DNA of 64,000 bases from Panacagrimonas perspica (GTDB taxonomy: Bacteria > Pseudomonadota > Gammaproteobacteria > Nevskiales > Nevskiaceae), in contig NZ_SOBT01000008.1 of the NCBI RefSeq assembly GCF_004364935.1, positions 1-64,000 of the forward strand, in the 5' to 3' direction. Each line of letters starts with the position of its first letter. The stretch's first letter is position 1. The position numbers and the translations under genes were made by a program. This document shows, in pieces, positions 1 through 64,000 of the stretch. Below the pieces are notes generated by a model, which saw nothing but the letters and a program-made list of their open reading frames with translations, ran no database searches and was not told the DNA's origin.

Positions 1-2015
1 ATGGCCGAGCCGACGTTGTTGAACGACGAAGCTCCTACCGCGTACGCGGGCGCCGTGACGGTGCCGTCGGCGGCAACGGCTGCGCCTCCACCGAGAGCCG
101 CGGCCAGGCCGGCGCCCTGGTTGCCGACCCGCGTCTCATTGGCCGTGACCCGGCCGTCGAGCGCCGTGATGCTGCCCTCGGCGGCGCTGACCCGGCCATC
201 GAGCGCCGTGACGCTGCCCTCGGCGGCGCTGACGCGGCCGTCGAGTGCGGTGATGCCGCCTTCAGCGGCCGTGACCCGGCCGGCCAGCGCGGTGACGTTC
301 TGATTGGTGGCGTTCAACTGCGAGCCGTTGATGGCGTCGGTGCTGGTGGCCGAGATATCGCCAGCGGCAACGTTCACCACCTGGCGCTCGAGGCCCACGG
401 CGCCCACGGAGACGGTATTGGTTTCGTTGGCCACGGAGCCGGCACCCAGCGCGACGCTGTTGGCAGCCGTCGCCGAGGCGCCGGTGCCCATTGCAATGGC
501 GTCGACACCGCCGGCAGCGACGAACGCGTTGCGACCGATCGCGATGCCGTTGGTGGCTCCGGCCGCGACGGTCGTGCCGGCCTCGGCATCGCCGGAGTTT
601 CCGAGCGTCAGCGAGTAGTCGCCCAGGGCGTTGCTGTTGGCGCCGAGCGCGGTGCTGTGGTTGCCGCTGGCCAGATTCTGGTAGCCCAGCGCAGTGCTGG
701 CCGTGCCGCTGGCCTGGTTCTGGTGACCGATGGCGCTGCTGTCGATGCCGCTGGCCTCGTTGTCGAAACCGATCGCGGACGAGTCTTCGCCGGAAGCGAC
801 GTTGCGTACGCCGACAGCGCTGGAATCGTTGCCGAGCGCCTCGTTACCGTTGCCCACGGCAACGGCGTTTTCCTCTTCGGCCGTATTCTCGTGGCCCACG
901 GCGACGGAAGCCGTGCCCGACGTGTAGTTCTGGTAGCCGACCGCCGTGCTGTCCTCGCCGTTAGCCTCGTTGTAGTTGCCGATCGCGATGCTCTCGTCTG
1001 CAATGGCGTCGTTGAAATGACCCACGGCGGTGCTGTTCTGGCCGATAGCGTAATTGTCGAAGCCGACTGCCGTGCTCTCCACGCCGGCTGCGTAGTTCGA
1101 GGTGCCCAGGGCGCTGCTGCGGTCTCCCTCGGCCACGTTCGCGAAGCCGATTGCGTTGCTGTCTTCTCCGGAAGTTTCGTTTGAGTACCCGATCGCGCTG
1201 CTGCTGCCTCCGATGGCGAGGTTCGAGAAGCCGATCGCACTGCTTTCCACGCCGTCGGCGCCATTGTCGTAACCCACGGCGGTGGTGAAATCGTTCCGCG
1301 CGCCGTTGAAATAACCCATGGCGCTGCTGTAAGCGCCGCCGGCGTAGTTGTCGTGGCCCACCGCGCTGCTGCCTTCGCCCTCGGCTTCGTTGCTGCTGCC
1401 CAGTGCATTGCTGCTGAGACCGTTTGCGAGATTTCCGCTGCCCAGCGCGCTGCTCGAGACGCCGCTGGACGTGTTGTACCTGCCGACCGCGCTGCTGTAA
1501 TTGCCGCTCGCCGTATTCGAATAACCCAGAGCGCTGCCCTCGGTGCCGCTCGCACCGTTCCTCAGGCCGAATGCGTTGCTGCCGCTTGCGCCTGCACTGT
1601 TGAAAGCGCCGACCGCGGCGCTGTCGCTGCCGCTCGCAGTGTTGAAGCTGCCGACCGCGGAGCTCGAACCGCCGAGCGCCTGATTGTTGTAACCAAAAGC
1701 AGAAGAGAAAATGCCGGCGGCCGCGGTGTTGATGCCAACAGCGGTCGACGAGTCGCCGCTGGAGGTGGCGCTGATGCCGCAGGCGAGGCGGAAGGCGGCT
1801 CCGCCGGCGTCGTCGTTGCTGCCGCCAGTATTGCCGCCGTCGAGGTCGCAGATCGCAGCCAGCGCAGCGGGCGACGGCATCATCAGGACCAGTGCCAAGG
1901 CCATCGGGGACAGCGCCCACGACAGGGACCGACTCGGGCGGCTCCATCCATCGGCGTGCGAGCCGACCTCGAAATCACGGAGCGAGACACGACGGAACGA
2001 ACGGTTGCGATTCAT
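1..2015 (-). CDS. Trimeric autotransporter adhesin, YadA-like (3' end beyond the window)
   Basis: The minus-strand frame opening at ATG 2015 stays open for 671 codons to the left edge. A long N-terminus (about 52 residues, basic then hydrophobic, ending SPAALA) looks like the extended signal peptide of autotransporters. Then come about 27 consecutive 14-residue head repeats of the pattern GxxNxAxGxxSxAxG (for example GYSNTASGNYSSAV, GFDNEASGIDSSAI). These lead into a YadA neck (VSVGAVGLERQVVNVAAGD, then TDAINGSQLN) and a stalk with a 14-residue coiled-coil repeat of the type GRVxAAEGxxTALD. The C-terminal YadA beta-barrel anchor lies outside the window. Family role: surface trimer mediating adhesion or autoaggregation. 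AGGGGA about 10 bases before the ATG is a plausible ribosome site. The family call is firm; the ligand is unknown. Confidence 0.93.
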   Translation of the reverse strand, partial: MNRNRSFRRVSLRDFEVGSHADGWSRPSRSLSWALSPMALALVLMMPSPAALAAICDLDGGNTGGSNDDAGGAAFRLACGISATSSGDSSTAVGINTAAAGIFSSAFGYNNQALGGSSSAVGSFNTASGSDSAAVGAFNSAGASGSNAFGLRNGASGTEGSALGYSNTASGNYSSAVGRYNTSSGVSSSALGSGNLANGLSSNALGSSNEAEGEGSSAVGHDNYAGGAYSSAMGYFNGARNDFTTAVGYDNGADGVESSAIGFSNLAIGGSSSAIGYSNETSGEDSNAIGFANVAEGDRSSALGTSNYAAGVESTAVGFDNYAIGQNSTAVGHFNDAIADESIAIGNYNEANGEDSTAVGYQNYTSGTASVAVGHENTAEEENAVAVGNGNEALGNDSSAVGVRNVASGEDSSAIGFDNEASGIDSSAIGHQNQASGTASTALGYQNLASGNHSTALGANSNALGDYSLTLGNSGDAEAGTTVAAGATNGIAIGRNAFVAAGGVDAIAMGTGASATAANSVALGAGSVANETNTVSVGAVGLERQVVNVAAGDISATSTDAINGSQLNATNQNVTALAGRVTAAEGGITALDGRVSAAEGSVTALDGRVSAAEGSITALDGRVTANETRVGNQGAGLAAALGGGAAVAADGTVTAPAYAVGASSFNNVGSA
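123..290 (-). repeat. 42-bp tandem repeats coding the adhesin stalk
   Basis: About four consecutive 42-bp units encode GRV(T/S)AAEG(G/S)(I/V)TALD. Each is two heptads with hydrophobic residues at spacing 3-4-3-4. Near-identical DNA units could change stalk length by recombination or slippage. Confidence 0.75.
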
Positions 2016-2043
2016 GACAGGCAGTCCCCTGGGAGAGGTGGGT

Positions 2044-2241
2044 TCAGGCTCTGGAACGACGTCCGCGCAGACTCGGCCTGGCTGCCTGCGGCGGGTTGAA
2101 GAAAAGGAAGCCGGCGCCGGGCGTGCGGCGCACTCGGCGCGGGACGCGAACTCGGTTCGGAGGTGAAGCAAGAGGGACAGGCAGTGGAGGCCGGGGGGAT
2201 CGGCCCTGCGTGTCCCGGCGCGCGTCGCGCTGGTTCTTCAT
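2044..2241 (-). CDS. Possible 65-aa leader ORF upstream of the adhesin
   Basis: An ATG at 2241 is preceded a few bases upstream by a very strong Shine-Dalgarno run (GGGGAGGGGG). The product is 65 residues, rich in Arg and Pro, with no recognisable domain and no signal peptide. It ends 28 bases before the adhesin ATG, so it lies entirely in the long adhesin leader. The strong ribosome site argues for translation; the low-complexity composition argues against a functional protein. It could be a regulatory upstream ORF. I do not recognise it. Confidence 0.3.
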   Translation of the reverse strand: MKNQRDARRDTQGRSPRPPLPVPLASPPNRVRVPRRVRRTPGAGFLFFNPPQAARPSLRGRRSRA

Positions 2242-2280
2242 GTGTTCCCCCTCCCCGTGTAAGCGGCGCCTCGTGGCGAG

Positions 2281-2400
2281 AGGAAGACTAGTTACAAGAT
2301 ATTGTTATTACTAATAAATAATTGTTTCTGATTGTTTCTCGTCTGGCCCGGTTTCTTGCATTTCTTGCAATAACTGACAACCGAGTCGGCATGATTCGGG
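2281..2400 (-). promoter_or_regulatory. AT-rich adhesin upstream region with phased direct repeats
   Basis: This stretch is strikingly AT-rich against its GC-rich surroundings. It holds two short direct-repeat pairs: ATTGTTTCT at 2321 and 2331 (10-bp period) and TTTCTTGCA at 2352 and 2361 (9-bp period). It lies 5' of the minus-strand adhesin and of its possible leader ORF, so it most likely holds promoter and regulator sites. I cannot name a -35/-10 pair confidently. The rest of 2016-2526 contains only the possible leader ORF and the inverted repeat at 2436-2499. Confidence 0.5.
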
Positions 2401-2435
2401 CTGATTGCAAGATGGAGCGCGCCATGGAAAACCGC

Positions 2436-2499
2436 AGCCCGGGTGAAACCCGGGGCTCATCTCGTAGTACGGGCGGGCATCCCGGGTTTCACCCGGGCT
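2436..2499. repeat. REP-like perfect 19-bp inverted repeat
   Basis: AGCCCGGGTGAAACCCGGG at 2436-2454 recurs as its exact reverse complement at 2481-2499, with 26 bases between. Each arm is also nearly self-complementary (CCCGGGT..ACCCGGG). This is the form of extragenic REP/REPIN-type elements. It begins 27 bases beyond the stop of the TonB-dependent receptor, so it could also work as a transcript-end hairpin; it has no T tract. Confidence 0.65.
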
Positions 2500-2526
2500 A
2501 CCGGGGGCGTGCCGTCTTGCGGGTCG

Positions 2527-4854
2527 TCAGAAGCGGTAACTGACGTCTACGCCGACCTGCCTGTCGGGTTGCGGAAACCGCACGGCGATCCCCAGGCCGT
2601 TGAACCCGAGGCCACCGGTGGCGTATTCCTCGTCGGTGAGATTTCTCCCCCAGATCGCGAGGCCCAGACCGTTGCGGAATTCGAGCGCGCTGCGGGCGCC
2701 GAGCAGGCCCAGCGAAGGCTGCGTGAGCGCGCGCTCGGCGGCGTCCTGCTCGTTGGGTGCGAAGCCGCGGATGTTGGCCTGGGCGTTGTAGACCTCGTCG
2801 CGCCACGACCAGTTGAGGCTGTTGCGCCAGTCGGCGTGCGCCAGCCTGCGGGTGTGCGCGACGCTCAGCGTGTAGTGGGCCTGCGGAATGCCGGCGAACT
2901 CTTCTCCGGAGCGATCGATGCCGGTGAAATCGACATAACGTTCGTACCGGGGCCGCACGATGCCGAGCGATGCGCCCAGTTCGAGCGAGGGCAGCGGATA
3001 CGCGCTCAGCTCGAGTTCGCCGCCGTGGGTGACGACTTCGGCGATGTTGCCGGTGAAGGTCGACGTGAAGCCATCCACCCGCAGCAGGATCGAGCGCTGG
3101 ACGTCGTCGCTGTGCGTGCGATAGAGCGCGAGGTTGGCGCGCAGCTTTCCGCGCAGGAATTCGGTCTTCGCGCCGATCTCGATCTGGGTGACGTCCTCGG
3201 GCTTGAACGGCGCGAACGTCTCTTCCGACAGGCCGCGCAGGTTCTGTCCGCCGGCGCGGTATCCGGTCGTGAGCGTGGAATAGAGCATCACGCCGTCGTG
3301 CAGCCGGTAGTCGAGTCCCACCAGGTAATTGAGGCGATCCGAGTCGTTGTCGAAGCGACGCGCGCAAGGGGCATCGACCGCCACGCCCGGGACTGCGCAG
3401 CGCAGGCCCTCGGGCGCGTTGCCGACGCGATTGCGGGACAGCAGTGATTTGTCGTCGGAGGAATACCGCAGTCCCAGCGTCAGTCCGAGCTGATCGGTGA
3501 ACCGGTAGCTGCCCTGCGTGTAGACGCCGAAGCTTTCGGCGCGCGCGTCGCCGTTGAAATCCGAGACGTTGGCGCTGCCGGTGATGCGGCTGTCGGTGGA
3601 CTCCGATGCCTTTTCCTTGAATCCGTAGACGCCCGCCGCCCACTGCAGATGCTCGAACGCCTGGCCGGTGAGCTGGAGTTCCGCGCTGTGTTCCAGGTAG
3701 TCCGCGAGCAGTTGCGTTCCGATGATCGGGTACGGCGTGCTGTCGAAGTCGATCGTGTTGGCGACGTCGTCGGTATCGCGCCGGCCGAGGATCAACTGGA
3801 TGCGGCCCCAGGCCCGTTCCCATTTCGCGATGGCGGACCACAGGCGCACACGCGCGGACGATTCCAGATCGGTGCCGGGATCGTTCTGCGCGCGGTAGGG
3901 CGCGCCGACGTAGTTGTCGATGGTGTCGGCGCCCTGCGACGCGCTGGCCACGATCAGCCGCGCGATGCCGTCGACCGGTGTCTCGGGCGTGCCGTCGCCG
4001 TTGGTGTCGGCGAATCGCGTCTGTGCGGCGAAGGCCAGTTCCGCCGGCCCGTTGCGTTCGTCGATGTCGATGACCTCGCCGGTCAGCGCAAGGCTGAAGC
4101 TCGCGTTGGGACGCCACAGCGATTTCACGCGCAGGAGTTGGTTGTGCTCGTTCCCCAGATCCTGATCGTTGGTCTGGTCCACCGCGTAGCCGTCGGCACG
4201 TGTGCGCTGGCCCACGACCCGCAAGGCCCAGTGGTCGCGCTGCAGCGGCACGTTGACGATGCCGGTTGCCGTGATGCGATCGTCGCTGGAAATCCCGGTG
4301 CGGATGCTGCCGCCCCAGGCCGAGAGTTCCGGATCGCGCGTGGTCAGCAGGATCGCGCCGCCGGTGGTGTTGCGCCCGAACAGCGTGCCCTGTGGCCCGC
4401 GCAGCACCTGCACGTCCTTGACGTCCACGAACGACAGGTTGGTGCCGAACGGACGCGCGAGGTAGAGCTGGTCCTGGTACACGGCGACCGCTGGATCGAG
4501 CGTCCCCAGGGTGTCGAACTGCGTCTGCCCGCGCATCTGGAAGATCAGTGCCGTGCCTTGGCCCGACGCCGGGCGAATGTAGAGGCCGGGCGCCGTCTGC
4601 TGAAGATCCTCGACCGTGTCCAGCACCGCGTCGCGGAGCTGTTCCTGCGTGCGATGCGTCACCGCCAGCGGCACATCCTGCAGCACTTCCTCGGTCTTGC
4701 GTGCGGTGACGACGATGCTGGGCACCGCGTCCGGAGCAGCTGCCGAGGTCGCTTCGGCGGGCGGCTCCGCTGCTGCGAGCGCAGACGCGAGGCCGGCCAG
4801 CATGAAGCCGAGCGCGACGAGCATCGGCGATATTCGCAGACCGGATGGCCTCAT
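2527..4854 (-). CDS. TonB-dependent outer-membrane receptor
   Basis: 775 residues. Signal peptide about 1-28 (FMLAGLASALAAA), a TonB-box-like IVVTA just after it, a plug domain (TARKTEEVLQDVPLAV, LRGPQGTLFGRNTTGGAI) and a long beta-barrel ending in the C-terminal aromatic typical of BAM substrates (DVSYRF). The family imports siderophores, vitamin B12 or glycans across the outer membrane using TonB energy; the substrate cannot be read here. The start ATG at 4854 overlaps the stop of the upstream histidine kinase by ATGA, so the two are translationally coupled. The same frame stays open far upstream inside the kinase, but signal peptide and overlap fix the start. A PL7-like gene lies divergently beyond the kinase, which hints at an oligosaccharide (inference). 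Confidence 0.93.
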   Translation of the reverse strand: MRPSGLRISPMLVALGFMLAGLASALAAAEPPAEATSAAAPDAVPSIVVTARKTEEVLQDVPLAVTHRTQEQLRDAVLDTVEDLQQTAPGLYIRPASGQGTALIFQMRGQTQFDTLGTLDPAVAVYQDQLYLARPFGTNLSFVDVKDVQVLRGPQGTLFGRNTTGGAILLTTRDPELSAWGGSIRTGISSDDRITATGIVNVPLQRDHWALRVVGQRTRADGYAVDQTNDQDLGNEHNQLLRVKSLWRPNASFSLALTGEVIDIDERNGPAELAFAAQTRFADTNGDGTPETPVDGIARLIVASASQGADTIDNYVGAPYRAQNDPGTDLESSARVRLWSAIAKWERAWGRIQLILGRRDTDDVANTIDFDSTPYPIIGTQLLADYLEHSAELQLTGQAFEHLQWAAGVYGFKEKASESTDSRITGSANVSDFNGDARAESFGVYTQGSYRFTDQLGLTLGLRYSSDDKSLLSRNRVGNAPEGLRCAVPGVAVDAPCARRFDNDSDRLNYLVGLDYRLHDGVMLYSTLTTGYRAGGQNLRGLSEETFAPFKPEDVTQIEIGAKTEFLRGKLRANLALYRTHSDDVQRSILLRVDGFTSTFTGNIAEVVTHGGELELSAYPLPSLELGASLGIVRPRYERYVDFTGIDRSGEEFAGIPQAHYTLSVAHTRRLAHADWRNSLNWSWRDEVYNAQANIRGFAPNEQDAAERALTQPSLGLLGARSALEFRNGLGLAIWGRNLTDEEYATGGLGFNGLGIAVRFPQPDRQVGVDVSYRF

Positions 4855-6914
4855 CGCGGTTCGTCCTGCGGCGCCGCGGGCAGCCGGATGGTGAAGAGCG
4901 CGCCACCGCCGGCCGCATTGCCTGCGCTCACCGTGCCGCCGTGGATTTCCGCGATGCGCCGGACCATGAACAGCCCGAGCCCGATACCGGGTTGACGCTT
5001 GACCGTCGCCGAGCGGTAGAAGCGCTCGAAGATCTGGCCGATGTCCGCCGATGGAATGCCGGGGCCGTGATCGCGCACGGTGATCAATTGATCGGTGCCG
5101 TCGCGCTGCGCCACCAGTTCGATGGCGGTGTTCGCCGGCGAATACTTGATGGCGTTTTCCAGAAGGTTGTCGAGCAGGATATTGAGCAGCATCGGATCGG
5201 CGAACAGCGACAAGCCCTGCGGCGGGCACTCGAACGTGATGTCGCGATCGCTGCCGCGTGCGTAGCGCTGGATCAGCTGCCGCAGGCTCGCGCAGAGATC
5301 GAGTTCGCGTGCATGGATCTGCATCGCCGACGATTCGAGCCATTCGTCCGCGAGCAAGGTGTCCACCAGCGCGTTCATGCGTTGCGCCGCGCGATCGATC
5401 TTGCCGGCTTCGCGCTGCACGTCTTCGGGGCGGGTGGGCAGTCGTTCGTCGACGATCATCTGCGCGGAGGCGCCGATGATGCTGAGCGGCGTGCGGAACT
5501 CGTGCGACACCATGGCCAGGAAGTTGCGCTGCTCGTCCATGGCCACGCGCAGCTGCGCTTCCGTGTTCTGCCGCTCGAGCACTTCGGCGTTCAGCGCGGT
5601 GGTGCGCTCGGTCACCGTCGCCTCCAGGCGCGCGCCGGCGATAAGCGAGTCCGCCAGCGCCTGGCGTTCGCGCAGGCGCACGCGCAGCCCCAGGCCGAAG
5701 AAGATGGCGATCAGGTGCACCATCATTCCGATCAGGTAGCTGTACTGGGTGAAGGCCGTGAACGGCAGCCAGTCCAGATTCTTGGCGAAGTGCACCGCAC
5801 CGACGGTGCCGAACACCGAGTATCCGATAAGGTTCGGCCAGGCCGACGGTTGCCCGCGCCGGACCAGCACGACGCACAGCGCGATGACCAGCAGCGCGGT
5901 GAACAGACGTGTGAAATTGATGGCCGGCGCGATCACGTCGTACCGGCCGGCCAGCGCGATGATCAGACCCAGCGTCGTCAGCGCGATCAGGCCATGGAAC
6001 AGCCGCGTGATGCGCGGGAACTGCGTCGGCATGTCCAGCAGGCTGCGCACGAACAGCAGTGCGGTGAGCAGGCCCAGGCACATCATCACGTTGTGGATGC
6101 GCACGGCCAGTTGCGGCTGCTCGGGCAGCAGCATCACCGCGATCAGATTTTCGGAGCATGCGAACAGCACCGCGCTGGTTGCCAGATACGCCGAGTACCA
6201 GAGGAACTTGCGGTCCGGCAGCGACAGCCCCAGCAGCAGCGTGACCACGGCCATCAGGATGACCATGCCGATGACGCCGGCGATTTCGAGCGTCTTGCGC
6301 TGCAGGTCGCTGGCCAGCGCATCCAGGCGCCAGACGCCGCCGGTGAGGCTCAAGGTGCGGTGACCGGACACGCGGATCCAGACGGTGTGCGGGCCGCCTT
6401 CGGGCAGCGGCTCAAGCCTCAGCACGCTGATCGGCGTGTCCAGATCGCGCTGCGACACCGGCCTCATTCCGCCCAGGGCGCGATGCCGCAGGCTGACCGT
6501 GCCATCCGCTGCGCGTTCGGGAATCCAGACGTCGACATAATCGACATAAGGCACGCCCAGCCGCAGCCACCACTCCTCAGCGAAGCCCGGCTGAACCTGC
6601 AGATCGAAACGCAGCCACCAGGCGCCGTGAGGCGTGAAGCCGCCGTTGAAGTTCGCTTTCAGCGGCGCGAATCGTTCCGCCATCTCCGGCGCCGAAACCT
6701 GTGCCTGCGACAGGCTGCCATCCGGGTCGTGCAGCGCCTGGAGGTGCCCGGCCAACTCCGCCGCGCCGCGTTCCTGCGCCGCGGCGTCGAGTTCCACGGG
6801 TATTTCCGCGGCGATCGGCGCCGCGGCGTGGGCCGCGAACAGCGTCAGCAGCAGAAATCCGACGGCGAGGGGCAACAACCACGAGGGACGTCTGGTGCGC
6901 AGGAGTAGGACCAT
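4851..6914 (-). CDS. 7TM-DISM sensor histidine kinase (orphan)
   Basis: 687 residues. Signal sequence or first TM about 10-32; a periplasmic 7TMR-DISM-type extracellular domain about 35-200 (WWLRFDLQ, PYVDYVDVW); seven TM helices about 208-410; a short coiled coil; a HisKA domain with phospho-acceptor His471 (MVSHEFRTPL); and an HATPase domain with N box NLLENAIKYSP, G1 DHGPGIP, F box IFERFYR and G2 GIGLGLFMVRRI. All catalytic motifs are intact. Family role: senses a periplasmic ligand and autophosphorylates. No response regulator or receiver domain is nearby. Instead the gene runs by an ATGA overlap into a TonB-dependent receptor, suggesting that sensor and receptor handle the same compound. 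Confidence 0.92.
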   Translation of the reverse strand: MVLLLRTRRPSWLLPLAVGFLLLTLFAAHAAAPIAAEIPVELDAAAQERGAAELAGHLQALHDPDGSLSQAQVSAPEMAERFAPLKANFNGGFTPHGAWWLRFDLQVQPGFAEEWWLRLGVPYVDYVDVWIPERAADGTVSLRHRALGGMRPVSQRDLDTPISVLRLEPLPEGGPHTVWIRVSGHRTLSLTGGVWRLDALASDLQRKTLEIAGVIGMVILMAVVTLLLGLSLPDRKFLWYSAYLATSAVLFACSENLIAVMLLPEQPQLAVRIHNVMMCLGLLTALLFVRSLLDMPTQFPRITRLFHGLIALTTLGLIIALAGRYDVIAPAINFTRLFTALLVIALCVVLVRRGQPSAWPNLIGYSVFGTVGAVHFAKNLDWLPFTAFTQYSYLIGMMVHLIAIFFGLGLRVRLRERQALADSLIAGARLEATVTERTTALNAEVLERQNTEAQLRVAMDEQRNFLAMVSHEFRTPLSIIGASAQMIVDERLPTRPEDVQREAGKIDRAAQRMNALVDTLLADEWLESSAMQIHARELDLCASLRQLIQRYARGSDRDITFECPPQGLSLFADPMLLNILLDNLLENAIKYSPANTAIELVAQRDGTDQLITVRDHGPGIPSADIGQIFERFYRSATVKRQPGIGLGLFMVRRIAEIHGGTVSAGNAAGGGALFTIRLPAAPQDEPR

Positions 6915-7250
6915 CCGTCGAGGGGCATGCGTCTGATGATCCGGGAAGTGTGCCGTGCACGGGACCGAATGCCCACGAATAGGGGGACCACCCGCAATGC
7001 CCCGGAATTTGAACGGAATCGGCCGGGAGCAAACCTATCCGGGGGGATGCTTGACGCGGCGGGCGTTTGGGCTTTCTATCCGGTAATCGATCGCGAAGTG
7101 CCGTAACGGCAGTCGAGACTCGATCATGGGGAGAGCGCATCAACGTCAGGCCGCGGGTCCCGGACGTCTGTCTTGAAGCGAGGGCATATCGGGAGGCGGC
7201 CTCGTCGTGGTGACTCGACAGCAGTTCCACCTGCGTCATGGAAATAGCCG
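6915..7250. other. Divergent intergenic region, kinase/receptor operon versus lyase-like gene
   Basis: 336 bases with no convincing gene. It must carry promoters for the minus-strand kinase-receptor pair and the plus-strand PL7-like gene. A weak plus-strand candidate is TTGACG at 7051-7056 and TTCTAT at 7074-7079 (17-bp spacer); the -10 is poor. I see no operator-like dyad. Confidence 0.4.
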
Positions 7251-8147
7251 ATGAACTCCTTCTTCCAGTTGGGTGCGTTCCGTGCGGTCGCGCTGGGTCT
7301 CGGCGCTCCGCTGCTCGTCTCTTGCGCCGGCGCTTTCCACTCCGCGGATCCCGGCACGGTCAGCCTCGGGACCTCGTCCGGTGTGGTGCTGCCCTCGGCA
7401 CCGCTGAGTGGCAAGGCGCCGCCCTCGGTGAACTTCGATCTGTCGAACTGGAAGCTCATGCTGCCTTCGGGAGAGGCGATTGCGCCGGACACGCTGGTGA
7501 AGGGATATCAGCGCGAGGGTCTCTTCTACACGGATCCCGGCACCGGCGGCATGAGCTTCAAGGCGCCCAACCTCGCGGGCCAGGCGACTCCCGACAAATA
7601 TTCGAGGACCGAACTTCGACAGGCGCTGGCCGTGCCCGATCCTGCGAAGGGCGATGCGAGCGACTGGACGACATCGGTAGGCGGAACGCTCAAGGCGCGG
7701 GTGCGCGTGGATGCGGTGTCGTCGAGTGGCGACGAGACCAAGACGGGACGCGTGATCCTCGGGCAGATCCAGGGCCCGGCGACGGAGGTCGTGCAGCTGT
7801 ACTTCGAAAAGCTGCCGAACGAGGCCAAGGGCCGGGTCTACGTGGGGACCGACAAGGTGTGGATGGGCGCGACGGCCCAGTCCGAGGACATCATTTCGAA
7901 TCGCGCTGGCGGCGGCATCGGCCTCGGAGAGGCCTTCAATTACGAGATCCGGCTCAAGGGTCTGTCGCTTGCCGTGATCGTCGAGCCGCCGGAGGGCGCC
8001 ACGGCGGTGTTCACGCAGCGCATCGATCCCGGATACGAAGGAAAGGCGCTCTATTTCGAGGCGGGTGTCCTCAATCCGAACGATGCGGGCAATGCCGGCG
8101 ACTTCGCGCAGGCGACCTTTTTCAATCTCGAGGCATCCAATCCCTGA
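7251..8147 (+). CDS. PL7 (alginate-lyase-like) lipoprotein with altered active-site motifs
   Basis: 298 residues. Lipobox LVSC places a lipidated Cys at 25. The body matches the polysaccharide lyase family 7 jelly roll: FDLSNWKLMLP (62-72), SRTELRQ (118-124, the RxELR block), GQIQG (171-175, equivalent to the Q(I/V)H block) and YFEAGVLNP (268-276, equivalent to YFKAGxYxQ). The catalytic His of QIH is Gln174, and the last block lacks the second Tyr and the Gln. In PL7 these positions carry the catalytic base/acid, so the protein may be a binding protein, have changed chemistry, or act on another uronate polymer. Neighbours are a divergent sensor kinase and TonB receptor. Fold assignment is fairly sure; activity is not. 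Confidence 0.8.
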   Translation: MNSFFQLGAFRAVALGLGAPLLVSCAGAFHSADPGTVSLGTSSGVVLPSAPLSGKAPPSVNFDLSNWKLMLPSGEAIAPDTLVKGYQREGLFYTDPGTGGMSFKAPNLAGQATPDKYSRTELRQALAVPDPAKGDASDWTTSVGGTLKARVRVDAVSSSGDETKTGRVILGQIQGPATEVVQLYFEKLPNEAKGRVYVGTDKVWMGATAQSEDIISNRAGGGIGLGEAFNYEIRLKGLSLAVIVEPPEGATAVFTQRIDPGYEGKALYFEAGVLNPNDAGNAGDFAQATFFNLEASNP

Positions 8148-8333
8148 GCCGGGACGCAGGCGGTGCCCGTTATACTGGCGAGACGACGGCGGGAGTGCCG
8201 ACAGCCCTGTCCCGGGGACGCAGGCGACTGCGGATATCGGACCGGCCGCGTTCGTTTTGCGGGCGCATGGGTCCGTGCGAGCGAACGTTGTGCGACTCCC
8301 GTCAATACCTCCTCATGAGCTGGAAAGATTTGG

Positions 8334-8666
8334 ATGAAGATTGAAGAAGAGATCCACCATTCCTTCTGCGAAGCCTATGCCGATGCGGTGTTGCGCTTCG
8401 TAAAGGACGGCGTCAACGGTGACGTCGTGTTCGACGAGAGCGCCAAGGCCTTCGTCGCCAAGACGGTGGCCGCCAACGTCCCGCCGATGAATTGCGACTG
8501 GTGGGTCGGAGACGACTGGCCGTCGTTCGTCGGTCCGCTGGCCTGCCGGACCAACGCATCGAGTCCGAAATTCAACGAAAAGATGTTGCATGACGAGATC
8601 GTCTTCGCGCTGACCAAGTCGACGACCGGCAAGCGCATGAGCCGGATCCTCGCCGGCCTGGACTGA
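8334..8666 (+). CDS. Hypothetical protein, 110 aa
   Basis: I do not recognise this protein. It is small, soluble and mildly acidic, without signal peptide or membrane segment. It has a Trp-rich middle (NCDWWVGDDWPSFVG, about 53-67) and a basic C-terminus. It starts at ATG 8334; a weak purine-rich stretch precedes it. It ends 34 bases before the DUF1653 gene in the same direction, so the two may be cotranscribed. Codon use resembles the neighbours. Real coding status is likely but not proven. Confidence 0.6.
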   Translation: MKIEEEIHHSFCEAYADAVLRFVKDGVNGDVVFDESAKAFVAKTVAANVPPMNCDWWVGDDWPSFVGPLACRTNASSPKFNEKMLHDEIVFALTKSTTGKRMSRILAGLD

Positions 8667-8700
8667 GGCGCTCGGTGCCGCGGGCGCGGAGAAGAAGCGC

Positions 8701-9042
8701 ATGACCGACGACGATGCGGCCGAACTGCAGGCCATGATCGACGACTTCCAGCCCGGTCTCTACCAGCACTACAAGGGGCAGCAGTATCTCGCGCTGTGCT
8801 TGGCCCGCGAGGACGCCACCGACGAGGTGGTCGTGGTCTACACGCGGCTCTATGCACGCGCCGGCCTGCCTACCAGCACGCGGCACCTGCGGGTGTGGAA
8901 CGAGGAAGTCGACGTAGACGGCCAGCTCGTGCCGCGCTTCGCGTACTGCGGGCATGTGACGGACGAGGTCGACGCACGTGGAAAGCCGCAGCAAGCGCAG
9001 GGCCGGCGCGGCCTGTTGCGCTGGGTGAAGGACAATTTCTGA
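8701..9042 (+). CDS. DUF1653 domain protein
   Basis: 113 residues, cytoplasmic. It carries the DUF1653 signature: FQPGLYQHYKGQQYLALCLA near the N-terminus, VVVYTRLY in the middle, then a Trp/Asn loop and a conserved RF pair (VPRFAYCG). The family is a small beta-rich domain of unknown function, common in proteobacteria. A good ribosome site (GGAGAAG) lies about 7 bases before ATG 8701. The tail beyond residue 95 (QQAQGRRGLLRWVKDNF) is variable. It lies between an unknown gene and rnhB, all on the plus strand. Confidence 0.8.
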   Translation: MTDDDAAELQAMIDDFQPGLYQHYKGQQYLALCLAREDATDEVVVVYTRLYARAGLPTSTRHLRVWNEEVDVDGQLVPRFAYCGHVTDEVDARGKPQQAQGRRGLLRWVKDNF

Positions 9043-9128
9043 TCGCGCCGCCGCACCGGCGCTAGCGCTGTAGCTTCGTCGCATTCCGGAGTCCGCCGGC
9101 CGGGGTGGGGCCGGTAGAATGGCCGACG

Positions 9129-9860
9129 ATGTCCGACCTGCTCTCCGCACTTCCTCCGCGTGCCCCGACGCGCCGCGTCGCCGGCGTGGACGAGGTCGGC
9201 CGCGGCTGCCTGGCGGGGCCGGTCTACGCGGCCGCGGTGGTCCTGCCGCCGCGCTGCAGGATCAAGGACCTCGACGACTCCAAGAAGCTGAGCGCCGAGC
9301 GCCGGCAGGCCGTCGCGCTGCGTGTGCGCGAGAAGGCCATGGCGTGGTCGATCGGCCGGGCCGAGGTCGAGGAGATCGACGGCATCAACATCCTGCAGGC
9401 GACTTTCCTCGCCATGCGCCGGGCGCTCGAGCAGTTGAGCGTGCAGCCCACCGAATGCTGGGTCGACGGCAACCAGGATCCGCGGTTGGGGTTGCCGGTG
9501 CGCCTGATCGTCGGTGGTGACGGACTGGAGGCCTGCATCATGGCCGCTTCGGTCATCGCCAAGGTTGCGCGTGACGAGGAGATGGCGCGGCTCTGCGAGA
9601 TCCACCCGGGCTATGGATTCGCAAAGCACAAGGGCTACGGCACGCCGCTGCATCTCGACGCGCTGCGACGCCTCGGACCCAGCGCGATCCATCGACGCAG
9701 CTTCGCGCCCTGCGCGGCGAGCCAGCTCGCGTTCTCGATCGCGCTGACGCCGGACTCGGTGCCATCCCTAGATGAGCTGCCGGTGGGCGCGGACCTCGAG
9801 ATGGATCTGCAGGTGGATCTGCAAGACGACCGGGACGTTCGACTGGAACCGCAAGCCTGA
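9129..9860 (+). CDS. rnhB: Ribonuclease HII
   Basis: 243 residues. RNase HII cleaves the RNA strand of RNA-DNA hybrids and removes misincorporated ribonucleotides. The acidic catalytic set is present: DEVGRG near residue 20, a second Asp in CWVDGN, and ASVIAKVARD; PGYGFAKHKGYGT is the usual substrate-binding block. The ATG at 9129 puts GVDEVGRG at the usual distance from the N-terminus; a GTG at 9105 would add eight residues. An acidic tail of about 30 residues follows the core and contains LEMDLQVDLQDD, with a QVDLQ pentapeptide resembling a beta-clamp motif. The stop overlaps the dnaE start (TGATG), as expected for rnhB-dnaE coupling. Confidence 0.95.
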   Translation: MSDLLSALPPRAPTRRVAGVDEVGRGCLAGPVYAAAVVLPPRCRIKDLDDSKKLSAERRQAVALRVREKAMAWSIGRAEVEEIDGINILQATFLAMRRALEQLSVQPTECWVDGNQDPRLGLPVRLIVGGDGLEACIMAASVIAKVARDEEMARLCEIHPGYGFAKHKGYGTPLHLDALRRLGPSAIHRRSFAPCAASQLAFSIALTPDSVPSLDELPVGADLEMDLQVDLQDDRDVRLEPQA

Positions 9861-12800
9861 TGTTCGTTCACCTGCGGCTGCACACCGAGTTCTCGCTCAC
9901 CGACGGGCTGGTTCGCGTCGAGCCGCCCAAGCGCAAGGGCGTGGAAGGCGCGACCTTGGCCTCGCACGTGGCCAAGCTCGGCATGCCGGCGGTCGCGCTG
10001 ACCGATCGCATGAACGTGTTCGCGATGGTCAAGTTCTACAAGTCCTGCGAGGGCGCCGGCGTGAAGCCCGTCGTCGGTTGCGATCTGTGGCTGGCCGAGC
10101 GCGAGAAGGGCGAGGCGCCGGAGCGCCTGACCCTGCTGGTGCAGAACGACCTGGGCTACCGCAACCTCACGCGCCTGATCTCGCGCGGCTACACCGAGGG
10201 ACAGCAGAAGGGAACGCCGTTGATCGAGCGCGACTGGCTGCGCGAACTCTCCGATGGGCTGCTCGCGATGAGCGGACGCGACGGCGCGGCGTTCCGCTCG
10301 GCGATGCAGCAGAACGTGAACGGCGCGCTGGAGGCGGTCGAGGAACTCTCGGCGATGTTTCCTAAGCGTCTGTACCTCGAGGTTTCGCGCTGCGGACGGC
10401 CCGGTGACGAGGAGTGGGTGGAAGCGGCGTCCGCGCTCGGGCGCCGTTGCGGCGTGCCGCTGGTGGCCACCAACGACGTACGCTTTCTCGAGCGCAAGGA
10501 ATTCGAGGCGCACGAGGCGCGCGTCTGCATCGCGCAGGGCCGCGTGCTCGGCGACGACAAGCGCCCGCGCGACTACACCGATGAGCAGTACCTGAAGTCC
10601 ACGGAAGAGATGTGCGCGCTGTTCGCCGACATCCCCGAGGCGATCCAGAACACGCTCGAAGTGGCGCGGCGCTGCACGCTGTCGCTGACGTTCGGCACCT
10701 ACCACCTGCCGAACTACCCGGTGCCGCCGGAGCACACGACCAACTCCTGGTTGCGTGAGGAAGCGCATCGCGGCCTGACCGAGCGCGCGGTGCACATCCA
10801 GCTGTGCCAGCCCGAGACGGTCTACCGCGAGCGGCTCGACTACGAGCTGGCGATCATCGAGAAGATGGGATTCGCGGGCTACTTCCTCGTGGTGTCGGAC
10901 TTCATCCGCTGGGCCAAGTCCAACGGCTGCCCGGTGGGGCCGGGGCGCGGATCGGGCGCCGGCTCGCTGGTGGCGTATTCGATCGGCATCACCGATCTGG
11001 ATCCGCTGCCGTACAACCTGCTGTTCGAGCGCTTCCTGAATCCCGAGCGCGTGTCGATGCCCGACTTCGACGTCGATTTCTGCATGGACAATCGCGATCG
11101 CGTGATCGAGTACGTGTCGCAGAAATACGGTCGCGATCGCGTCGGCCAGATCATCACGTACTCGACGATGGCGGCCAAGGGCGTCGTGCGCGACGTGTGC
11201 CGGATCATGGGACACGGCTGGGGCTTCGGTGACCGCATCGCCAAGCTCATTCCCAACACGCCCGGCGCCACGCTCGCCGAGGCGGTGGAAGAAGTGCCCG
11301 AGCTGAAGAAGGCCTACGCGGACGAGGAAGACACGCGTGCCGTGCTCGACATGGCGCTCGAACTCGAAGGCCTGACGCGCGGTGTCGGTGTGCATGCCGG
11401 CGGCGTGGTCATCGCGCCGCAGCCGCTCACCGAGTACGCGCCGCTGCTGTGCGAACCCGGCGGCGCCGGCCTGCGCAGCCAGTTCGACATGAAGGACATC
11501 GAGAGCATCGGCCTGGTGAAGTTCGACTTCCTGGGCCTGAAGACGCTGACGATCATCGAAACCGCGGTGCAGACCATCGCGCGCGCACGCGGCGAGCACA
11601 TCGACGTGCTCGCGCTGCCGCTGACCGACTCGAAGACCTACGAGCTGTATGCCAGCGGCGACACCAGCGCCGTGTTCCAGATGGAATCTCCGGGCATGCA
11701 GCGCGCCTCGCGGGATCTCAAACCCGACACCTTCGAGGACATCATCGCGCTGGTGTCGCTGTACCGGCCCGGCCCGATGGAGCTGATCCCCGAGTACTGC
11801 GCGCGCAAGCGTGGTGACTCCGAGGTGGTCTATCTGCATCCGGACATGGAGCAGGTGCTGTCGCCGACCTACGGCATCTTCGTGTACCAGGAACAGGTCA
11901 TGCAGATGTCGCAGCGCCTGGCCGGCTACACGCTCGGCGGCGCCGACCTGCTGCGCCGCGCGATGGGCAAGAAGAACGCCAAGGAGATGGCGCAGCAGCG
12001 CGACATCTTCACGAAGGGCTCGCTCGACAAGGGCATCCGCGAGGACACCGCGACCGCGGTGTTCGACCTGATGGAGAAGTTCGCCAACTACGGCTTCAAC
12101 AAGTCGCATGCGGCGGCGTACGCGCTGGTCAGCTACCAGACGGCGTGGCTCAAGACGCATTACCCGGCGGAATTCATGTCCGCGGTGATGAGCTGCGACA
12201 TGGACCACACCGAGACCGTCGTGGCGATGCTGTCCGAGTGCCGCCGCATGAAGCTGACGGTGCACCCGCCGGACATCAACCGCAGCCACTTCCAGTTCAC
12301 GGTGCCCAAGGCCGGCGAGATCGCTTACGGGCTGGGCGCGATCAAGGGCGTCGGCGAAGCGGCGCTGGCCGGCATCGTGGCGGATCGTACCGAGAACGGG
12401 CCGTTCCGCGACCTGTTCGATTTCTGCCTGCGCATCGACCTGAAGAAGGTCAACAAGCGCGTGCTCGAAGCGCTGATCTACTCCGGCGCGATGGACGCCT
12501 TCGGGCTGAATCGCGCCTCGCTGCTGCGCAATCTTCCGAAGGCGCTGGCCATGTCCGAGGCGGCCTCGCACAGCGCGAGCACCGGGCAGGAAGACATGTT
12601 CGGCATGAGCACGCACGGGCCGGCGGCGAGCGTTTCCGTCGAGGCGGAGATCGTGCCCGAGCTGCCGCAACGCGAACGGCTCGAATTCGAACGCCAGACC
12701 TTGGGCTTCTATCTCTCTGGGCATCCGATCGAGGCCTATGCGCCGATCATCGACGCGGTCTGCTCCGGCCGGCTGCGCGACCTGATCGCCTCGCAGGCCG

Positions 12801-13450
12801 CCAGCGCGCCGGCTCCCGGCGCCGACGGCAAGCCCGCCTGGCAGCCGCGGACCAAGGCTCTGTTCGCGGCCTGGGTGACCGACGTGCGCTTCTTCAAGGG
12901 CCGGCCGGACGGCGAGGGCCGCGCGTCTCGCGCCAGCTACAGGGTCACGCTGGACGATCGCGGCGCGCTGGTCTCGACCTGGGTCGACGTGGACATCTTC
13001 CAGCGCGTGCAGGACCTGCTCAAGCCGGACCGGCTGGTCTTCGTCATGGCCGATGTCGGCCAGTCGCAGGGCCGTGACGGACGCGAATCGGAGCCCCGGC
13101 TCTATGCGCCCGAGTTCCTGGGGCTGGACGCCATCTACGCCCAGTATCTGGTCCGGCTGGACATGACCTGGAAGGCCGGGCCGGTGGACGTCCTCAAGCT
13201 GCGCAAGCTGCTCGAGCCACTGCGCAGCGGCAGCGCCACCAGCGTGTCGGCGGCCGTCGATGTTCCGGCCGGCCGGGCCTTGCTGGATTTCGCGCCGGAC
13301 TGGCGCGTCAAGTTCACCGAGGCCGCCATCCAGCAAATTCGCCAGATGCTCGGGGCGGACGCTATAAAATTGGATTTCAGGCGTTACCAGCCGCCGCATT
13401 CCGAGAGGCGTGGATCGCGTCCCTTCAGTCCCCAGTTCGACGACGAGTAG
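9860..13450 (+). CDS. dnaE: DNA polymerase III alpha subunit
   Basis: 1196 residues, close to the usual DnaE1 length. N-terminal PHP domain (FVHLRLHTEFSLTDG), C-family polymerase palm with PDFDVDF (Asp402, Asp404) and the third Asp in VKFDFLGLK (Asp556), all aligning with E. coli 401/403/555. Next come the helix-hairpin-helix region and an internal clamp-binding motif QEDMF from about residue 910. An OB fold (about 980-1080) and the C-terminal tau-binding region follow. It is the replicative polymerase. Its start overlaps the rnhB stop by one base, and accA follows after 86 bases, the classic gammaproteobacterial order. Confidence 0.97.
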   Translation: MFVHLRLHTEFSLTDGLVRVEPPKRKGVEGATLASHVAKLGMPAVALTDRMNVFAMVKFYKSCEGAGVKPVVGCDLWLAEREKGEAPERLTLLVQNDLGYRNLTRLISRGYTEGQQKGTPLIERDWLRELSDGLLAMSGRDGAAFRSAMQQNVNGALEAVEELSAMFPKRLYLEVSRCGRPGDEEWVEAASALGRRCGVPLVATNDVRFLERKEFEAHEARVCIAQGRVLGDDKRPRDYTDEQYLKSTEEMCALFADIPEAIQNTLEVARRCTLSLTFGTYHLPNYPVPPEHTTNSWLREEAHRGLTERAVHIQLCQPETVYRERLDYELAIIEKMGFAGYFLVVSDFIRWAKSNGCPVGPGRGSGAGSLVAYSIGITDLDPLPYNLLFERFLNPERVSMPDFDVDFCMDNRDRVIEYVSQKYGRDRVGQIITYSTMAAKGVVRDVCRIMGHGWGFGDRIAKLIPNTPGATLAEAVEEVPELKKAYADEEDTRAVLDMALELEGLTRGVGVHAGGVVIAPQPLTEYAPLLCEPGGAGLRSQFDMKDIESIGLVKFDFLGLKTLTIIETAVQTIARARGEHIDVLALPLTDSKTYELYASGDTSAVFQMESPGMQRASRDLKPDTFEDIIALVSLYRPGPMELIPEYCARKRGDSEVVYLHPDMEQVLSPTYGIFVYQEQVMQMSQRLAGYTLGGADLLRRAMGKKNAKEMAQQRDIFTKGSLDKGIREDTATAVFDLMEKFANYGFNKSHAAAYALVSYQTAWLKTHYPAEFMSAVMSCDMDHTETVVAMLSECRRMKLTVHPPDINRSHFQFTVPKAGEIAYGLGAIKGVGEAALAGIVADRTENGPFRDLFDFCLRIDLKKVNKRVLEALIYSGAMDAFGLNRASLLRNLPKALAMSEAASHSASTGQEDMFGMSTHGPAASVSVEAEIVPELPQRERLEFERQTLGFYLSGHPIEAYAPIIDAVCSGRLRDLIASQAASAPAPGADGKPAWQPRTKALFAAWVTDVRFFKGRPDGEGRASRASYRVTLDDRGALVSTWVDVDIFQRVQDLLKPDRLVFVMADVGQSQGRDGRESEPRLYAPEFLGLDAIYAQYLVRLDMTWKAGPVDVLKLRKLLEPLRSGSATSVSAAVDVPAGRALLDFAPDWRVKFTEAAIQQIRQMLGADAIKLDFRRYQPPHSERRGSRPFSPQFDDE

Positions 13451-13536
13451 TCGTTGCGGGTCCCGAAGCGGCGGCGGGCTGCGCTACCCTGTCGATCATG
13501 TCTTCTTGATACCGAGTTTCGAGCTCCGCCAACTCC

Positions 13537-14499
13537 ATGAACCTGAACTTCCTCGACTTCGAACAGCCCATCGCCGACCTGCAGCAGAAGATCGAGGAGC
13601 TGCGCTACGCCACGGCGGGCAGCGAGGTGAATCTCACGGAAGAGATCACGCGGCTCGAAGCCAAGAGCCAGGAACTGACGCGCCAGATCTTCAACAACCT
13701 CTCGGCCTGGCAGATCGCGCAGCTCGCGCGCCATCCGCAGCGTCCGTACGCGATGGACTACATCAAGACGATCTTCACCGAGTTCGACGAACTGCACGGT
13801 GACCGTCACTTCAAGGACGACCCCTCGATCATCGGCGGCATGGCGCGTCTCGACGGCCGCGCGGTGATGATCATCGGCCAGCAGAAGGGTCGCGACGCCA
13901 AGGAACGCGTCTACCGCAACTTCGGCATGCCGATGCCCGAGGGCTACCGCAAGGCGCTGCGCCTGATGAAGATGGCCGAACGCTTCAATCTTCCGGTGCT
14001 GACGTTCATCGACACGCCGGGCGCGTATCCCGGCATCGGCGCCGAAGAGCGCAACCAGTCCGAGGCCATCGCACGCAACCTCTTCGAGCTGGCGCGCCTG
14101 CGCACGCCGGTGCTCGCCACCGTCATAGGCGAAGGCGGATCGGGCGGCGCGCTGGCCATCGGCGTGGCGGATCACCTGATGATCGCGCAGTACGGCATCT
14201 ACTCGGTGATTTCGCCGGAAGGCTGCGCGTCCATCCTGTTCAAGTCCGCGTCGCGCGCACAGGAAGCGGCCGAGGCGATGAAGGTCACTGCCAAGGACCT
14301 GTACGAGCACAAGCTGGTCGACGAGATCATCCCGGAGCCGCTGGGCGGCGCCCACCGCGACGTGGCGGCCATGATGGCGTCGGTGAAGAGCCGCCTGATC
14401 GCCAACCTCGAGCGCCTGCGGCGCGTCCCGGTCGCGCAACTGCTGTCGACGCGCTACGAGCGCCTGATGAGCATCGGCGCCTACGAAACCAAGCATTGA
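13537..14499 (+). CDS. accA: Acetyl-CoA carboxylase carboxyltransferase subunit alpha
   Basis: 320 residues, the normal AccA length. It begins with the typical [20 protein letters not shown] helix. It contains the carboxyltransferase signatures [30 protein letters not shown] and [14 protein letters not shown], which bind biotin carboxyl and acetyl-CoA. With AccD it makes malonyl-CoA, the committed step of fatty acid synthesis. It sits directly after dnaE as in many proteobacteria. The next gene is not tilS but a PQQ enzyme, so the usual accA-tilS neighbourhood is interrupted. Confidence 0.97.
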
Positions 14500-14621
14500 G
14501 CGCGGCCGCGACGAGGGTCCGACGAGGCCCTCGCGTGGTTGGCGTGGCGACACGATAGAAAAGCCAGCACGACGGTTCCCGTCGATGCCAGCCCCACAAC
14601 AAGAAAGCGAGAGGAGATTTC

Positions 14622-16469
14622 ATGCGGACCACGGCACTGGCGATCGTCACGGGCGTTGCGCTCGCATTGGGCAGCGGTCTTGCCGCGGCCGACTCCCCCA
14701 CGCCCGGCATCGCGGCGGATACGGAATGGCCCAGCTACAACGGCACCGTGGACGGCCAGCGCTACGCGGCGCTCGACCAGATCAACGTCGGCAACGCCGC
14801 GCGCCTCGGTGAAGTCTGCCGCTACAAGGCGGAGGAGGCGGGCACGTTCCAGACCGGCCTTGTGCAGGTGGGCGGCGTGATCTATTTCGCCAGCCCTCTC
14901 GACACGCTGGCGGTGGACGCCACCGACTGCTCGGTGCGCTGGCGCCATCACTACACGCCGGAACAGACGCCGGTGTGGCTGATCAATCGCGGCGTCGCCT
15001 ACTCCAACGGCATGATCTTTCGCGGGACGCCCGACGCGCGCCTGCTCGCCATCGACGCGCAGACCGGCAAGACGATCTGGCAGCACCAGGTCGGCGATCC
15101 GACGCAGGGTGAATTCTTCAGCGCCGCACCGCAGGTTTACCAGGGCCTGCTGATCATCGGCGCCGCCGGTGGCGACTGGGGCATCCGCGGGCGCGTCATG
15201 GCCTTCGACCAAGTCACCGGCCGCGAGGTGTGGCGCTTCAACACGATTCCGCGCGGCGACGAGAAGGGCGCCGAGACCTGGAAGAACGTCGGCAGCGCGC
15301 GCTACGGCGGCGGTGGCACGTGGACCACGTACACGCTCGACATGGCGGCCGGTGAAGTGTTCGTGCCGGTGGGCAATCCGACGCCGGACTTCATCCCGGG
15401 GCATCGTCCCGGCGAGAACCTGTACGCCGACAGCATGGTCGTGCTCGACGCCCGCACCGGCGCCCTGAAGTGGTACTACCAGCTCGTGTCGAACGACGGC
15501 CACGACCTGGATCTGGGCGCCTCGCCGATGCTGTACTTCAACGGCAAGGCCGAACCGATGGTGGCGCTGGGCGGCAAGGACGGTCACGTGTACGGCATCC
15601 ATCGCGAGTCGCACAAGCGCCTGTTCCGCACGCCGATCACGACGATCAAGAACGAGCACGTGCTGCCCACCGTCGAAGGCATCCTGGCCTGCCCCGGGCC
15701 GCTTGGCGGCGTGGAGTGGAACGGACCGGCGATGGACCTGCTCAACAAGGCGATCGTCGTGGGCACCGTCGACTGGTGCGCGATCCTCAAGCGCGAGAAG
15801 GAATACGTCTACAAGCCCGGCGGCTTCAACCTCGGTGGCCACTGGGAATTCCAGGGCAAGGGCAAGGGCGCCGTCGTCGCCCTCGACCCGGACAGCGGCA
15901 AGATCCGCTGGAAGTACGAAACTCCGGGCCCGCAGGTGGCGGGCATCACGCCCACCGCGGGTGGCGTGACGTTCTCGGGTGACATGGCGGGCAATTTCTT
16001 CGCGCTCGAGAGCGCCAGCGGCAAGGAGTTGTTCAAGGCGCAGACCGGCGGTGCGCTGGCCGGTGGCGTCATCTCTTACATGCGAGCCGGCAAGCAGTAC
16101 GTGGCGTTCGCGGCGGGCAACGTGTCGCGCCTGTTCAACGAATCCGGCAGCTCGGGCAGCCCGTCGCTGGTGATCTACGCGCTGGACGGCAAGAACGCGC
16201 CGGTCGCCGCGCCGGTGTCGACGGCCCTGGCCGGAACGCCTGATCCGGCCAAGGGCGGCAAGACCTACGCGACGCTGTGCGCGGCCTGCCACGGCTCGAA
16301 GGGCGAGGGCGGTGTGGGGCCCAAGCTGGTGGACATCCGCAAGAAGCTCGACTTCGACGCGACGGTCAAGTGGATCAAGAGCCCGTCGGCCAAGATGCCC
16401 ACGCTCTACCCGAGTCCGCTGGACGCGCAGGCCGTGGCCGACGTCGCGGCCTACGTGCAGGGTCTGTAG
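14622..16469 (+). CDS. PQQ-dependent quinohaemoprotein dehydrogenase (periplasmic)
   Basis: 615 residues. Signal peptide about 1-23 (ALALGSGLAAA). An eight-bladed PQQ propeller follows with W-motif blades (GRVMAFDQVTGREVWRFN, DARTGALKWYYQLV, DPDSGKIRWKYET). A C-terminal class I cytochrome c domain has haem motif CAACH at 553-557 and a Met ligand in AKMPTL. This is the layout of type II quinohaemoprotein alcohol dehydrogenases, which pass electrons from PQQ through haem to the respiratory chain. I see no vicinal Cys-Cys pair where alcohol dehydrogenases of this family have one, so the substrate may not be a simple alcohol. Ribosome site GAGAGGAG precedes the ATG. It sits between accA and tilS, an unusual insertion. 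Confidence 0.88.
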   Translation: MRTTALAIVTGVALALGSGLAAADSPTPGIAADTEWPSYNGTVDGQRYAALDQINVGNAARLGEVCRYKAEEAGTFQTGLVQVGGVIYFASPLDTLAVDATDCSVRWRHHYTPEQTPVWLINRGVAYSNGMIFRGTPDARLLAIDAQTGKTIWQHQVGDPTQGEFFSAAPQVYQGLLIIGAAGGDWGIRGRVMAFDQVTGREVWRFNTIPRGDEKGAETWKNVGSARYGGGGTWTTYTLDMAAGEVFVPVGNPTPDFIPGHRPGENLYADSMVVLDARTGALKWYYQLVSNDGHDLDLGASPMLYFNGKAEPMVALGGKDGHVYGIHRESHKRLFRTPITTIKNEHVLPTVEGILACPGPLGGVEWNGPAMDLLNKAIVVGTVDWCAILKREKEYVYKPGGFNLGGHWEFQGKGKGAVVALDPDSGKIRWKYETPGPQVAGITPTAGGVTFSGDMAGNFFALESASGKELFKAQTGGALAGGVISYMRAGKQYVAFAAGNVSRLFNESGSSGSPSLVIYALDGKNAPVAAPVSTALAGTPDPAKGGKTYATLCAACHGSKGEGGVGPKLVDIRKKLDFDATVKWIKSPSAKMPTLYPSPLDAQAVADVAAYVQGL

Positions 16470-16486
16470 GCGCTGTACCGGGACGA

Positions 16487-17782
16487 ATGCCGACGTCCCG
16501 GTTGATTCCAGTGGTCGCGTTGCCCGGTAGCGGTCGCGTCCGGGTCGCTTTCAGCGGTGGACTGGATTCCACGGTGCTGCTGCATGCGCTGGCGAAGGCC
16601 GGCGTGAAGGATCTGGCGGCGATCCACGTGCATCACGGTCTGCAGGCGCTCGCCGATGACTGGGTCGCCCATTGCGAGCAGGTCTGCGCGGCCCTGGGCG
16701 TCGCGTTGCAGGTCGTACGGGTGAACGTCGAGGACGCAGGCCAAGGCGTCGAGGCTGCGGCTCGCGAGGCGCGCTACATGGCGCTGCGTGCCCGCCTGCA
16801 ACCCGGCGACACGCTGGCCACGGCCCATCACCGCGACGATCAGGCCGAGACCGTCCTGCTGCGGCTGATGCGGGGAACCGGTCCCGCGGGACTGGCCGCG
16901 ATCCGCCCGCTCACCGAGTTCGCCCCGGGCTGGTTGTGGCGCCCGCTGCTGGACGTGTCGCGCGAACAGGTGTTGGCCCACGCGCAGCGCCACGGCCTGA
17001 AATGGATCGAGGATCCGCACAACCAGAGTTCGCGTTTTTCGCGCAGCTTCCTGCGCGCGGAAATCCTGCCGCGATTGCGGGCGCGCTGGCCGGCGGCCTC
17101 GCGCAACCTCGCACGTGCGGCCGAGCTTTCGACCGAGACCGCGGAGCTGCTGCGCGAAATGGCGATCTCGGATCTCGACGGGATGGTCGAATCGAACGGC
17201 GCGCTGCCGATCCCCCGGCTGCTGCAATTCAGCGCCGCCCGGCGTCGCAACCTCGTTCGCGGCTGGATCGAAGGGCTGGGCTTGCCGACGCCGTTCCACG
17301 ACACCTTGCTGCGCCTGGATCGCGAAGTCCTCGAAGCGGCGGAAGACGCCGATCCGGTGCTGGCCTGGCCGGGCGGCGAGTTCCGGCGCTGCCGGCAGCA
17401 CCTGTTCGCGCTGCAGGTTCTGCCACCGGTGCCGAAGGCGTTCGAGGCCGACTGGGACGGGCGGGGCGATTTCGAATTGCCGGCAGGTTGCGGCCGGCTG
17501 CATCGAGCGGCCGATCGTGGCCGGCCTTGGCCCTGCACCGTGCGGATGGCGCGTCCGGGCGACAGGTTCAAGCCCGTTGGCTCGGCAAAGACCCGCAGCC
17601 TGAAGAACCTGTTCCAGGAGCGGGTCGTCCCGACCTGGGTCCGCCAGCGAACGCCGCTGGTGGCGCGGCAAGACCGGATTCTCTGGGTCGGCGGCTTCGG
17701 CTGGGCCGATGACGCCGATACCGGGGCGGCCCTTCGCAAGATCGAGTGGCTCGACCGGCCGGGCGGCGCTCCGCCGGCCTGA
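16487..17782 (+). CDS. tilS: tRNA(Ile)-lysidine synthase
   Basis: 431 residues. N-type ATP-pyrophosphatase P-loop SGGLDS at 23-28, HHGLQALADDW, ATAHHRDDQAETVLLRLMRG and the family-specific IEDPHNQSSRFSRSFLR block are all present. The C-terminal domain (about 370-425, MARPGDRFKPVGSAKTRSLK) is also present. TilS attaches lysine to C34 of tRNA-Ile(CAU), changing its identity from Met to Ile; it is usually essential. The start at ATG 16487 is chosen because the P-loop then falls at the family's usual position; the frame is open further upstream inside the preceding gene. Confidence 0.95.
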   Translation: MPTSRLIPVVALPGSGRVRVAFSGGLDSTVLLHALAKAGVKDLAAIHVHHGLQALADDWVAHCEQVCAALGVALQVVRVNVEDAGQGVEAAAREARYMALRARLQPGDTLATAHHRDDQAETVLLRLMRGTGPAGLAAIRPLTEFAPGWLWRPLLDVSREQVLAHAQRHGLKWIEDPHNQSSRFSRSFLRAEILPRLRARWPAASRNLARAAELSTETAELLREMAISDLDGMVESNGALPIPRLLQFSAARRRNLVRGWIEGLGLPTPFHDTLLRLDREVLEAAEDADPVLAWPGGEFRRCRQHLFALQVLPPVPKAFEADWDGRGDFELPAGCGRLHRAADRGRPWPCTVRMARPGDRFKPVGSAKTRSLKNLFQERVVPTWVRQRTPLVARQDRILWVGGFGWADDADTGAALRKIEWLDRPGGAPPA

Positions 17783-17822
17783 AAAGCGTCACCGCGTCCG
17801 GTTCGTCGGTTGCCGACTCCGA

Positions 17823-17839
17823 CCTGCCGTATCGGCAGG
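17823..17839 (+). terminator. Hairpin after tilS
   Basis: CCTGCCG-TAT-CGGCAGG, a 7-bp stem with a 3-base loop, 40 bases after the tilS stop and before the acyl-CoA ligase. There is no T tract, so an intrinsic terminator is not certain. Confidence 0.4.
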
Positions 17840-17920
17840 CCGCTTGGTCTGATCTGCCCGCTCCGCTATCGTCGCGGTTTGCTGTACCCCCAAAGACCGT
17901 ATCAGAGGAGAAACAGAAGC

Positions 17921-19576
<1,656 letters not shown>

Positions 19577-19719
19577 ATCCGGCGGCATCGGGCCACGGTC
19601 CGCACGGTCGCGATCGACGCGCCTGTGCGGATCGTCCACGTCTCGTCTGCTGAGGTGAGGCCGCCGCCCCACTGATTCTCCATAGTCCCCGCGAACATTC
19701 GCGGTGCTCGGAGAGCGGC

Positions 19720-20598
19720 ATGTCGGAAAAGACCAAGGCGCTGGGACTGATCGCGTGGGCATACGCGGTCTGCATCGTGATCGGCGCGTCGGCGCTCGCG
19801 TTGTGGAAGCTGCCCGCGCCATGGAACGCGTTCGCGGCGGATGTGATCGCCACGCTGGTGATCTTCGCCTTCAGCTGGCGCTACCGGAACTCGAGTTTCT
19901 ACGACGCGTACTGGAGCGTGATTCCACCGTTGCTGGCCGTGTACTGGTTCTGTGCGAACGAGGCGGCTGGGGTGAACACGACGCGGGCCGCGCTGGTGAT
20001 CGGCCTGGTCTGGATCTGGGCAATCCGTCTCACGACCAACTGGGCCACGTACTGGGGCGGGCTGCAGCACGAGGACTGGCGCTACGCACTGGTGCGCCAG
20101 AAGGCCGGCAAGTCGGCCGCGATCTGGGTGGACCTGTTCGGCATCCATCTGTTTCCGACCGTGCAGGTCTTCCTAGGATGCCTGCCGATCTACGCGGTGA
20201 TGACGCTCGGCCAGGCGCCTCTCGGATGGCTCGACGCGCTGGCCGTCGTCGTGACACTCGGAGCCATCGCCATCGAGACACTGGCGGACCTGCAGTTGCA
20301 CGCCTTCATCGCGAAGCGGCAGGAAGGGGCGTTCATCCGCAGCGGCCTGTGGAGCTGGTCGCGTCATCCGAACTACTTCGGAGAGCTCGGCTTCTGGTGG
20401 GGCCTGATGCTGTTCGGTCTTGCCAGTGCGCCCGCCCAGGCGTGGTGGATCGTGCCCGGTGCGCTCGCGATGGCCGCGATGTTCTGGTTTGCCAGCATTC
20501 CGCTGATGGACCGGCGCAGCGTGGAGCGGCGACCCGCCTACGCGGCCTACATGCGCGAGGTTTCCGCGCTGGTTCCGCTGCCGCCCAGGAAGCGATAG
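19720..20598 (+). CDS. DUF1295 integral membrane protein (steroid 5-alpha-reductase-like)
   Basis: 292 residues with about six or seven hydrophobic helices. The C-terminal half has the DUF1295 / methyltransferase-like signature: RSGLWSWSRHPNYFGELGFWWG, then SIPLMDRRSVERRPAYAAYMREV, where the His-Pro-Asn-Tyr and Arg-Arg residues form the NADPH- or SAM-binding site in related enzymes. Related proteins are annotated as 3-oxo-5-alpha-steroid 4-dehydrogenase-like or isoprenylcysteine methyltransferase-like; no substrate can be assigned. It lies between an acyl-CoA ligase and an SDR on the same strand, which allows but does not prove a lipid or steroid role. Confidence 0.85.
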   Translation: MSEKTKALGLIAWAYAVCIVIGASALALWKLPAPWNAFAADVIATLVIFAFSWRYRNSSFYDAYWSVIPPLLAVYWFCANEAAGVNTTRAALVIGLVWIWAIRLTTNWATYWGGLQHEDWRYALVRQKAGKSAAIWVDLFGIHLFPTVQVFLGCLPIYAVMTLGQAPLGWLDALAVVVTLGAIAIETLADLQLHAFIAKRQEGAFIRSGLWSWSRHPNYFGELGFWWGLMLFGLASAPAQAWWIVPGALAMAAMFWFASIPLMDRRSVERRPAYAAYMREVSALVPLPPRKR

Positions 20599-20686
20599 CG
20601 GTCGTCGCGTCGTCTGTCATCCTGTCGCGGCCTATCCGGCCGCGCTCGGCCCGACCGGAACCCGACCTGCACAGGAGACGACCCGC

Positions 20687-21427
20687 ATGAGCACTTCGAT
20701 CAAACCCGTCTGCGCCATCGTCGGCGCGGGAGAAGGATTGGGCGCTTCACTGGCCCGCGTCTTCGCCGCCGATGGCTGCGACGTGGCGTTGTTGTCGCGC
20801 ACGGCAGCGGGCTCTGCCGAAGCACAGACTGCGGCGAGACAGGCGAATCCTTCGGGTCGCACGCTGTACGTCGAGGCGGATGCCTCGAAGGCGGAGTCGC
20901 TGGAGGCAGGCTTGAAGTCGGTGGCGTCCCAACTGGGCGCCGTCGACATCCTGATCTACAACGTGCGCGGATCGGTGTCCTTCAAGCCGCCGCTCGAATC
21001 GAGTTGCGACGAGTTGCGCGAGATCCTCGATGTGGAGGTCGTCGGCGCATTCGCGGCGACGCGCGCGGTCCTGCCCGCGATGCTGGAGCGCGGCAGCGGC
21101 ACCATCCTGTATTCGAGCGCTACGGCAGCGCTGCGGGGTTCTGCAAACGGGCTGCTGTATGCGACGGCGAAGTTCGGGTTGCGCGGCATGGCGCAATCGG
21201 TGGCCAAGGCCTACGCAGCCAAGGGCGTGCACGTGGCGCATCTGCGTCTGGATTGCGACCTCGACGTGCCGATCGTGCGGCAGATGCGGGGCGCGTCGTT
21301 CAAGAAGGAAAACACCGCGCAGACCGACGACGTGGCACAGACCTACCTGTGGGTGCACAAGCAGCCGCGTTCAGCGTGGAGCAACGAGGTGGAGCTTCGT
21401 CCGTACACGGAGACCTGGACGATCTGA
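20687..21427 (+). CDS. Short-chain dehydrogenase/reductase (SDR)
   Basis: 246 residues. The nucleotide-binding turn is present as GAGEGLGASLARVF (a GxxxGxG variant). NVRG stands in place of the usual NNAG, the catalytic Ser is in ILYSSATAAL, and the YxxxK pair is in YATAKFG. The C-terminus (RSAWSNEVELRPYTETW) is short and of the type seen in SDRs of unknown substrate. Cytosolic NAD(P)-dependent oxidoreductase. An AGGAGA ribosome site lies about 10 bases before ATG 20687. It is the last of a run of plus-strand lipid-type genes. Confidence 0.88.
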   Translation: MSTSIKPVCAIVGAGEGLGASLARVFAADGCDVALLSRTAAGSAEAQTAARQANPSGRTLYVEADASKAESLEAGLKSVASQLGAVDILIYNVRGSVSFKPPLESSCDELREILDVEVVGAFAATRAVLPAMLERGSGTILYSSATAALRGSANGLLYATAKFGLRGMAQSVAKAYAAKGVHVAHLRLDCDLDVPIVRQMRGASFKKENTAQTDDVAQTYLWVHKQPRSAWSNEVELRPYTETWTI

Positions 21428-21536
21428 TCGGCGCTTCGAGAGGCGGCCGAAATGTTCACCGACCGTGTCAACCGATCCGAGGGTGGTGCGTTGTGGAGGG
21501 GGTAGTCCGAATAAATCACCCCGACGGAGAAACCTC

Positions 21537-21944
21537 ATGAATCGCACCCGACTGTCGTTGCTCGCCGCGCTGATGCTGACGGCGGCCACGAGTTCACCCG
21601 CCTGGTCCGATGACCGCGGCGACCGCGCCAACGACCGCCTCGACGCTCGCGGTGAGCGCATCAATGACCGGCTCGACGAGCGCGGCGACCGTATCGACGA
21701 TCGCCTCGACAAGAAGGGCGAGCGCATCGACGATCGGCTGGATCGCCGCGCCGATCGTGCCAAGGCCAGCGGACATGAGCAGCGCGCCGAAGCGCTCGAC
21801 AAGAAGGGCGACCGCATCGAGAAGCGGCTCGACAAGCGCGGCGATCGGGTCGAAGACCGGCTCGACAAGCGCGGTGATCGGGTCGAGGAACGCCTGGATC
21901 GCCGGGGCGACCGGATCGAGGAGCGCCACGACCGCAAGCATTAA
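21537..21944 (+). CDS. Secreted highly charged 11-residue-repeat protein
   Basis: 135 residues. Signal peptide about 1-24 (LLAALMLTAATSSPAWS). The whole mature part is built of an 11-residue unit, roughly (D/E)R(I/V)xxRLDxRG, repeated about eight times with one interrupted copy (AKASGHEQRAEAL) in the middle. Hydrophobic positions alternate at spacing 4 and 7 within an otherwise Arg/Asp/Glu/Lys-only sequence, suggesting a long charged helix or hendecad coiled coil. I recognise no functional family. It lies 34 bases upstream of an ECF sigma operon and may be its target or first member (inference). The opposite strand is also open here because of the repeat codons, but only this frame has a signal peptide. 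Confidence 0.75.
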   Translation: MNRTRLSLLAALMLTAATSSPAWSDDRGDRANDRLDARGERINDRLDERGDRIDDRLDKKGERIDDRLDRRADRAKASGHEQRAEALDKKGDRIEKRLDKRGDRVEDRLDKRGDRVEERLDRRGDRIEERHDRKH

Positions 21945-21978
21945 TGGGGCGTTCGTCGGCGACGCCTAGATTGGCGGG

Positions 21979-22536
21979 ATGCCGGATGCCCAAGCCGCCT
22001 CGCTCGACGCCTTCCTCGCCTCGGTGGAGCACCGTGCCTTCCGCATGGCGAGCGTCGTCACGCGAGACCGCGATGCGGCCCTCGACCTGGTTCAGGACGC
22101 AATGTTCAAGCTGGTGCGGCGTTACGCGCAGCGACCGCCCGAGGAATGGCGGCCGCTGTTCTTCCGCTGCCTCCAGAACCGGATCCGCGATTGGCAGCGC
22201 CGGCAATGGCTGCGTCGTCGCCTGTTCCTGCAGTCCGATGAAATCCATCGCGATGACGCGCACGACGATACGCGCCGTGAGGCGGGTGATGTCGCCGATC
22301 CGGCTGCGCTCGACGGGGCAGCCGAGGCTCAGCGCGAGCAGGCCATGAACGTACTGAAGCAGGCATTGCGTGAATTGCCGGCTCGCCAACGCCAGGCTTT
22401 CGAGTTGCGTGTGTGGGAGGGTCTGGACGTACGCGACACGGCCCTGGCGATGGCCTGCGCGGAAGGATCGGTGAAGACGCACCTGTCGCGAGCGCTGACG
22501 AACCTGCGTTCGAAGCTGGAGGGCGTGTGGCCATGA
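21979..22536 (+). CDS. ECF-family RNA polymerase sigma factor
   Basis: 185 residues. Sigma region 2 (HRAFRMASVVTRDRDAALDL, then LVQDAMFKLVRRY) recognises the -10. A variable linker rich in Asp/Arg follows, then region 4 (LRELPARQRQAFELRVWEGL and GSVKTHLSRALTNLRSKL), a helix-turn-helix for the -35. It is the first gene of a tightly overlapping operon: its stop overlaps the next start by ATGA. The downstream anti-sigma-like and DUF3106 genes match an arrangement I associate with Xanthomonad-type genomes. Target promoters are unknown. Confidence 0.9.
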   Translation: MPDAQAASLDAFLASVEHRAFRMASVVTRDRDAALDLVQDAMFKLVRRYAQRPPEEWRPLFFRCLQNRIRDWQRRQWLRRRLFLQSDEIHRDDAHDDTRREAGDVADPAALDGAAEAQREQAMNVLKQALRELPARQRQAFELRVWEGLDVRDTALAMACAEGSVKTHLSRALTNLRSKLEGVWP

Positions 22537-22898
22537 GCGACGTCAGCGACGACACGTTCGCGCGGGCGTTGCAGACGCGATTGCGCGAAGCCGAAATGCC
22601 CGACGTGGTCGTTCGCGCCCGGCTGTCGGCCGCGCGAGCCGGAGCGATCGCCGCGCGCACGCGGCGGCCCGCCTGGGCGTGGACGATGGCCGGCGCGGCC
22701 CTGGCCGCGAGCGTGGCGGCGGCGGTGCTGTTCTTCCATCCCTTCGGCCGCATGCAGGCTGTGGGGCAGGAGGAGATGGCCCAGGGCGAGATCTTCGAAC
22801 TGCTCCTCGATGGCGATGAGGATCCGGTCCTCGAAGCCGAGCTTTACGAAGATCTGGATGTGCTGACCTGGCTGGCGGCGGAGGACGAGCGTGTTTGA
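22533..22898 (+). CDS. Putative anti-sigma factor, single TM
   Basis: 121 residues. A cytoplasmic N-terminal helix-rich part (1-45) is followed by one membrane helix (about 47-68, TMAGAALAASVAAAVLFF) and an acidic C-terminal domain outside (ELLLDGDEDP, YEDLDVLTWLAAED). The start overlaps the sigma-factor stop (ATGA). Topology and position are those of a membrane anti-sigma factor that holds its ECF sigma until a signal arrives. I see no zinc-binding ZAS motif, so the assignment rests on context. Confidence 0.75.
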   Translation: MSDVSDDTFARALQTRLREAEMPDVVVRARLSAARAGAIAARTRRPAWAWTMAGAALAASVAAAVLFFHPFGRMQAVGQEEMAQGEIFELLLDGDEDPVLEAELYEDLDVLTWLAAEDERV

Positions 22899-23133
22899 AT
22901 GGCGGGTGTGCGCGGCCAGCCTCGCAACGCAGGTCGCGAGCCATCCCGGAACGGCGGCAATCGAACAGGCGCCGGCGGATGTCCTGGAATTTCTCGCGGA
23001 CTGGGGCGAGGACGAATCGATGGCGCGCGATGCCGATGCGCCGTCCGCGGCCGATGAGGACCTGACTGCACACCTAGGAGATCTGGTTGCCCGGCCGTCT
23101 TCGACGGGCACTGCAGCGGAGCTGCTTCGATGA
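22891..23133 (+). CDS. Small hypothetical protein in the ECF operon
   Basis: 80 residues from GTG 22891, overlapping the previous gene by 8 bases. GGAGG lies 6 bases before the GTG, and the stop overlaps the DUF3106 start by ATGA. Both junctions look translationally coupled, which supports a real gene. The protein is acidic, has no signal peptide or TM segment, and I recognise no domain. If it is not coding, a 231-base gap would separate the anti-sigma and DUF3106 genes. Confidence 0.5.
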   Translation: MFEWRVCAASLATQVASHPGTAAIEQAPADVLEFLADWGEDESMARDADAPSAADEDLTAHLGDLVARPSSTGTAAELLR

Positions 23134-23642
23134 GCAGGATGGCGACGATTCGAATGGCGCTGATCGTCGTGATGGCGATGCTCTGCGTCACCGCGGCCCA
23201 GGCGGCGCCTCGCTGGAGCGAGCTGTCGGGCGAGCAACGCCAGTTGCTCAAGGGTTTCGAGCCGAAGTGGGAGCAGCTTCCCGAGCAGCGTCGTGAAAAG
23301 CTCGCGCGTGGTGCTGCGCGTTGGAGCGCGATGACACCCGAGCAGCGCGACCGGGCCAGGACGCGATTTCAGCGCTGGCAGAAGCTCAGTCCGGAGCAGC
23401 GTGACCGTTTGCGGGCGCAAAGAGACGAGTTCCGCAAGTTGCCTGCCGAGCAACAGCAGCGGGTCCGCGAGCGTCTGCGCGAATGGCGGGCGCTGCCCCC
23501 GGTGGAACGATCGCGCATCCGGCAGCGCTTCCGCGACTACCGTGCCGATCCCGAGGCCTTCGAGCGGGACTGCGCAAGCAAGAATGCGCAGCGTCGCCTC
23601 GACTGTCTGGGCCCGTCTCGCGCGGCGAAGCCGTCCCGGTGA
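23130..23642 (+). CDS. DUF3106 exported protein
   Basis: 170 residues. Signal peptide about 1-25 (MALIVVMAMLCVTAAQA). The mature part repeats the DUF3106 pattern of W..L.PEQR units (WSELSGEQRQLLKGF, WEQLPEQRREKLARG, WQKLSPEQRDRLRAQ, LPAEQQQRVRERLREW), a basic helical periplasmic domain of unknown function. Two Cys near the end (CASKNAQRRLDC) could form a disulfide. Last gene of the ECF sigma operon, coupled to the preceding ORF by ATGA. Periplasmic proteins in such operons often take part in envelope-stress sensing (inference). Confidence 0.85.
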   Translation: MSRMATIRMALIVVMAMLCVTAAQAAPRWSELSGEQRQLLKGFEPKWEQLPEQRREKLARGAARWSAMTPEQRDRARTRFQRWQKLSPEQRDRLRAQRDEFRKLPAEQQQRVRERLREWRALPPVERSRIRQRFRDYRADPEAFERDCASKNAQRRLDCLGPSRAAKPSR

Positions 23643-23696
23643 GCGTGCTCGAGCCCCAAGTCCTGCAACGAAAAATGTCTTGCCGGTGCGAGGGCC

Positions 23697-24575
23697 CTAG
23701 CGTCGCGTCGCGTTCAGATGGAACTCGATCGGTGGTGGAGGCGGGGGCACGAGTTCAGCGGGATCGATCTGGCGTGTGGCGAGCGCGCGGACGATGGCCT
23801 GTTCGCGTGAGGTGACACCCAGGCGCAGGCATGCGCGGCGAAGGCCATCGTCGACGGTCCGGGCATGCAGCCCCAGCGTGCGGGCGATTGATTTGACGCC
23901 CATACCCTGCATCAGCAGGACCAGGATCTGCCGCTGCTTGTCCGTGAGGGTTGTCGACGGCGGGCCGGGTAGACGCAAAAGCAAGGGGCGAAGGCTCGAG
24001 AACGCGGTCCACTGGAAACGGTACGTTGCTGCGTACATGGCCCAGCGTTCTTCGATGTCCGTCGTCAGCGCCGCGCCGGCGAGGGTCAGATGGGCCGACT
24101 CCCCGTTCGAACAATGCAGCGGAACCGTGAAGCCATCGACCAGGCCGTGAAAAGCGGCGTCCTCGAGATAGCGCCGGACCTCGATGTTCTGCCGATCGAT
24201 CGCATCCCAGGCGAACGGCTCGTTCGCGTCGTCGAGCAGCGCGAGAACCGGATCGATCTTGGCGTAGTTGCATCTGCGATACCGATCGACCCACATGCGC
24301 GACAGGTTCGAGAACTCCACTCGCACGTAGTCGTTGGACGGTCTGCGTGCCTGTATGCACAGCCTGAAGTAGGACAGGCCGAATGATTCGGAGAAAGTCT
24401 GCAATTGACGCTGCGCGGACTCCACGCTGTCCCACGGTGACGGGACCAGGTCTCTTTCTTCACGTTCCGAAGCCTGGCATTTGGAGTCTGCCGAAGAAGG
24501 TACGCTGCGCTTGCGATGCTGATTCGAGCGATAGGAGCGCGAAGCTGCGCTTCCACTCTTATGGCAAGTTCTCAC
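23697..24575 (-). CDS. LuxR-type regulator with autoinducer-binding domain (solo 1)
   Basis: 292 residues from GTG 24575, supported by GGAGAG 8 bases upstream. The first 40 residues are an atypical Ser/Arg-rich extension. The autoinducer-binding domain (about 50-210) keeps the usual landmarks: NYAKIDPVLALL, FAWDAI, and GFTVPLHCSNGESAHLTLAG. A GerE-type HTH (about 215-280, LTDKQRQILVLLMQGMGVKS, then ARTVDDGLRRACLRLG) follows, then a Pro run. There is no luxI synthase nearby, so it is a solo or acts with a distant synthase. It is followed upstream by a second LuxR protein and then the Tad genes, all on the minus strand. Confidence 0.88.
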   Translation of the reverse strand: MRTCHKSGSAASRSYRSNQHRKRSVPSSADSKCQASEREERDLVPSPWDSVESAQRQLQTFSESFGLSYFRLCIQARRPSNDYVRVEFSNLSRMWVDRYRRCNYAKIDPVLALLDDANEPFAWDAIDRQNIEVRRYLEDAAFHGLVDGFTVPLHCSNGESAHLTLAGAALTTDIEERWAMYAATYRFQWTAFSSLRPLLLRLPGPPSTTLTDKQRQILVLLMQGMGVKSIARTLGLHARTVDDGLRRACLRLGVTSREQAIVRALATRQIDPAELVPPPPPPIEFHLNATRR

Positions 24576-24712
24576 GATGGTCTCTCCGGTGATCCCTTCG
24601 CTCGCTTATTCGCTGCGAGTACCGTGAGACGCAGTTTCGGAACTTCGCCAGGGGTTGGCAATTGTGCAAACCCACAGGATTGAAAAGTTATTTTCGAGAT
24701 GCAGAAGGCCGT

Positions 24713-25534
24713 TCAACCGGACTGAATGCGCAGGCACCAATCGCGTAGCTCTCCGGGGTACTTCAAGTCTTCGATGTCTCCACCGAGGAGCGCCCGCACG
24801 ATGGCCTGCTCGCGCGTCGCAGCGCCCAGCTTTCGCATCGCGCCGCCAAGGTGATATTCGACCGTCCGCGAATGAAGTTCCAGCTTCTTCGCGATGTCAC
24901 GAATGGACCAGCCTTGAGAGATCAGCGAGAGCGCATCTTTCTGTTTCGAGCTCAGGGGCGTCGCGGTCAGAGCGCCATCGTGCTGGAGATAAGTCCCGAA
25001 TATTTCGTCGAGCAATTCGACGGTGAAAGACCAGGAATGCTCGAACACCTGCTTCTTGGCGGTTGCGCTCAGCGGCCGCTCGATGCCGCCCAGCCCGATC
25101 ACGGCATGCTGGCCACGCGGTCCGTGGACGGGAACCGTGTAACCGTATTGCAGACCGAAGCGGGCCGCCTGCTTCCAGAACATTTTGTCCTTGGTTCCCG
25201 CTTCCTGAATTTCATCCCATGCAAACGGTTTGATGCTGGTGAGCAACAGCGCCGCGACCGGATCGATCCGAAGATAGCCATTGCTGTCGTACAGGTGCAG
25301 CCACTCGCGCGGATAGTTGGTCAGCGCGAACTGCACGGAACGTCCTTCCGCACGCGTCAGACGCAGCCCGAAGACGAAGTATCGGAAACCTTCCTGGGCG
25401 GCAAACTCCGCGCAACGATTGGCCCATGGATCGATGAAGGCGGACTGGCTGTCAGGCGCGGGCTTGCCGACGGAACGCGCTCGCGTGATCGGCCGGCTCG
25501 ATGTCTTCGACGAGGCGGCACTAGACAGGGGCAT
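24713..25534 (-). CDS. LuxR-type regulator with autoinducer-binding domain (solo 2)
   Basis: 273 residues. The start at ATG 25534 has GGGAGAG about 7 bases upstream; the frame is open further but without similarity. The ligand domain has LYDSNGYLRIDPVAAL, FAWDEIQ and YGYTVPVHGPRGQHAVIGLG. The HTH (LSSKQKDALSLISQGWSIRD, then SRTVEYHLGGAMRKLGA) resembles that of the neighbouring LuxR protein, down to the shared TREQAIVRAL ending, so the two are probably paralogues from a duplication. The target is unknown; the nearest candidate is the Tad pilus operon upstream. Confidence 0.88.
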   Translation of the reverse strand: MPLSSAASSKTSSRPITRARSVGKPAPDSQSAFIDPWANRCAEFAAQEGFRYFVFGLRLTRAEGRSVQFALTNYPREWLHLYDSNGYLRIDPVAALLLTSIKPFAWDEIQEAGTKDKMFWKQAARFGLQYGYTVPVHGPRGQHAVIGLGGIERPLSATAKKQVFEHSWSFTVELLDEIFGTYLQHDGALTATPLSSKQKDALSLISQGWSIRDIAKKLELHSRTVEYHLGGAMRKLGAATREQAIVRALLGGDIEDLKYPGELRDWCLRIQSG

Positions 25535-25664
25535 ACGCCGCTCTCCCGTGTCTTCGCGGAAATGGCGAGGCTGTGTCGGCGTCGACCAACGCGGCTCGGC
25601 TCGAGGCGTCCACCCCTGTGCGCATCGACATAGGTCTCCCCAATGACGTCTTATCGAGCGTTGA

Positions 25665-25697
25665 CGGCAGAAACGACAAAAGAGCCGGTTTCTGCCG
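25665..25697. promoter_or_regulatory. 10-bp inverted repeat between Tad operon end and LuxR gene
   Basis: CGGCAGAAAC at 25665-25674 and its exact reverse complement GTTTCTGCCG at 25688-25697, with a 13-base loop. It lies after the last Tad gene and upstream of the second luxR. It may be a terminator hairpin without T tract or an operator; half-site length and spacing do not match a canonical 20-bp lux box. Confidence 0.45.
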
Positions 25698-25761
25698 CCA
25701 AGGCCGTAGTAGTAGCTCGACCGGGGGCCAAGATCAAGCGAGCCACCGCGGTGTACGGTGC

Positions 25762-26481
25762 TTAACGCCCGGGCAGGCCAGCATTCGAAATGATGCTCTG
25801 CATTCGCACGATCGCATCGGCGGAAATGGCGACATAGAAACCTGAAATATCTTGTCCTGAGATGCTGCTCAGCGGCAGGCACGCTCTCTGTCGTTCGCCG
25901 ATGAAGAGCGAAGACGTCACGATGCCGAATATCGCGCGATCGAGAACCGGCGTGACGAGGCGATGGCACCAGACGCTTCTGATCTTCAGGAGATTGGCGT
26001 CCTGAAGGTTGATCTCCGACATTCCCGGCGAGTCGACGATGCTCGACGCCTCGCGCGGGCGCTGCCGCAAGTTGTCGTTCGGCACCGCCTGTTGCCAGCT
26101 ATCAGCGGACTGACCTTCGAATCGTGTCCATAAGGGCCTGCGGAAGCGCTCGTACATTTGCTGCGTGGGGCTGACGATCTGCACCCCGGTTCCCGGTGGG
26201 GCGAGCAGGGTGGCCGCGCGCTGACGCGCCAGCGCGAGACTCTCGGCGGATCGACCCGCTCCCATGAGCATGGGCGTCATGCCGTTCGCGAGTTCCGCAT
26301 TCATCGCGTCGAGGCGCGCATGGTGAAGACTTCCGGAACGTGCCGCGGCGAACGTCGCGGTGTTGAGGACATGCTTGGCGCGGTAGATCCGCGTCATCTC
26401 GAAGACGCCGAGAAAGAGTCCTGCGAACAGCAGGAAGACCACGAGGAATTCGATGGTCCCGGTCCCTTCGCAGCGCATCAC
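25762..26481 (-). CDS. TadE/TadG-type pseudopilin
   Basis: 239 residues. The N-terminal segment GTIEFLVVFLLFAGLFLGVF (about 8-27) followed by EMTRIYRAKHVLNTATFAAARSG is the TadE-like hydrophobic helix that anchors minor pilins in the inner membrane. The remainder is a periplasmic domain with a pair of Cys (CHRLV, ACLPL). TadE/F-type proteins are needed for Flp pilus assembly. The start overlaps the TadD-like gene stop (ATGA). It is the last gene of the cluster; no second TadE/TadF or TadG follows. Confidence 0.8.
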   Translation of the reverse strand: MMRCEGTGTIEFLVVFLLFAGLFLGVFEMTRIYRAKHVLNTATFAAARSGSLHHARLDAMNAELANGMTPMLMGAGRSAESLALARQRAATLLAPPGTGVQIVSPTQQMYERFRRPLWTRFEGQSADSWQQAVPNDNLRQRPREASSIVDSPGMSEINLQDANLLKIRSVWCHRLVTPVLDRAIFGIVTSSLFIGERQRACLPLSSISGQDISGFYVAISADAIVRMQSIISNAGLPGR

Positions 26482-26951
26482 CGCGCTCCAGCCGGCCCCT
26501 CATGGCCAGCCAGCAACAAGGCGCGGTGCAGGTCCTCGATGCGGGTTCGCTGGGGACTCGCCGAGGGCAGGAGTTCGCTGGCGGTCTCCAGGGTTCTGAT
26601 GGACTGCCTGAGTTCGAGCAGGGCCAGGTTGTGCCAGAGACGGCCGTCTTCGGGATTGAATCGCAGTCCCTGCTTGTAACTGTATGTCGCCGCTTCGAGT
26701 TGGGATTGCCGGGCGTAGATGTTGCCGAGTTGCAGCCAGACTTCCGGAAGCCGGGGATGGGATGTGGCCAGATCCCGATACAGGCTCTCGGCGTCGGTCA
26801 GTCGTGCCTCCCTGAGCGCCAGGTCCGCGCGATCCAGTTTCGATCGAAGGGAAGAGCGTTCGTCCGCTGCCGGCACGCTCTGAGGTCGCGAGGAACAGGC
26901 CACGGTCGTCATCGCGCAAATGAGAGCGAGCGAAGCGATCGGGGTTTTCAT
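26478..26951 (-). CDS. TadD-like TPR lipoprotein
   Basis: 157 residues. Lipoprotein signal with a Cys near residue 19 (MTTVACSS). Two or three TPR units follow (ALREARLTDAESLYRDLATS, VWLQLGNIYARQSQLEAATY, then LWHNLALLEL). Family role: TadD is an outer-membrane-associated pilotin-like protein that helps secretin assembly in Tad systems. Overlapping starts and stops with both neighbours (ATGA on each side) show tight coupling. TPR content alone is not specific; the operon makes TadD the best call. Confidence 0.78.
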   Translation of the reverse strand: MKTPIASLALICAMTTVACSSRPQSVPAADERSSLRSKLDRADLALREARLTDAESLYRDLATSHPRLPEVWLQLGNIYARQSQLEAATYSYKQGLRFNPEDGRLWHNLALLELRQSIRTLETASELLPSASPQRTRIEDLHRALLLAGHEGPAGAR

Positions 26952-27310
26952 CGACGGACCTCCAGACGATTTCCGACCTCCAGACGCAGCGCCGCCGCAG
27001 CGCCTTCACGCAGCTCGACGACCTGATGTCCCGCCGCGCAGATCGAAATCCGCGAGGGTGGGACGGCTGCCGAGATGCGAAGAATTCGTCCCTCTCGGGA
27101 CAGATGCAGGACGTCGATGGGGAAGCGCATTCCGAACGTGTGGATTGCCGAACAGGGTTTGAACCACCACGCATCCCGGAGATACGGGGCCTTGCGCCCG
27201 AGCAGACCGCGCAAGCGCTGGAGAAACGTCGAGGGCAGGAACACCCGTGTGAAGATCAGCTGGCCTTCCTGGTCATAGGCGCGTGCAACCACAGGTCGGG
27301 TCCTGTTCAT
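26948..27310 (-). CDS. DUF192 protein within the Tad cluster
   Basis: 120 residues with the full DUF192 signature: LQRLRGLLGRKAP, the conserved CSAIHTFGMRFPIDVLHLSREG and VVELREGAAAALRLEVGNRLE. DUF192 proteins are small beta-barrel proteins of unknown function, often exported; this one has no obvious signal peptide. It lies 4 bases downstream of tadC and overlaps the TadD-like gene by ATGA, so it is an integral member of the operon. DUF192 is not one of the standard Tad components I know. Confidence 0.88.
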   Translation of the reverse strand: MNRTRPVVARAYDQEGQLIFTRVFLPSTFLQRLRGLLGRKAPYLRDAWWFKPCSAIHTFGMRFPIDVLHLSREGRILRISAAVPPSRISICAAGHQVVELREGAAAALRLEVGNRLEVRR

Positions 27311-27314
27311 CCGC

Positions 27315-28193
27315 TCACACGTGATGGAGCATTTTCATCGCGATGGGGAATCCCAGGATGATGAACGTCGTAGGGAAGATGAAGGCGACGAGCGGAAAGA
27401 TCAGTTTCACCGGCGCCTCCATCGCGAGGCGCTCAGCGCGCTGGAAGCGGTCTACGCGCTGCTGCTCCGCCTGCACCCGCAGCGTGCTGCCGATGCTGCC
27501 GCCGCTGCGATCCGCTTGGGCGATGGCGGCGATGACGCAGGTCACCTGCGGCATGTCGAGTCGAGCCGACATGGCGTCAAGCGCCTCGATCCTTCCGGCG
27601 CCGGCCGTGATATCCCGCGTCACACGCTCGAACTCCTGGCTCAGCAAGCCTCGCGGGCCGTTGACGGTGGCTTGAACCAGCGCGCTGGAGAGACTCAAGC
27701 CGGCTTCCAGGGCCATCGTGATGAAGTCGAGGTAGGTCGGCAGCAGGCGCGCGATGGATCGTTCGCGCCGGCGGCGACGATCCCTGAGCTTGAGATAGGG
27801 CGCGCTATACCCGAACGCGAGCGCGATCATCCCGCAAGCGATGGACGAATCGCCGACCCAGGACAGGGCGCCCGTGAAAGCGAGCGTAAACGCCAGCGCG
27901 CTCACGATGCGCAGCGCGACAAACTGCTCGGCATTCATCCGATAGTTCATGCCGGCGCGCACCAGTTGGCCCTGGACGCGCTCGAGATAGTCGATGGTGC
28001 AGAAACGGCTGAAGTAGTACGAGAAGAACGAGACGAGCGGCCACAACAGCCGGAGGCTGACGGGGAGTGGATCCATGTACACGCGGTCCTGGGCCGGGAG
28101 CACGCGACGGAAACCCAGAAGCGCGGCGAACACCAGGGCGCAGGCCAGCGCGGCCATGAGAGGGATCAGTGCTCCGATCGTCGGCGTGATCAT
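27315..28193 (-). CDS. tadC: Tad inner-membrane platform protein TadC
   Basis: 292 residues. Three or four TM helices frame a T2SSF (GspF-like) cytoplasmic domain: ARLLPTYLDFITMALEAGLS, VTRDITAGAGRIEALDAMSA, QADRSGGSIGSTLRVQAEQQ and the C-terminal APVKLIFPLVAFIFPTTFII. TadC pairs with TadB as the membrane platform that couples ATPase motion to pilin assembly. It follows tadB after 36 bases and is followed by DUF192, TadD-like and TadE-like genes. Confidence 0.92.
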   Translation of the reverse strand: MITPTIGALIPLMAALACALVFAALLGFRRVLPAQDRVYMDPLPVSLRLLWPLVSFFSYYFSRFCTIDYLERVQGQLVRAGMNYRMNAEQFVALRIVSALAFTLAFTGALSWVGDSSIACGMIALAFGYSAPYLKLRDRRRRRERSIARLLPTYLDFITMALEAGLSLSSALVQATVNGPRGLLSQEFERVTRDITAGAGRIEALDAMSARLDMPQVTCVIAAIAQADRSGGSIGSTLRVQAEQQRVDRFQRAERLAMEAPVKLIFPLVAFIFPTTFIILGFPIAMKMLHHV

Positions 28194-28229
28194 GCGGACT
28201 GTCCGCCGTGCGGGAGGTGACGTCGGACG

Positions 28230-29084
28230 CTAGACATCGATGTTCACGATTCGCTGTATGAAGTGATATCCCACTGCTTCCAGCAGCACGATGAGCGCGA
28301 TCGTCGCCCAGCCGTACCAGGCACTGAACAGGAACTGCATCGCGCGGGGTTCGAGCTGATTCAGCGCGATCACGAGGAAGACGGGGAGGCCCGTCATGAC
28401 CAGACCCTGGAGCCGCCCCTGCGCCGTCAGGCTGTGGATCTTCCCTTCCATCTGCAGTCGCTTGCGCAGGGTGTCCGAGATGCGCTCCAGCGTCTCGGCG
28501 AGATTGCCGCCGATCTCGCGAGAGATCTTCATCGCGGCTGTCAGCAGCTGGATCTCCACCTCGGGCAACCGGCGATGCAGATTGTCCATGGCCTCAGCGT
28601 GCGGAACGCCGATGCGCAGTTCGCGCAAGACCAGCGCGAGTTCCTGACCCAGAGGCGCCTGCTGGTGGGAGATCACCGTCTCCAGTGCCTGCGTGAAGCT
28701 CAAGCCGGACCGAAGATTGGTGGAAAGGGACAGCAGCATGTCCGGGAGTTGCGAAACCGCAGTGCGCAAGCGGCGCCGACGTAGCGTGGTGTAGACGAGC
28801 GGAGGCGATGCTCCCACCACCAGAGCGCTCAGCGTCGCCAGAAAGAGCCCGCCTCCGGCTATCGCGACGACGGCGAAGACGAGGATCAGCAGCATCAGAT
28901 TGGCAGTGAACAGCGCGCGTGGATCGATGAACAGGAACATCTCGGAGAGATTTCGCTCCGCGGTGTCCTGAAAAAAGGTCTGGTATCGACGCCACGTGAT
29001 GCGGCACACGTGACCTGCATGGAGCGCCATGCCGGCCGCGAGACTGGCCATCAGAACGACAAGGGTCGGCGGCGCGATCGTCAT
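28230..29084 (-). CDS. tadB: Tad inner-membrane platform protein TadB
   Basis: 284 residues from ATG 29084 (GGAGCC about 7 bases upstream). TM helices near 8-24, 68-110 and 225-275. The T2SSF domain lies between (QLPDMLLSLSTNLRSGLSFT, ELALVLRELRIGVPHAEAMD, KISREIGGNLAETLERISDT). It forms the second half of the TadB/TadC platform of Flp pilus machines. It lies 132 bases after cpaF with no gene in the gap. Confidence 0.92.
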   Translation of the reverse strand: MTIAPPTLVVLMASLAAGMALHAGHVCRITWRRYQTFFQDTAERNLSEMFLFIDPRALFTANLMLLILVFAVVAIAGGGLFLATLSALVVGASPPLVYTTLRRRRLRTAVSQLPDMLLSLSTNLRSGLSFTQALETVISHQQAPLGQELALVLRELRIGVPHAEAMDNLHRRLPEVEIQLLTAAMKISREIGGNLAETLERISDTLRKRLQMEGKIHSLTAQGRLQGLVMTGLPVFLVIALNQLEPRAMQFLFSAWYGWATIALIVLLEAVGYHFIQRIVNIDV

Positions 29085-29216
29085 CCTGGCTCCATTGAGA
29101 TGTGCTGCGGGCTGTCGTCGGTCAGGGCAGGGAAGGATCCGCCCCTGCTTCGAATCCAGTCTCGATTTGCGCTGTCGCCCCGACAAGCGTGCGGACGCGC
29201 AGCGATCGCGGGCGGT

Positions 29217-30908
29217 TCAGGCGGATGCCTGAAAGATGTTCAGATCGAGCCGCGCGCCTCGCTCGCGCAGATCCTCGTAGAACTCCGGAACCAGTCCGGT
29301 TGCGACGAAGTGGCCCCGCACACGGTGTTCGGCGTCATGCCCGCTCTGTACGAACTTGAAGATCTCGCCCAGCTGCAGCCTGCCGTTCTCCATGCCGGTG
29401 ATCTCGGCAATGTTCGTCACCTTCCTCGCGCCGCAGGAGAACCGGGTCTGCTGGACGATCAGATGGATGGCGGACGCGATCTGTTCACGGATCGCGATGA
29501 TCGGCAGATCCATGCCGGCCATCATCACCATGACTTCGAGCCGGGAAATGCAATCTCTCGGATTGTTCGCGTGCGCCGTCGTCAGCGATCCGTCGTGACC
29601 CGTGTTCATGGCTTGCAGCATGTCCAGCGCTTCGCCGCCGCGGCATTCTCCGACGACGATGCGGTCGGGCCGCATGCGCAGCGAATTGCGGACGAGGTCG
29701 CGAATCGTCACCGCGCCGCGACCTTCCTGGTTGGCCGGCCGCGCCTCGAGCGACACCAGATTGGGGTGATACAGGCGCAGCTCCGCCGCGTCCTCGATGG
29801 TGACGATGCGTTCCTGTTCCGGAATGAAGTTGGACAACACGTTGAGCAAGGTCGTCTTGCCCGAGCCGGTTCCGCCGGAGATCAGGATGTTGCGCTTGTA
29901 GCGGACCGCGAGATCGAGGAACGCGACCATCGCGTCGCTCATCGAGCCGAAGGCGACGAGGCGCTCCGACGTCAGCCGCTCTTTCATGAACTTGCGGATC
30001 GTCAGGCAAGGGCCCTTGAGGGCCAGCGGCGGAATGATCGCGTTGACCCGCGAACCGTCCTTCAGCCGGGCATCGACCATCGGCGAGCCCTCGTCGATGC
30101 GCCGGCCCAACGGCGCGACGATGCGCTCGATCGTCGACTGCACCGCCTTGTCGTCGGTGAACGCGACGTCCGATCGCTGCAAGCGCCCGCCGCACTCGAA
30201 GAAGATCTCCCGGGCGCCGTTGACCATGATCTCGCTGACGTCGTTGCGTGCGAGCAAGGGTTCGAGCGGGCCGAGGCCGACCGCTTCGGCGACGACCTGG
30301 AGTGTGAGCGCTGCGCGGTCGAGCGCGGTGGGGAAGTCCTTGGAGGCGTCGAGGATCTCGCTCACCAGGCGGGCTGTCGTCTCGCGCAACTCGGGGTCGG
30401 TCATCGCGCTGACGTTGATACGGCGCAGATCGATCTGCTCGTGCAACGTCTGGCGCAGGCGCACGCGCCAGCTGTGCATCAACGGCGTGTCTGCGGCCGA
30501 CGCTGCGCTATTGCCGGCGCGCGGCTTGGAGGGGTGGGAGGCTTCTTCGACGGAGTGAGCATCCTTCGAAGCGGTGGAGGCATTGGACGGGGCATGGCAA
30601 GCGGGTGCAGACGCCGCACGCGGGACCACGTGCAGACGGTAATCGTGGATCTGGATCTCGTCGTCAGCGAGCAAGGGCCCGTAGGTTCTGACCGGCCGGC
30701 CGTTGACGCGCGTGCCGGTGCGGCTCTGCAGGTCGTGGACGAAGATGCCCTGGTTGTTCTGGTTCAGGCGGGCGTGACGACTCTCGACGTGCCAGTCCTG
30801 CAGAACCACCGCGTTCGCTGCCGATTTTCCGATCACGCAAGTCGGTTCCGAGATGAACACGTCGGCCACGCGCGTGCCGCGCAGCGTGCTCACGGTGATC
30901 TGGAACAT
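29217..30908 (-). CDS. cpaF: Tad secretion ATPase CpaF/TadA with N-terminal FHA domain
   Basis: 563 residues from ATG 30908 (GAGGGAG upstream). Residues about 5-100 form an FHA domain ([35 protein letters not shown]). A disordered Ser/Ala/Pro linker runs to about 150. Then comes the CpaF ATPase: Walker [10 protein letters not shown] (about 345-353), [10 protein letters not shown], the Asp/Glu box [20 protein letters not shown] and the His box TAHANNPRD. CpaF powers Flp pilus extension. The FHA fusion would allow control by phosphothreonine on a partner, implying a Ser/Thr kinase input (inference). First gene of the cluster. No pilin, prepilin peptidase, RcpC/CpaB, secretin or CpaE lies in the window. 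Confidence 0.93.
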
Positions 30909-31122
30909 GAGGCGCGTTCTCCCTCGCAAGCGGCGCGACGGAAGCGCCGAGCCGTGCCAGGAGTCTGAGGAACGCAACCAAAGCGGCAATACTGCGTACG
31001 CGGCAGTGGTGCCGACGGCAGGCCTGGGTGTGGGCGATACTGGCGGCGGAGACGACCGGCTCGCGGGCGTCCCGATATGTTCAGAAGCGCATGCTTTCAT
31101 CACATCGACGCGGGCTCCGCCA

Positions 31123-32298
31123 ATGAGCGTCGCGCAGTCCAGTTTCGATCGCGCCGGCCTGATCGCGCTTTGCGTGGCCGCTTTCGTCAGCATGTCGGCG
31201 ATGCGCCTGTGCGACCCGCTGCTACCCGCGTTCGCGGCGGCGTTCGCGGTCACGACCGGGGAAGCGGCGCGCACGGTGTCGGCGTTCGCCGTCGCGTACG
31301 GATCGATGCAGCTCCTGTTCGGGCCGCTCGGCGACCGTTACGGCAAGTTTCGCGTGATCGCCGTCGCCGTTACGGTCTGCACAGCCGGCAACCTCATGGC
31401 CTTGTTCTCGGGCGACCTGCAGGGCCTCGTCATCGCGCGTGTGCTGTCGGGTGCCACGGCGGCAGGCGTGATTCCCTTGTCGCTGGCGTGGGTCGGTGAC
31501 TCGGTGAGCTACGAGCGGCGGCAGGAAGTCCTCGGACATCTCATGGTCGCCACCTTGCTCGGCGCCGCGTTCGGCCAATGGATGTCGGGCGTGATGGCCG
31601 ACACCGTCGGATGGCGCTGGGCATTCGGATTGATGGCGGCGATGTTCGCGCTGACCGGCACGCAGCTGCTGCGCATGTCGGCGGGGCGCACGCCGGTGGC
31701 CGGCAGTGCCCACGCAAGCGGCAACTTCTTTCGCAATGTCCAATCGGTGCTGCGGCTGCGCTGGGCGCGATGGATCCTTGGGCTGACCGCGCTGGAAGGG
31801 GCGTTCGCGTTTTCCGTGTTCGCCTTCGTGCCCGCCTATCTGCACGGCGAGTTCGGAATGTCGCTCAATAGAGCGGCCGCCGTCGCGGCGCTCTTTGCGG
31901 GTGGCGGTCTCGCATACGCATTTCAGGCACGACGGATGGTTGCGTGGCTCGGAGAGCCGGGGCTTGCGCTGGGCGGCGCAGGACTGATGGGCGCATGCCT
32001 GGTCGGGATGGCCTGCATGTCGTCGTGGGTGTTCGCGGTACCGGGCTGCCTACTCGCCGGTCTCGGATTCGCGATGTTGCACGCGACGCTTCAGACCCAC
32101 GCGACGCAGATGGCGCCTGCGATTCGGGGAACGGCTACCGCGCTGTTCGGGGCCTGCATTTTTCTCGGCCAATCGGTCGGAATCCTGGGCGCGGCCTTCG
32201 TCGTCGATCACGGCGGGTATCGCGCCGTGTTCGTGATCGCCGGGTGTGTGATCGCGATCACGGGGGGCGTGTTTGCACGCTCCCTGCGCTCCAGGTGA
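31123..32298 (+). CDS. MFS transporter (DHA-type)
   Basis: 391 residues with about 12 hydrophobic helices. The MFS loop 2-3 signature is present as FGPLGDRYGKFRVI, and the motif after helix 5 is recognisable (GAAFGQWMSGVMADTVGWRW). The size and motifs fit the drug:H+ antiporter 1 / sugar-efflux type. The start at ATG 31123 (ATGAGCGTC) is preferred because the first helix follows directly; an upstream ATG in the same frame would add 90 residues overlapping the divergent cpaF promoter. Substrate unknown. Transcribed divergently from the Tad cluster. Confidence 0.88.
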   Translation: MSVAQSSFDRAGLIALCVAAFVSMSAMRLCDPLLPAFAAAFAVTTGEAARTVSAFAVAYGSMQLLFGPLGDRYGKFRVIAVAVTVCTAGNLMALFSGDLQGLVIARVLSGATAAGVIPLSLAWVGDSVSYERRQEVLGHLMVATLLGAAFGQWMSGVMADTVGWRWAFGLMAAMFALTGTQLLRMSAGRTPVAGSAHASGNFFRNVQSVLRLRWARWILGLTALEGAFAFSVFAFVPAYLHGEFGMSLNRAAAVAALFAGGGLAYAFQARRMVAWLGEPGLALGGAGLMGACLVGMACMSSWVFAVPGCLLAGLGFAMLHATLQTHATQMAPAIRGTATALFGACIFLGQSVGILGAAFVVDHGGYRAVFVIAGCVIAITGGVFARSLRSR

Positions 32299-32377
32299 TG
32301 CGTTAGCGTGGTGACCTGCCCGGATTGACACGCCGGGACTGAAATTCGCCCGGGTTGCCCAAAATCGTCACTTTCCG

Positions 32378-32866
32378 ATGCGTACTTCCGATCCGCCTGT
32401 CATCTCTCGAGATGAAACAAGTGTTCCCTTGACTCAGGCACTTGCGACGCCTGCGCTCCCATTTTGCGACGTACGCCTGGCCACGCTCGACGTGGGCACG
32501 CTTCTGGCCATGGAAGGTTCTGACATCCCTCCCAACTGGCTAGGTCCGGCGCATTCCATGGTTCGCCTTCTGCCCCGCATTCGAACGGATTTGTTGCCGC
32601 CCCCGCAGGCCTTGCCGCAGGTGCTTGCCGAATTTTCGACCGAGCCGAATCCGGGCTATCCGATGGAGGGACGGTGGACGCGGCTGCGTATCACGCAGAC
32701 GGGCGGCGAGTACCTGTGCGAGAAGACACGCGGCCCGGACCCGATCGAAGAACGCTCCGCCACCGTCCCGACCCTGGAGAGCGCCAAGGCGTTTTTCGGC
32801 GGCGGATGGGTCGTGAAGGAATTGTTCGCCAAGCTCGATCCCCAAAGGTTTCCTCGCTGGCCTTGA
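32378..32866 (+). CDS. Hypothetical protein, 162 aa
   Basis: I do not recognise this protein. It has no signal peptide or TM segment. Visible features are a Pro-rich middle (LLPPPQALPQVL, TEPNPGYPMEG) and a C-terminal FFGGGWVVKELFAKLDPQRF. No clear ribosome site precedes ATG 32378, and an internal ATG at 32510 is an alternative. Codon usage is like the neighbours, so it is probably a real gene, but the start is uncertain. Confidence 0.5.
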   Translation: MRTSDPPVISRDETSVPLTQALATPALPFCDVRLATLDVGTLLAMEGSDIPPNWLGPAHSMVRLLPRIRTDLLPPPQALPQVLAEFSTEPNPGYPMEGRWTRLRITQTGGEYLCEKTRGPDPIEERSATVPTLESAKAFFGGGWVVKELFAKLDPQRFPRWP

Positions 32867-33192
32867 GGAACGGGGTCGATACCCTTTTCAAAGACGTTGA
32901 TCGTTGGTTGTTCGGAATCCGGATCCAGGAGTGAGGCAGCGATCCTTCCGGTCAGATGATTCTCGAGGCAGCAAGGTGCCGCAGCCTGTTCGAGGCGAAG
33001 CGAATCGAGCTTTGATGCAAACCCTCCGCGTCGATCGTTTCGACGACCAATCGTGCTGCCCCGAACTGGACGATTGATGGTCGGACACTGAGATTCGCCT
33101 GCCGTCCCTGGTCACCTCAGGCCGACTCAAAGAATTATCGGGATTGGCATTGAGGCGGTCCGTTCGCTTGGATATACTGCGCGCCCTTTCGA
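32867..33192. other. Intergenic region before the tRNA pair
   Basis: 326 bases between the hypothetical gene and tRNA-Ala. I see no gene on either strand. The right end carries the tRNA promoter listed separately; the rest shows no repeat or dyad that I can support. Confidence 0.5.
33150..33178 (+). promoter_or_regulatory. Sigma-70 promoter of tRNA-Ala/tRNA-Glu
   Basis: TTGAGG at 33150-33155 and TATACT at 33173-33178 with a 17-bp spacer. They are followed by a GC-rich discriminator (GCGCGCCC), the form of stringently controlled stable-RNA promoters. The mature tRNA begins 15 bases after the -10. Confidence 0.75.
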
Positions 33193-33268
<76 letters not shown>

Positions 33269-33335
33269 AAGTTTCAAGCAGCATCGCCGCGTCGATGCTG
33301 CGCGGCATCGTGATAGATGCCACCGCGTCCGCCTC

Positions 33336-33411
33336 GTTCCCATCGTCTAGAGGCCTAGGACACCTCCCTTTCACGGAGGTAACCGGGGTTCGAATCCCCG
33401 TGGGAACGCCA
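33336..33411 (+). tRNA. tRNA-Glu (anticodon TTC)
   Basis: 76 bases with encoded CCA. Acceptor GTTCCCA/TGGGAAC, anticodon arm CCTCC-CTTTCAC-GGAGG with anticodon TTC, T loop GTTCGAATC. It lies 67 bases after tRNA-Ala on the same strand, probably one transcript. Confidence 0.96.
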
Positions 33412-33447
33412 CCGCAAGCCATGCTTACGGGCAGCTCGGAAGCGAAA

Positions 33448-33476
33448 ACTCCCCGCCGGGGAGTGGGATCGATCCC
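33448..33476 (+). terminator. Tandem hairpins after tRNA-Glu
   Basis: ACTCCCCGCCGGGGAGT (33448-33464) is immediately followed by the palindrome GGGATCGATCCC (33465-33476) and TT. Likely the 3' end of the tRNA transcript, though there is no long T tract. Confidence 0.45.
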
Positions 33477-33570
33477 TTAACGAATCGCCGCGTTCGGCGT
33501 GTGGCAGGCAACGTCGCGCCGCTCCATGTGCGACTGCCTGAATCAGTCGCCTCCGTCCCTGCATAGCGCG

Positions 33571-34365
33571 CTAGGTCGTCGACGATCTTCGTCTGGACGC
33601 GATCCAGGGATGTTCCGAACGTTCATCCCGGAGCAGGTCCACATCGACGTTGAACACGCGTCCGATGTTCGCCGCGGTAAGGACATCGCGTGCATTCCCG
33701 ATCGTGTCGACCGTACCGTCCTTCATCAGCAGCACGCGGTCCGCGTAACGAGTGGCGAGGTTGAGGTCGTGCAGCGCCAGCGCGACACCCGCGCCCCGAG
33801 CGGCAAACCCGCGCACGGCAGTAAGCACCTCGTGCTGATGCGCGAGATCCAGGCTGGCGGTCGGCTCGTCGAGCAGAAGGAAATGCGTTCCGCGTTCGGG
33901 CGCTTCCCAGATCTGCGCAAGAACGCGTGCGAGCTGGACGCGTGCGCGCTCGCCGCCGGACAAGCTCGTGTACGGGCGCGCGGCGAATTGCTCCACGCCT
34001 GCTGCGCACATGGCGTCCTCGACGATTTGTTTTTCCTTGTCCGACGTCCCGCCGTTCCAGGGATACCGGCCGAGCCGTACCACTTCGCGGACCTCGAAGG
34101 CGAAGCGCAGAGAGTCGGCTTGAGGGAGCACCGCGCGCTGGCGCGCGAGTTCGACCGCGCTCCATTGGTCCAGGGCGCGCCCGTTGAGTTCGATCCGTCC
34201 GCTGGTCGGGGTGTTCTCGCGAGCCAGCACGCGTAGCAAGGTGCTCTTCCCGGCGCCGTTGGGGCCAAGGATGGCGAGGACTTCACCGGCGGTCAGCCGA
34301 AGATCGACCCCGCGCAGGACATTCCGGCCGTCGAGCACGCAGGAGACTCCTTCGGCGACAAGCAT
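33571..34365 (-). CDS. hmuV: Haemin ABC transporter ATP-binding protein
   Basis: 264 residues. Walker A GPNGAGKST, Q-loop near LPQADSL, signature LSGGERARVQLARVL, Walker B LLLDEPTASLD and H-loop ALALHDLNL. It is the ATPase that drives haem (or siderophore) import through HmuU. ATG 34365 overlaps the hmuU stop by one base (TGATG); a GTG one codon earlier is possible. It is the last gene of the hemP-hmuU-hmuV operon. BtuD/FecE-type ATPases are similar, and the hemP context decides for haem. Confidence 0.9.
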   Translation of the reverse strand: MLVAEGVSCVLDGRNVLRGVDLRLTAGEVLAILGPNGAGKSTLLRVLARENTPTSGRIELNGRALDQWSAVELARQRAVLPQADSLRFAFEVREVVRLGRYPWNGGTSDKEKQIVEDAMCAAGVEQFAARPYTSLSGGERARVQLARVLAQIWEAPERGTHFLLLDEPTASLDLAHQHEVLTAVRGFAARGAGVALALHDLNLATRYADRVLLMKDGTVDTIGNARDVLTAANIGRVFNVDVDLLRDERSEHPWIASRRRSSTT

Positions 34366-35414
34366 CACCAGGCCTCCGCGCGGCCGCGCAGATGGATCAG
34401 CAAGGCAAGGAAGAAGGGGCCGCCGATCAACGCGGTGAGAATTCCGATCGGTGTTTCCGCTGGCGCCAGCATGGTTCGCGAGGCGAGGTCGGCGAAGGCG
34501 AGGAGTGCCGCGCCCCCCAAGGCTGAAGCGGGAATCAACAGGCGGTGATCGGGTCCGAGCGTCAGGCGGAGCAGGTGCGGAACGATCAGGCCGACGAAAC
34601 CGATGATGCCGGTGAGGGCAACACAGGTGGCGACGGCCACGACGATCAGCAGCGTCAGGCGACGGCGCAGCGCCTCGACGTTCACTCCCAGGTGCAGGGC
34701 TTCGGATTCGCCGAGCAGGAGGGCGTTGAGCGCGCGCGCGTCGCGGGGCAGCAGTATCAGCACTGCGACGAGGAGCGGCCCCGCTACCGACAGCTCGGTC
34801 CAGCCGCTCTTCGACAGAGAGCCGAAGAGCCAGAAAATGGCTTCACGTAGCGCAGCGTCTCCTGCGAGTTGCGTCAGCAATCCGATTCCCGCGCCGGCAA
34901 TGGCATTGATCGCCAGACCCGCGAGCAACAGGGTCGAGCTGCGGCTGTAGCCAGCGGAACTGGCTAATCGCTCTGCGAGCGCAGCGGCGATCAGCCCGCC
35001 TCCGAAGGCGGCGAGCGGAGTGGTGAAGGGCAGCCAGGGGCCCGGTAGCGCGATGAACTGGCTCCCGACGATTGTCGCGACGGCGGCGAGCGCTGCGCCG
35101 CTCGCGACTCCGACGAGCCCAGGGTCCGCGAGCGGGTTGCGAAACAGCCCCTGCATGGTGGCACCCGCGCAGGCCAGTGATGCGCCGACCAGGAGCGCCA
35201 GCAGAACGCGAGGCAAGCGCAGATCGCGAATGACGGCGACCGTCGTGGCGTCAGTAGGCGATTCGGCGAGCCCGAGGGTGCCGAGGATGTCGGCGGGCGA
35301 GACCTGAATCGCACCGGTCGACAGACCGAGGGCAGCGGCGACGCAGATCAGCACTGCGAGGCCACCAAAAACGATCGAGGCACGGGACAAGGAGGCGGGG
35401 CGTGCGTCTGGCAT
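34365..35414 (-). CDS. hmuU: Haemin ABC transporter permease (FecCD family)
   Basis: 349 residues with about nine or ten TM helices. FecCD signatures: GASLACAGATMQGLFRNPLA, DPGLVGVASGAALAAV, GIIGFVGLIVPHLLRL and the C-terminal PAETPIGILTALIGGPFFLAL. It forms the inner-membrane channel for haem import with HmuV. A periplasmic binding protein (HmuT) is not encoded next to it, which is unusual for this operon type. It is separated from hemP by 84 bases containing a strong hairpin. Confidence 0.92.
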   Translation of the reverse strand: MPDARPASLSRASIVFGGLAVLICVAAALGLSTGAIQVSPADILGTLGLAESPTDATTVAVIRDLRLPRVLLALLVGASLACAGATMQGLFRNPLADPGLVGVASGAALAAVATIVGSQFIALPGPWLPFTTPLAAFGGGLIAAALAERLASSAGYSRSSTLLLAGLAINAIAGAGIGLLTQLAGDAALREAIFWLFGSLSKSGWTELSVAGPLLVAVLILLPRDARALNALLLGESEALHLGVNVEALRRRLTLLIVVAVATCVALTGIIGFVGLIVPHLLRLTLGPDHRLLIPASALGGAALLAFADLASRTMLAPAETPIGILTALIGGPFFLALLIHLRGRAEAW

Positions 35415-35458
35415 GCCGCATTGTGCCGCGAGCCGGCTCCTGGTCTCTGGGCCGGCTT

Positions 35459-35489
35459 CCGTGCGACGAGGAATATCCTCGTCGCACGG
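35459..35489 (-). promoter_or_regulatory. Strong intercistronic hairpin between hemP and hmuU
   Basis: CCGTGCGACGAGGA at 35459-35472, loop ATA, then the exact reverse complement at 35476-35489: a perfect 14-bp stem with a 3-base loop. There is no T run on the minus strand. It lies just after the hemP stop, so it may stabilise the hemP message or partly block read-through into hmuUV. Confidence 0.6.
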
Positions 35490-35498
35490 TGTCGAGGC

Positions 35499-35672
35499 TT
35501 ACTTGTTGAGGATCAGCTTGTCGTTGCGCGTCAGGCGCAGACGGTATTCCTGTCCCTGATGTTCGATGATCAGTTCGTGCGACGAGCGGAACAGATCCTC
35601 GCTGCGAAGTCGCGGCAGCTGGGGGCGGGAAGAGACAGAGGGACGAACGACGGTAAGCGTGGCGGTCTGCAT
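35499..35672 (-). CDS. hemP: Haemin uptake protein HemP
   Basis: 57 residues, the normal HemP size. The C-terminal half SEDLFRSSHELIIEHQGQEY followed by RLRLTRNDKLILNK is the family signature. HemP is a small cytoplasmic protein at the head of haem-uptake operons, reported as an activator of haem receptor expression. The start at ATG 35672 leaves the Fur-box region about 40-60 bases upstream; the frame is open further upstream, through the operator, and that part is not coding. Confidence 0.92.
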   Translation of the reverse strand: MQTATLTVVRPSVSSRPQLPRLRSEDLFRSSHELIIEHQGQEYRLRLTRNDKLILNK

Positions 35673-35710
35673 GAGAAGCTCCACAGCGGGGCGGTGAGGC
35701 GGCGACTTGG

Positions 35711-35733
35711 TGTTAATGATAATGATTCGCAAA
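35711..35733 (-). promoter_or_regulatory. Fur box upstream of hemP
   Basis: On the minus strand GAATCATTATCATTAAC matches 11 of 12 positions of the right part of the Fur consensus (ATTATCATTATC); on the plus strand it reads as GATAAT-type hexamers. It lies 39 bases or more upstream of the hemP ATG. It implies iron repression of hemP-hmuU-hmuV. Confidence 0.8.
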
Positions 35734-35906
35734 TGCGAGTCAAGCGCCCGTGGAGCCGTTCCGTGCAGGACGGTTCCGGATGCTCCGATCGCACCTCGTC
35801 GTCGTGCCCTCCCCATGACAGACGGTCGCTGGTCGGGGACCGGAGTCATGCCAGGAAGCCGAAAATCGCGAGGCCGCTGATATACTCCGCGGCCGCGTTG
35901 CCTCCT

Positions 35907-35991
35907 GCGAAAGTGGCGGAATTGGTAGACGTCCGGGATTTAGGTTCCCGTGCCGCAAGGCGTGCGAGTTCGAGTCTCGCCTTTCGCACCA
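35907..35991 (+). tRNA. tRNA-Leu (anticodon TAG)
   Basis: 85 bases with long variable arm and encoded CCA. Acceptor GCGAAAG/CTTTCGC, anticodon arm CGGGA-TTTAGGT-TCCCG giving TAG, T loop GTTCGAGTC. TATACT at 35881-35886 followed by a GC-rich discriminator is the likely -10; I see no clear -35. Confidence 0.95.
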
Positions 35992-36124
35992 GGCCTGCAT
36001 CCGCGGCGCAACGTGGACAACAACAAATCGCGAGATCTCTCGGTCTTCGGCAGCGGTGACCCCTCAAAGGTCCCCTCCGGCGATGAGAATCTTTGGTCGT
36101 CAGGCACTTACACGAAGAAAATTC

Positions 36125-37438
36125 ATGGACGTCAATCTCGAAACCCCCGGCGGGCTCCTGCGCCAGATGCGCGTCACCATCCCGGCCGATCGCGTCTCGA
36201 AGGCCGTCGATGAACGGCTGCGCACGATGTCCCAGCGCGCCAAGCTTCCTGGCTTCCGTCCCGGCAAGGCACCGCTGAAGGTGATCCAGCAGCAGTTCGG
36301 CCCCAGCGCGCGCATGGATGCGGTTTCGGATCTCGTGCAGCGCAGCTATCCCGAAGCGCTGGTGAAGGTCGGCGTCCGTCCGGCAGGGCAGCCGCAGATC
36401 AACGTGACTTTCGAGAAGCCAGGCGAAGCGCTTGAGTACGTTGCGAGCTTCGAGGTTTTCCCGGAGATTCAGCTTTCGGGCCTGGATGCGCTCGAAATCG
36501 AGCAGCCGGTCGTCGAAGTGACGGAAGCGGACGTCGAGCGCCTCGTGCTGAACCTGCGCAAGGGACGCCGTGTGTTCAACACGGTGACGCGTGCGGCGGC
36601 CAGCGGCGACATGGTCAAGCTGGACTTCGACGGCAAGCTCGAGGGCGAGAGCTTCCAGGGCGGCAAGGGCGACGGAGTCGAAATCGAACTCGGCGCGGGT
36701 CAGTTCCTGGCCGACCTCGAGAACGGTGTCGTCGGACACTCTGCAGGCGACGAATTCGTGGTTCCGGTCAATTTCCCGGCCGATTATCGCGCCGAAGAGC
36801 TGAAAGGAAAGACCGCGCAGTTCGCGGTGAAGCTGCACGAAGTCAAGGAAGTAGTTCTGCCGGCCATCGAGGACGCGGAGTTCTTGGCTGCCCACAAGGT
36901 CGATTCGGTCGACGCCCTGCACGCCAAGGCGCGCGAGGCGCTCGAGAACGAGCGCGAGAAGGCGATCCAGCGGCGCAAGAAGAATCAGGTCATGGAGCAG
37001 CTCGCCACGACCAACCCGATCGAGGTGCCCAAGAGCCTGGTACAGCAGGAAGTGCCCAACCTGCGCCAGCAGGCCGCCCAGCGCATGAACATGCAGAACG
37101 TCCCGCCGGAGCAGCTTGCCGAGATGTTGCCGGCCCAGCTTTTCGAGGCCAACGCGAGCCGCAAGGTGGCCCTCGGCCTGCTGCTGGGAGAGGTCGTCAA
37201 GCAGCGAGACGTCAAGCTCGATGTGACCAAGGTCGACGTGGCCCTGGATGCGATGGCTCGTGATTTCGAGCAGCCCGAGCAGGTCAAGACGTACTACCGC
37301 TCGCGGCCGGAAATGATGGACGGGCTGCGCGCCATGGTGCTCGAAGACCAGGTCGTGGACCTCCTCCTCGAGGGCGCCCGCAAGGTGGACAAGCCGATGT
37401 CGCTGGAGCAGCTCTTGAATCCGCAGGCGCAGGCCTGA
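36125..37438 (+). CDS. tig: Trigger factor
   Basis: 437 residues. Ribosome-binding N-domain with the signature [14 protein letters not shown], a central FKBP-type PPIase domain (about 150-245, [20 protein letters not shown] and [11 protein letters not shown]) and a C-terminal helical chaperone domain. It binds nascent chains at the ribosome exit. The start at ATG 36125 gives the standard [15 protein letters not shown] opening; the frame is open 69 bases upstream but without family similarity. It heads the tig-clpP-clpX-lon cluster. Confidence 0.97.
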
Positions 37439-37500
37439 GGATTCAGTGCGGGGAAGGTCGCTTTTCGCGGCCCGCCAATAACAAACCGATCGCCAACCAA

Positions 37501-38127
37501 ATGACCGACATTCGCAGCCGCGCTTCGACACTCGTCCCGATGGTGGTGGAACAGACCGCCCGCGGCGAGCGTGCGTTCGACATCTATTCGCGCCTGCTCA
37601 AGGAACGCGTCGTCTTCATCGTCGGACCGATCGATGACTACATGGCCAACCTGGTGGTCGCGCAGTTGTTGTTCCTCGAGTCGGAAAACCCGGACAAGGA
37701 CATTCACCTGTACATCAACTCGCCGGGTGGGGTGATCACCTCTGGCCTGTCGATTTACGACACGATGAAGTTCATCAAGCCCGACGTGGCGACGATGTGC
37801 ATCGGTCAGGCCGCCAGCATGGGTGCGTTCCTGCTGTCCGCGGGCACGAAGGGCAAGCGCTACTCGCTGCCGCACTCGCGCATCATGATCCATCAGCCCT
37901 CGGGCGGTGCTCAGGGCCAGGCGACTGACATCGAGATCCAGGCTCGCGAGATCCTGTTCCTGCGTGAGCGCCTCAACAAGCTGATGGCCGAGCATACCGG
38001 CCAGCCGATCGAGCGCATCTCCAAGGACGTCGAGCGCGACTACTTCATGAGCGCCGAGATGGCCAAGGAGTACGGCCTGATCGACCAGATTCTGGACAAG
38101 CGTGTACCGGTCGTTGCCACCGCCTGA
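37501..38127 (+). CDS. clpP: ATP-dependent Clp protease proteolytic subunit
   Basis: 208 residues. Catalytic triad Ser106 (GQAASMGAF), His131 (RIMIHQP) and Asp180 (VERDYFM), with the ClpP landmarks [12 protein letters not shown] and [16 protein letters not shown]. It is the tetradecameric serine peptidase fed by ClpX or ClpA. The N-terminus has a short propeptide-like segment before [13 protein letters not shown]. It lies 62 bases after tig and 89 before clpX. Confidence 0.97.
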
Positions 38128-38146
38128 GCAGGTCGTCGGAAACGTT

Positions 38147-38174
38147 TTGCGTAACGGCAACGCCGTGATATACA
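38147..38174 (+). promoter_or_regulatory. Candidate clpX promoter
   Basis: TTGCGT at 38147-38152 and TATACA at 38169-38174 with a 16-bp spacer, in the clpP-clpX gap. It would let clpX be transcribed apart from clpP. Confidence 0.6.
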
Positions 38175-38181
38175 AGGCCAT

Positions 38182-38200
38182 CCGAGCCAAAAGGGCTCGG
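38182..38200 (+). promoter_or_regulatory. Hairpin in the clpX leader
   Basis: CCGAGCC-AAAAG-GGCTCGG, 7-bp stem, between the candidate -10 and the AGAGGA ribosome site at 38203-38208. There is no T tract. Either the 3' end of the clpP message or a leader structure next to the clpX start. Confidence 0.45.
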
Positions 38201-38216
38201 GCAGAGGACCCATTTG

Positions 38217-39491
<1,275 letters not shown>

Positions 39492-39518
39492 GACTGGGCG
39501 TCGCCGTGATTCCAGAAA

Positions 39519-39549
39519 AGAGGCCCCGCCCGCGCGGGGCCTCTTTTTT
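39519..39549 (+). terminator. Intrinsic terminator after clpX
   Basis: AGAGGCCCCG, 6-base loop, CGGGGCCTCT then TTTTT: a 10-bp GC-rich stem with a T tract ending at 39549. Confidence 0.93.
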
Positions 39550-39557
39550 GCTGCGTT

Positions 39558-39585
39558 CTTGAAAGGCGGCCAAAGAACCGCATCT
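39558..39585 (+). promoter_or_regulatory. Sigma-32-type heat-shock promoter of lon
   Basis: CTTGAAA at 39558-39564 and CCGCATCT at 39578-39585 with a 13-base spacer. The sigma-32 consensus is CTTGAAA and CCCCATNT with 13-14 bases between; only one -10 base differs. It lies 48 bases upstream of the lon start. A direct GTGCAC pair (39595 and 39608) follows in the leader. Confidence 0.75.
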
Positions 39586-39632
39586 GCGATAATCGTGCAC
39601 ATTATTTGTGCACCTGACCGGAAACGAAAAAC

Positions 39633-42023
39633 GTGCCTACCGCATCCGAAAAGCTGACGCCTGTCCTGCCGCTACGCGACGTGGTCGTGTATCCGCACAT
39701 GGCGATACCGCTATTTGTGGGCCGCGAAAAGTCGATCAAGGCGCTCGCCGCCGGCATGCAGGACGACAAACGCATTCTGCTCGTCGCTCAGCGCACGGCG
39801 GACACGGACGATCCGGGCGCCGAAGACGTCTACTCGGTCGGCACGCTCGCCAGCATCCTGCAAATGCTCAAGCTTCCCGATGGCACCGTGAAGGTGCTCG
39901 TGGAGGGCCAGCAGCGCGCCGCCATCTTGCGCGTGGACATGAGCGGCCCGTACGTGTCCGCCGAATGCACGCCCCTGCCGCCCGATGAGGCCGGCGATGG
40001 CAAGGAAGTCGAGGCGCTCTCGCGCTCCACGCTCGCTCTCTTCGAGCAGTACGTGAAGCTCAACAAGAAAGTCCCCGCGGAGCTGCTGCCGTCCCTGGCG
40101 AGCATGGACAACCCCGGCCGTCTCGCGGACTCCATCGCGGCGCACCTGAACCTCAAGCTCGAAGACAAGCAGCAGGTGCTCGAGATCGCCGATCCCAAGG
40201 CGCGCCTGGAGCACGTGCTGTCGCAGCTCGAAAGCGAGATCGATGTCCTGCAGATCGAGAAGAAGATCCGTGGGCGCGTGAAGCAGCAGATGGAGAAGAA
40301 CCAGCGCGAGTACTACCTCAACGAGCAGATGAAGGCGATTCAGAAAGAGCTCGGAGAAGGCGAGGACGCGCCCAACGAACAGGAAGAGTACGCGCGCAAG
40401 ATCGAGAAGAGCGGCATGCACAAGGACGCCAAGACCAAGGCGCGTGCCGAACTCAACAAGCTCAAGCTGATGCCGCCGATGTCGGCAGAAGCCACCGTGG
40501 TCCGCAACTACCTCGACTGGCTGACCAACGTTCCCTGGAAGAAGGCGACCAAGTCGACCATCGACCTCTCGGCTGCGCAGAAGAAGCTGGACGAGGACCA
40601 CTACGGCCTCGACAAGATCAAGGAGCGCATCCTCGAGTACCTCGCGGTCCAGAGCCGCGTGAAGAAGCTCAAGGGTCCGATCCTGTGCCTGGTCGGGCCT
40701 CCGGGCGTCGGCAAGACCTCGTTGGGTCGTTCGATCGCGGACGCGGTCAACCGCAAGTTCGTGCGCATGTCGCTCGGCGGTGTGCGCGACGAGGCGGAGA
40801 TCCGCGGACATCGGCGCACGTACATCGGCGCGCTGCCGGGCAAGATCCTGCAGAACATGAGCAAGGTCGGCGTACGCAATCCGCTGTTCCTGCTCGATGA
40901 GATCGACAAGATGTCGACGGACTTCCGTGGCGACCCGTCGTCGGCGCTGCTCGAAGTGCTCGACCCCGAGCAAAACCACAACTTCAACGATCACTACCTG
41001 GACGTCGACTTCGATCTCTCGGACGTGATGTTCGTGGCGACCGCCAACACGCTGAATATTCCGGGACCGCTGCTCGATCGAATGGAAGTCATTCGCCTGC
41101 CGGGCTACACCGAGCCGGAGAAGATGGCGATCGCGCGGCAGTACCTCATCCCCAAGCAGCTCAAGAACAACGGCGTGAAGCCCAACGAGCTGGAGGTCGA
41201 CGAGGGCGCCGTTCAGGGCATCGTGCGTCACTACACGCGAGAGTCCGGCGTGCGAAACCTCGAGCGCGAGATCAGCAAGATCGCGCGCAAGGTCGTCAAG
41301 CAGATCCTGCTCGCGCCGGATGTCGACAAGGTCAAGGTGACCGAGGCCAATCTCGACGAGTACCTGGGCGTCCAGAAATTCCGATACGGCCGCGCTGAAG
41401 AGAAAAATCAGATCGGCCAGGTCACGGGCCTGGCGTGGACGGAAGTCGGCGGCGAGTTGCTTTCAATCGAATCCGCGCTGGCGCCGGGCAAGGGCAAGCT
41501 CACGCAGACCGGATCGCTGGGCAACGTGATGCAGGAGTCCATCCAGGCTGCGCTCACCGTCGTGCGTTCGCGCGCGGCCAAGCTGGGTATCGACGCGGAG
41601 TTCTATACGAAGAACGATATCCACGTGCACGTGCCCGAGGGAGCCACGCCCAAGGACGGACCGTCGGCCGGTGTGGCGATGTGCATCGCGCTGGTTTCGG
41701 CGCTGACCGGGATTCCGGTGAAGGCCGAAGTCGCGATGACCGGCGAGATCACGCTGCGTGGCGAGGTGCTGCCGATCGGCGGCCTGAAAGAGAAGCTGCT
41801 CGCTGCGAGCCGTGGCGGCATTCGCACCGTTCTCATCCCACAGGAAAACGTCAAAGATCTCGCGGACATTCCGGCGAACGTTAAAGCGGAACTTCGCATC
41901 GAGCCTGTGCGTTGGATTGAGGACGCGCTCCGACATGCGCTCGAGCGCATGCCGGAACCGCGCGACCCGGATTCGCCGGCACCCGTGCCGAGCCCGAGTT
42001 CGGAAGCGGCAAGACCACACTGA
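39633..42023 (+). CDS. lon: ATP-dependent protease Lon (LonA)
   Basis: 796 residues from GTG 39633. LAN substrate-recognition domain ([20 protein letters not shown]), coiled-coil helix region, AAA+ domain with Walker A GPPGVGKT and Walker [12 protein letters not shown], and a peptidase domain with catalytic Ser678 ([10 protein letters not shown]) and the Lys in [10 protein letters not shown]. It degrades misfolded and regulatory proteins. The upstream heat-shock promoter agrees with its known control. The short Pro-rich C-terminal tail ([17 protein letters not shown]) is lineage variation. Confidence 0.97.
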
Positions 42024-42066
42024 CGTCGGTACGCGACATTCGAAAACCCCTTTAAAAAAGGGGTCC

Positions 42067-42092
42067 CGGCCCCTTTTCCAGGGGCCGTTTTT
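42067..42092 (+). terminator. Intrinsic terminator after lon
   Basis: CGGCCCC-TTTTCCA-GGGGCCG followed by TTTTT. A second, weaker stem (CCCCTTTAAAAAAGGGG, 42047-42063) precedes it. Confidence 0.9.
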
Positions 42093-42093
42093 A

Positions 42094-42123
42094 TTGACGC
42101 TCGCAAGATGCGCTTGATATAAA
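42094..42123 (+). promoter_or_regulatory. hupB: Sigma-70 promoter of hupB
   Basis: TTGACG at 42094-42099 and TATAAA at 42118-42123, 18-bp spacer, directly behind the lon terminator. It gives hupB a leader of about 150 bases, unusually long. Confidence 0.8.
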
Positions 42124-42277
42124 AGCTGTGTCGCTGCTGGCGCGCGCGTTCGAATCTCTCAGCGCCCAGGACGCAATCCAAGAAGTGAATCGGGAACGAG
42201 CTGGGGAAAGGCGCGGTACGCTCGACTGCGGTTCGTCATGCTGTCGCCGTCACACCAAACAGGGGGATACGAACTAC

Positions 42278-42550
42278 ATGAACAAGTCTGAATTGATCGA
42301 CGCGGTCGCTGCGCGAGTCGACATCTCGAAGGCTGACGCGGGCCGCGCGATCGACGCGATCATCGAAGTGATCGGCAAGGCGCTCAAGAAGAAGGACAAG
42401 GTCGCGTTGGTCGGTTTTGGAACGTTCATGGTGCGCGAGCGCAAGGCCCGGACGGGTCGGAATCCCAAGACCAACGAGCCCATAAAAATCAAGGCCAGCA
42501 AGACGCCTGCATTCAAAGCTGGCAAGGCTCTCAAGGACACGATAAAGTAG
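42278..42550 (+). CDS. hupB: DNA-binding protein HU-beta
   Basis: 90 residues, exact HU size. [20 protein letters not shown] opening, [20 protein letters not shown] (beta arm with the conserved RxGRNP intercalating tip) and [12 protein letters not shown] end. A nucleoid protein that bends and compacts DNA. Ribosome site AGGGGG precedes the ATG. The order lon-hupB-tRNA-ppiD is conserved in many proteobacteria. Confidence 0.97.
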
Positions 42551-42593
42551 CGGACTCTGCAGGGCGCTGGATCGGTTCGGGGGCATTTGCAAA

Positions 42594-42669
42594 GGGTGCT
42601 TAGCTCAGTTGGTAGAGCGTCGCCCTTACAAGGCGAATGTCGGCGGTTCGAGCCCGTCAGCACCCACCA
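42594..42669 (+). tRNA. tRNA-Val (anticodon TAC)
   Basis: 76 bases with encoded CCA. Acceptor GGGTGCT/AGCACCC, anticodon arm TCGCC-CTTACAA-GGCGA with TAC. It lies 43 bases after the hupB stop without a visible promoter of its own. Confidence 0.96.
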
Positions 42670-42688
42670 GTCGTAAGCAGAAACAAGT

Positions 42689-42765
42689 GGAGCGGTAGTT
42701 CAGTTGGTTAGAATATCGGCCTGTCACGCCGAGGGTCGCGGGTTCGAGTCCCGTCCGCTCCGCCA
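42689..42765 (+). tRNA. tRNA-Asp (anticodon GTC)
   Basis: 77 bases with encoded CCA. Acceptor GGAGCGG/CCGCTCC, anticodon arm TCGGC-CTGTCAC-GCCGA with GTC. It follows tRNA-Val by 19 bases, evidently the same precursor. Confidence 0.96.
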
Positions 42766-42838
42766 CTAACAAGTAGTAACGCATGGGGCACCGCGAGGTG
42801 CCTCAGTCGTTTCTGGGTTCCGAAAAGAAGGCTCCTGC

Positions 42839-44761
42839 ATGCTTCAGTCCATCCGCGACCGTCTCACTGGGCCTATCGTCTGGTTCGTGATCGCCCTGAT
42901 CGCAATTCCGTTCGCGTTCTGGGGCATCGACAGCTTCAACACCGGTGGTGGCGACCCTGTGGTGGTCAAGGTGGGCGACCAGAAAATCACTCAGGCCCAG
43001 TTCCGGCAGACCTACGGGCAGCGTTATGAGCAGTACCGCTCCTTGCTGGGCGAAAGCTTTCGTGCAGACCTCTTCGACGAGAGCAAATTTCGGGAAATGA
43101 CGCTGGACGACATGGTGCAGGAGTCCGCGATGCGTCAGTACGCGCGCAGCGAAGGTTATCGCGCGAGCGACGCAACCCTGCGCGATTTCCTGGTCAGCGT
43201 TCCGGCGTTCCAGAAGGACGGAAAGTTCTCCGCCGACACGTACCGCGAGTTGCTCAAGCAGCAGGGCATGAAGCCGGATGCCTACGAAATCCAGCTCCGC
43301 GATGCGCTGGCGATCGAGCAGCTGCGCGCCACCGTGCAGGCCACCGCATTCGTGACGCCGGCTCAGGCCTGGGATGCTCAGCGCCTCGAAAAACAGGCGC
43401 GGCGCATCACCGTGGTGCCGGTCTCGTCGAAGAAGTTCCGCGACGGAGTCACGGTCACCGACGCACAGATCGCCGATCGTTACGAGACGGACAAGACCCG
43501 GTACATGTCGCGTGAGCGCCTCAAGCTCGCGTACGTCGAGGTTGATCGCACGAAGCTGGCTGCTGTCGAGGCGCCAGCCCCCGAAGTGCTCAAGGCCATC
43601 TACGACAGCGAGAAGGATCAGCGCTTCGCGTCGGGTGAGGAGCGTCGCGCCAGCCACATCCTGGTCAGCTTCGGTGCGGACAAGGATGCCGCGAAGAAAA
43701 AGGCCGACGAGCTTCTCGCGAGGATCAAGAGTGGTAGCGATTTCGCGCAGCTCGCGCGCGAACAGTCGGACGACACCGGTTCCAAGGAGCAGGGCGGCGA
43801 TCTGGGTTGGGTGCGCAAGGGCATGATGGCGCCGAAATTCGAGACTGCTCTTTACGAGATTCCTGCAGCCAACGGCATCACGGGTCCCGTGGAAACCGAG
43901 TTCGGCTGGCACTTGATCAAGCTCGCCGAGATCAAGGCAGCGTCCACGCGTCCGCTGGACGACGCGGGCGTGCAGGCCGAATTGCTCGACGTCTATCGCA
44001 ATCGCGAAGGCGAAAAGCGCTTCCAGGAACTCTCGACGAAGCTCGAGCAGCTCGCCTTCGAGAACACGACGCTGGAGCCGGTAGCAGCCGAACTCAAGCT
44101 CGAGATCAAGACGACCGACTGGTTCACGCGCGAGGGCGGTGAGGGCATTGCCGCCGTCGATGCGGTCAAACAGGTCGCGTTCTCTCCCGAAGTATTGGAG
44201 GCGAGCGAGAACAGCAAGCCCATTCGGGCCAGTGCCGATGCCCTGGTGGTGGTGCACAAAGCCGAGTACGAGCCGGCGCGTCAGCAGCCGCTCGAGGAAG
44301 TGAAGGAGCGCGTGCGCGAGACCGTGGTGACGGACGCTGCCGTCAAGCTGGCCAAAACGACGGCCGATGAGTTGGTGGCTCAGGTCAAGGCCGGGCAGTC
44401 GTTGAGCGACGCCGCCAAGGCCAAGAATCTGGAGGTGCAGTTCGACGGTCCCGCCGCTCGCGGGCAGTCGGGCCTGGAAGGCGCAGTGGGAAGCGCGATC
44501 TTCCGGATGCCACGCCCGGCGGCGGGCAGCGTGCATGTGGAAGCCGTCGACAACGGAAATGGCGGCGTCTCGGTCATCGCCCTGACCGAAGTCATCGATC
44601 CGCCCAAGCCGGACGAGGCTCAGCTCGCCACCGCGGGCAGCAGCGCGCGCGACAGCGTGGCTGGCGCGGAATTCGGCGCCTATCGCAAGACGGTCGAGGA
44701 TGCGGTGAAGGTGAAGCGCATCAGCGCGCCCGACACCAAGACGGAAAACCCGGAGCTCTAA
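42839..44761 (+). CDS. ppiD: Periplasmic folding chaperone PpiD (parvulin-type PPIase)
   Basis: 640 residues. A single N-terminal TM helix (about 11-30, PIVWFVIALIAIPFAFWG) anchors it to the inner membrane. A SurA-like N-domain follows, then a parvulin rotamase domain about 268-360 (RRASHILVSFGADKDAAKKK, GGDLGWVRKG, TEFGWHLIKL) and a C-terminal helical domain. It assists newly secreted proteins at the Sec translocon. Position after hupB and two tRNAs is the standard context. Confidence 0.95.
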   Translation: MLQSIRDRLTGPIVWFVIALIAIPFAFWGIDSFNTGGGDPVVVKVGDQKITQAQFRQTYGQRYEQYRSLLGESFRADLFDESKFREMTLDDMVQESAMRQYARSEGYRASDATLRDFLVSVPAFQKDGKFSADTYRELLKQQGMKPDAYEIQLRDALAIEQLRATVQATAFVTPAQAWDAQRLEKQARRITVVPVSSKKFRDGVTVTDAQIADRYETDKTRYMSRERLKLAYVEVDRTKLAAVEAPAPEVLKAIYDSEKDQRFASGEERRASHILVSFGADKDAAKKKADELLARIKSGSDFAQLAREQSDDTGSKEQGGDLGWVRKGMMAPKFETALYEIPAANGITGPVETEFGWHLIKLAEIKAASTRPLDDAGVQAELLDVYRNREGEKRFQELSTKLEQLAFENTTLEPVAAELKLEIKTTDWFTREGGEGIAAVDAVKQVAFSPEVLEASENSKPIRASADALVVVHKAEYEPARQQPLEEVKERVRETVVTDAAVKLAKTTADELVAQVKAGQSLSDAAKAKNLEVQFDGPAARGQSGLEGAVGSAIFRMPRPAAGSVHVEAVDNGNGGVSVIALTEVIDPPKPDEAQLATAGSSARDSVAGAEFGAYRKTVEDAVKVKRISAPDTKTENPEL

Positions 44762-44765
44762 CCGG

Positions 44766-46082
44766 ATGAGCACAGCCCCGGTGAGCGACGAATCACGGGG
44801 CTGGAAAATGCCTGCCTTGCATTGGCAGGTCGCCGCGGCGCTGGTTGCCGCCGCCGTCGCCGGATCGCTGATCGGGCCGCAGCCGGATTTCATCGCCGGC
44901 TGTACCTTCGTCGGCAAGATCTTTCTGAACGCGCTGAAGATGGTGGTCGTGCCGCTGATCGTCGCGGCGATCATCAGCGGACTTTCGAGCGTCGCCGATG
45001 CCGGCGGTCTCGGCCGCATGGGTCTCAAGACGCTCGGCTATTACCTGGGCACCGGCTTGTTGGCGATCGTCGTCGGCCTGTTGTTCATCAACCTGCTTTC
45101 GCCGGGCATCATCGATGGCAAACCCGCCGGCCCCTCGATCGGCCTTGCGCAGGACACACAGGCCGTTGTCGGCAAGATCGAAGATAAGGGGGCGGGCGAG
45201 TTCCTGAAGGTGTTCGAGCTTATGTTTCCTCCGAACATCATCGAAGCCGCCGCCGACGGCCAGATGCTCGGTCTGATCTGCTTCTCCCTGCTGTTCGGCG
45301 CCTTCATCATGAAGCTGCCGGAGAAGGCGGCCACCGTGCAGCGCCAGTTCTGGAGCGGTCTGTATGACGTCATGACGGGCATGACGCGCCTGATCATGAT
45401 GTTCGCGCCGATCGGCGTGTTCGGACTTGTGTCGCCGATCATCGCGCAGACCGGCTGGGCGGCGGCGGGACCGCTCGCGAAGTTCGTCGCCGCGGTATTG
45501 CTCGCGCTGTCGACGCACATGTTCATCACCTTGCCGCTGGTGCTGCGCTTCGTGGCGCGCGTGTCTCCGTTGGCACACTTCCGCGCAATGTGGCCGGCCA
45601 TCACCACGGCGTTCTCGACCAGCTCCTCGGCCGCGACCCTGCCGGTGACGATCCAGTGCATGGAGGACAAAGCAGGGGTCCCGAAGAGCGTCACCAGCTT
45701 CGTCCTGCCGATCGGAACGACGGTGAATACCGACGGCTCGGCGCTCTACGAGGGCGCGGTCGTGATGTTCATCGCGCAGTGTTACGGCATCGACCTGAGC
45801 TTCGGGGCGCAGTTCCTGATCGTGAGTACGGCGTTGCTAACGGCGATCGGGGTTGCGGGAATCCCGTCGGCGAGCCTGGTGGCGATCGCCGTCATCCTCG
45901 GCGCCGTGGGGCTTCCGCTCGAAGGCATCGGCCTCGTGCTTGCAGTCGACCGGGTCCTCGACATGTGCCGAACGTCCGTCAACGTCTTCGGTGATTCCTG
46001 CTGCGCCGTCACGGTCGCGCGACTGGAAGGAGAAGACGGCGTGCTGGGCGAGCCGTCGTTGCGTGCGTCGAGGCAGGCCTGA
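44766..46082 (+). CDS. Dicarboxylate/amino acid:cation symporter (DAACS)
   Basis: 438 residues with about eight TM helices and two re-entrant loops. The Ser-rich HP1 motif is TSSSAATLPVTIQ, the TM7 sodium motif reads NTDGSA in place of the usual NMDGTA, HP2 is GVAGIPSASL, and TM8 is DRVLDMCRTSVNVFGDSCCA. It imports C4-dicarboxylates or acidic/neutral amino acids with Na+ or H+. The start is 5 bases after the ppiD stop, so it may be cotranscribed with ppiD. The NTDGS variant may alter cation coupling (inference). Confidence 0.92.
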   Translation: MSTAPVSDESRGWKMPALHWQVAAALVAAAVAGSLIGPQPDFIAGCTFVGKIFLNALKMVVVPLIVAAIISGLSSVADAGGLGRMGLKTLGYYLGTGLLAIVVGLLFINLLSPGIIDGKPAGPSIGLAQDTQAVVGKIEDKGAGEFLKVFELMFPPNIIEAAADGQMLGLICFSLLFGAFIMKLPEKAATVQRQFWSGLYDVMTGMTRLIMMFAPIGVFGLVSPIIAQTGWAAAGPLAKFVAAVLLALSTHMFITLPLVLRFVARVSPLAHFRAMWPAITTAFSTSSSAATLPVTIQCMEDKAGVPKSVTSFVLPIGTTVNTDGSALYEGAVVMFIAQCYGIDLSFGAQFLIVSTALLTAIGVAGIPSASLVAIAVILGAVGLPLEGIGLVLAVDRVLDMCRTSVNVFGDSCCAVTVARLEGEDGVLGEPSLRASRQA

Positions 46083-46090
46083 CAGCAGTT

Positions 46091-46111
46091 CGGCACGAAG
46101 CATTCGTGCCG
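46091..46111 (+). terminator. Hairpin after the symporter gene
   Basis: CGGCACGAA-GCA-TTCGTGCCG, a perfect 9-bp stem 9 bases after the stop codon, without a T tract. Confidence 0.5.
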
Positions 46112-46221
46112 TGACCTGAATCTCGTCGCAGTTTCAGCGACCGGGTATCTGCATCGGCGCCGATGCCCGGCGCCAGATCACGATTCCCAAACCGCGCAGA
46201 CGCGCGCGGCGGGGGTGAAAG

Positions 46222-46320
46222 TCAGCGGATCGAGACGCCGAATACGCAGAGCATCGCGACGGCCATGACGCCGGCGACGAACGTGATGGCGGGCAGGGTG
46301 TAGAGAGCGCTGGAGTTCAT
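46222..46320 (-). CDS. Possible 32-aa single-span membrane protein
   Basis: 32 residues, almost all one hydrophobic helix (LPAITFVAGVMAVAMLCVFG) with a short polar N-terminus and a basic end. ATG 46320 is preceded by GAGGA at a good distance (about 7 bases). It stands alone between the DAACS and SIMPL genes. Small membrane proteins of this kind are often missed in annotation. I recognise no family. Confidence 0.45.
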   Translation of the reverse strand: MNSSALYTLPAITFVAGVMAVAMLCVFGVSIR

Positions 46321-46454
46321 CGGGAAGTCCTCGGTGTCTTTCAGGGCGCCTCGTGAAGAGGCGGTCGGCGGTGCGGGTTCTTGACGCGGACCCACGTTAA
46401 AACGCTCGACAAACACCGTGCTGCAAGACAGGTACCAGCGGTTTTCGGCGCCCG

Positions 46455-47180
46455 CTATTCGGTCAGGTAGAACGTGATCGTCGTGACCACGCGCACGTCC
46501 TTCTCGATGTTCTTGGTGTCCCCGTATTCCTCGCCGACATCGCGAATCAGGAAGCCGCCCTGCTGCGCATCCTTGATGCCTCCGACCTTCACGCCGGCGT
46601 TCACCGCGAATTCGTTGGCGGCGATCCGTGCGTTGGTCGTCGCCTCTTTCACCATCTCGGGCTTGATCGCGTTGAGCTTCGTGAAGTGATACGCGGGCGG
46701 GTTGTTGGTGATGGCCAGCCCCTGCGCGACCAGTGTGTTGAGCTTCGAGCGTACCTCCGCGACCTTGCGCACCTTGGCGGTCTCGACGTCGATCGAGCCG
46801 ATCAGCGAGATCTTCTTCTCGACCAGCTTCTGGTTCTCGTCACGAAATTCCTCGGTAGAGGTGTCGATCACGCCGGGAGACAGCTCCGTCGCCTCGAAGC
46901 CGCTCTCGAGCAGCAGCGCCACGATCTTCTTCTGATCGACTTCGGACTGCGCGTAGAGCTGCGCCATGTCGGACGTCGACGTGCCGCTGACGGTGTACTG
47001 GATCTTCCAGAATGCGCGATCGGCCTCGACGCGCTTCTCGGCAAGTCCCTTGACCTCGGCAGTGTTCACCGCGACCTGGGAGTTGTAGATCGTCTGGCCG
47101 ACGAAGTAGCCCGCAGTGGCGATGCCGGCACCGACCAGCAGCGCGGCGGCGATCACGGCGGCTCCGTTGACGTGGGTCAT
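46455..47180 (-). CDS. SIMPL-domain (DUF541) protein
   Basis: 241 residues from ATG 47180. N-terminal hydrophobic helix (about 6-27, AAVIAAALLVGAGIATAGYF) as anchor or signal, then a SIMPL domain: EVKGLAEKRVEADRAFWKIQ, LLLESGFEATELSPGVIDTS, FTKLNAIKPEMVKEATTNAR and the end VRVVTTITFYL. SIMPL/DUF541 proteins are periplasmic or outer-membrane-associated, of uncertain function. It lies 83 bases downstream of fabI, same strand. Confidence 0.85.
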   Translation of the reverse strand: MTHVNGAAVIAAALLVGAGIATAGYFVGQTIYNSQVAVNTAEVKGLAEKRVEADRAFWKIQYTVSGTSTSDMAQLYAQSEVDQKKIVALLLESGFEATELSPGVIDTSTEEFRDENQKLVEKKISLIGSIDVETAKVRKVAEVRSKLNTLVAQGLAITNNPPAYHFTKLNAIKPEMVKEATTNARIAANEFAVNAGVKVGGIKDAQQGGFLIRDVGEEYGDTKNIEKDVRVVTTITFYLTE

Positions 47181-47263
47181 CTGCGCGCTCCCTTGCCTGA
47201 TGCGGTCTCGCGTATCGCTTATCGCGGCCCCGATGCGGGACCGCGACGGGTTACGGGTACGGC

Positions 47264-48049
47264 TTATTCGTCGAAGCTCATGCCCATGATGTTGTAGCCG
47301 GCATCGACGTACAGGATTTCTCCGGTGACGCCGGACGCCAGATCCGAGGACAGGAACGCGGCCGCGTTGCCGACTTCCTCGATGCTGACGTTGCGCTTGA
47401 GCGGCGAGGCGCTGGCAGCCTTGTTCAGCATGGTACGGAAGCCCGTGATGCCGGCGGCGGCCAGTGTCTTGATCGGTCCGGCGGAGATGCCGTTGACGCG
47501 GATGCCCAGCTCGCCCAGTTCCGCCGCCATGAACCGCACGTTGGCTTCGAGACTGGCCTTGGCCGGGCCCATGACGTTGTACATCGGGACGGCGCGTACG
47601 GCGCCAAGGTAGGTCAGCGTGAGCATGCTGGCGTTGCGCCCGGCCATCAGCGGGCGGGCGGCCTTGCCCAGCGCTGCGAACGAATACGCGCTGATGTCGT
47701 GCGAGATCCGATAGCCCTCGCGCGTCACCGAGTCGAGGTACTTGCCTGCGAGCTGCTCGCGCGGCGCGAAGCCGATCGAGTGCACCAGCACGTCGAGTTC
47801 GCCCCACTGGTTCTTCAACTCCTTGAAGACCTCGTCGATCTGCGCGTCGTCGGAGACATCCAGCGGCAGGACCAGCTTCGAGCCGCAGCTCGCCGCGAAT
47901 TCCTCGACGCGGCTCTTCAGGCGATCGCCCTGGTAGGTGAAGGCCAGCTCCGCGCCTTCACGCTTGAACGCCTCGGCGATACCGGTGGCGATGGAGCGGT
48001 CACTGGCGACGCCGGTGATGAGCGCTTTCTTGCCGGCCATGAAACCCAT
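47264..48049 (-). CDS. fabI: Enoyl-[acyl-carrier-protein] reductase (NADH), FabI
   Basis: 261 residues, matching FabI length. [20 protein letters not shown] opening with the FabI-type cofactor loop, [12 protein letters not shown], the catalytic Tyr-Lys pair in [20 protein letters not shown], and [12 protein letters not shown]. It performs the last reduction of each fatty-acid elongation cycle and is the triclosan target. ATG 48049 reproduces the E. coli N-terminus; the frame extends upstream without similarity. It is preceded by a hairpin that separates it from the Exb-type operon. Confidence 0.96.
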
Positions 48050-48198
48050 GCGGATATTCCTCTTGTGCGTACGGATGAGCGCCCAGTTTCCCGGTTTGAG
48101 AGTGGGCACGCCAGTGAGACGGGCGGCTCGGCGGGACCTCGCGCTACCAGGCCCTGTTGCCGGTCTGGAGGAATGCCGGCGACGCCGCTATGAAACCA

Positions 48199-48227
48199 CC
48201 CTCTCCTCGCGGGGCGCGAGGAGAGGG
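48199..48227 (-). terminator. Strong hairpin at the end of the Exb/TPR operon
   Basis: CCCTCTCCTCGCG, loop GGG, then the exact reverse complement: a 13-bp stem 12 bases after the AgmX-like gene stop and upstream of fabI. The minus strand continues TGGTTTCA, only weakly T-rich. Confidence 0.6.
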
Positions 48228-48239
48228 ACTCCGATCGGA

Positions 48240-49220
48240 TCAGGTGGGCAGGAAGACGATCGGGTAGTTCGGGTACGTGAACTCGGGAACGTTCTTCGGG
48301 CCGAAGTTCAGCAGTTTCACGCGCTGGATGACCTTCTGCTCGAGATCCGGATCGCCCAGTTCGCTCGAAACCAGTTCGCAGGCCGTGACCGAGCCGTTTG
48401 GCGCGATCGTCAGACGGACCACCACCTTGCCGCGCAGATCCGGGTTCTCGCGCAGGGCGCGATTGAACATCGAATAGAACGAGGCCTTGTTGCGATCGAA
48501 CACGAGCTGGATCTCTTCCAGCGTGCGTCCGGCGAGCTTGGCCTGGCCCGACTGCCCCGGCTTGGTCATGTCGGGACCGACGCCCTTGGGCGCCTGGACG
48601 ACCGTGGTGCGGCGCTGGCCCAGCCCGGCACCGCTCTGCGTGCGCGGAGAGGTGTTGGAGGCCGTCCCGATGCCGCCGCTACCGCTGGCCGCAGAGGACG
48701 CCACCGAAGCAGCTCCACCGCCGCCGGCACCCGGGCGGGCGGAGATCACTTCGTCGCTGAGCGGGCGCGCTGCATCCAGGCCCGACAGGGAGTTGTCACG
48801 CAGGTCGGCAAGCTGGTCGGCGAGCGCGTTGATGCCGCTGGCCTTGGCTACTTCACGCGCGGCCTGCTCGAGCTGCTGCTGCGTCGGCTCGGGCTTGGGC
48901 GGCGTGACGGCCTTCGGCGCGGGCTCCTTCTTGGGCTCGGGCTTCTTGACCTCCTTGACTGGCTCCGGCTCGGGCTTTTCTTCTTCTGCCGGCTTGGGCT
49001 CCTCGACCTGTTCCGCGATCTCGGCATCCGGAAGGATGTTCACGTACGTGGTGTCGGTGGTTTCACCGCCGCCTTCCTGTACGCCCAGCAGTTCGAGGAA
49101 CGGAATGATGACCGCCAGGATCACGAAGATGATGCCCACCACCGTCGAGATGCGACGGAAGCGGCGATCGGCGGCCTCGTTGAAGGCCCAGCCTTCGGCT
49201 GAGAGCACGAACATGCTCAT
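48240..49220 (-). CDS. TonB/AgmX-type energy transducer
   Basis: 326 residues. One TM helix near the N-terminus (about 27-46, VVGIIFVILAVIIPFLELL). A long Pro/Glu/Lys-rich periplasmic segment follows (about 75-120), then a Gly/Ser/Ala linker. The AgmX/PglI-type C-terminal domain comes last: FDRNKASFYSMFNRALRENP, DLRGKVVVRLTIAPNGSVTA, then VIQRVKLLNFGP. It plays the TonB-like role of carrying force across the periplasm. ATG 49220 overlaps the upstream exbD stop (ATGA). Last gene of the operon. AgmX/GltG-type proteins belong to the Myxococcus gliding apparatus; the parallel is inference. Confidence 0.85.
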   Translation of the reverse strand: MSMFVLSAEGWAFNEAADRRFRRISTVVGIIFVILAVIIPFLELLGVQEGGGETTDTTYVNILPDAEIAEQVEEPKPAEEEKPEPEPVKEVKKPEPKKEPAPKAVTPPKPEPTQQQLEQAAREVAKASGINALADQLADLRDNSLSGLDAARPLSDEVISARPGAGGGGAASVASSAASGSGGIGTASNTSPRTQSGAGLGQRRTTVVQAPKGVGPDMTKPGQSGQAKLAGRTLEEIQLVFDRNKASFYSMFNRALRENPDLRGKVVVRLTIAPNGSVTACELVSSELGDPDLEQKVIQRVKLLNFGPKNVPEFTYPNYPIVFLPT

Positions 49221-49729
49221 AGCGCTTCGGCCCCTTCCTTCTCGATCACGGCCAGCGAGATCTTGGCGAAGCGCGTGTCGCTGCACGTCGCCATGACTTT
49301 CTTGAGCACGTGAAAGGGAATGGACTTGTCGGCCATGATGTTGACGTCACCGCGGGTGAGCTGGCCCGCCCCGGCGCCATCGACCTGCATCAGCGTCTCT
49401 TCGTTGAGCTTGTACTTGAGATCCGGCAGCACCGTGGTGGTCGAGGCCGCGGCATCCGCCGTGCTCATCACCCGCTTGGTGTCGACGATGATGTCCTCGG
49501 GTGTGATGAGGATCAGCACCGTCTGCTTGGGGTCTTCCTTGGCGATCGACTCCGGCAACTGGAGCGCCTTGGGACTCGGAAGGATCTCGACGACCAGCGC
49601 GTTGACGAGCAGGTAGAAGACGAGAATCGCGAAGATGTCGATCAGCGAGACGACGTTGAGTTCGCCTTCGCGGGCTTCCCTGCGAAGTTCGCGGACGATC
49701 TTGCGGGCACGACGGGCACCGGCATTCAT
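49217..49729 (-). CDS. ExbD/TolR-family protein (second copy)
   Basis: 170 residues. TM helix with the proton-carrying Asp (LNVVSLIDIFAILVFYLLVN, about 24-43). A periplasmic domain contains TVLILITPEDIIVDTKRVMS and ends VMATCSDTRFAKISLAVIEK. It partners ExbB in a proton-driven stator. It overlaps both neighbours (ATGA with the transducer, and with the first exbD). Two unequal ExbD proteins in tandem resemble AglQ/AglS or paired TolR-like stators rather than the single ExbD of a plain TonB system. Confidence 0.9.
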   Translation of the reverse strand: MNAGARRARKIVRELRREAREGELNVVSLIDIFAILVFYLLVNALVVEILPSPKALQLPESIAKEDPKQTVLILITPEDIIVDTKRVMSTADAAASTTTVLPDLKYKLNEETLMQVDGAGAGQLTRGDVNIMADKSIPFHVLKKVMATCSDTRFAKISLAVIEKEGAEAL

Positions 49730-50259
49730 GGTGCGCCTCCCTGATCGAGCTTCTGGGCTTCGCCCACCGAGATGTTCGGGAACAGCTCGCGCGGAAGACC
49801 GGTAGCGCGTGCTTCGGCCGGCGTCAGACGGATGGCATCCATGATCTTGACCATGTCGTCATAGACGACGTCGGCTTCCATCATCAGCACGATGTTCTGT
49901 TCCGATGGCTTGGTTTTCTTGACCTCCACGAGCAGATCCGACAACGCGCTGAGGTTGTAGCCCTGCGGTGTGTTGACGATGTTGCGCACCGCACCCTGGC
50001 TGTCGGACACCTCGATGACGCCCTTTCGCACGACGGCGGTGAGCTGGAGCTTCTGCTGCTCCGGGATCGATTGCTTGTCGGGCGCCGGCAGGTTGAGGTT
50101 GATCACGTTGAGTCGTGCTGCGGCGAGCGACGAGCTCACCAGCAGGAAGAACACCAGCACGGCGAACACGTCGATCATCGACACGATGTTCAGGCGCACG
50201 ACACGGGCGCCGAACTTGTGCTGGCGCTCCATGCGGCGGACGCGGCGCGTCATCTTCAT
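49726..50259 (-). CDS. ExbD/TolR-family protein (first copy)
   Basis: 177 residues. A basic N-terminus (MKMTRRVRRMERQHKFG), then the TM helix with the conserved Asp (LNIVSMIDVFAVLVFFLLVS) and a periplasmic domain (KLQLTAVVRKGVIEVSDSQG, EQNIVLMMEADVVYDDMVKI). It lacks close similarity to the second ExbD outside the TM segment, so the two may form a heterodimer. It is 43 bases after exbB and overlaps the next gene. Confidence 0.9.
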   Translation of the reverse strand: MKMTRRVRRMERQHKFGARVVRLNIVSMIDVFAVLVFFLLVSSSLAAARLNVINLNLPAPDKQSIPEQQKLQLTAVVRKGVIEVSDSQGAVRNIVNTPQGYNLSALSDLLVEVKKTKPSEQNIVLMMEADVVYDDMVKIMDAIRLTPAEARATGLPRELFPNISVGEAQKLDQGGAP

Positions 50260-50302
50260 GGCTTAAGGCCTGTTTCTGGACAGTGCGAAAGGCCTGCGCG
50301 GA

Positions 50303-50947
50303 TCAGACGCTGCTCCGCGTGCGGCCGCAGACGGTGCTGACGAACTTGGCGCAGACGCCTTCCAGGCCGTCGACCAGGGCCGTCGTGCGGCTCTGCAGGT
50401 AGGCGTGGATCATCAGCGTCGGGATGGCGGTCATCAGGCCGAACGCGGTGCAGTTCATGGCCTCGGAAATACCGGCCGAGAGCAGGTCCGCCTTCTCCGC
50501 AGGGTCCGCGCTGCCCAGTGCTGCGAACGCACCGATCAGGCCGATGACGGTACCCAGCAGGCCCATCAGCACCGACATGTTCGAGAACGTCGCGAGGTAG
50601 TGCGTGCGCTTTTCGATCGCCGGAAGGACTTCCATCAGGCCTTCTTCGGTGGCTACTTCGACTTCGCTGCGCTTGTTCTCGACGCGCGACTGCGCGATGC
50701 CGTTGGACAGGATGCGGCCGATGGCCGTGTCCGAATCCTTGACCAGGCGCTCGGCGCCTTCGATCTCGCCGCGGCTCAGCAGCGGCTGCACAGCGGTCCA
50801 CAGCTTCTTGTTCTCACGCTCGGTGCGGCCGAGGAAGACCCAGCGTTCGATCGTGATGCAGATCGCCAGTACGAGCACGACGGCGATCGGATACATGAAC
50901 AGGCCGCCTTTCTGGAAGAAGGTGACGATGGCGGAGAGTAAGTCCAT
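50303..50947 (-). CDS. MotA/TolQ/ExbB proton channel protein
   Basis: 214 residues, three TM helices (about 16-36, 120-150 and 165-190). The MotA/TolQ/ExbB core reads THYLATFSNMSVLMGLLGTV, IGLIGAFAAL and ISEAMNCTAFGLMTAIPTLM. It forms the pentameric channel that uses proton flow to drive the ExbD pair. It begins the second half of the operon after an 85-base gap that is somewhat AT-richer and might hold a promoter, although I could not identify one. Confidence 0.92.
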   Translation of the reverse strand: MDLLSAIVTFFQKGGLFMYPIAVVLVLAICITIERWVFLGRTERENKKLWTAVQPLLSRGEIEGAERLVKDSDTAIGRILSNGIAQSRVENKRSEVEVATEEGLMEVLPAIEKRTHYLATFSNMSVLMGLLGTVIGLIGAFAALGSADPAEKADLLSAGISEAMNCTAFGLMTAIPTLMIHAYLQSRTTALVDGLEGVCAKFVSTVCGRTRSSV

Positions 50948-51032
50948 GGGGATTCTCGGTTGACGTTGCAGGAGTTGTATTGAAAAGCGCGAAAGCTGTT
51001 ATTTGAAGCGTAAGTGTTACAAGCGGTGCGGC

Positions 51033-51407
51033 TCAGGGTTTTGCCGGTGCCGCAGCGGGCGCAAGCTTTGCGTTCGCAGCAGCGGTGAGAGCTTTGTGAT
51101 ACTCGACTTGGCGGGCGAAGACATCGCGATCGATCGGCGTCATTTCCACTTGCAGCAAGCGTGCCGGACGATCGATGTCCTGTTCCGCAAACGCGTTGCG
51201 CCAAGGCGTGATGTACAGGCCGATTGGCGATTCGCGTTCACCGACGATCGTGGTGCCGGAGTCGTCGCGCAGATCTTCGCGCGCGCCGCCGACCGCGACC
51301 GCAGGTTGTTCGTCACCGGCTTTCGGAGGGGCAGGCTTCGGCTGCTGCTGCGCGTTCGCCATCAGCGGTGCGCCGAGTGCCAGGACCAGGAGCAGACGTC
51401 GGAGCAT
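51033..51407 (-). CDS. Small exported protein of the Exb/TPR operon
   Basis: 124 residues. Signal peptide about 1-19 (LRRLLLVLALGAPLMANA). A Pro/Lys-rich start is followed by a short conserved-looking block (IGLYITPWRNAFAEQDIDRP, ARLLQVEMTPIDRDVFARQV) and an Ala/Pro/Lys tail. I recognise no family. It is coupled to the TPR lipoprotein stop (TGATG) and precedes exbB, so it is probably a periplasmic part of the same complex. A GTG one codon upstream is an alternative start. Confidence 0.75.
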   Translation of the reverse strand: MLRRLLLVLALGAPLMANAQQQPKPAPPKAGDEQPAVAVGGAREDLRDDSGTTIVGERESPIGLYITPWRNAFAEQDIDRPARLLQVEMTPIDRDVFARQVEYHKALTAAANAKLAPAAAPAKP

Positions 51408-52069
51408 CACTTGACCCCCTGTTCGGCTTGGCCCGCAGGGACGGCAGCTTCTTCAGCCTTGGGCTGACGCGCCTCGATCTCGGCGATCCACGGCAGCACG
51501 CGCAGGTCCTTGCCGCCGCTCAGACGGTAGTACTCACGATAGTGGGCAATCGCTTCGTTCGGCTGGTTGAGCTGATCTTCCAGCAGCAGACCCAGATTCA
51601 GGTGCGCGGCGGCGTAATCGGGCTTGACCGAGATCGCCTTCTCGTAGCTTTCCTTGGCACGCGGGAAGTTGCCGGCCTCGCGATTCACGATGCCGAGCCA
51701 GTTGAACGCCGATGCGTTCTGACCGTTGGCCGTGGCTGCGCGCGTGAACGCGGCAATCGCCTCGTTGCGACGATTGGACTTTGCGAACAGGATCCCGAGG
51801 TTCGTCTGCGGGCCCGAGAATTCAGGGAAATCCCGCGAGAGGGCCATGAACGCTGCCTCGGCTTCCTTGGTCTTCTTCTGCTTCATCAGCTCGAGGGCTT
51901 CGGCGAAGCGGCCTTCGGGATCGCCCTTGTCGGCAGCAGGCTCGGTGGGCTCGGACGGCGTTGCCGAAGTATCCGGCGTGGCCGAACGGTCCGGCCTCGT
52001 GGACGACTTGCCGCCGCAGCCGGCAAGGGCCGCGGCCATCACGAAGGCGAGTGCGATCTGGCGCAGCAT
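51407..52069 (-). CDS. TPR lipoprotein of the Exb/TPR operon
   Basis: 220 residues from ATG 52069. Lipobox LAGC (Cys about 18), a Ser/Thr/Pro linker (about 20-50), then four or so TPRs: EALELMKQKKTKEAEAAFMA, GILFAKSNRRNEAIAAFTRA, FNWLGIVNREAGNFPRAKES, NLGLLLEDQLNQPNEAIAHY. An ATG at 52099 would add ten residues before the signal and overlap the upstream gene. Likely outer-membrane anchored, comparable to GltE/AglT-type TPR lipoproteins (inference). Confidence 0.85.
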   Translation of the reverse strand: MLRQIALAFVMAAALAGCGGKSSTRPDRSATPDTSATPSEPTEPAADKGDPEGRFAEALELMKQKKTKEAEAAFMALSRDFPEFSGPQTNLGILFAKSNRRNEAIAAFTRAATANGQNASAFNWLGIVNREAGNFPRAKESYEKAISVKPDYAAAHLNLGLLLEDQLNQPNEAIAHYREYYRLSGGKDLRVLPWIAEIEARQPKAEEAAVPAGQAEQGVK

Positions 52070-52082
52070 CTGCGAACCCGTG

Positions 52083-54905
52083 TCAGCGCAGAGTGCCATA
52101 CGTGTCCTCGCTCTGTTCGCGCTTCGAATACTTGCCCGGTGCGATCTTCACCAGCGCCGCGGCGCTCTGCTTGACCCAGGTGTCGTAACGGCCTTGCTCG
52201 ATGCGCTTGATGTTCGCCTCGTGCGCCTGGATCGCCTTCTCCTCGAACGGGAAAGCCTGCTCCTCGAGAAGCAGATTGTACTGCTCGAGTTCGAGATCCT
52301 TGAGCTTGGCCGGACGCTCCGAGGTCATCAGCGACTGGCCGAAGTCCTGGTACAGGCCCGCGATCTCGAACGTCGCAGCGGTGGTCGTCTCGGCAAAGCC
52401 GTAACCCGCGGCCTGATTGAGCGAACCGATCGCGGTTTCCATCGCTTCCTTCTTCGCGGCGAGGCTCTTGTCCAACGGAGCGGTCAGGCGCAGCTTGCGA
52501 GCGTCGAGCGCAGCCATGCGGCCCAGTTCGAGACTCGATTTGGCAGCCAGCGTGCGGGTGGCATCGGTGCGCTGATTGCCCGCTCCCTGATCGGCCTTGA
52601 CGATTTCCTTGAGCCAGTAGACCTGCGTCGCCGTGTCGCCACGCGCCAGCGACAAGTCCACCAGCCGCGAGCGGGCTTCCATGGCGCGGTCGAGAGGACG
52701 CGGGAACGCGGTCACGTACGCCTGGTGAGCGCGGAAGGATTCGGCCGGCTGCTTCGCACCGTCGTAGAGCTTGGCGGCCTGCCACGAGGCTTCGCGGCGC
52801 ACCGGTTCGGCTTCGCTCGTGCGTGCGGCGATGCGCTCGTAGGCCTGCGCCGCCTGCGCCGGCTTGTTGTCGGCCTCGTAGGCGCCGGCCAGCTTCTTGT
52901 CGACGTCCGCGGACAGCGTGTTGGTCGGGAAGCGGGTGCGGAACGATTCCAGGACCTGTGTCGCGGCCGGCCAGTCCTTGAGTTCGACCAGGCTCGAGGC
53001 CGCGTCGTAATCCGCGTTGGCGCGGATCTTCGAATCGGGCGTGACGCGGCCGACGCGCAGGAAGTCGTCGACGGCCTTGCGCAGGTCCTTCGATTCCTTG
53101 GCAGCTTCGCCCTGCTTGTAGATGCTGGCGGCGAGCTGCTCGGTGACTTCGGAGCGCTCCGCCGTGCCGGCCGGGATCAACGCCAGTTCCTGCGCGTAGG
53201 CAACTTCGGCAGCCGGATAATTCTTCTGCTGGAACTGCGCGTCGGAGGTCACGCTCCAGGCGTTGCGTCGCAGCACCGGATCGACATTCGGGCCGGCGTC
53301 GAGCACGCGCTTGGCGACGGTGATCGACTCGTCCAGCGACTTCATCTCGAACAGGTCCTGCGCGGCCTGCGACAGCACCGGCAGACGCGACGGATGCTGC
53401 GGGTACGTATCGGCCAGCTTCAGGCCGGAGTCGACAGCCTGGCGCAGCGCGACCGGGCGCTGGGCCGCCGGAACTTCCTTCGCATTCTTCTCGTACGCCT
53501 GGAAGGCGGCGAGGGCGGCCTCACCCGATTTCGAGTGCGGCGGGTACTTGTACGCCGTCTCGGTGTACTGCTCCGCGGCGTCGAGCGTCTTGCCGCCATC
53601 GAGCAGGGCATCGCCGAGCAGGAAATTGATCTCCGCGATCTTCGGATCGTTCGGATAGATCTCGATCGTGCGCTTGTACCACTTGGCCGCAACCAGGAAC
53701 TGGTCACGCTTGCCGACCTTGTCGGTCTGCGCCTGCGAGTGGTTGTACTTGGCCAGGTCCTCGAGGTGGCCGCGCAGCGCGGTCATCACTTCGGGCGTGG
53801 GTTTGGCGCCGGCCCAATACGGCGCGGCCGGATCGTACGTGGTGGCGTAGCGTTCCTTCTCGCGCGTCACCAGGTCGCCGAATCCGCCGCTGGCGTAGGC
53901 GTCGATCACGCGCGACTGGAACGTCGGCGCGAGTTCGTGCTTCGCATAACGCTGCGTGAAGGCCGTGAAGGCTTCGGCGGCATCGGTGAAGCGCTGCTTT
54001 TCGAGCAGCATGGCGCCCAGTGCGTTGTAGACCAGCGGGTAGAAGCGCGGGTCGCCGTTCTTGGCGAAGCTCTCGCTGACGGCCATGCCGCCGCCCAGCG
54101 CCGCGAACGACAGCGACACCACGCGCAGCGAATCACGCGCCAGGTCGGTCTTGCCACGCTCGACGCCTGCGAGCGCTTCCTCGACTTCGAGCGGAACCGG
54201 ATCGTCGGGCAGCTCGCGATCCAGGATGTCGAAGAAAGTCGCGATGGCGGCGTCGAACTTGGACTGGCGGTACTGCGACCAGCCCTTCATGTACTGGGCC
54301 GGCTCGAAGAACGGCGTGCGATCGTCGTAGGACATGACAGTCGCAAACTCGGCTTCGGCCTCGGGAAAGCGGTCGAGCCGATAGAGCAGGTCGGCGCGGC
54401 GGAAGTGCGCGTCGCCGGTCAGCGCGGAATTCTTGAAATCCTTCGAAAGCTTGTCCAGCGTGGCGATCGCGTCTTCGCTCTTGCCGAGGTTCTGCTGGGC
54501 ACGCGCAAGCTGGTACAGGATGCGATCGTTCTTCTCGTCCTGGGGCCGCTCGTTGAGCAGACGCTCGTAGGTGCGAACTGCCGAGCGCAGCTGCGTTTCG
54601 CTCTCGGTGGTTCCGCCCGCCAGATCGTCGGTCTGGACCTGCAGGTCGGCGAGTCGACGCTGCGCCTCGGCCTGGACGTTGGCGTCCGGCTTCATCGCCA
54701 GCAGCTTCTTGTAGTTCTCGAGGGCCTTGTCGGCATCCGGGGCAATCGGTTCCGACCGGATGACCGGGATCTTGGCCTCGTCAGGGTTCTCCTTCTTCTT
54801 CTCGGCCAACACGGAGCGAATCGACGGGGCAGGCTTGCCGGCACCATCACTGGCGCAGCCGACGAGCCAGACCGCGAGGCAGCTGGCGGCCAGCGTGCGC
54901 AGCAT
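52083..54905 (-). CDS. Very large TPR lipoprotein of the Exb/TPR operon
   Basis: 940 residues from ATG 54905; a GTG at 54926 overlaps the upstream stop (GTGA) and is an alternative. Lipobox WLVGC (Cys about 17). The rest is nearly continuous TPR/HEAT-like helical repeats, with clear TPRs such as ALENYKKLLAMKPDANVQAE, ILYQLARAQQNLGKSEDAIA, FRRADLLYRLDRFPEAEAEF, EINFLLGDALLDGGKTLDAA and AGAYEADNKPAQAAQAYERI. Size and location suggest a periplasmic or outer-membrane scaffold linked to the ExbB/D stator. No catalytic motif is visible. Confidence 0.88.
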   Translation of the reverse strand: MLRTLAASCLAVWLVGCASDGAGKPAPSIRSVLAEKKKENPDEAKIPVIRSEPIAPDADKALENYKKLLAMKPDANVQAEAQRRLADLQVQTDDLAGGTTESETQLRSAVRTYERLLNERPQDEKNDRILYQLARAQQNLGKSEDAIATLDKLSKDFKNSALTGDAHFRRADLLYRLDRFPEAEAEFATVMSYDDRTPFFEPAQYMKGWSQYRQSKFDAAIATFFDILDRELPDDPVPLEVEEALAGVERGKTDLARDSLRVVSLSFAALGGGMAVSESFAKNGDPRFYPLVYNALGAMLLEKQRFTDAAEAFTAFTQRYAKHELAPTFQSRVIDAYASGGFGDLVTREKERYATTYDPAAPYWAGAKPTPEVMTALRGHLEDLAKYNHSQAQTDKVGKRDQFLVAAKWYKRTIEIYPNDPKIAEINFLLGDALLDGGKTLDAAEQYTETAYKYPPHSKSGEAALAAFQAYEKNAKEVPAAQRPVALRQAVDSGLKLADTYPQHPSRLPVLSQAAQDLFEMKSLDESITVAKRVLDAGPNVDPVLRRNAWSVTSDAQFQQKNYPAAEVAYAQELALIPAGTAERSEVTEQLAASIYKQGEAAKESKDLRKAVDDFLRVGRVTPDSKIRANADYDAASSLVELKDWPAATQVLESFRTRFPTNTLSADVDKKLAGAYEADNKPAQAAQAYERIAARTSEAEPVRREASWQAAKLYDGAKQPAESFRAHQAYVTAFPRPLDRAMEARSRLVDLSLARGDTATQVYWLKEIVKADQGAGNQRTDATRTLAAKSSLELGRMAALDARKLRLTAPLDKSLAAKKEAMETAIGSLNQAAGYGFAETTTAATFEIAGLYQDFGQSLMTSERPAKLKDLELEQYNLLLEEQAFPFEEKAIQAHEANIKRIEQGRYDTWVKQSAAALVKIAPGKYSKREQSEDTYGTLR

Positions 54906-54922
54906 GTGGGGCGGAAGGGGAA

Positions 54923-56902
54923 TCACTTGACGTCGACCTCGTCAGCATCGCCCGAGGGCGTCTTCTTGGCGGGCTTTCGGAGAATCTGCGGTTCCAGCGG
55001 TTTGGTCTTGTCGATCTCGGCTTCCCCTCGCTGTAGCTTCTGCTTGCGAATGGGCTTGCCTGCATCGTCCATCTCGACTTCGTCCTGGTCCTGTTCTGGC
55101 AGGGCGCCGTCATACATGCGCGCCAGCGCGAAGCGGGTCTCGACCAGATATTTGTCGATCGTCCCCTTCTGCAGGTTTAATTCTTCCAGCGCCATCTTCT
55201 GCAATTGCGCCGCGGCGTCGCGCTGCGACTTGGTGATGATCGGCATCATCGCGGAGCTGCGCGAGCGCACGCTCTGCAGGCGTTCGAACGGGCCGTCGAA
55301 CTTCGAAGGCACCAGGCTCAGCTTGAGCGGCGGGACCTTGGCGGGTGCGCCCGGCGCAGGCGCGGTGTAGGAACCGGGGGCGGCGAGCGTGGTGGCTTCC
55401 TCGAGCTGCAGGTCGCCCTTCTCGTGCTCGGGCTTCCAGGTGCGCTTGGCGCGCTGGAACAGCGTGCGCGGCTCGATCATCGCGCGCGTGGAATCGTTGA
55501 ACGAGGCGTCGACCTTGGAGATGCGACCCTTCCACCCTTCCAGGCTGCGATTGAGCATGCGCAGATCGCGGTAGTTCTTCAACGATTCCAGGTAACGGTG
55601 TTCGGCGATCAGCGACTGCAGATAATAGGTCTCGGGCGCGTCGGGCAGATCGCGCAGTTCCCACATCCAGCCGCTCTCGGAGTTGGCGTCGCGCTGGACG
55701 ATCGTTTCGACCATGCGGCCGCTGTTGATCGAAGTGATCGCAGCATCGGTGCGTTTGCGCGCGGCTTCCAGGCGATCGGCAGCCTGCTCGTAGAACTGCG
55801 TAGCCTGCAGATGTGCCCCCAGGCGATCGAGCGCAAACGGCACGGCCAGCCAGGATTCCTGGACCGCGGGATCCTGCGGATCGCGGTCGACGAGCATCGA
55901 CCACACCTGGAGCGCGCGACGCAGTCCGGCCTCTTCGTCCTTGGCAGCTCCACCGCGGCGGAAGTTGCGTATGCCGGCGCGATCGTAAGGATCGTCGAGG
56001 TAACCGCGGCGCAGCAGCACACCGAGCGAGGAGAACGTGTTGAACGGATCGTTCAGCTCGCGCAGTTTCTGATCTTCGGTCAGCTCGCCGCGGGTCTGTC
56101 GCTTGCCCTGCGGCGCGATTTCGGACCAGCCGATGCCCAGCAGCGCGCGATTGGCGTAGATGCCCTCGCTCTGCACGCGGACCAGCACCGGCTTGGCGGA
56201 CCCGCCGAGCTGGTTCTGCAGGAAGTGCCAGCCCAGCGTGGTGTTGGCGCGATCACGCAGCGCCCGGACCAGTTCGCTCTTGCCGGTGTGGCGTCCCACG
56301 CGATCGAGTGCGGTGCGGCCTTCAGCGAGCCGACCGTCGTTGATCAGCGCGACGCCGAGGTTGTAGCGCATGAACGCCGCATCGTCGGTGTCGTCGTCCA
56401 CACCTTCGAGAACCGTGATGGCCTCGTTGTAGCGACCCTGCGCCATCAGTACGCGCGAGTACAGATCCTTCCACTCGATTTCGAGTTCGGGCGGCAATTT
56501 TTCGCGCGCCCTCAGCAGGCTCGCGCGGGCCTCGTCGAGATAGCCACGCTGGTAGGAGAATTCGGCGAGGCGAATGCGCGCCTGGCCTCCGACCACGGGG
56601 TCCGCGGCGGCGGCGGCGACCGAGCGATACAGATTCTCGGCGCGGTCGCGCAGACCGAACGAGAGGCTGTACTCGGCGATCGCCGACCAGTATTCGGGTG
56701 AAGCTTCGAAATCCGGTCCGGCCGCCCGCTGCAGCTTCTGCAGCTCGGTGATGGCGGAATAGAAACGCTCGTCACCCCCCAGGAAGATCGCCGACCGCAC
56801 ATGCGGATCGTCGGCGGAGCCGGGGACATAGGTGTCCGCCAACGCGGCGAACGACAACAAGAGAGCCGACAGCGCCGTCGGCACGACCAGGCGACGCTTC
56901 AT
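54923..56902 (-). CDS. Large secreted TPR protein of the Exb/TPR operon
   Basis: 659 residues from ATG 56902, which overlaps the upstream stop (ATGA). Signal peptide about 1-22 (LVVPTALSALLLSFAALA). The first 300 residues have TPR-like repeats (YSAITELQKLQRAAGPDFEA, NLYRSVAAAAADPVVGGQAR, FMRYNLGVALINDGRLAEGR). A helical region with a Pro/Ala linker (about 490-510) and a charged C-terminal tail (PIRKQKLQRGEAEIDKTKPL) follow. No lipobox, so it is probably periplasmic. I recognise no named family beyond TPR. Confidence 0.87.
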   Translation of the reverse strand: MKRRLVVPTALSALLLSFAALADTYVPGSADDPHVRSAIFLGGDERFYSAITELQKLQRAAGPDFEASPEYWSAIAEYSLSFGLRDRAENLYRSVAAAAADPVVGGQARIRLAEFSYQRGYLDEARASLLRAREKLPPELEIEWKDLYSRVLMAQGRYNEAITVLEGVDDDTDDAAFMRYNLGVALINDGRLAEGRTALDRVGRHTGKSELVRALRDRANTTLGWHFLQNQLGGSAKPVLVRVQSEGIYANRALLGIGWSEIAPQGKRQTRGELTEDQKLRELNDPFNTFSSLGVLLRRGYLDDPYDRAGIRNFRRGGAAKDEEAGLRRALQVWSMLVDRDPQDPAVQESWLAVPFALDRLGAHLQATQFYEQAADRLEAARKRTDAAITSINSGRMVETIVQRDANSESGWMWELRDLPDAPETYYLQSLIAEHRYLESLKNYRDLRMLNRSLEGWKGRISKVDASFNDSTRAMIEPRTLFQRAKRTWKPEHEKGDLQLEEATTLAAPGSYTAPAPGAPAKVPPLKLSLVPSKFDGPFERLQSVRSRSSAMMPIITKSQRDAAAQLQKMALEELNLQKGTIDKYLVETRFALARMYDGALPEQDQDEVEMDDAGKPIRKQKLQRGEAEIDKTKPLEPQILRKPAKKTPSGDADEVDVK

Positions 56903-57480
56903 TCTTCCGCCGCCCTCCATTCCTTGAGCTTCATCGCCGGCTCGGACTTGTTACGACCGCGGAAGACCTGGAGTTCCACTTCGGCTGCTTCCAGATCCTT
57001 GGTGAACGTGGCCTCGAACTCGCCCGTTACCGGTATCGGCTTCTTGTCGCCCGCGACATAGTTGCCTTTGTAGCTGACACGCAGGCGATGAACCCCGCGT
57101 TCCACGTTGGTGAGCAGCAGACGTTGCAGCGCACCGTCGACAAGCAGAGCTCGTGAATCCTGGTCGCCGTAGTGATAGGTCACCGGCTGGCGATCGTCGA
57201 GCGTCAAGCTGAAGTCGGTCAGCAGCACGTTCTTCAAAGTATTGCTGACGTAGACCGACAAACGGGTCTGCGGCGGGTAGAGGAAGGCCTCCTCGGCCAT
57301 CAACGAGTCCCGATTGAACTGGATCGTCTCGTCCTTGACCGCCTGGATCGTCTGGTCGAGCGTGATCGCGCCATCGTCGACCGGGACCGGCGCCACTGCG
57401 TGCGCACCCGTGACCGGAAAGGCCAAAAGGGCACAGACGCAAAGGTGTCTCAGAGCCGTTCGGCCAGAGAAATGAGGCAT
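56899..57480 (-). CDS. Exported hypothetical protein heading the Exb/TPR operon
   Basis: 193 residues from ATG 57480. Signal peptide about 1-26 (LRHLCVCALLAFPVTGAHA). The mature part looks beta-rich: LDQTIQAVKDETIQFNRDSL, YPPQTRLSVYVSNTLKNVLL, TNVERGVHRLRVSYKGNYV, then FEATFTKDLEAAEVELQVF. I recognise no named family. Its stop overlaps the following large TPR gene by ATGA, so it is the first gene of the operon; gloB lies 139 bases upstream in the same direction. Confidence 0.8.
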   Translation of the reverse strand: MPHFSGRTALRHLCVCALLAFPVTGAHAVAPVPVDDGAITLDQTIQAVKDETIQFNRDSLMAEEAFLYPPQTRLSVYVSNTLKNVLLTDFSLTLDDRQPVTYHYGDQDSRALLVDGALQRLLLTNVERGVHRLRVSYKGNYVAGDKKPIPVTGEFEATFTKDLEAAEVELQVFRGRNKSEPAMKLKEWRAAEE

Positions 57481-57619
57481 CAGGGGGTCGGGGTGCCGAT
57501 GTTGAGCGAGCGAGTTTAGCAAATGATCTTCGCTGTCGAGGGTCGTGCGGCAATGACCCGAACGGCGCGTCGGATGGTCCGACAGCCGGTACACGAATCG
57601 GTTCTCAACCTGGCGTGAA

Positions 57620-58435
57620 TCAAACCGATGCTGGCGGCCGGAATACATCCTTCCACGCGCGCAGGGTGGCGAAGGTCTCGATCGGGTCTGCCGTCTCGTG
57701 TCCGGCCCGCGCCGTCGCGGCCGCGCGCACGGAGGGGTGATCCGTGCGCAGGAACGGGTTGATACGTAGCTCGAGTTCGATACTCGACGGCAGGCTGGGA
57801 CGGTCCTGGCCGCGAAGCTGTCGCACACGTGCCACGTGATCCTGCAGTGCCTGGTTGCCGGGTTCGACGGCCTGCGCGAACGCAAGGTTCGACATTGTGT
57901 ACTCGTGCGTGCAGTAGACCTGCGTCGCCGGAGGCAGGGCCGCCAGACGCGAAAGAGAGTCGTGCATCTGCGCCGGCGTGCCTTCGAACAAACGCCCGCA
58001 GCCGGCGGAAAACAGCGTGTCGCCGCAAAGCAGGATCGGCCCTTCGAGGTCGTTCGCGGCGGCGAAGTAGGCAATATGCCCGAGCGTATGCCCCGGGACT
58101 TCGATCACCTCGAATCGGCGACCAATCAGTTCCACGTGGTCGCCCTCGACGAGTTCCACCGAAAGCTCCTTGATCGTCGTGGCTTCGCGCTTCGGGCCGT
58201 AGACCGGCACATCGTGGCGCGACCGCAGCGCCTTGACGCCTCCGATGTGGTCCGGATGGTGATGGGTGACCAGGATGGCCACCAGGCGCAGTCCCCGATC
58301 GGCCAGAGCTTTTTCCACCGGGACGGCGTCACCCGGGTCGACCACGACCGCGTCGATGCCGCGTACGAGCGTCCACAGATAATTGTCCGCGAAAGCGGGC
58401 ACGGGAATGAGTTCGAGCGGTGCAATCGTCGGCAT
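57620..58435 (-). CDS. gloB: Hydroxyacylglutathione hydrolase (glyoxalase II)
   Basis: 271 residues from ATG 58435. Metallo-beta-lactamase fold with metal motif THHHPDHIGG, further ligands in PGHTLGHI and CGDTLFSAGCGR, and the glutathione-binding C-terminal domain (CTHEYTMSNLAFAQAVEPGN, ELRINPFLRTDHPSVR). It hydrolyses S-lactoylglutathione in methylglyoxal detoxification. Divergent from a methyltransferase gene across 80 bases, the common gloB context. Confidence 0.96.
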   Translation of the reverse strand: MPTIAPLELIPVPAFADNYLWTLVRGIDAVVVDPGDAVPVEKALADRGLRLVAILVTHHHPDHIGGVKALRSRHDVPVYGPKREATTIKELSVELVEGDHVELIGRRFEVIEVPGHTLGHIAYFAAANDLEGPILLCGDTLFSAGCGRLFEGTPAQMHDSLSRLAALPPATQVYCTHEYTMSNLAFAQAVEPGNQALQDHVARVRQLRGQDRPSLPSSIELELRINPFLRTDHPSVRAAATARAGHETADPIETFATLRAWKDVFRPPASV

Positions 58436-58515
58436 GGCGCTTCCCGAGGCGATGGGGCGTCGATGATAGCTCCGCAGGCGTAGAATCCCGGCATGTTCCG
58501 CCGATCCAAGCTCCG

Positions 58516-59313
58516 ATGAGTGCCTGGCGTCCACCGCAGGGTGGCCGGCAGTTCACGCGCCCTGCGCTCGAGCAGTGGCTGGGGTCGCCACGGGGTCGGG
58601 AATTGCTGACGCTCGAACAGCGCGAACTGGGCCGTGTGCTGCCCGAGGTGTTCGGACGCCACGTGCTGCAGATCGGATCCTGGGGCCGGGGCCACGAGCT
58701 GCTCGAAGGCGCCGAGACCCTGCATCAGGCCGTCCTCGGAACCGTCGGGGATTTCGGCGCCACCGCGCTGAGCGAGACCGAGCGCCTGCCCATCGCCGCC
58801 AAGACGGTCGATGCGGTCGTGCTGCCGCATACGCTCGAGTTCACGCATACGCCGCACAACCTGCTGCGCGAGGCCAATCGCATCCTCACGGATCGCGGCC
58901 GCCTGTTCGTCGTCGGGTTCAATCCCTGGGGCGTCTGGGGATTGCGCCAGCGGCTGGGTCTTCGGTCCCGGGCCTTCCCGGCCGGCGCCCGCTTCTACAG
59001 TGTCGGCCGCCTGTGCGACTGGCTCGAACTGCTGGACCTCGAAGTCACCGAGGTGCGCCGCTTTGGCGTCGGCTTTCCGTGGAATGCGCCTCGGTCCGAC
59101 GGCGAGCCCTGGAGCCTGGCGAGCCTGACCCGTCCCTTCGCGGAAACCTACCTGCTCAGCGCCAAGAAGCGGGTGTTGCCGATGAATTTCGTCGGCCGTG
59201 TGCAGCGCGCGCAGGTGCGTCAGCTCGTCGGCGTGGCCTCTCCGGCCGCACGGCGTGGCGAAAGTCTGCAATCGCGCAACGAAGCGCCGTCGGATCCCGC
59301 ACCTGCCGCATGA
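58516..59313 (+). CDS. Class I SAM-dependent methyltransferase
   Basis: 265 residues from ATG 58516. The SAM site is a variant ([17 protein letters not shown]). Then come the conserved [20 protein letters not shown] and [20 protein letters not shown] blocks typical of the gloB-adjacent methyltransferases (Methyltransf_11). Substrate unknown. The stop overlaps the rnhA start by ATGA, the usual MTase-rnhA pair of gammaproteobacteria. Confidence 0.9.
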
Positions 59314-59744
59314 AGGAGGTCGTGGCGTATACCGATGGGGCCTGCAAGGGCAATCCGGGCCGTGGCGGCTGGGGTGCCTGGCTGCGCTGGAACGATCACG
59401 AAAAGCGTCTGTGCGGCGGCGAAGCACTGACCACCAACAACCGCATGGAACTGATGGCCGCGATCCAGGCGCTCGAAGCGCTGCGCGAACCCTGTCGCAT
59501 CGTGCTCAACACCGATTCCACGTACGTCATGAAGGGCATCACCGAGTGGATGCCCGGCTGGAAGCGCAAGAACTGGAAGACGGCGGACGGCAAGCCGGTG
59601 AAGAACGTCGATCTCTGGCAGCGCCTCGATGGCGCGCGGCTCAAGCACGAGGTCGAGTGGCGCTGGGTCCGAGGTCACAACGGAGACGTCGGCAACGAAC
59701 TGGCGGACCAGCTCGCCAACGAAGGCATCACGACGCTGGCCTGA
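59310..59744 (+). CDS. rnhA: Ribonuclease HI
   Basis: 144 residues. All four catalytic acids are visible: Asp9 (AYTDGAC), Glu47 (NRMELMAA), Asp69 (LNTDSTYV) and Asp133 (NELADQLA), with His123 in WVRGHNGD. It degrades RNA in RNA-DNA hybrids. Coupled by ATGA to the methyltransferase gene. An RNase HII gene lies in the same window near dnaE. Confidence 0.97.
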
Positions 59745-59777
59745 AGTCGCAAGCCTTCCGTAGGCCGCGTCCGGCGT

Positions 59778-60533
59778 TCAGCCGCCGAAGCGGACGGGTT
59801 GATCGACCACGATCACGTCATACCCCACGCAGTCCGACGCCGGGATCGGCGCGAACCGACCGATGCGGCGCACCACGTCCCGCGCCTCGTCATCCAGGCT
59901 GTGGTGGCCGGAACTCTGCAGCAGGGGGAATTCCAGTACGCGCCCGGTCCGCGCCACACTCAAACGCACGTATGCGGTGCCCATCTGTCCCAGCTGCCGC
60001 GCCTGTCCGGGGTAGTGCAGGCTGAAGCTGATGGCCTGGCTTACCAGGGTCAGCCACCCGGGGAGCTGGCAGTCTGGCGCTCGGCCGTTGCTGCGCCTCA
60101 GCTGCGCACCCACGCTCGGAACGGCAGGACTGGAAGGAGCCGCCATCGCCGTCGCGGGTGGCGAGGTCGACGGATCCGGCATGGGTGCAGGTCGGGGCGC
60201 CTGCTCGCGCACAATCAGTTCGGGCAGCAGGACACTCAGTTCGGGAAGCGCGGGTACGGCCTCCAGCGGAGCCGGTACCGCGAAGATCGAAGGCGCGCCC
60301 AGCAGGTGCACCGTCAGCGGCGGTAACGCAGCCGGTTCCTCGAGCGTTTCGCGAAATGGCTCCAACAGCGCGCACAGCAGCAGCACGTGCACCAGTAAGG
60401 TGAACGCTCCGCCCATGGTTCGTGCGGAAGCGGACGTCCGCGGTACCTCGGGACCTCCCATCGTCACGAAGAATGGAATGCGCATACCGCTGCGACGCAG
60501 CATGTGTGCCGTCGCGTTCCGGCCCGGTACCAT
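59778..60533 (-). CDS. TonB-family energy transducer protein
   Basis: 251 residues from ATG 60533, with ATGs at 60503, 60485 and 60461 as alternatives. One TM helix (about 42-60, GGAFTLLVHVLLLCALLEPF), a Pro/Ala-rich stretch (about 62-140), and a TonB-like C-terminal domain (GTAYVRLSVARTGRVLEFPL, SSGHHSLDDEARDVVRRIG). It may energise outer-membrane receptors such as the one at the left of the window; no ExbB/ExbD gene adjoins it. It lies between rnhA and dnaQ, which are usually neighbours. Confidence 0.82.
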   Translation of the reverse strand: MVPGRNATAHMLRRSGMRIPFFVTMGGPEVPRTSASARTMGGAFTLLVHVLLLCALLEPFRETLEEPAALPPLTVHLLGAPSIFAVPAPLEAVPALPELSVLLPELIVREQAPRPAPMPDPSTSPPATAMAAPSSPAVPSVGAQLRRSNGRAPDCQLPGWLTLVSQAISFSLHYPGQARQLGQMGTAYVRLSVARTGRVLEFPLLQSSGHHSLDDEARDVVRRIGRFAPIPASDCVGYDVIVVDQPVRFGG

Positions 60534-60571
60534 CGCGGCTTCGCCTGCTGACAGCCCGACTGGAACCGCCG

Positions 60572-61282
60572 ATGCGCCAACTCGTCCTCGATACGGAAAC
60601 CACCGGTCTGTCGGTCGACCTCGGGCATCGCATCATCGAGGTTGGCGTCATCGAGCTCGTGAACCGCCGGCCGACCGGGAATCACTTCCATCGCTATGTG
60701 AATCCGGGCCGCGAAGTCGAGGCGGGCGCCGTGAACGTGCACGGCATCACCAACGACTTCCTCGCCGACAAGCCGAGTTTCTCGCTGGTCGCCAAGGATC
60801 TGTGGGACTGGCTCGCTGGTGATGAGCTGATCATCCACAACGCGCCGTTCGACGTCGGATTCCTGGATATGGAATTCCGCCTGAGCGGTGTCGGTCGCCC
60901 ACTGGCTCAGATCTGCGCGATCACCGACACGGTGCAGATGGCGCGCAAACTCCACCCGGGGCAGAAGGCGAGCCTCGATGCGCTGTGCAGGCGCTACGAG
61001 GTCGACAACTCGAACCGCGAATACCACGGCGCGCTGCTCGACGCGCGCCTGCTGGCGGACGTCTACCTCGCGATGACCGGCGGGCAGTCGATGCTGACGC
61101 TGGACGCCGCGCAGGCACGTAGCGCCGACGGCGTGCGCATGTCCTGGGCGCAGCGTCTGGGGGTCAAGGAGCAGGTGCAGCTCGTCCTGTTTGCCGACCA
61201 GGACGAGCGCGCTGCGCATGTCGAGCGGCTCAAGTACATCGCGAAGAAATCGAAGCTCGTGTGGGCCGAGGAACTTCCGTAG
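60572..61282 (+). CDS. dnaQ: DNA polymerase III epsilon subunit (3'-5' exonuclease)
   Basis: 236 residues from ATG 60572. DEDDh exonuclease motifs: LDTETTGL (ExoI, Asp7 and Glu9), HNAPFDVGFLD (ExoII) and YHGALLDARLLADVY (ExoIII, with His and Asp). The C-terminal tail binds the alpha subunit. It is the proofreading exonuclease of the replicase whose alpha subunit is also in this window. Divergent from the tonB-like gene with only 38 bases between. Confidence 0.95.
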   Translation: MRQLVLDTETTGLSVDLGHRIIEVGVIELVNRRPTGNHFHRYVNPGREVEAGAVNVHGITNDFLADKPSFSLVAKDLWDWLAGDELIIHNAPFDVGFLDMEFRLSGVGRPLAQICAITDTVQMARKLHPGQKASLDALCRRYEVDNSNREYHGALLDARLLADVYLAMTGGQSMLTLDAAQARSADGVRMSWAQRLGVKEQVQLVLFADQDERAAHVERLKYIAKKSKLVWAEELP

Positions 61283-61329
61283 CCGAGGCCAGACGCGGGG
61301 TTCCCCTCGATAACGGAGCGCGGCCTCGG
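61283..61329. terminator. Possible bidirectional terminator between convergent genes
   Basis: CCGAGGCC (61283-61290) and GGCCTCGG (61322-61329) flank a 31-base loop in the short gap between convergent dnaQ and the ArsR-methyltransferase gene. The loop is long and there is no T tract. Confidence 0.35.
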
Positions 61330-61360
61330 GCTTCGACCGGGCGACGGTCGGACCGCGGGC

Positions 61361-62305
61361 TCAGCGACTCGCGAGCGCGGAGATCACTTCGAAATAGGGC
61401 GGGCGCTCCTCGCGCGAGGTGACGCGACACTCCTCGACCTTCAGGCCGGCGTCCTCCAGCAGCTCGCGCAGCTCATCGATCTCGAGCCCGAGATTCACAT
61501 GGTCGTATGCGCGTTGCGTCTCCTCATGCTGGTGCCGATGCAGCACCGCGACGACGAGACGGCCACGCGGCCGCAGCAGGCGCGCCGCTTCGCTCAACAG
61601 GCGCGCGGGCTCGGTGCTGTAGCTGAGCGCATGCATCGCGAATACATGATCGAAGCTCGCATCGGGGAATGGCAGGCGATGCATGTCCCCCAGATGGAAC
61701 GCCACGTTGGGGAAGCCGGCGAGTCGTTTTCGCGCGGCCTGGATCACGGCTTCGCTGACATCCACGCAGGTCACGCTGCCGGCGCGTGCGGCGATCAGTT
61801 CGGCGAACACGCCGTCGCCCGACGCCAGATCGAGCACGTCGCCGAGGCTGAGCAGGGTCATCAGCGCGCGGGACGTGGTCTCCCAGCTTCGTCCCGGCGA
61901 GTAGTGCAGTTCCATGCGACCGGCCACCGACTCGGCCCAGGTCTGCCCGAGCTTGCGGTTGCGGATCACTTCTCCGGCACGCTCGCGATCCAGCCGTGCC
62001 TGCGGATCGTCGAGCCGCGGCCGCAGCAGATTCCAGATCGCGCCGGCCGGGGCGAGGGGGTCCGTGTTGGTCGAATACAGCGCGGCGCCGCTGGTGCGCT
62101 CGTCACGCACGAGGTTCGCTTTCTTCAGACGCGCGAGATGCGTCGAGACGCGACTCTGCGCTAGGCCGGTGATCTCGGTGAGTTCGGCGGCGGACAGCGC
62201 CTGGGCCTCGAGCAGCATCAGCAGGCGGAGTCGACTGGCGTCCGCGAGCAGGCGGCAGGCCTCGGTGCTCAGATCGATCGACAGCGGCGTACCGGCAACG
62301 GTCAT
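61361..62305 (-). CDS. ArsR-family regulator fused to SAM methyltransferase
   Basis: 314 residues from ATG 62305. An N-terminal ArsR-type winged helix (about 12-95: ADASRLRLLMLLEAQALSAA, ELTEITGLAQSRVSTHLARL, KKANLVRDERTSGAALYS) is followed by a class I methyltransferase domain. The SAM motif is VLDLASGDGVFAELIA, with VTCVDVSEAVIQAARKRL and HLGDMHRLPFPDASFDHVFA. I see no cysteine metal site typical of ArsR or SmtB in the HTH. Such fusions are often found near methionine-cycle genes, suggesting that SAM or SAH is the signal (known association, not shown here). Convergent with dnaQ. Confidence 0.9.
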   Translation of the reverse strand: MTVAGTPLSIDLSTEACRLLADASRLRLLMLLEAQALSAAELTEITGLAQSRVSTHLARLKKANLVRDERTSGAALYSTNTDPLAPAGAIWNLLRPRLDDPQARLDRERAGEVIRNRKLGQTWAESVAGRMELHYSPGRSWETTSRALMTLLSLGDVLDLASGDGVFAELIAARAGSVTCVDVSEAVIQAARKRLAGFPNVAFHLGDMHRLPFPDASFDHVFAMHALSYSTEPARLLSEAARLLRPRGRLVVAVLHRHQHEETQRAYDHVNLGLEIDELRELLEDAGLKVEECRVTSREERPPYFEVISALASR

Positions 62306-62445
62306 GCGATGGACACGGCCTGGAGAGGGACGCTCATTCTGAGCGAAGCGGACAGTGCCCTGTGCCGGCGCTGACTTGACCCGGCGCGGGACTGGGCATC
62401 GATGCAGCGCGCGTCGCGCCATCTCGGCGTGCCCCCAAACGGAAA

Positions 62446-62468
62446 CCGCCGGCACAGGGCCGGCGGCG
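62446..62468 (-). terminator. Hairpin after the phasin gene
   Basis: CCGCCGG (62447-62453) and CCGGCGG (62461-62467) around a 7-base loop, just downstream of the phasin stop on the minus strand, then GGTTTCCGTTT. A plausible intrinsic terminator with a broken T tract. Confidence 0.55.
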
Positions 62469-62473
62469 GAACC

Positions 62474-63199
62474 TCAACCCCCACTATTTTTCTTGCGTGG
62501 CGGCATCGTGCTGCCGGCCAGCGGCGTCTTCTTGGTGGGCTTCTTGGCCTTGCTCGCGGCGCGGGCGGCGCGCGACTCGGGCGAGGGCTTGGCGGTGACG
62601 GCTTTCTTGGCGACGGCGGGCGCAGCGATGTCGAGCACCGAACCGATCTTGTTCTTCACCACCTTGGTGAGCGCACGCGCCTTGCTCTCGGACTGCTTGA
62701 TCGCGGCCTTGCCTTTCTTCTCCGCCGCCGCGACTTCCTTTTCGATGGTCTTCTTCATCTCGGCGGCGGTCTTGGCGGCAGATGCCTGCGCCTTGGCTGC
62801 CGCCTTCTTCACGTCCTCGATGGCCTTCTGTGCAGGTGCGGTGACCTTGGTCAGTGCCTTGCCATCGAGAGCGCCCCCGCTGGAACCGAGCAGCCGGGTG
62901 AGCTCCGTGCGTGTATCGGAAATGATCGTCAGCGATTCACGGGCTGCCGAGATGACCTTCTGCACGGTGTCCTGCAACAGGTCGAGCTGCTGCGATGCGA
63001 GATCGCCCGGGCCGCTGGCGGCCTTGGCGGAACTCACCGCGCTCTTGTAGTACTCGTTGAGCGCCTTGAGCTCCTGTTCCGCAAGTTTCTGCACGCCTTC
63101 GAAGACGATGCGGCTGGCGTTGGTCACCACGTCGAGAGAGTCGCGGCGCAGCCGCTCGATGTGGGCCTTGAGTTGATCGATCGTGTCCCTGGCAGCCAT
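62474..63199 (-). CDS. Phasin-family protein with Lys/Ala-rich tail
   Basis: 241 residues. The N-terminal two-thirds is the helical phasin domain (NASRIVFEGVQKLAEQELKA, LLQDTVQKVISAARESLTII) that coats polyhydroxyalkanoate granules. The C-terminal part is Lys/Ala/Pro-rich, histone-H1-like (KKAAAKAQASAAKTAAEMKK, AARAASKAKKPTKKTPL), as in PhaF-type phasins that also contact DNA. No other pha gene is in the window. It fits with the acyl-CoA ligase and FadB encoded nearby. Confidence 0.85.
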   Translation of the reverse strand: MAARDTIDQLKAHIERLRRDSLDVVTNASRIVFEGVQKLAEQELKALNEYYKSAVSSAKAASGPGDLASQQLDLLQDTVQKVISAARESLTIISDTRTELTRLLGSSGGALDGKALTKVTAPAQKAIEDVKKAAAKAQASAAKTAAEMKKTIEKEVAAAEKKGKAAIKQSESKARALTKVVKNKIGSVLDIAAPAVAKKAVTAKPSPESRAARAASKAKKPTKKTPLAGSTMPPRKKNSGG

Positions 63200-63225
63200 G
63201 ACCTTCCCCTTGGAGACTTCTTATT

Positions 63226-63265
63226 AGTGAGTGGCGCTTCGCTTCAGTGAGTGGTGCTTCACTTC
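63226..63265 (-). promoter_or_regulatory. Two tandem 20-bp direct repeats upstream of the phasin gene
   Basis: AGTGAGTGGCGCTTCGCTTC at 63226-63245 is followed immediately by AGTGAGTGGTGCTTCACTTC at 63246-63265, 18 of 20 bases identical, 27-66 bases upstream of the phasin ATG. Spacing near two helical turns suggests a regulator binding the same face twice, for example a PhaR-like repressor (inference). Confidence 0.55.
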
Positions 63266-63471
63266 GAGAATAGACAGCGCTGCATTTGACTGTCAAACGA
63301 AGGATTTCACTGGATTTTCCCTCTCCGGAGGCATTCCGGGCTCGGTTTACGCTATGTGCTGGCGGCCGTTATGATCCGCGACCCCTTTCGTTTGCCGGCC
63401 CCTTGCGCCCTTGGCGTCGCCGCCGGCACCCCCCACCTTCTTTCCAATCGTCAGTAGAGGGCACCCTCCCC

Positions 63472-64000
<529 letters not shown>

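Follow-up and report, generated by a model that had tools for sequence, protein, structure and literature searches.

The window in this study is a 64,000-nucleotide stretch of Panacagrimonas perspica DNA. Nine minus-strand genes in an operon-like arrangement were confirmed at 48240-57480 by their open reading frames, in agreement with the original prediction. The genes are listed below in order of transcription, followed by the gene directly downstream.

Gene 9, 56899..57480, minus strand: 193-aa exported protein, the operon's first gene; its family is unnamed in both Pfam and NCBIfam
Gene 8, 54923..56902, minus strand: putative GltC-type exported TPR protein, 659 aa, with TPR matches
Gene 7, 52083..54926, minus strand: GltD-type TPR lipoprotein, with TPR matches and a lipobox
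Gene 6, 51407..52069, minus strand: GltE-type TPR lipoprotein, 220 aa (NCBIfam gliding_GltE, lipobox)
Gene 5, 51033..51407, minus strand: 124-aa exported protein of an unnamed family
Gene 4, 50303..50947, minus strand: ExbB/AglR-type proton channel subunit, 214 aa (MotA_ExbB, 1.1e-26)
Gene 3, 49726..50259, minus strand: ExbDa, AglQ lineage, 177 aa (ExbD, 7.9e-16; trees; Asp column)
Gene 2, 49217..49729, minus strand: ExbDb, second ExbD lineage, 170 aa (ExbD, 4.5e-14; trees)
Gene 1, 48240..49220, minus strand: GltG-type TonB-like transducer, 326 aa, with an AgmX/PglI tail
fabI, 47267..48109, minus strand: directly downstream of the operon (FabI model scores as high as 405 bits, under their cut-offs)

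Five ATGA or TGATG overlaps had been predicted, and four were present: ATGA at genes 9/8, 3/2, and 2/1, and TGATG at genes 6/5. The GTGA and 13-base junctions described around the TPR genes were located at genes 8/7 and 7/6, respectively. Wider gaps of 85 bp and 43 bp separated genes 5/4 and 4/3. Promoter and terminator scans gave results at chance level. The operon was followed by fabI after about 130–190 bp, depending on the choice of fabI start, and it was the next gene downstream in 14 of the 19 other primary-type loci. It is a stable neighbour and is not counted as a part of the machine.

Pfam assigned MotA_ExbB, two ExbD, TonB_C, and TPR families to the nine proteins. TPR matches were found in the 659-, 940-, and 220-aa proteins only (genes 8, 7, and 6). 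Two lipoproteins and two secreted proteins had been expected to consist largely of TPRs; this count was too high by one, since the 193-aa and 124-aa proteins had no convincing family match. Gene 7 encodes 940 aa from ATG 54905 or 947 aa from GTG 54926, with a lipobox read by eye as LVGC. A Myxococcus GltD-type protein matched it at 291 bits, the GltD profile scored 155–307 bits in nine myxobacterial loci, and the protein also passed a YbgF/CpoB-type TPR model (96.6 over 90.1 bits). The best NCBIfam model for gene 6 was gliding_GltE (4e-13, below cut-off), and its lipobox was LAGC by eye. Gene 8 fits GltC by position and TPR content, and its myxobacterial match was weak or of general TPR kind. 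The matches of GltC and GltE to myxobacterial proteins are partly a general TPR signal, and a PDB sequence search with GltC gave one weak TPR match. Contacts among GltA, GltB, and GltC have been published for Myxococcus.

No convincing Pfam or NCBIfam match was obtained for gene 9 in 15 members. In Myxococcus and Hyalangium, a weak homologue is encoded at the corresponding position (E 8e-7 and 5e-5), and no decoy matched. Its single-sequence structure model had a mean pLDDT of 41 and was discarded. For gene 5, no NCBIfam match was found in 15 members, no Pfam match for the window protein, and no match in 17 myxobacterial and Geobacter-group loci.

The predicted AgmX/PglI-type end of the transducer was recovered in gene 1 by NF033768 (NCBIfam, 5.1e-17, over cut-off). 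The GltG model NF033760 ranked second (3.4e-10, below cut-off), and Pfam TonB_C matched at 6.3e-6. With the core-type GltG profile, GltG-type proteins scored 55–99 bits in seven myxobacterial loci and 22 bits in L164. The protein has one membrane helix near residue 27, and the long part that precedes this helix in myxobacterial GltG is absent. No histidine occurs among its first 70 residues, membrane region included, unlike the SHLS motif described for TonB/TolA. A contact between AglR and GltG has also been published. A PDB sequence search with the transducer gave no match.

Conservation and genomic neighbourhood

The gene order was unbroken in 41 of 41 motor-bearing loci, which is not what chance would give. 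These loci were selected by GltD, so the presence of gene 7 in all 41 follows from the selection; GltC-like loci without GltD (L060, L062-L065, L077, and L080) were left out of the synteny counts. Gene 6 (GltE-type) and gene 9 were present in all 41 loci and gene 5 in 40, so that the two unnamed genes were as constant as the motor. Gene 8 (GltC-type) was present in 37 of the 41 loci and matched in 46 of 61 related genomes. GltD and the AglR-type motor co-occurred in the same 45 of these 61 genomes, where 52 of 53 motors were located 706–1398 bp after a GltD gene. The TPR genes are thus co-conserved with this exb set, an association on which the original prediction depended. The survey gives a constant nine-gene parts list that includes two unnamed proteins for study. 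Copies of the module without a motor recurred among the relatives, also without GltG. No match to the window GltD was found in the plasmid collection searched.

Some sister copies were larger. In extended operons, genes for DUF3570, DUF4266, a TlpA-type thioredoxin, and two barrel proteins were in front of gene 9; of 17 wider loci, 8 had this arrangement, as did the second copy of the host genome. DUF3570 was within about 6 kb of GltD in 9 of 15 GltD-positive genomes, and, of the relatives' 16 other loci with GltD, 11 adjoined DUF3034, globin, and FMN_bind genes. These associations are a functional lead, joining sister operons to outer-membrane barrel and flavin-transfer genes. They speak for a reading in which an extracytosolic flavin redox system of the envelope is powered or placed by the core, whose client would be the barrel-like DUF3570 protein. 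This reading is improbable, as many cores lack these genes and none of the sister copies' barrel and redox families was found in the 64-kb window, where the predicted lack of an obvious receptor therefore holds. In addition, published flavinylated DUF3570 proteins carry two [ST]GA[ST] motifs, whereas one exact motif was found in 4 of 9 sampled DUF3570 proteins and none in the other 5.

Among the 61 relatives, 3 had TIGR04565 barrels, of the kind in myxobacterial Glt-like clusters, that scored over the cut-off, in each case next to a secondary copy; weaker matches occurred in 30 of 61, and the 64-kb window had no such barrel. At the primary copy of G031, an SH3-barrel protein that stayed under the threshold (49.5 of 60 bits) is encoded about 2.2 kb ahead of gene 9.

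Motor lineage and channel residues

In the ExbB tree, 27 gammaproteobacterial cores and seven myxobacterial AglR-type rows formed one clade (100/96). The 34 rows were separate from TolQ and ExbB, with long branches outside the clade. One too-short row was left out of this tree, followed by seven more: a duplicate of the window ExbB, a repeated Geobacter row, and five short rows including E. coli MotA. The ExbD tree with TolR/ExbD rows took in 16 of the 41 core loci, and 42 core and Agl-type ExbDs were placed apart from 24 others (99/98). Without outgroups, the first and second ExbDs split at 100/100, and the ten myxobacterial rows divided evenly, five to each lineage; when outgroups were included, the second lineage was coherent (100/99) and the first was an open fork. 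Myxococcus sp. CA023 had two AglR-type matches at 170 and 158 bits, and its other ExbB-like proteins scored at most 89.

ExbB and both ExbDs thus fall on the Agl side of the trees and do not group with ordinary TolQ/ExbB or TolR/ExbD systems, the grouping that would have contradicted the original prediction. This separation bears on the possibility that the operon is a specialised relative of Ton or Tol-Pal, whose motor pulls an outer-membrane receptor or Pal for import or envelope constriction. The ExbB, ExbD, and TonB_C families are present, and the motor has a general likeness to TolQ in solved structures. However, the TolQ, ExbB, TolR, and ExbD equivalog cut-offs were missed by far (47 of 206 bits for ExbB; 14–20 of 123–216 bits for the ExbD models). 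At another place, the genome encodes a TolQ-TolR pair of its own, and no TolB, Pal, or receptor family matched among the nine proteins. A Ton or Tol-Pal role is therefore very improbable.

Two ExbB threonines, which presumably have a channel role, were invariant in 15 cores and unchanged in all 41 motor loci. The membrane Asp of ExbDb was kept in 41 of 41 loci, and that of ExbDa was replaced in 26 of 41 (Asn in 25, Ser in 1). Both residues are present in the window. The prediction that ExbB and both ExbDs keep the channel residues was thus correct for the window proteins and does not extend to the ExbDs of most relatives. In both Myxococcus motor loci, the first ExbD has the corresponding Asp at residue 28. 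AglQ D28N paralyses Myxococcus. Asn is the natural residue in ExbDa of 25 of the 41 sampled loci, so a change of the AglQ D28N type occurs elsewhere in nature. The host genome holds both forms: a two-Asp motor in the window and a one-Asp motor in its second copy.

These counts raise the possibility, which we judge evenly balanced, that two-ExbD motors of this class are obligate ExbDa-ExbDb heterodimers and that most sampled gammaproteobacterial cores, lacking the proton-carrying Asp in one arm, run a one-Asp 5:2 motor with the AglQ D28N residue. A 2022 review treats the choice between homodimers and heterodimers of AglQ and AglS as an open question, and natural one-Asp motors bear on it. An ExbB Glu was present in 13 of 15 loci with Asp-type ExbDa and absent from 25 of 26 with the Asn or Ser type. 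A coupling of the ExbDa Asp to this Glu was considered, but independent pairs in the tree were too scarce (1 or 3 on starred branches) for the linkage to count as coupling evidence.

Identity, proposed mechanism, and known systems

The operon belongs among the gammaproteobacterial core complexes of the Agl-Glt/Nfs class. The Glt-like identity originally proposed agrees with gene content, profiles, ExbB and ExbD trees, and synteny. The analysis shows the family identity of motor, transducer, and TPR genes, strict synteny, a motor ancestry shared with AglR and Agl-type ExbD proteins, and the constancy of two additional genes. As a kind, the core cluster is not new: gltC, D, E, and G with aglR, Q, and S were described in 2011 in one gammaproteobacterial cluster of unknown function (PMC3169522). 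That paper proposed that the Myxococcus machines for gliding and for the spore coat descend from the core complex, which gives the operon its importance, and the core system is called standalone in PMC3858216. No experiment on a gammaproteobacterial core was found in the literature search.

Gliding had been listed among the possible roles and is unlikely for this operon. The motor lineage and the GltD/E/G genes, with a putative GltC, are those of the Myxococcus gliding machine, but a gliding machine proper is highly improbable here: MglA was found in none of 61 relatives (E 1e-10) or in the own genome (E 0.001, in a search that did recover it from Myxococcus and Sorangium), the long pre-helix part of GltG is absent, no TIGR04565 barrel lies near the window copy, and the core alone was judged insufficient for motility (PMC3169522).

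The operon probably encodes a proton-driven envelope motor in which a GltG transducer and a TPR scaffold act on a surface or outer-membrane client. An ExbB pentamer would enclose one ExbDa and one ExbDb, and protons passing the membrane Asp of each ExbD would power the motor. The GltG transducer would pass the force across the periplasm to an outer-membrane-facing scaffold, putatively composed of GltC, GltD, GltE, and the two unnamed proteins. The scaffold could then move or reshape the client, which for the window copy may be encoded elsewhere. Such a complex would span both membranes.

Tol-Pal and TonB-ExbB-ExbD share the motor and transducer superfamilies with the operon, but have no GltC/D/E set and occupy separate tree branches. 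The Myxococcus Agl-Glt machine shares with the operon an ExbB of AglR type, a pair of Agl-type ExbD genes, the gene order GltD/E/G, and TPR proteins. Its genes, however, are scattered, and it has MglA, the long pre-helix GltG part, and outer-membrane barrels, none of which was found with the window copy. The same operon order was present in Nannocystis, where the GltC-like protein matched weakly. Loci L167 and L173 are those we take to be Nfs. The Myxococcus Nfs sporulation complex is a similar module of GltC/D/E/G-like proteins and draws on a motor encoded in another cluster. Motorless gammaproteobacterial modules would likewise need such a motor, but unlike Nfs they also lack GltG. The vWA force-transducer clusters of PMC12204202 likewise place one TolQ-like, two TolR-like, and a TPR gene together; their transducer ends in vWA, whereas the end here is AgmX/TonB-like. 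The closest counterpart in content is the gammaproteobacterial core of PMC3169522 (Group B genes), with the same seven gene types in one cluster, counting gene 8 as the putative GltC. One additional gene without a Myxococcales homologue was reported there, whereas nine constant genes, two of them unnamed, were found here.

Gene content and conservation of the operon

The nine genes form a real, well-conserved operon, transcribed from gene 9 to gene 1.

48240-57480, minus strand: nine-gene operon, order 9, 8, 7, 6, 5, 4, 3, 2, 1
minus strand: gene 9, 193 aa
minus strand: gene 8, GltC-type, 659 aa
minus strand: gene 7, GltD-type, 940 aa
minus strand: gene 6, GltE-type, 220 aa
minus strand: gene 5, 124 aa
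minus strand: gene 4, ExbB, 214 aa
minus strand: gene 3, ExbDa, 177 aa
minus strand: gene 2, ExbDb, 170 aa
minus strand: gene 1, GltG-type transducer, 326 aa
47267-48109, minus strand: fabI, the next gene after gene 1

Junctions overlapped by ATGA (9/8, 3/2, 2/1), TGATG (6/5) or GTGA (8/7), and gaps of 13, 85 and 43 bp lay at 7/6, 5/4 and 4/3. The closest neighbours were fabI and gloB. Of 19 other primary-type loci (copies like that of the window), 14 also had fabI as the next gene downstream, and an MltD-like gene (LysM, lytic transglycosylase) lay upstream of gene 9 in eight primary loci (L050, L053, L055-L059, L061).

The analysis shows which families the proteins belong to, the order of their genes and the channel residues; signal and lipobox calls were made by eye. 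Pfam identified MotA_ExbB, two ExbD and TonB_C, with TPR families in genes 6, 7 and 8; the window proteins of genes 5 and 9 had no Pfam match. In NCBIfam, gene 1 exceeded the cut-off for the AgmX/PglI tail and was below that for GltG. GltE was the top model for gene 6, below its cut-off, and gene 7 exceeded the cut-off of a YbgF/CpoB-type TPR model. The window proteins missed the TolQ, ExbB, TolR and ExbD equivalog cut-offs by a large margin.

GltD (E up to 1e-40) was found in 45 of 61 related genomes, own genome included; an AglR-type motor, sought at E up to 1e-35, was found in the identical 45. Among these relatives, 52 of 53 motors lay 706-1398 bp after a GltD gene; the GltD of the remaining motor was on another contig. 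Across Pseudomonadota, 15 of 397 genomes (own included) had GltD, all in the window's class. Synteny was scanned with nine profiles on 60 loci including the window, requiring the same strand and set distances from GltD. GltD was present in 53 loci, 41 of which, from 37 genomes, had a motor. Gene 9, GltD, GltE, ExbB, ExbDa, ExbDb and GltG each occurred in all 41, gene 5 in 40 and GltC in 37; the loci were selected by a GltC or GltD match, so these two counts are not independent. Gene order was unbroken in all 41.

Since genes 5 and 9 are near-constant in motor loci, they are part of the machine. Two constant genes without a family name are one point of general interest. Fifteen members of each family gave no convincing NCBIfam match, nor did the 15 gene 9 members in Pfam, where gene 5 was represented by the window protein alone. 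Weak gene 9 homologues headed a GltC-GltD-GltE-GltG-type locus in Hyalangium (E 5e-5) and a GltC-GltD-type locus adjoining mglA in Myxococcus (E 8e-7), with no decoy at E 0.5. The gene 5 profile had no match in 17 fetched myxobacterial and Geobacter-group loci. Gene 5 may be the published additional core gene.

One-Asp motors and motorless copies

The proton-carrying Asp of ExbDb was retained in 41 of 41 loci. At the same site ExbDa carried Asn in 25 loci and Ser in one; the other 15, the window among them, had Asp. Asn also occurred in Nannocystis. The Asn/Ser-type ExbDa proteins formed one side of a branch (91/87) in the larger ExbD tree without outgroup. The first ExbD of both Myxococcus motor loci had Asp at residue 28 counted from an ATG, consistent with AglQ D28; the D28N exchange is reported to abolish proton conductance and function (PMC3858216). 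An Asn-type ExbDa homodimer should be dead, and the axle would be either a one-Asp heterodimer or ExbDb alone. The ExbDa-ExbDb heterodimer with a single Asp is the simpler reading, because both ExbD genes were retained in 41 of 41 loci. According to a 2022 review (PMC9389320), whether AglQ and AglS assemble as homodimers or as heterodimers is not known. No description of natural one-Asp motors was found in the abstract openings and passages of the journal papers listed by the search. One-Asp motors are a second point of general interest.

Among 75 GltD matches in the 61 relatives, 23 had no motor after GltD: as read from positions, the contig ran on for 5 kb or more at 13 of them, and 10 were near a contig end or unclear. 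Ten fetched loci (L040, L068, L070-L074, L078, L079, L208) had genes 8-7-6-5 but neither motor nor transducer, and nine of the ten also had gene 9; two further motorless-looking loci (L197, L207) were cut by contig ends. All 45 GltD-bearing genomes retained at least one motor. The own genome holds the window copy and two others.

Own genome C1, ~1511000-1528750: second full copy (L039, L218), ExbDa Asn at the Asp site
Own genome C1, ~800500-811000: motorless copy L040 (genes 9, 8, 7, 6, 5)

A precedent is Myxococcus Nfs, which runs on the AglRQS motor of another cluster (PMC3858216). By analogy, the gammaproteobacterial motorless modules may borrow a motor. GltC-like proteins without other core genes were seen at L060, L062-L065, L077 and L080, some sharing an RND/MMPL-type transporter-like neighbour (by eye).

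Sister operons and a possible flavin link

Eight of 17 wider loci, and the own second copy, had a further same-strand block ahead of the nine genes. It encoded an SH3-barrel protein, a TIGR04565-type barrel, a TlpA-type thioredoxin, DUF4266 and DUF3570, headed by an HZS_alpha protein wherever the sequence extended far enough. The second copy carried all of these and ApbE upstream. ApbE was present in five of 10 fetched upstream stretches, three of the five from copies without DUF3570. A three-gene divergent unit adjoined extended operons at L213-L216 and L219: a weak PSD2/DUF1585-like protein, a laminin-G protein and a 530-558-aa protein without Pfam match.

TIGR04565 proteins also occurred in Myxococcus and Hyalangium GltC/D/E/G-type clusters, five of six tested being over the cut-off. 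M. xanthus GltA and GltB are outer-membrane barrels that bind GltC (PMC4488436), and the TIGR04565 barrels may by analogy be equated with them. According to PMC8238504, Chlorobium luteolum DUF3570 is flavinylated by ApbE, and DUF3570 co-travels with DUF4266 and a thioredoxin; ExbB is not mentioned in its text. The flavinylated DUF3570 proteins described there have two [ST]GA[ST] motifs, whereas those found here had a single exact motif (four of nine) or only a near-variant (five of nine), which is against a full match. DUF3570 was found in 29 of 397 Pseudomonadota genomes versus 12 of the 15 with GltD (Fisher p 8e-13, not corrected for relatedness), and lay within ~6 kb of GltD in nine of these 15.

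Eleven of 16 further GltD-bearing loci from the own genome and relatives (plus L079 in part) adjoined DUF3034, globin and FMN_bind genes, with PepSY in 10 and ApbE in four of the 11; L040 adjoined all five families. These and the extended-block families were all absent from the 64-kb window, and the flavin lead is therefore not directly transferable to the window operon. In one relative (G031), a sub-threshold SH3-barrel protein lay ~2.2 kb ahead of gene 9 of a primary-type copy (L032/L051 region; L223 3323-4522). It is a possible outer-membrane partner of the window type, and the primary and extended types may thus not be sharply divided. As a functional lead, the flavin-linked sister operons are a third point of general interest.

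Probable mechanism and relation to known systems

Most likely, proton flow through the ExbB-ExbDa-ExbDb motor would drive GltG, whose AgmX/TonB-like end would transmit the force to an outer-membrane scaffold of GltC, GltD and GltE. Motor stoichiometry, contacts, span and client are what we infer; no client gene was recognised beside the window copy. Gliding, one function named in the original prediction, is unlikely for the window-type core, because MglA was absent from 61 of 61 relatives (positive control run) and the membrane helix of the window GltG lies ~27 residues from the start, whereas in five myxobacterial GltG-type proteins it lies at residues 253-456 of the open frame (a sixth protein was truncated by the end of its stretch, and a seventh had no helix over threshold).

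The named genomes for comparison were found via an MglA query. One record, titled Comamonas sp. KCTC 72670 (L083), had an MglA 99% identical to Myxococcus MglA, and may be mislabelled. Searched with 15 aligned core ExbBs, Myxococcus sp. CA023 gave two matches of 170 and 158 bits, the remainder being at most 89 bits. In a 54-row ExbB tree, with long branches outside this clade (warning in the output), 27 gammaproteobacterial core and seven myxobacterial AglR-type sequences formed a single clade (100/96), separate from E. coli ExbB and from the TolQ proteins of E. coli and of the own genome, the latter adjoined by TolR. In a 66-row ExbD tree, 24 TolR/ExbD-type rows were separated (99/98) from 32 core ExbDs, taken from 16 loci, together with 10 Agl-type ExbDs of myxobacteria. 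In the larger tree without outgroup, first and second ExbDs were two lineages (100/100), each taking five of the 10 rows from myxobacteria; in the tree that included outgroups, the second lineage was intact (100/99) and the first was an open fork.

By profile, ExbB-ExbDa-ExbDb were consecutive at four Myxococcus and Hyalangium loci (L162, L163, L170, L171) and GltD-GltE-GltG at four others (L167, L168, L172, L173). Two Geobacter-group genomes gave weak or general matches only. The Nannocystis locus L174 had the order GltC-like (weak), GltD, GltE, ExbB, ExbDa, ExbDb, GltG, the same as in the window. A standalone core system is described as present in many gammaproteobacteria (PMC3858216). The window operon matches this description, and its kind is already known.
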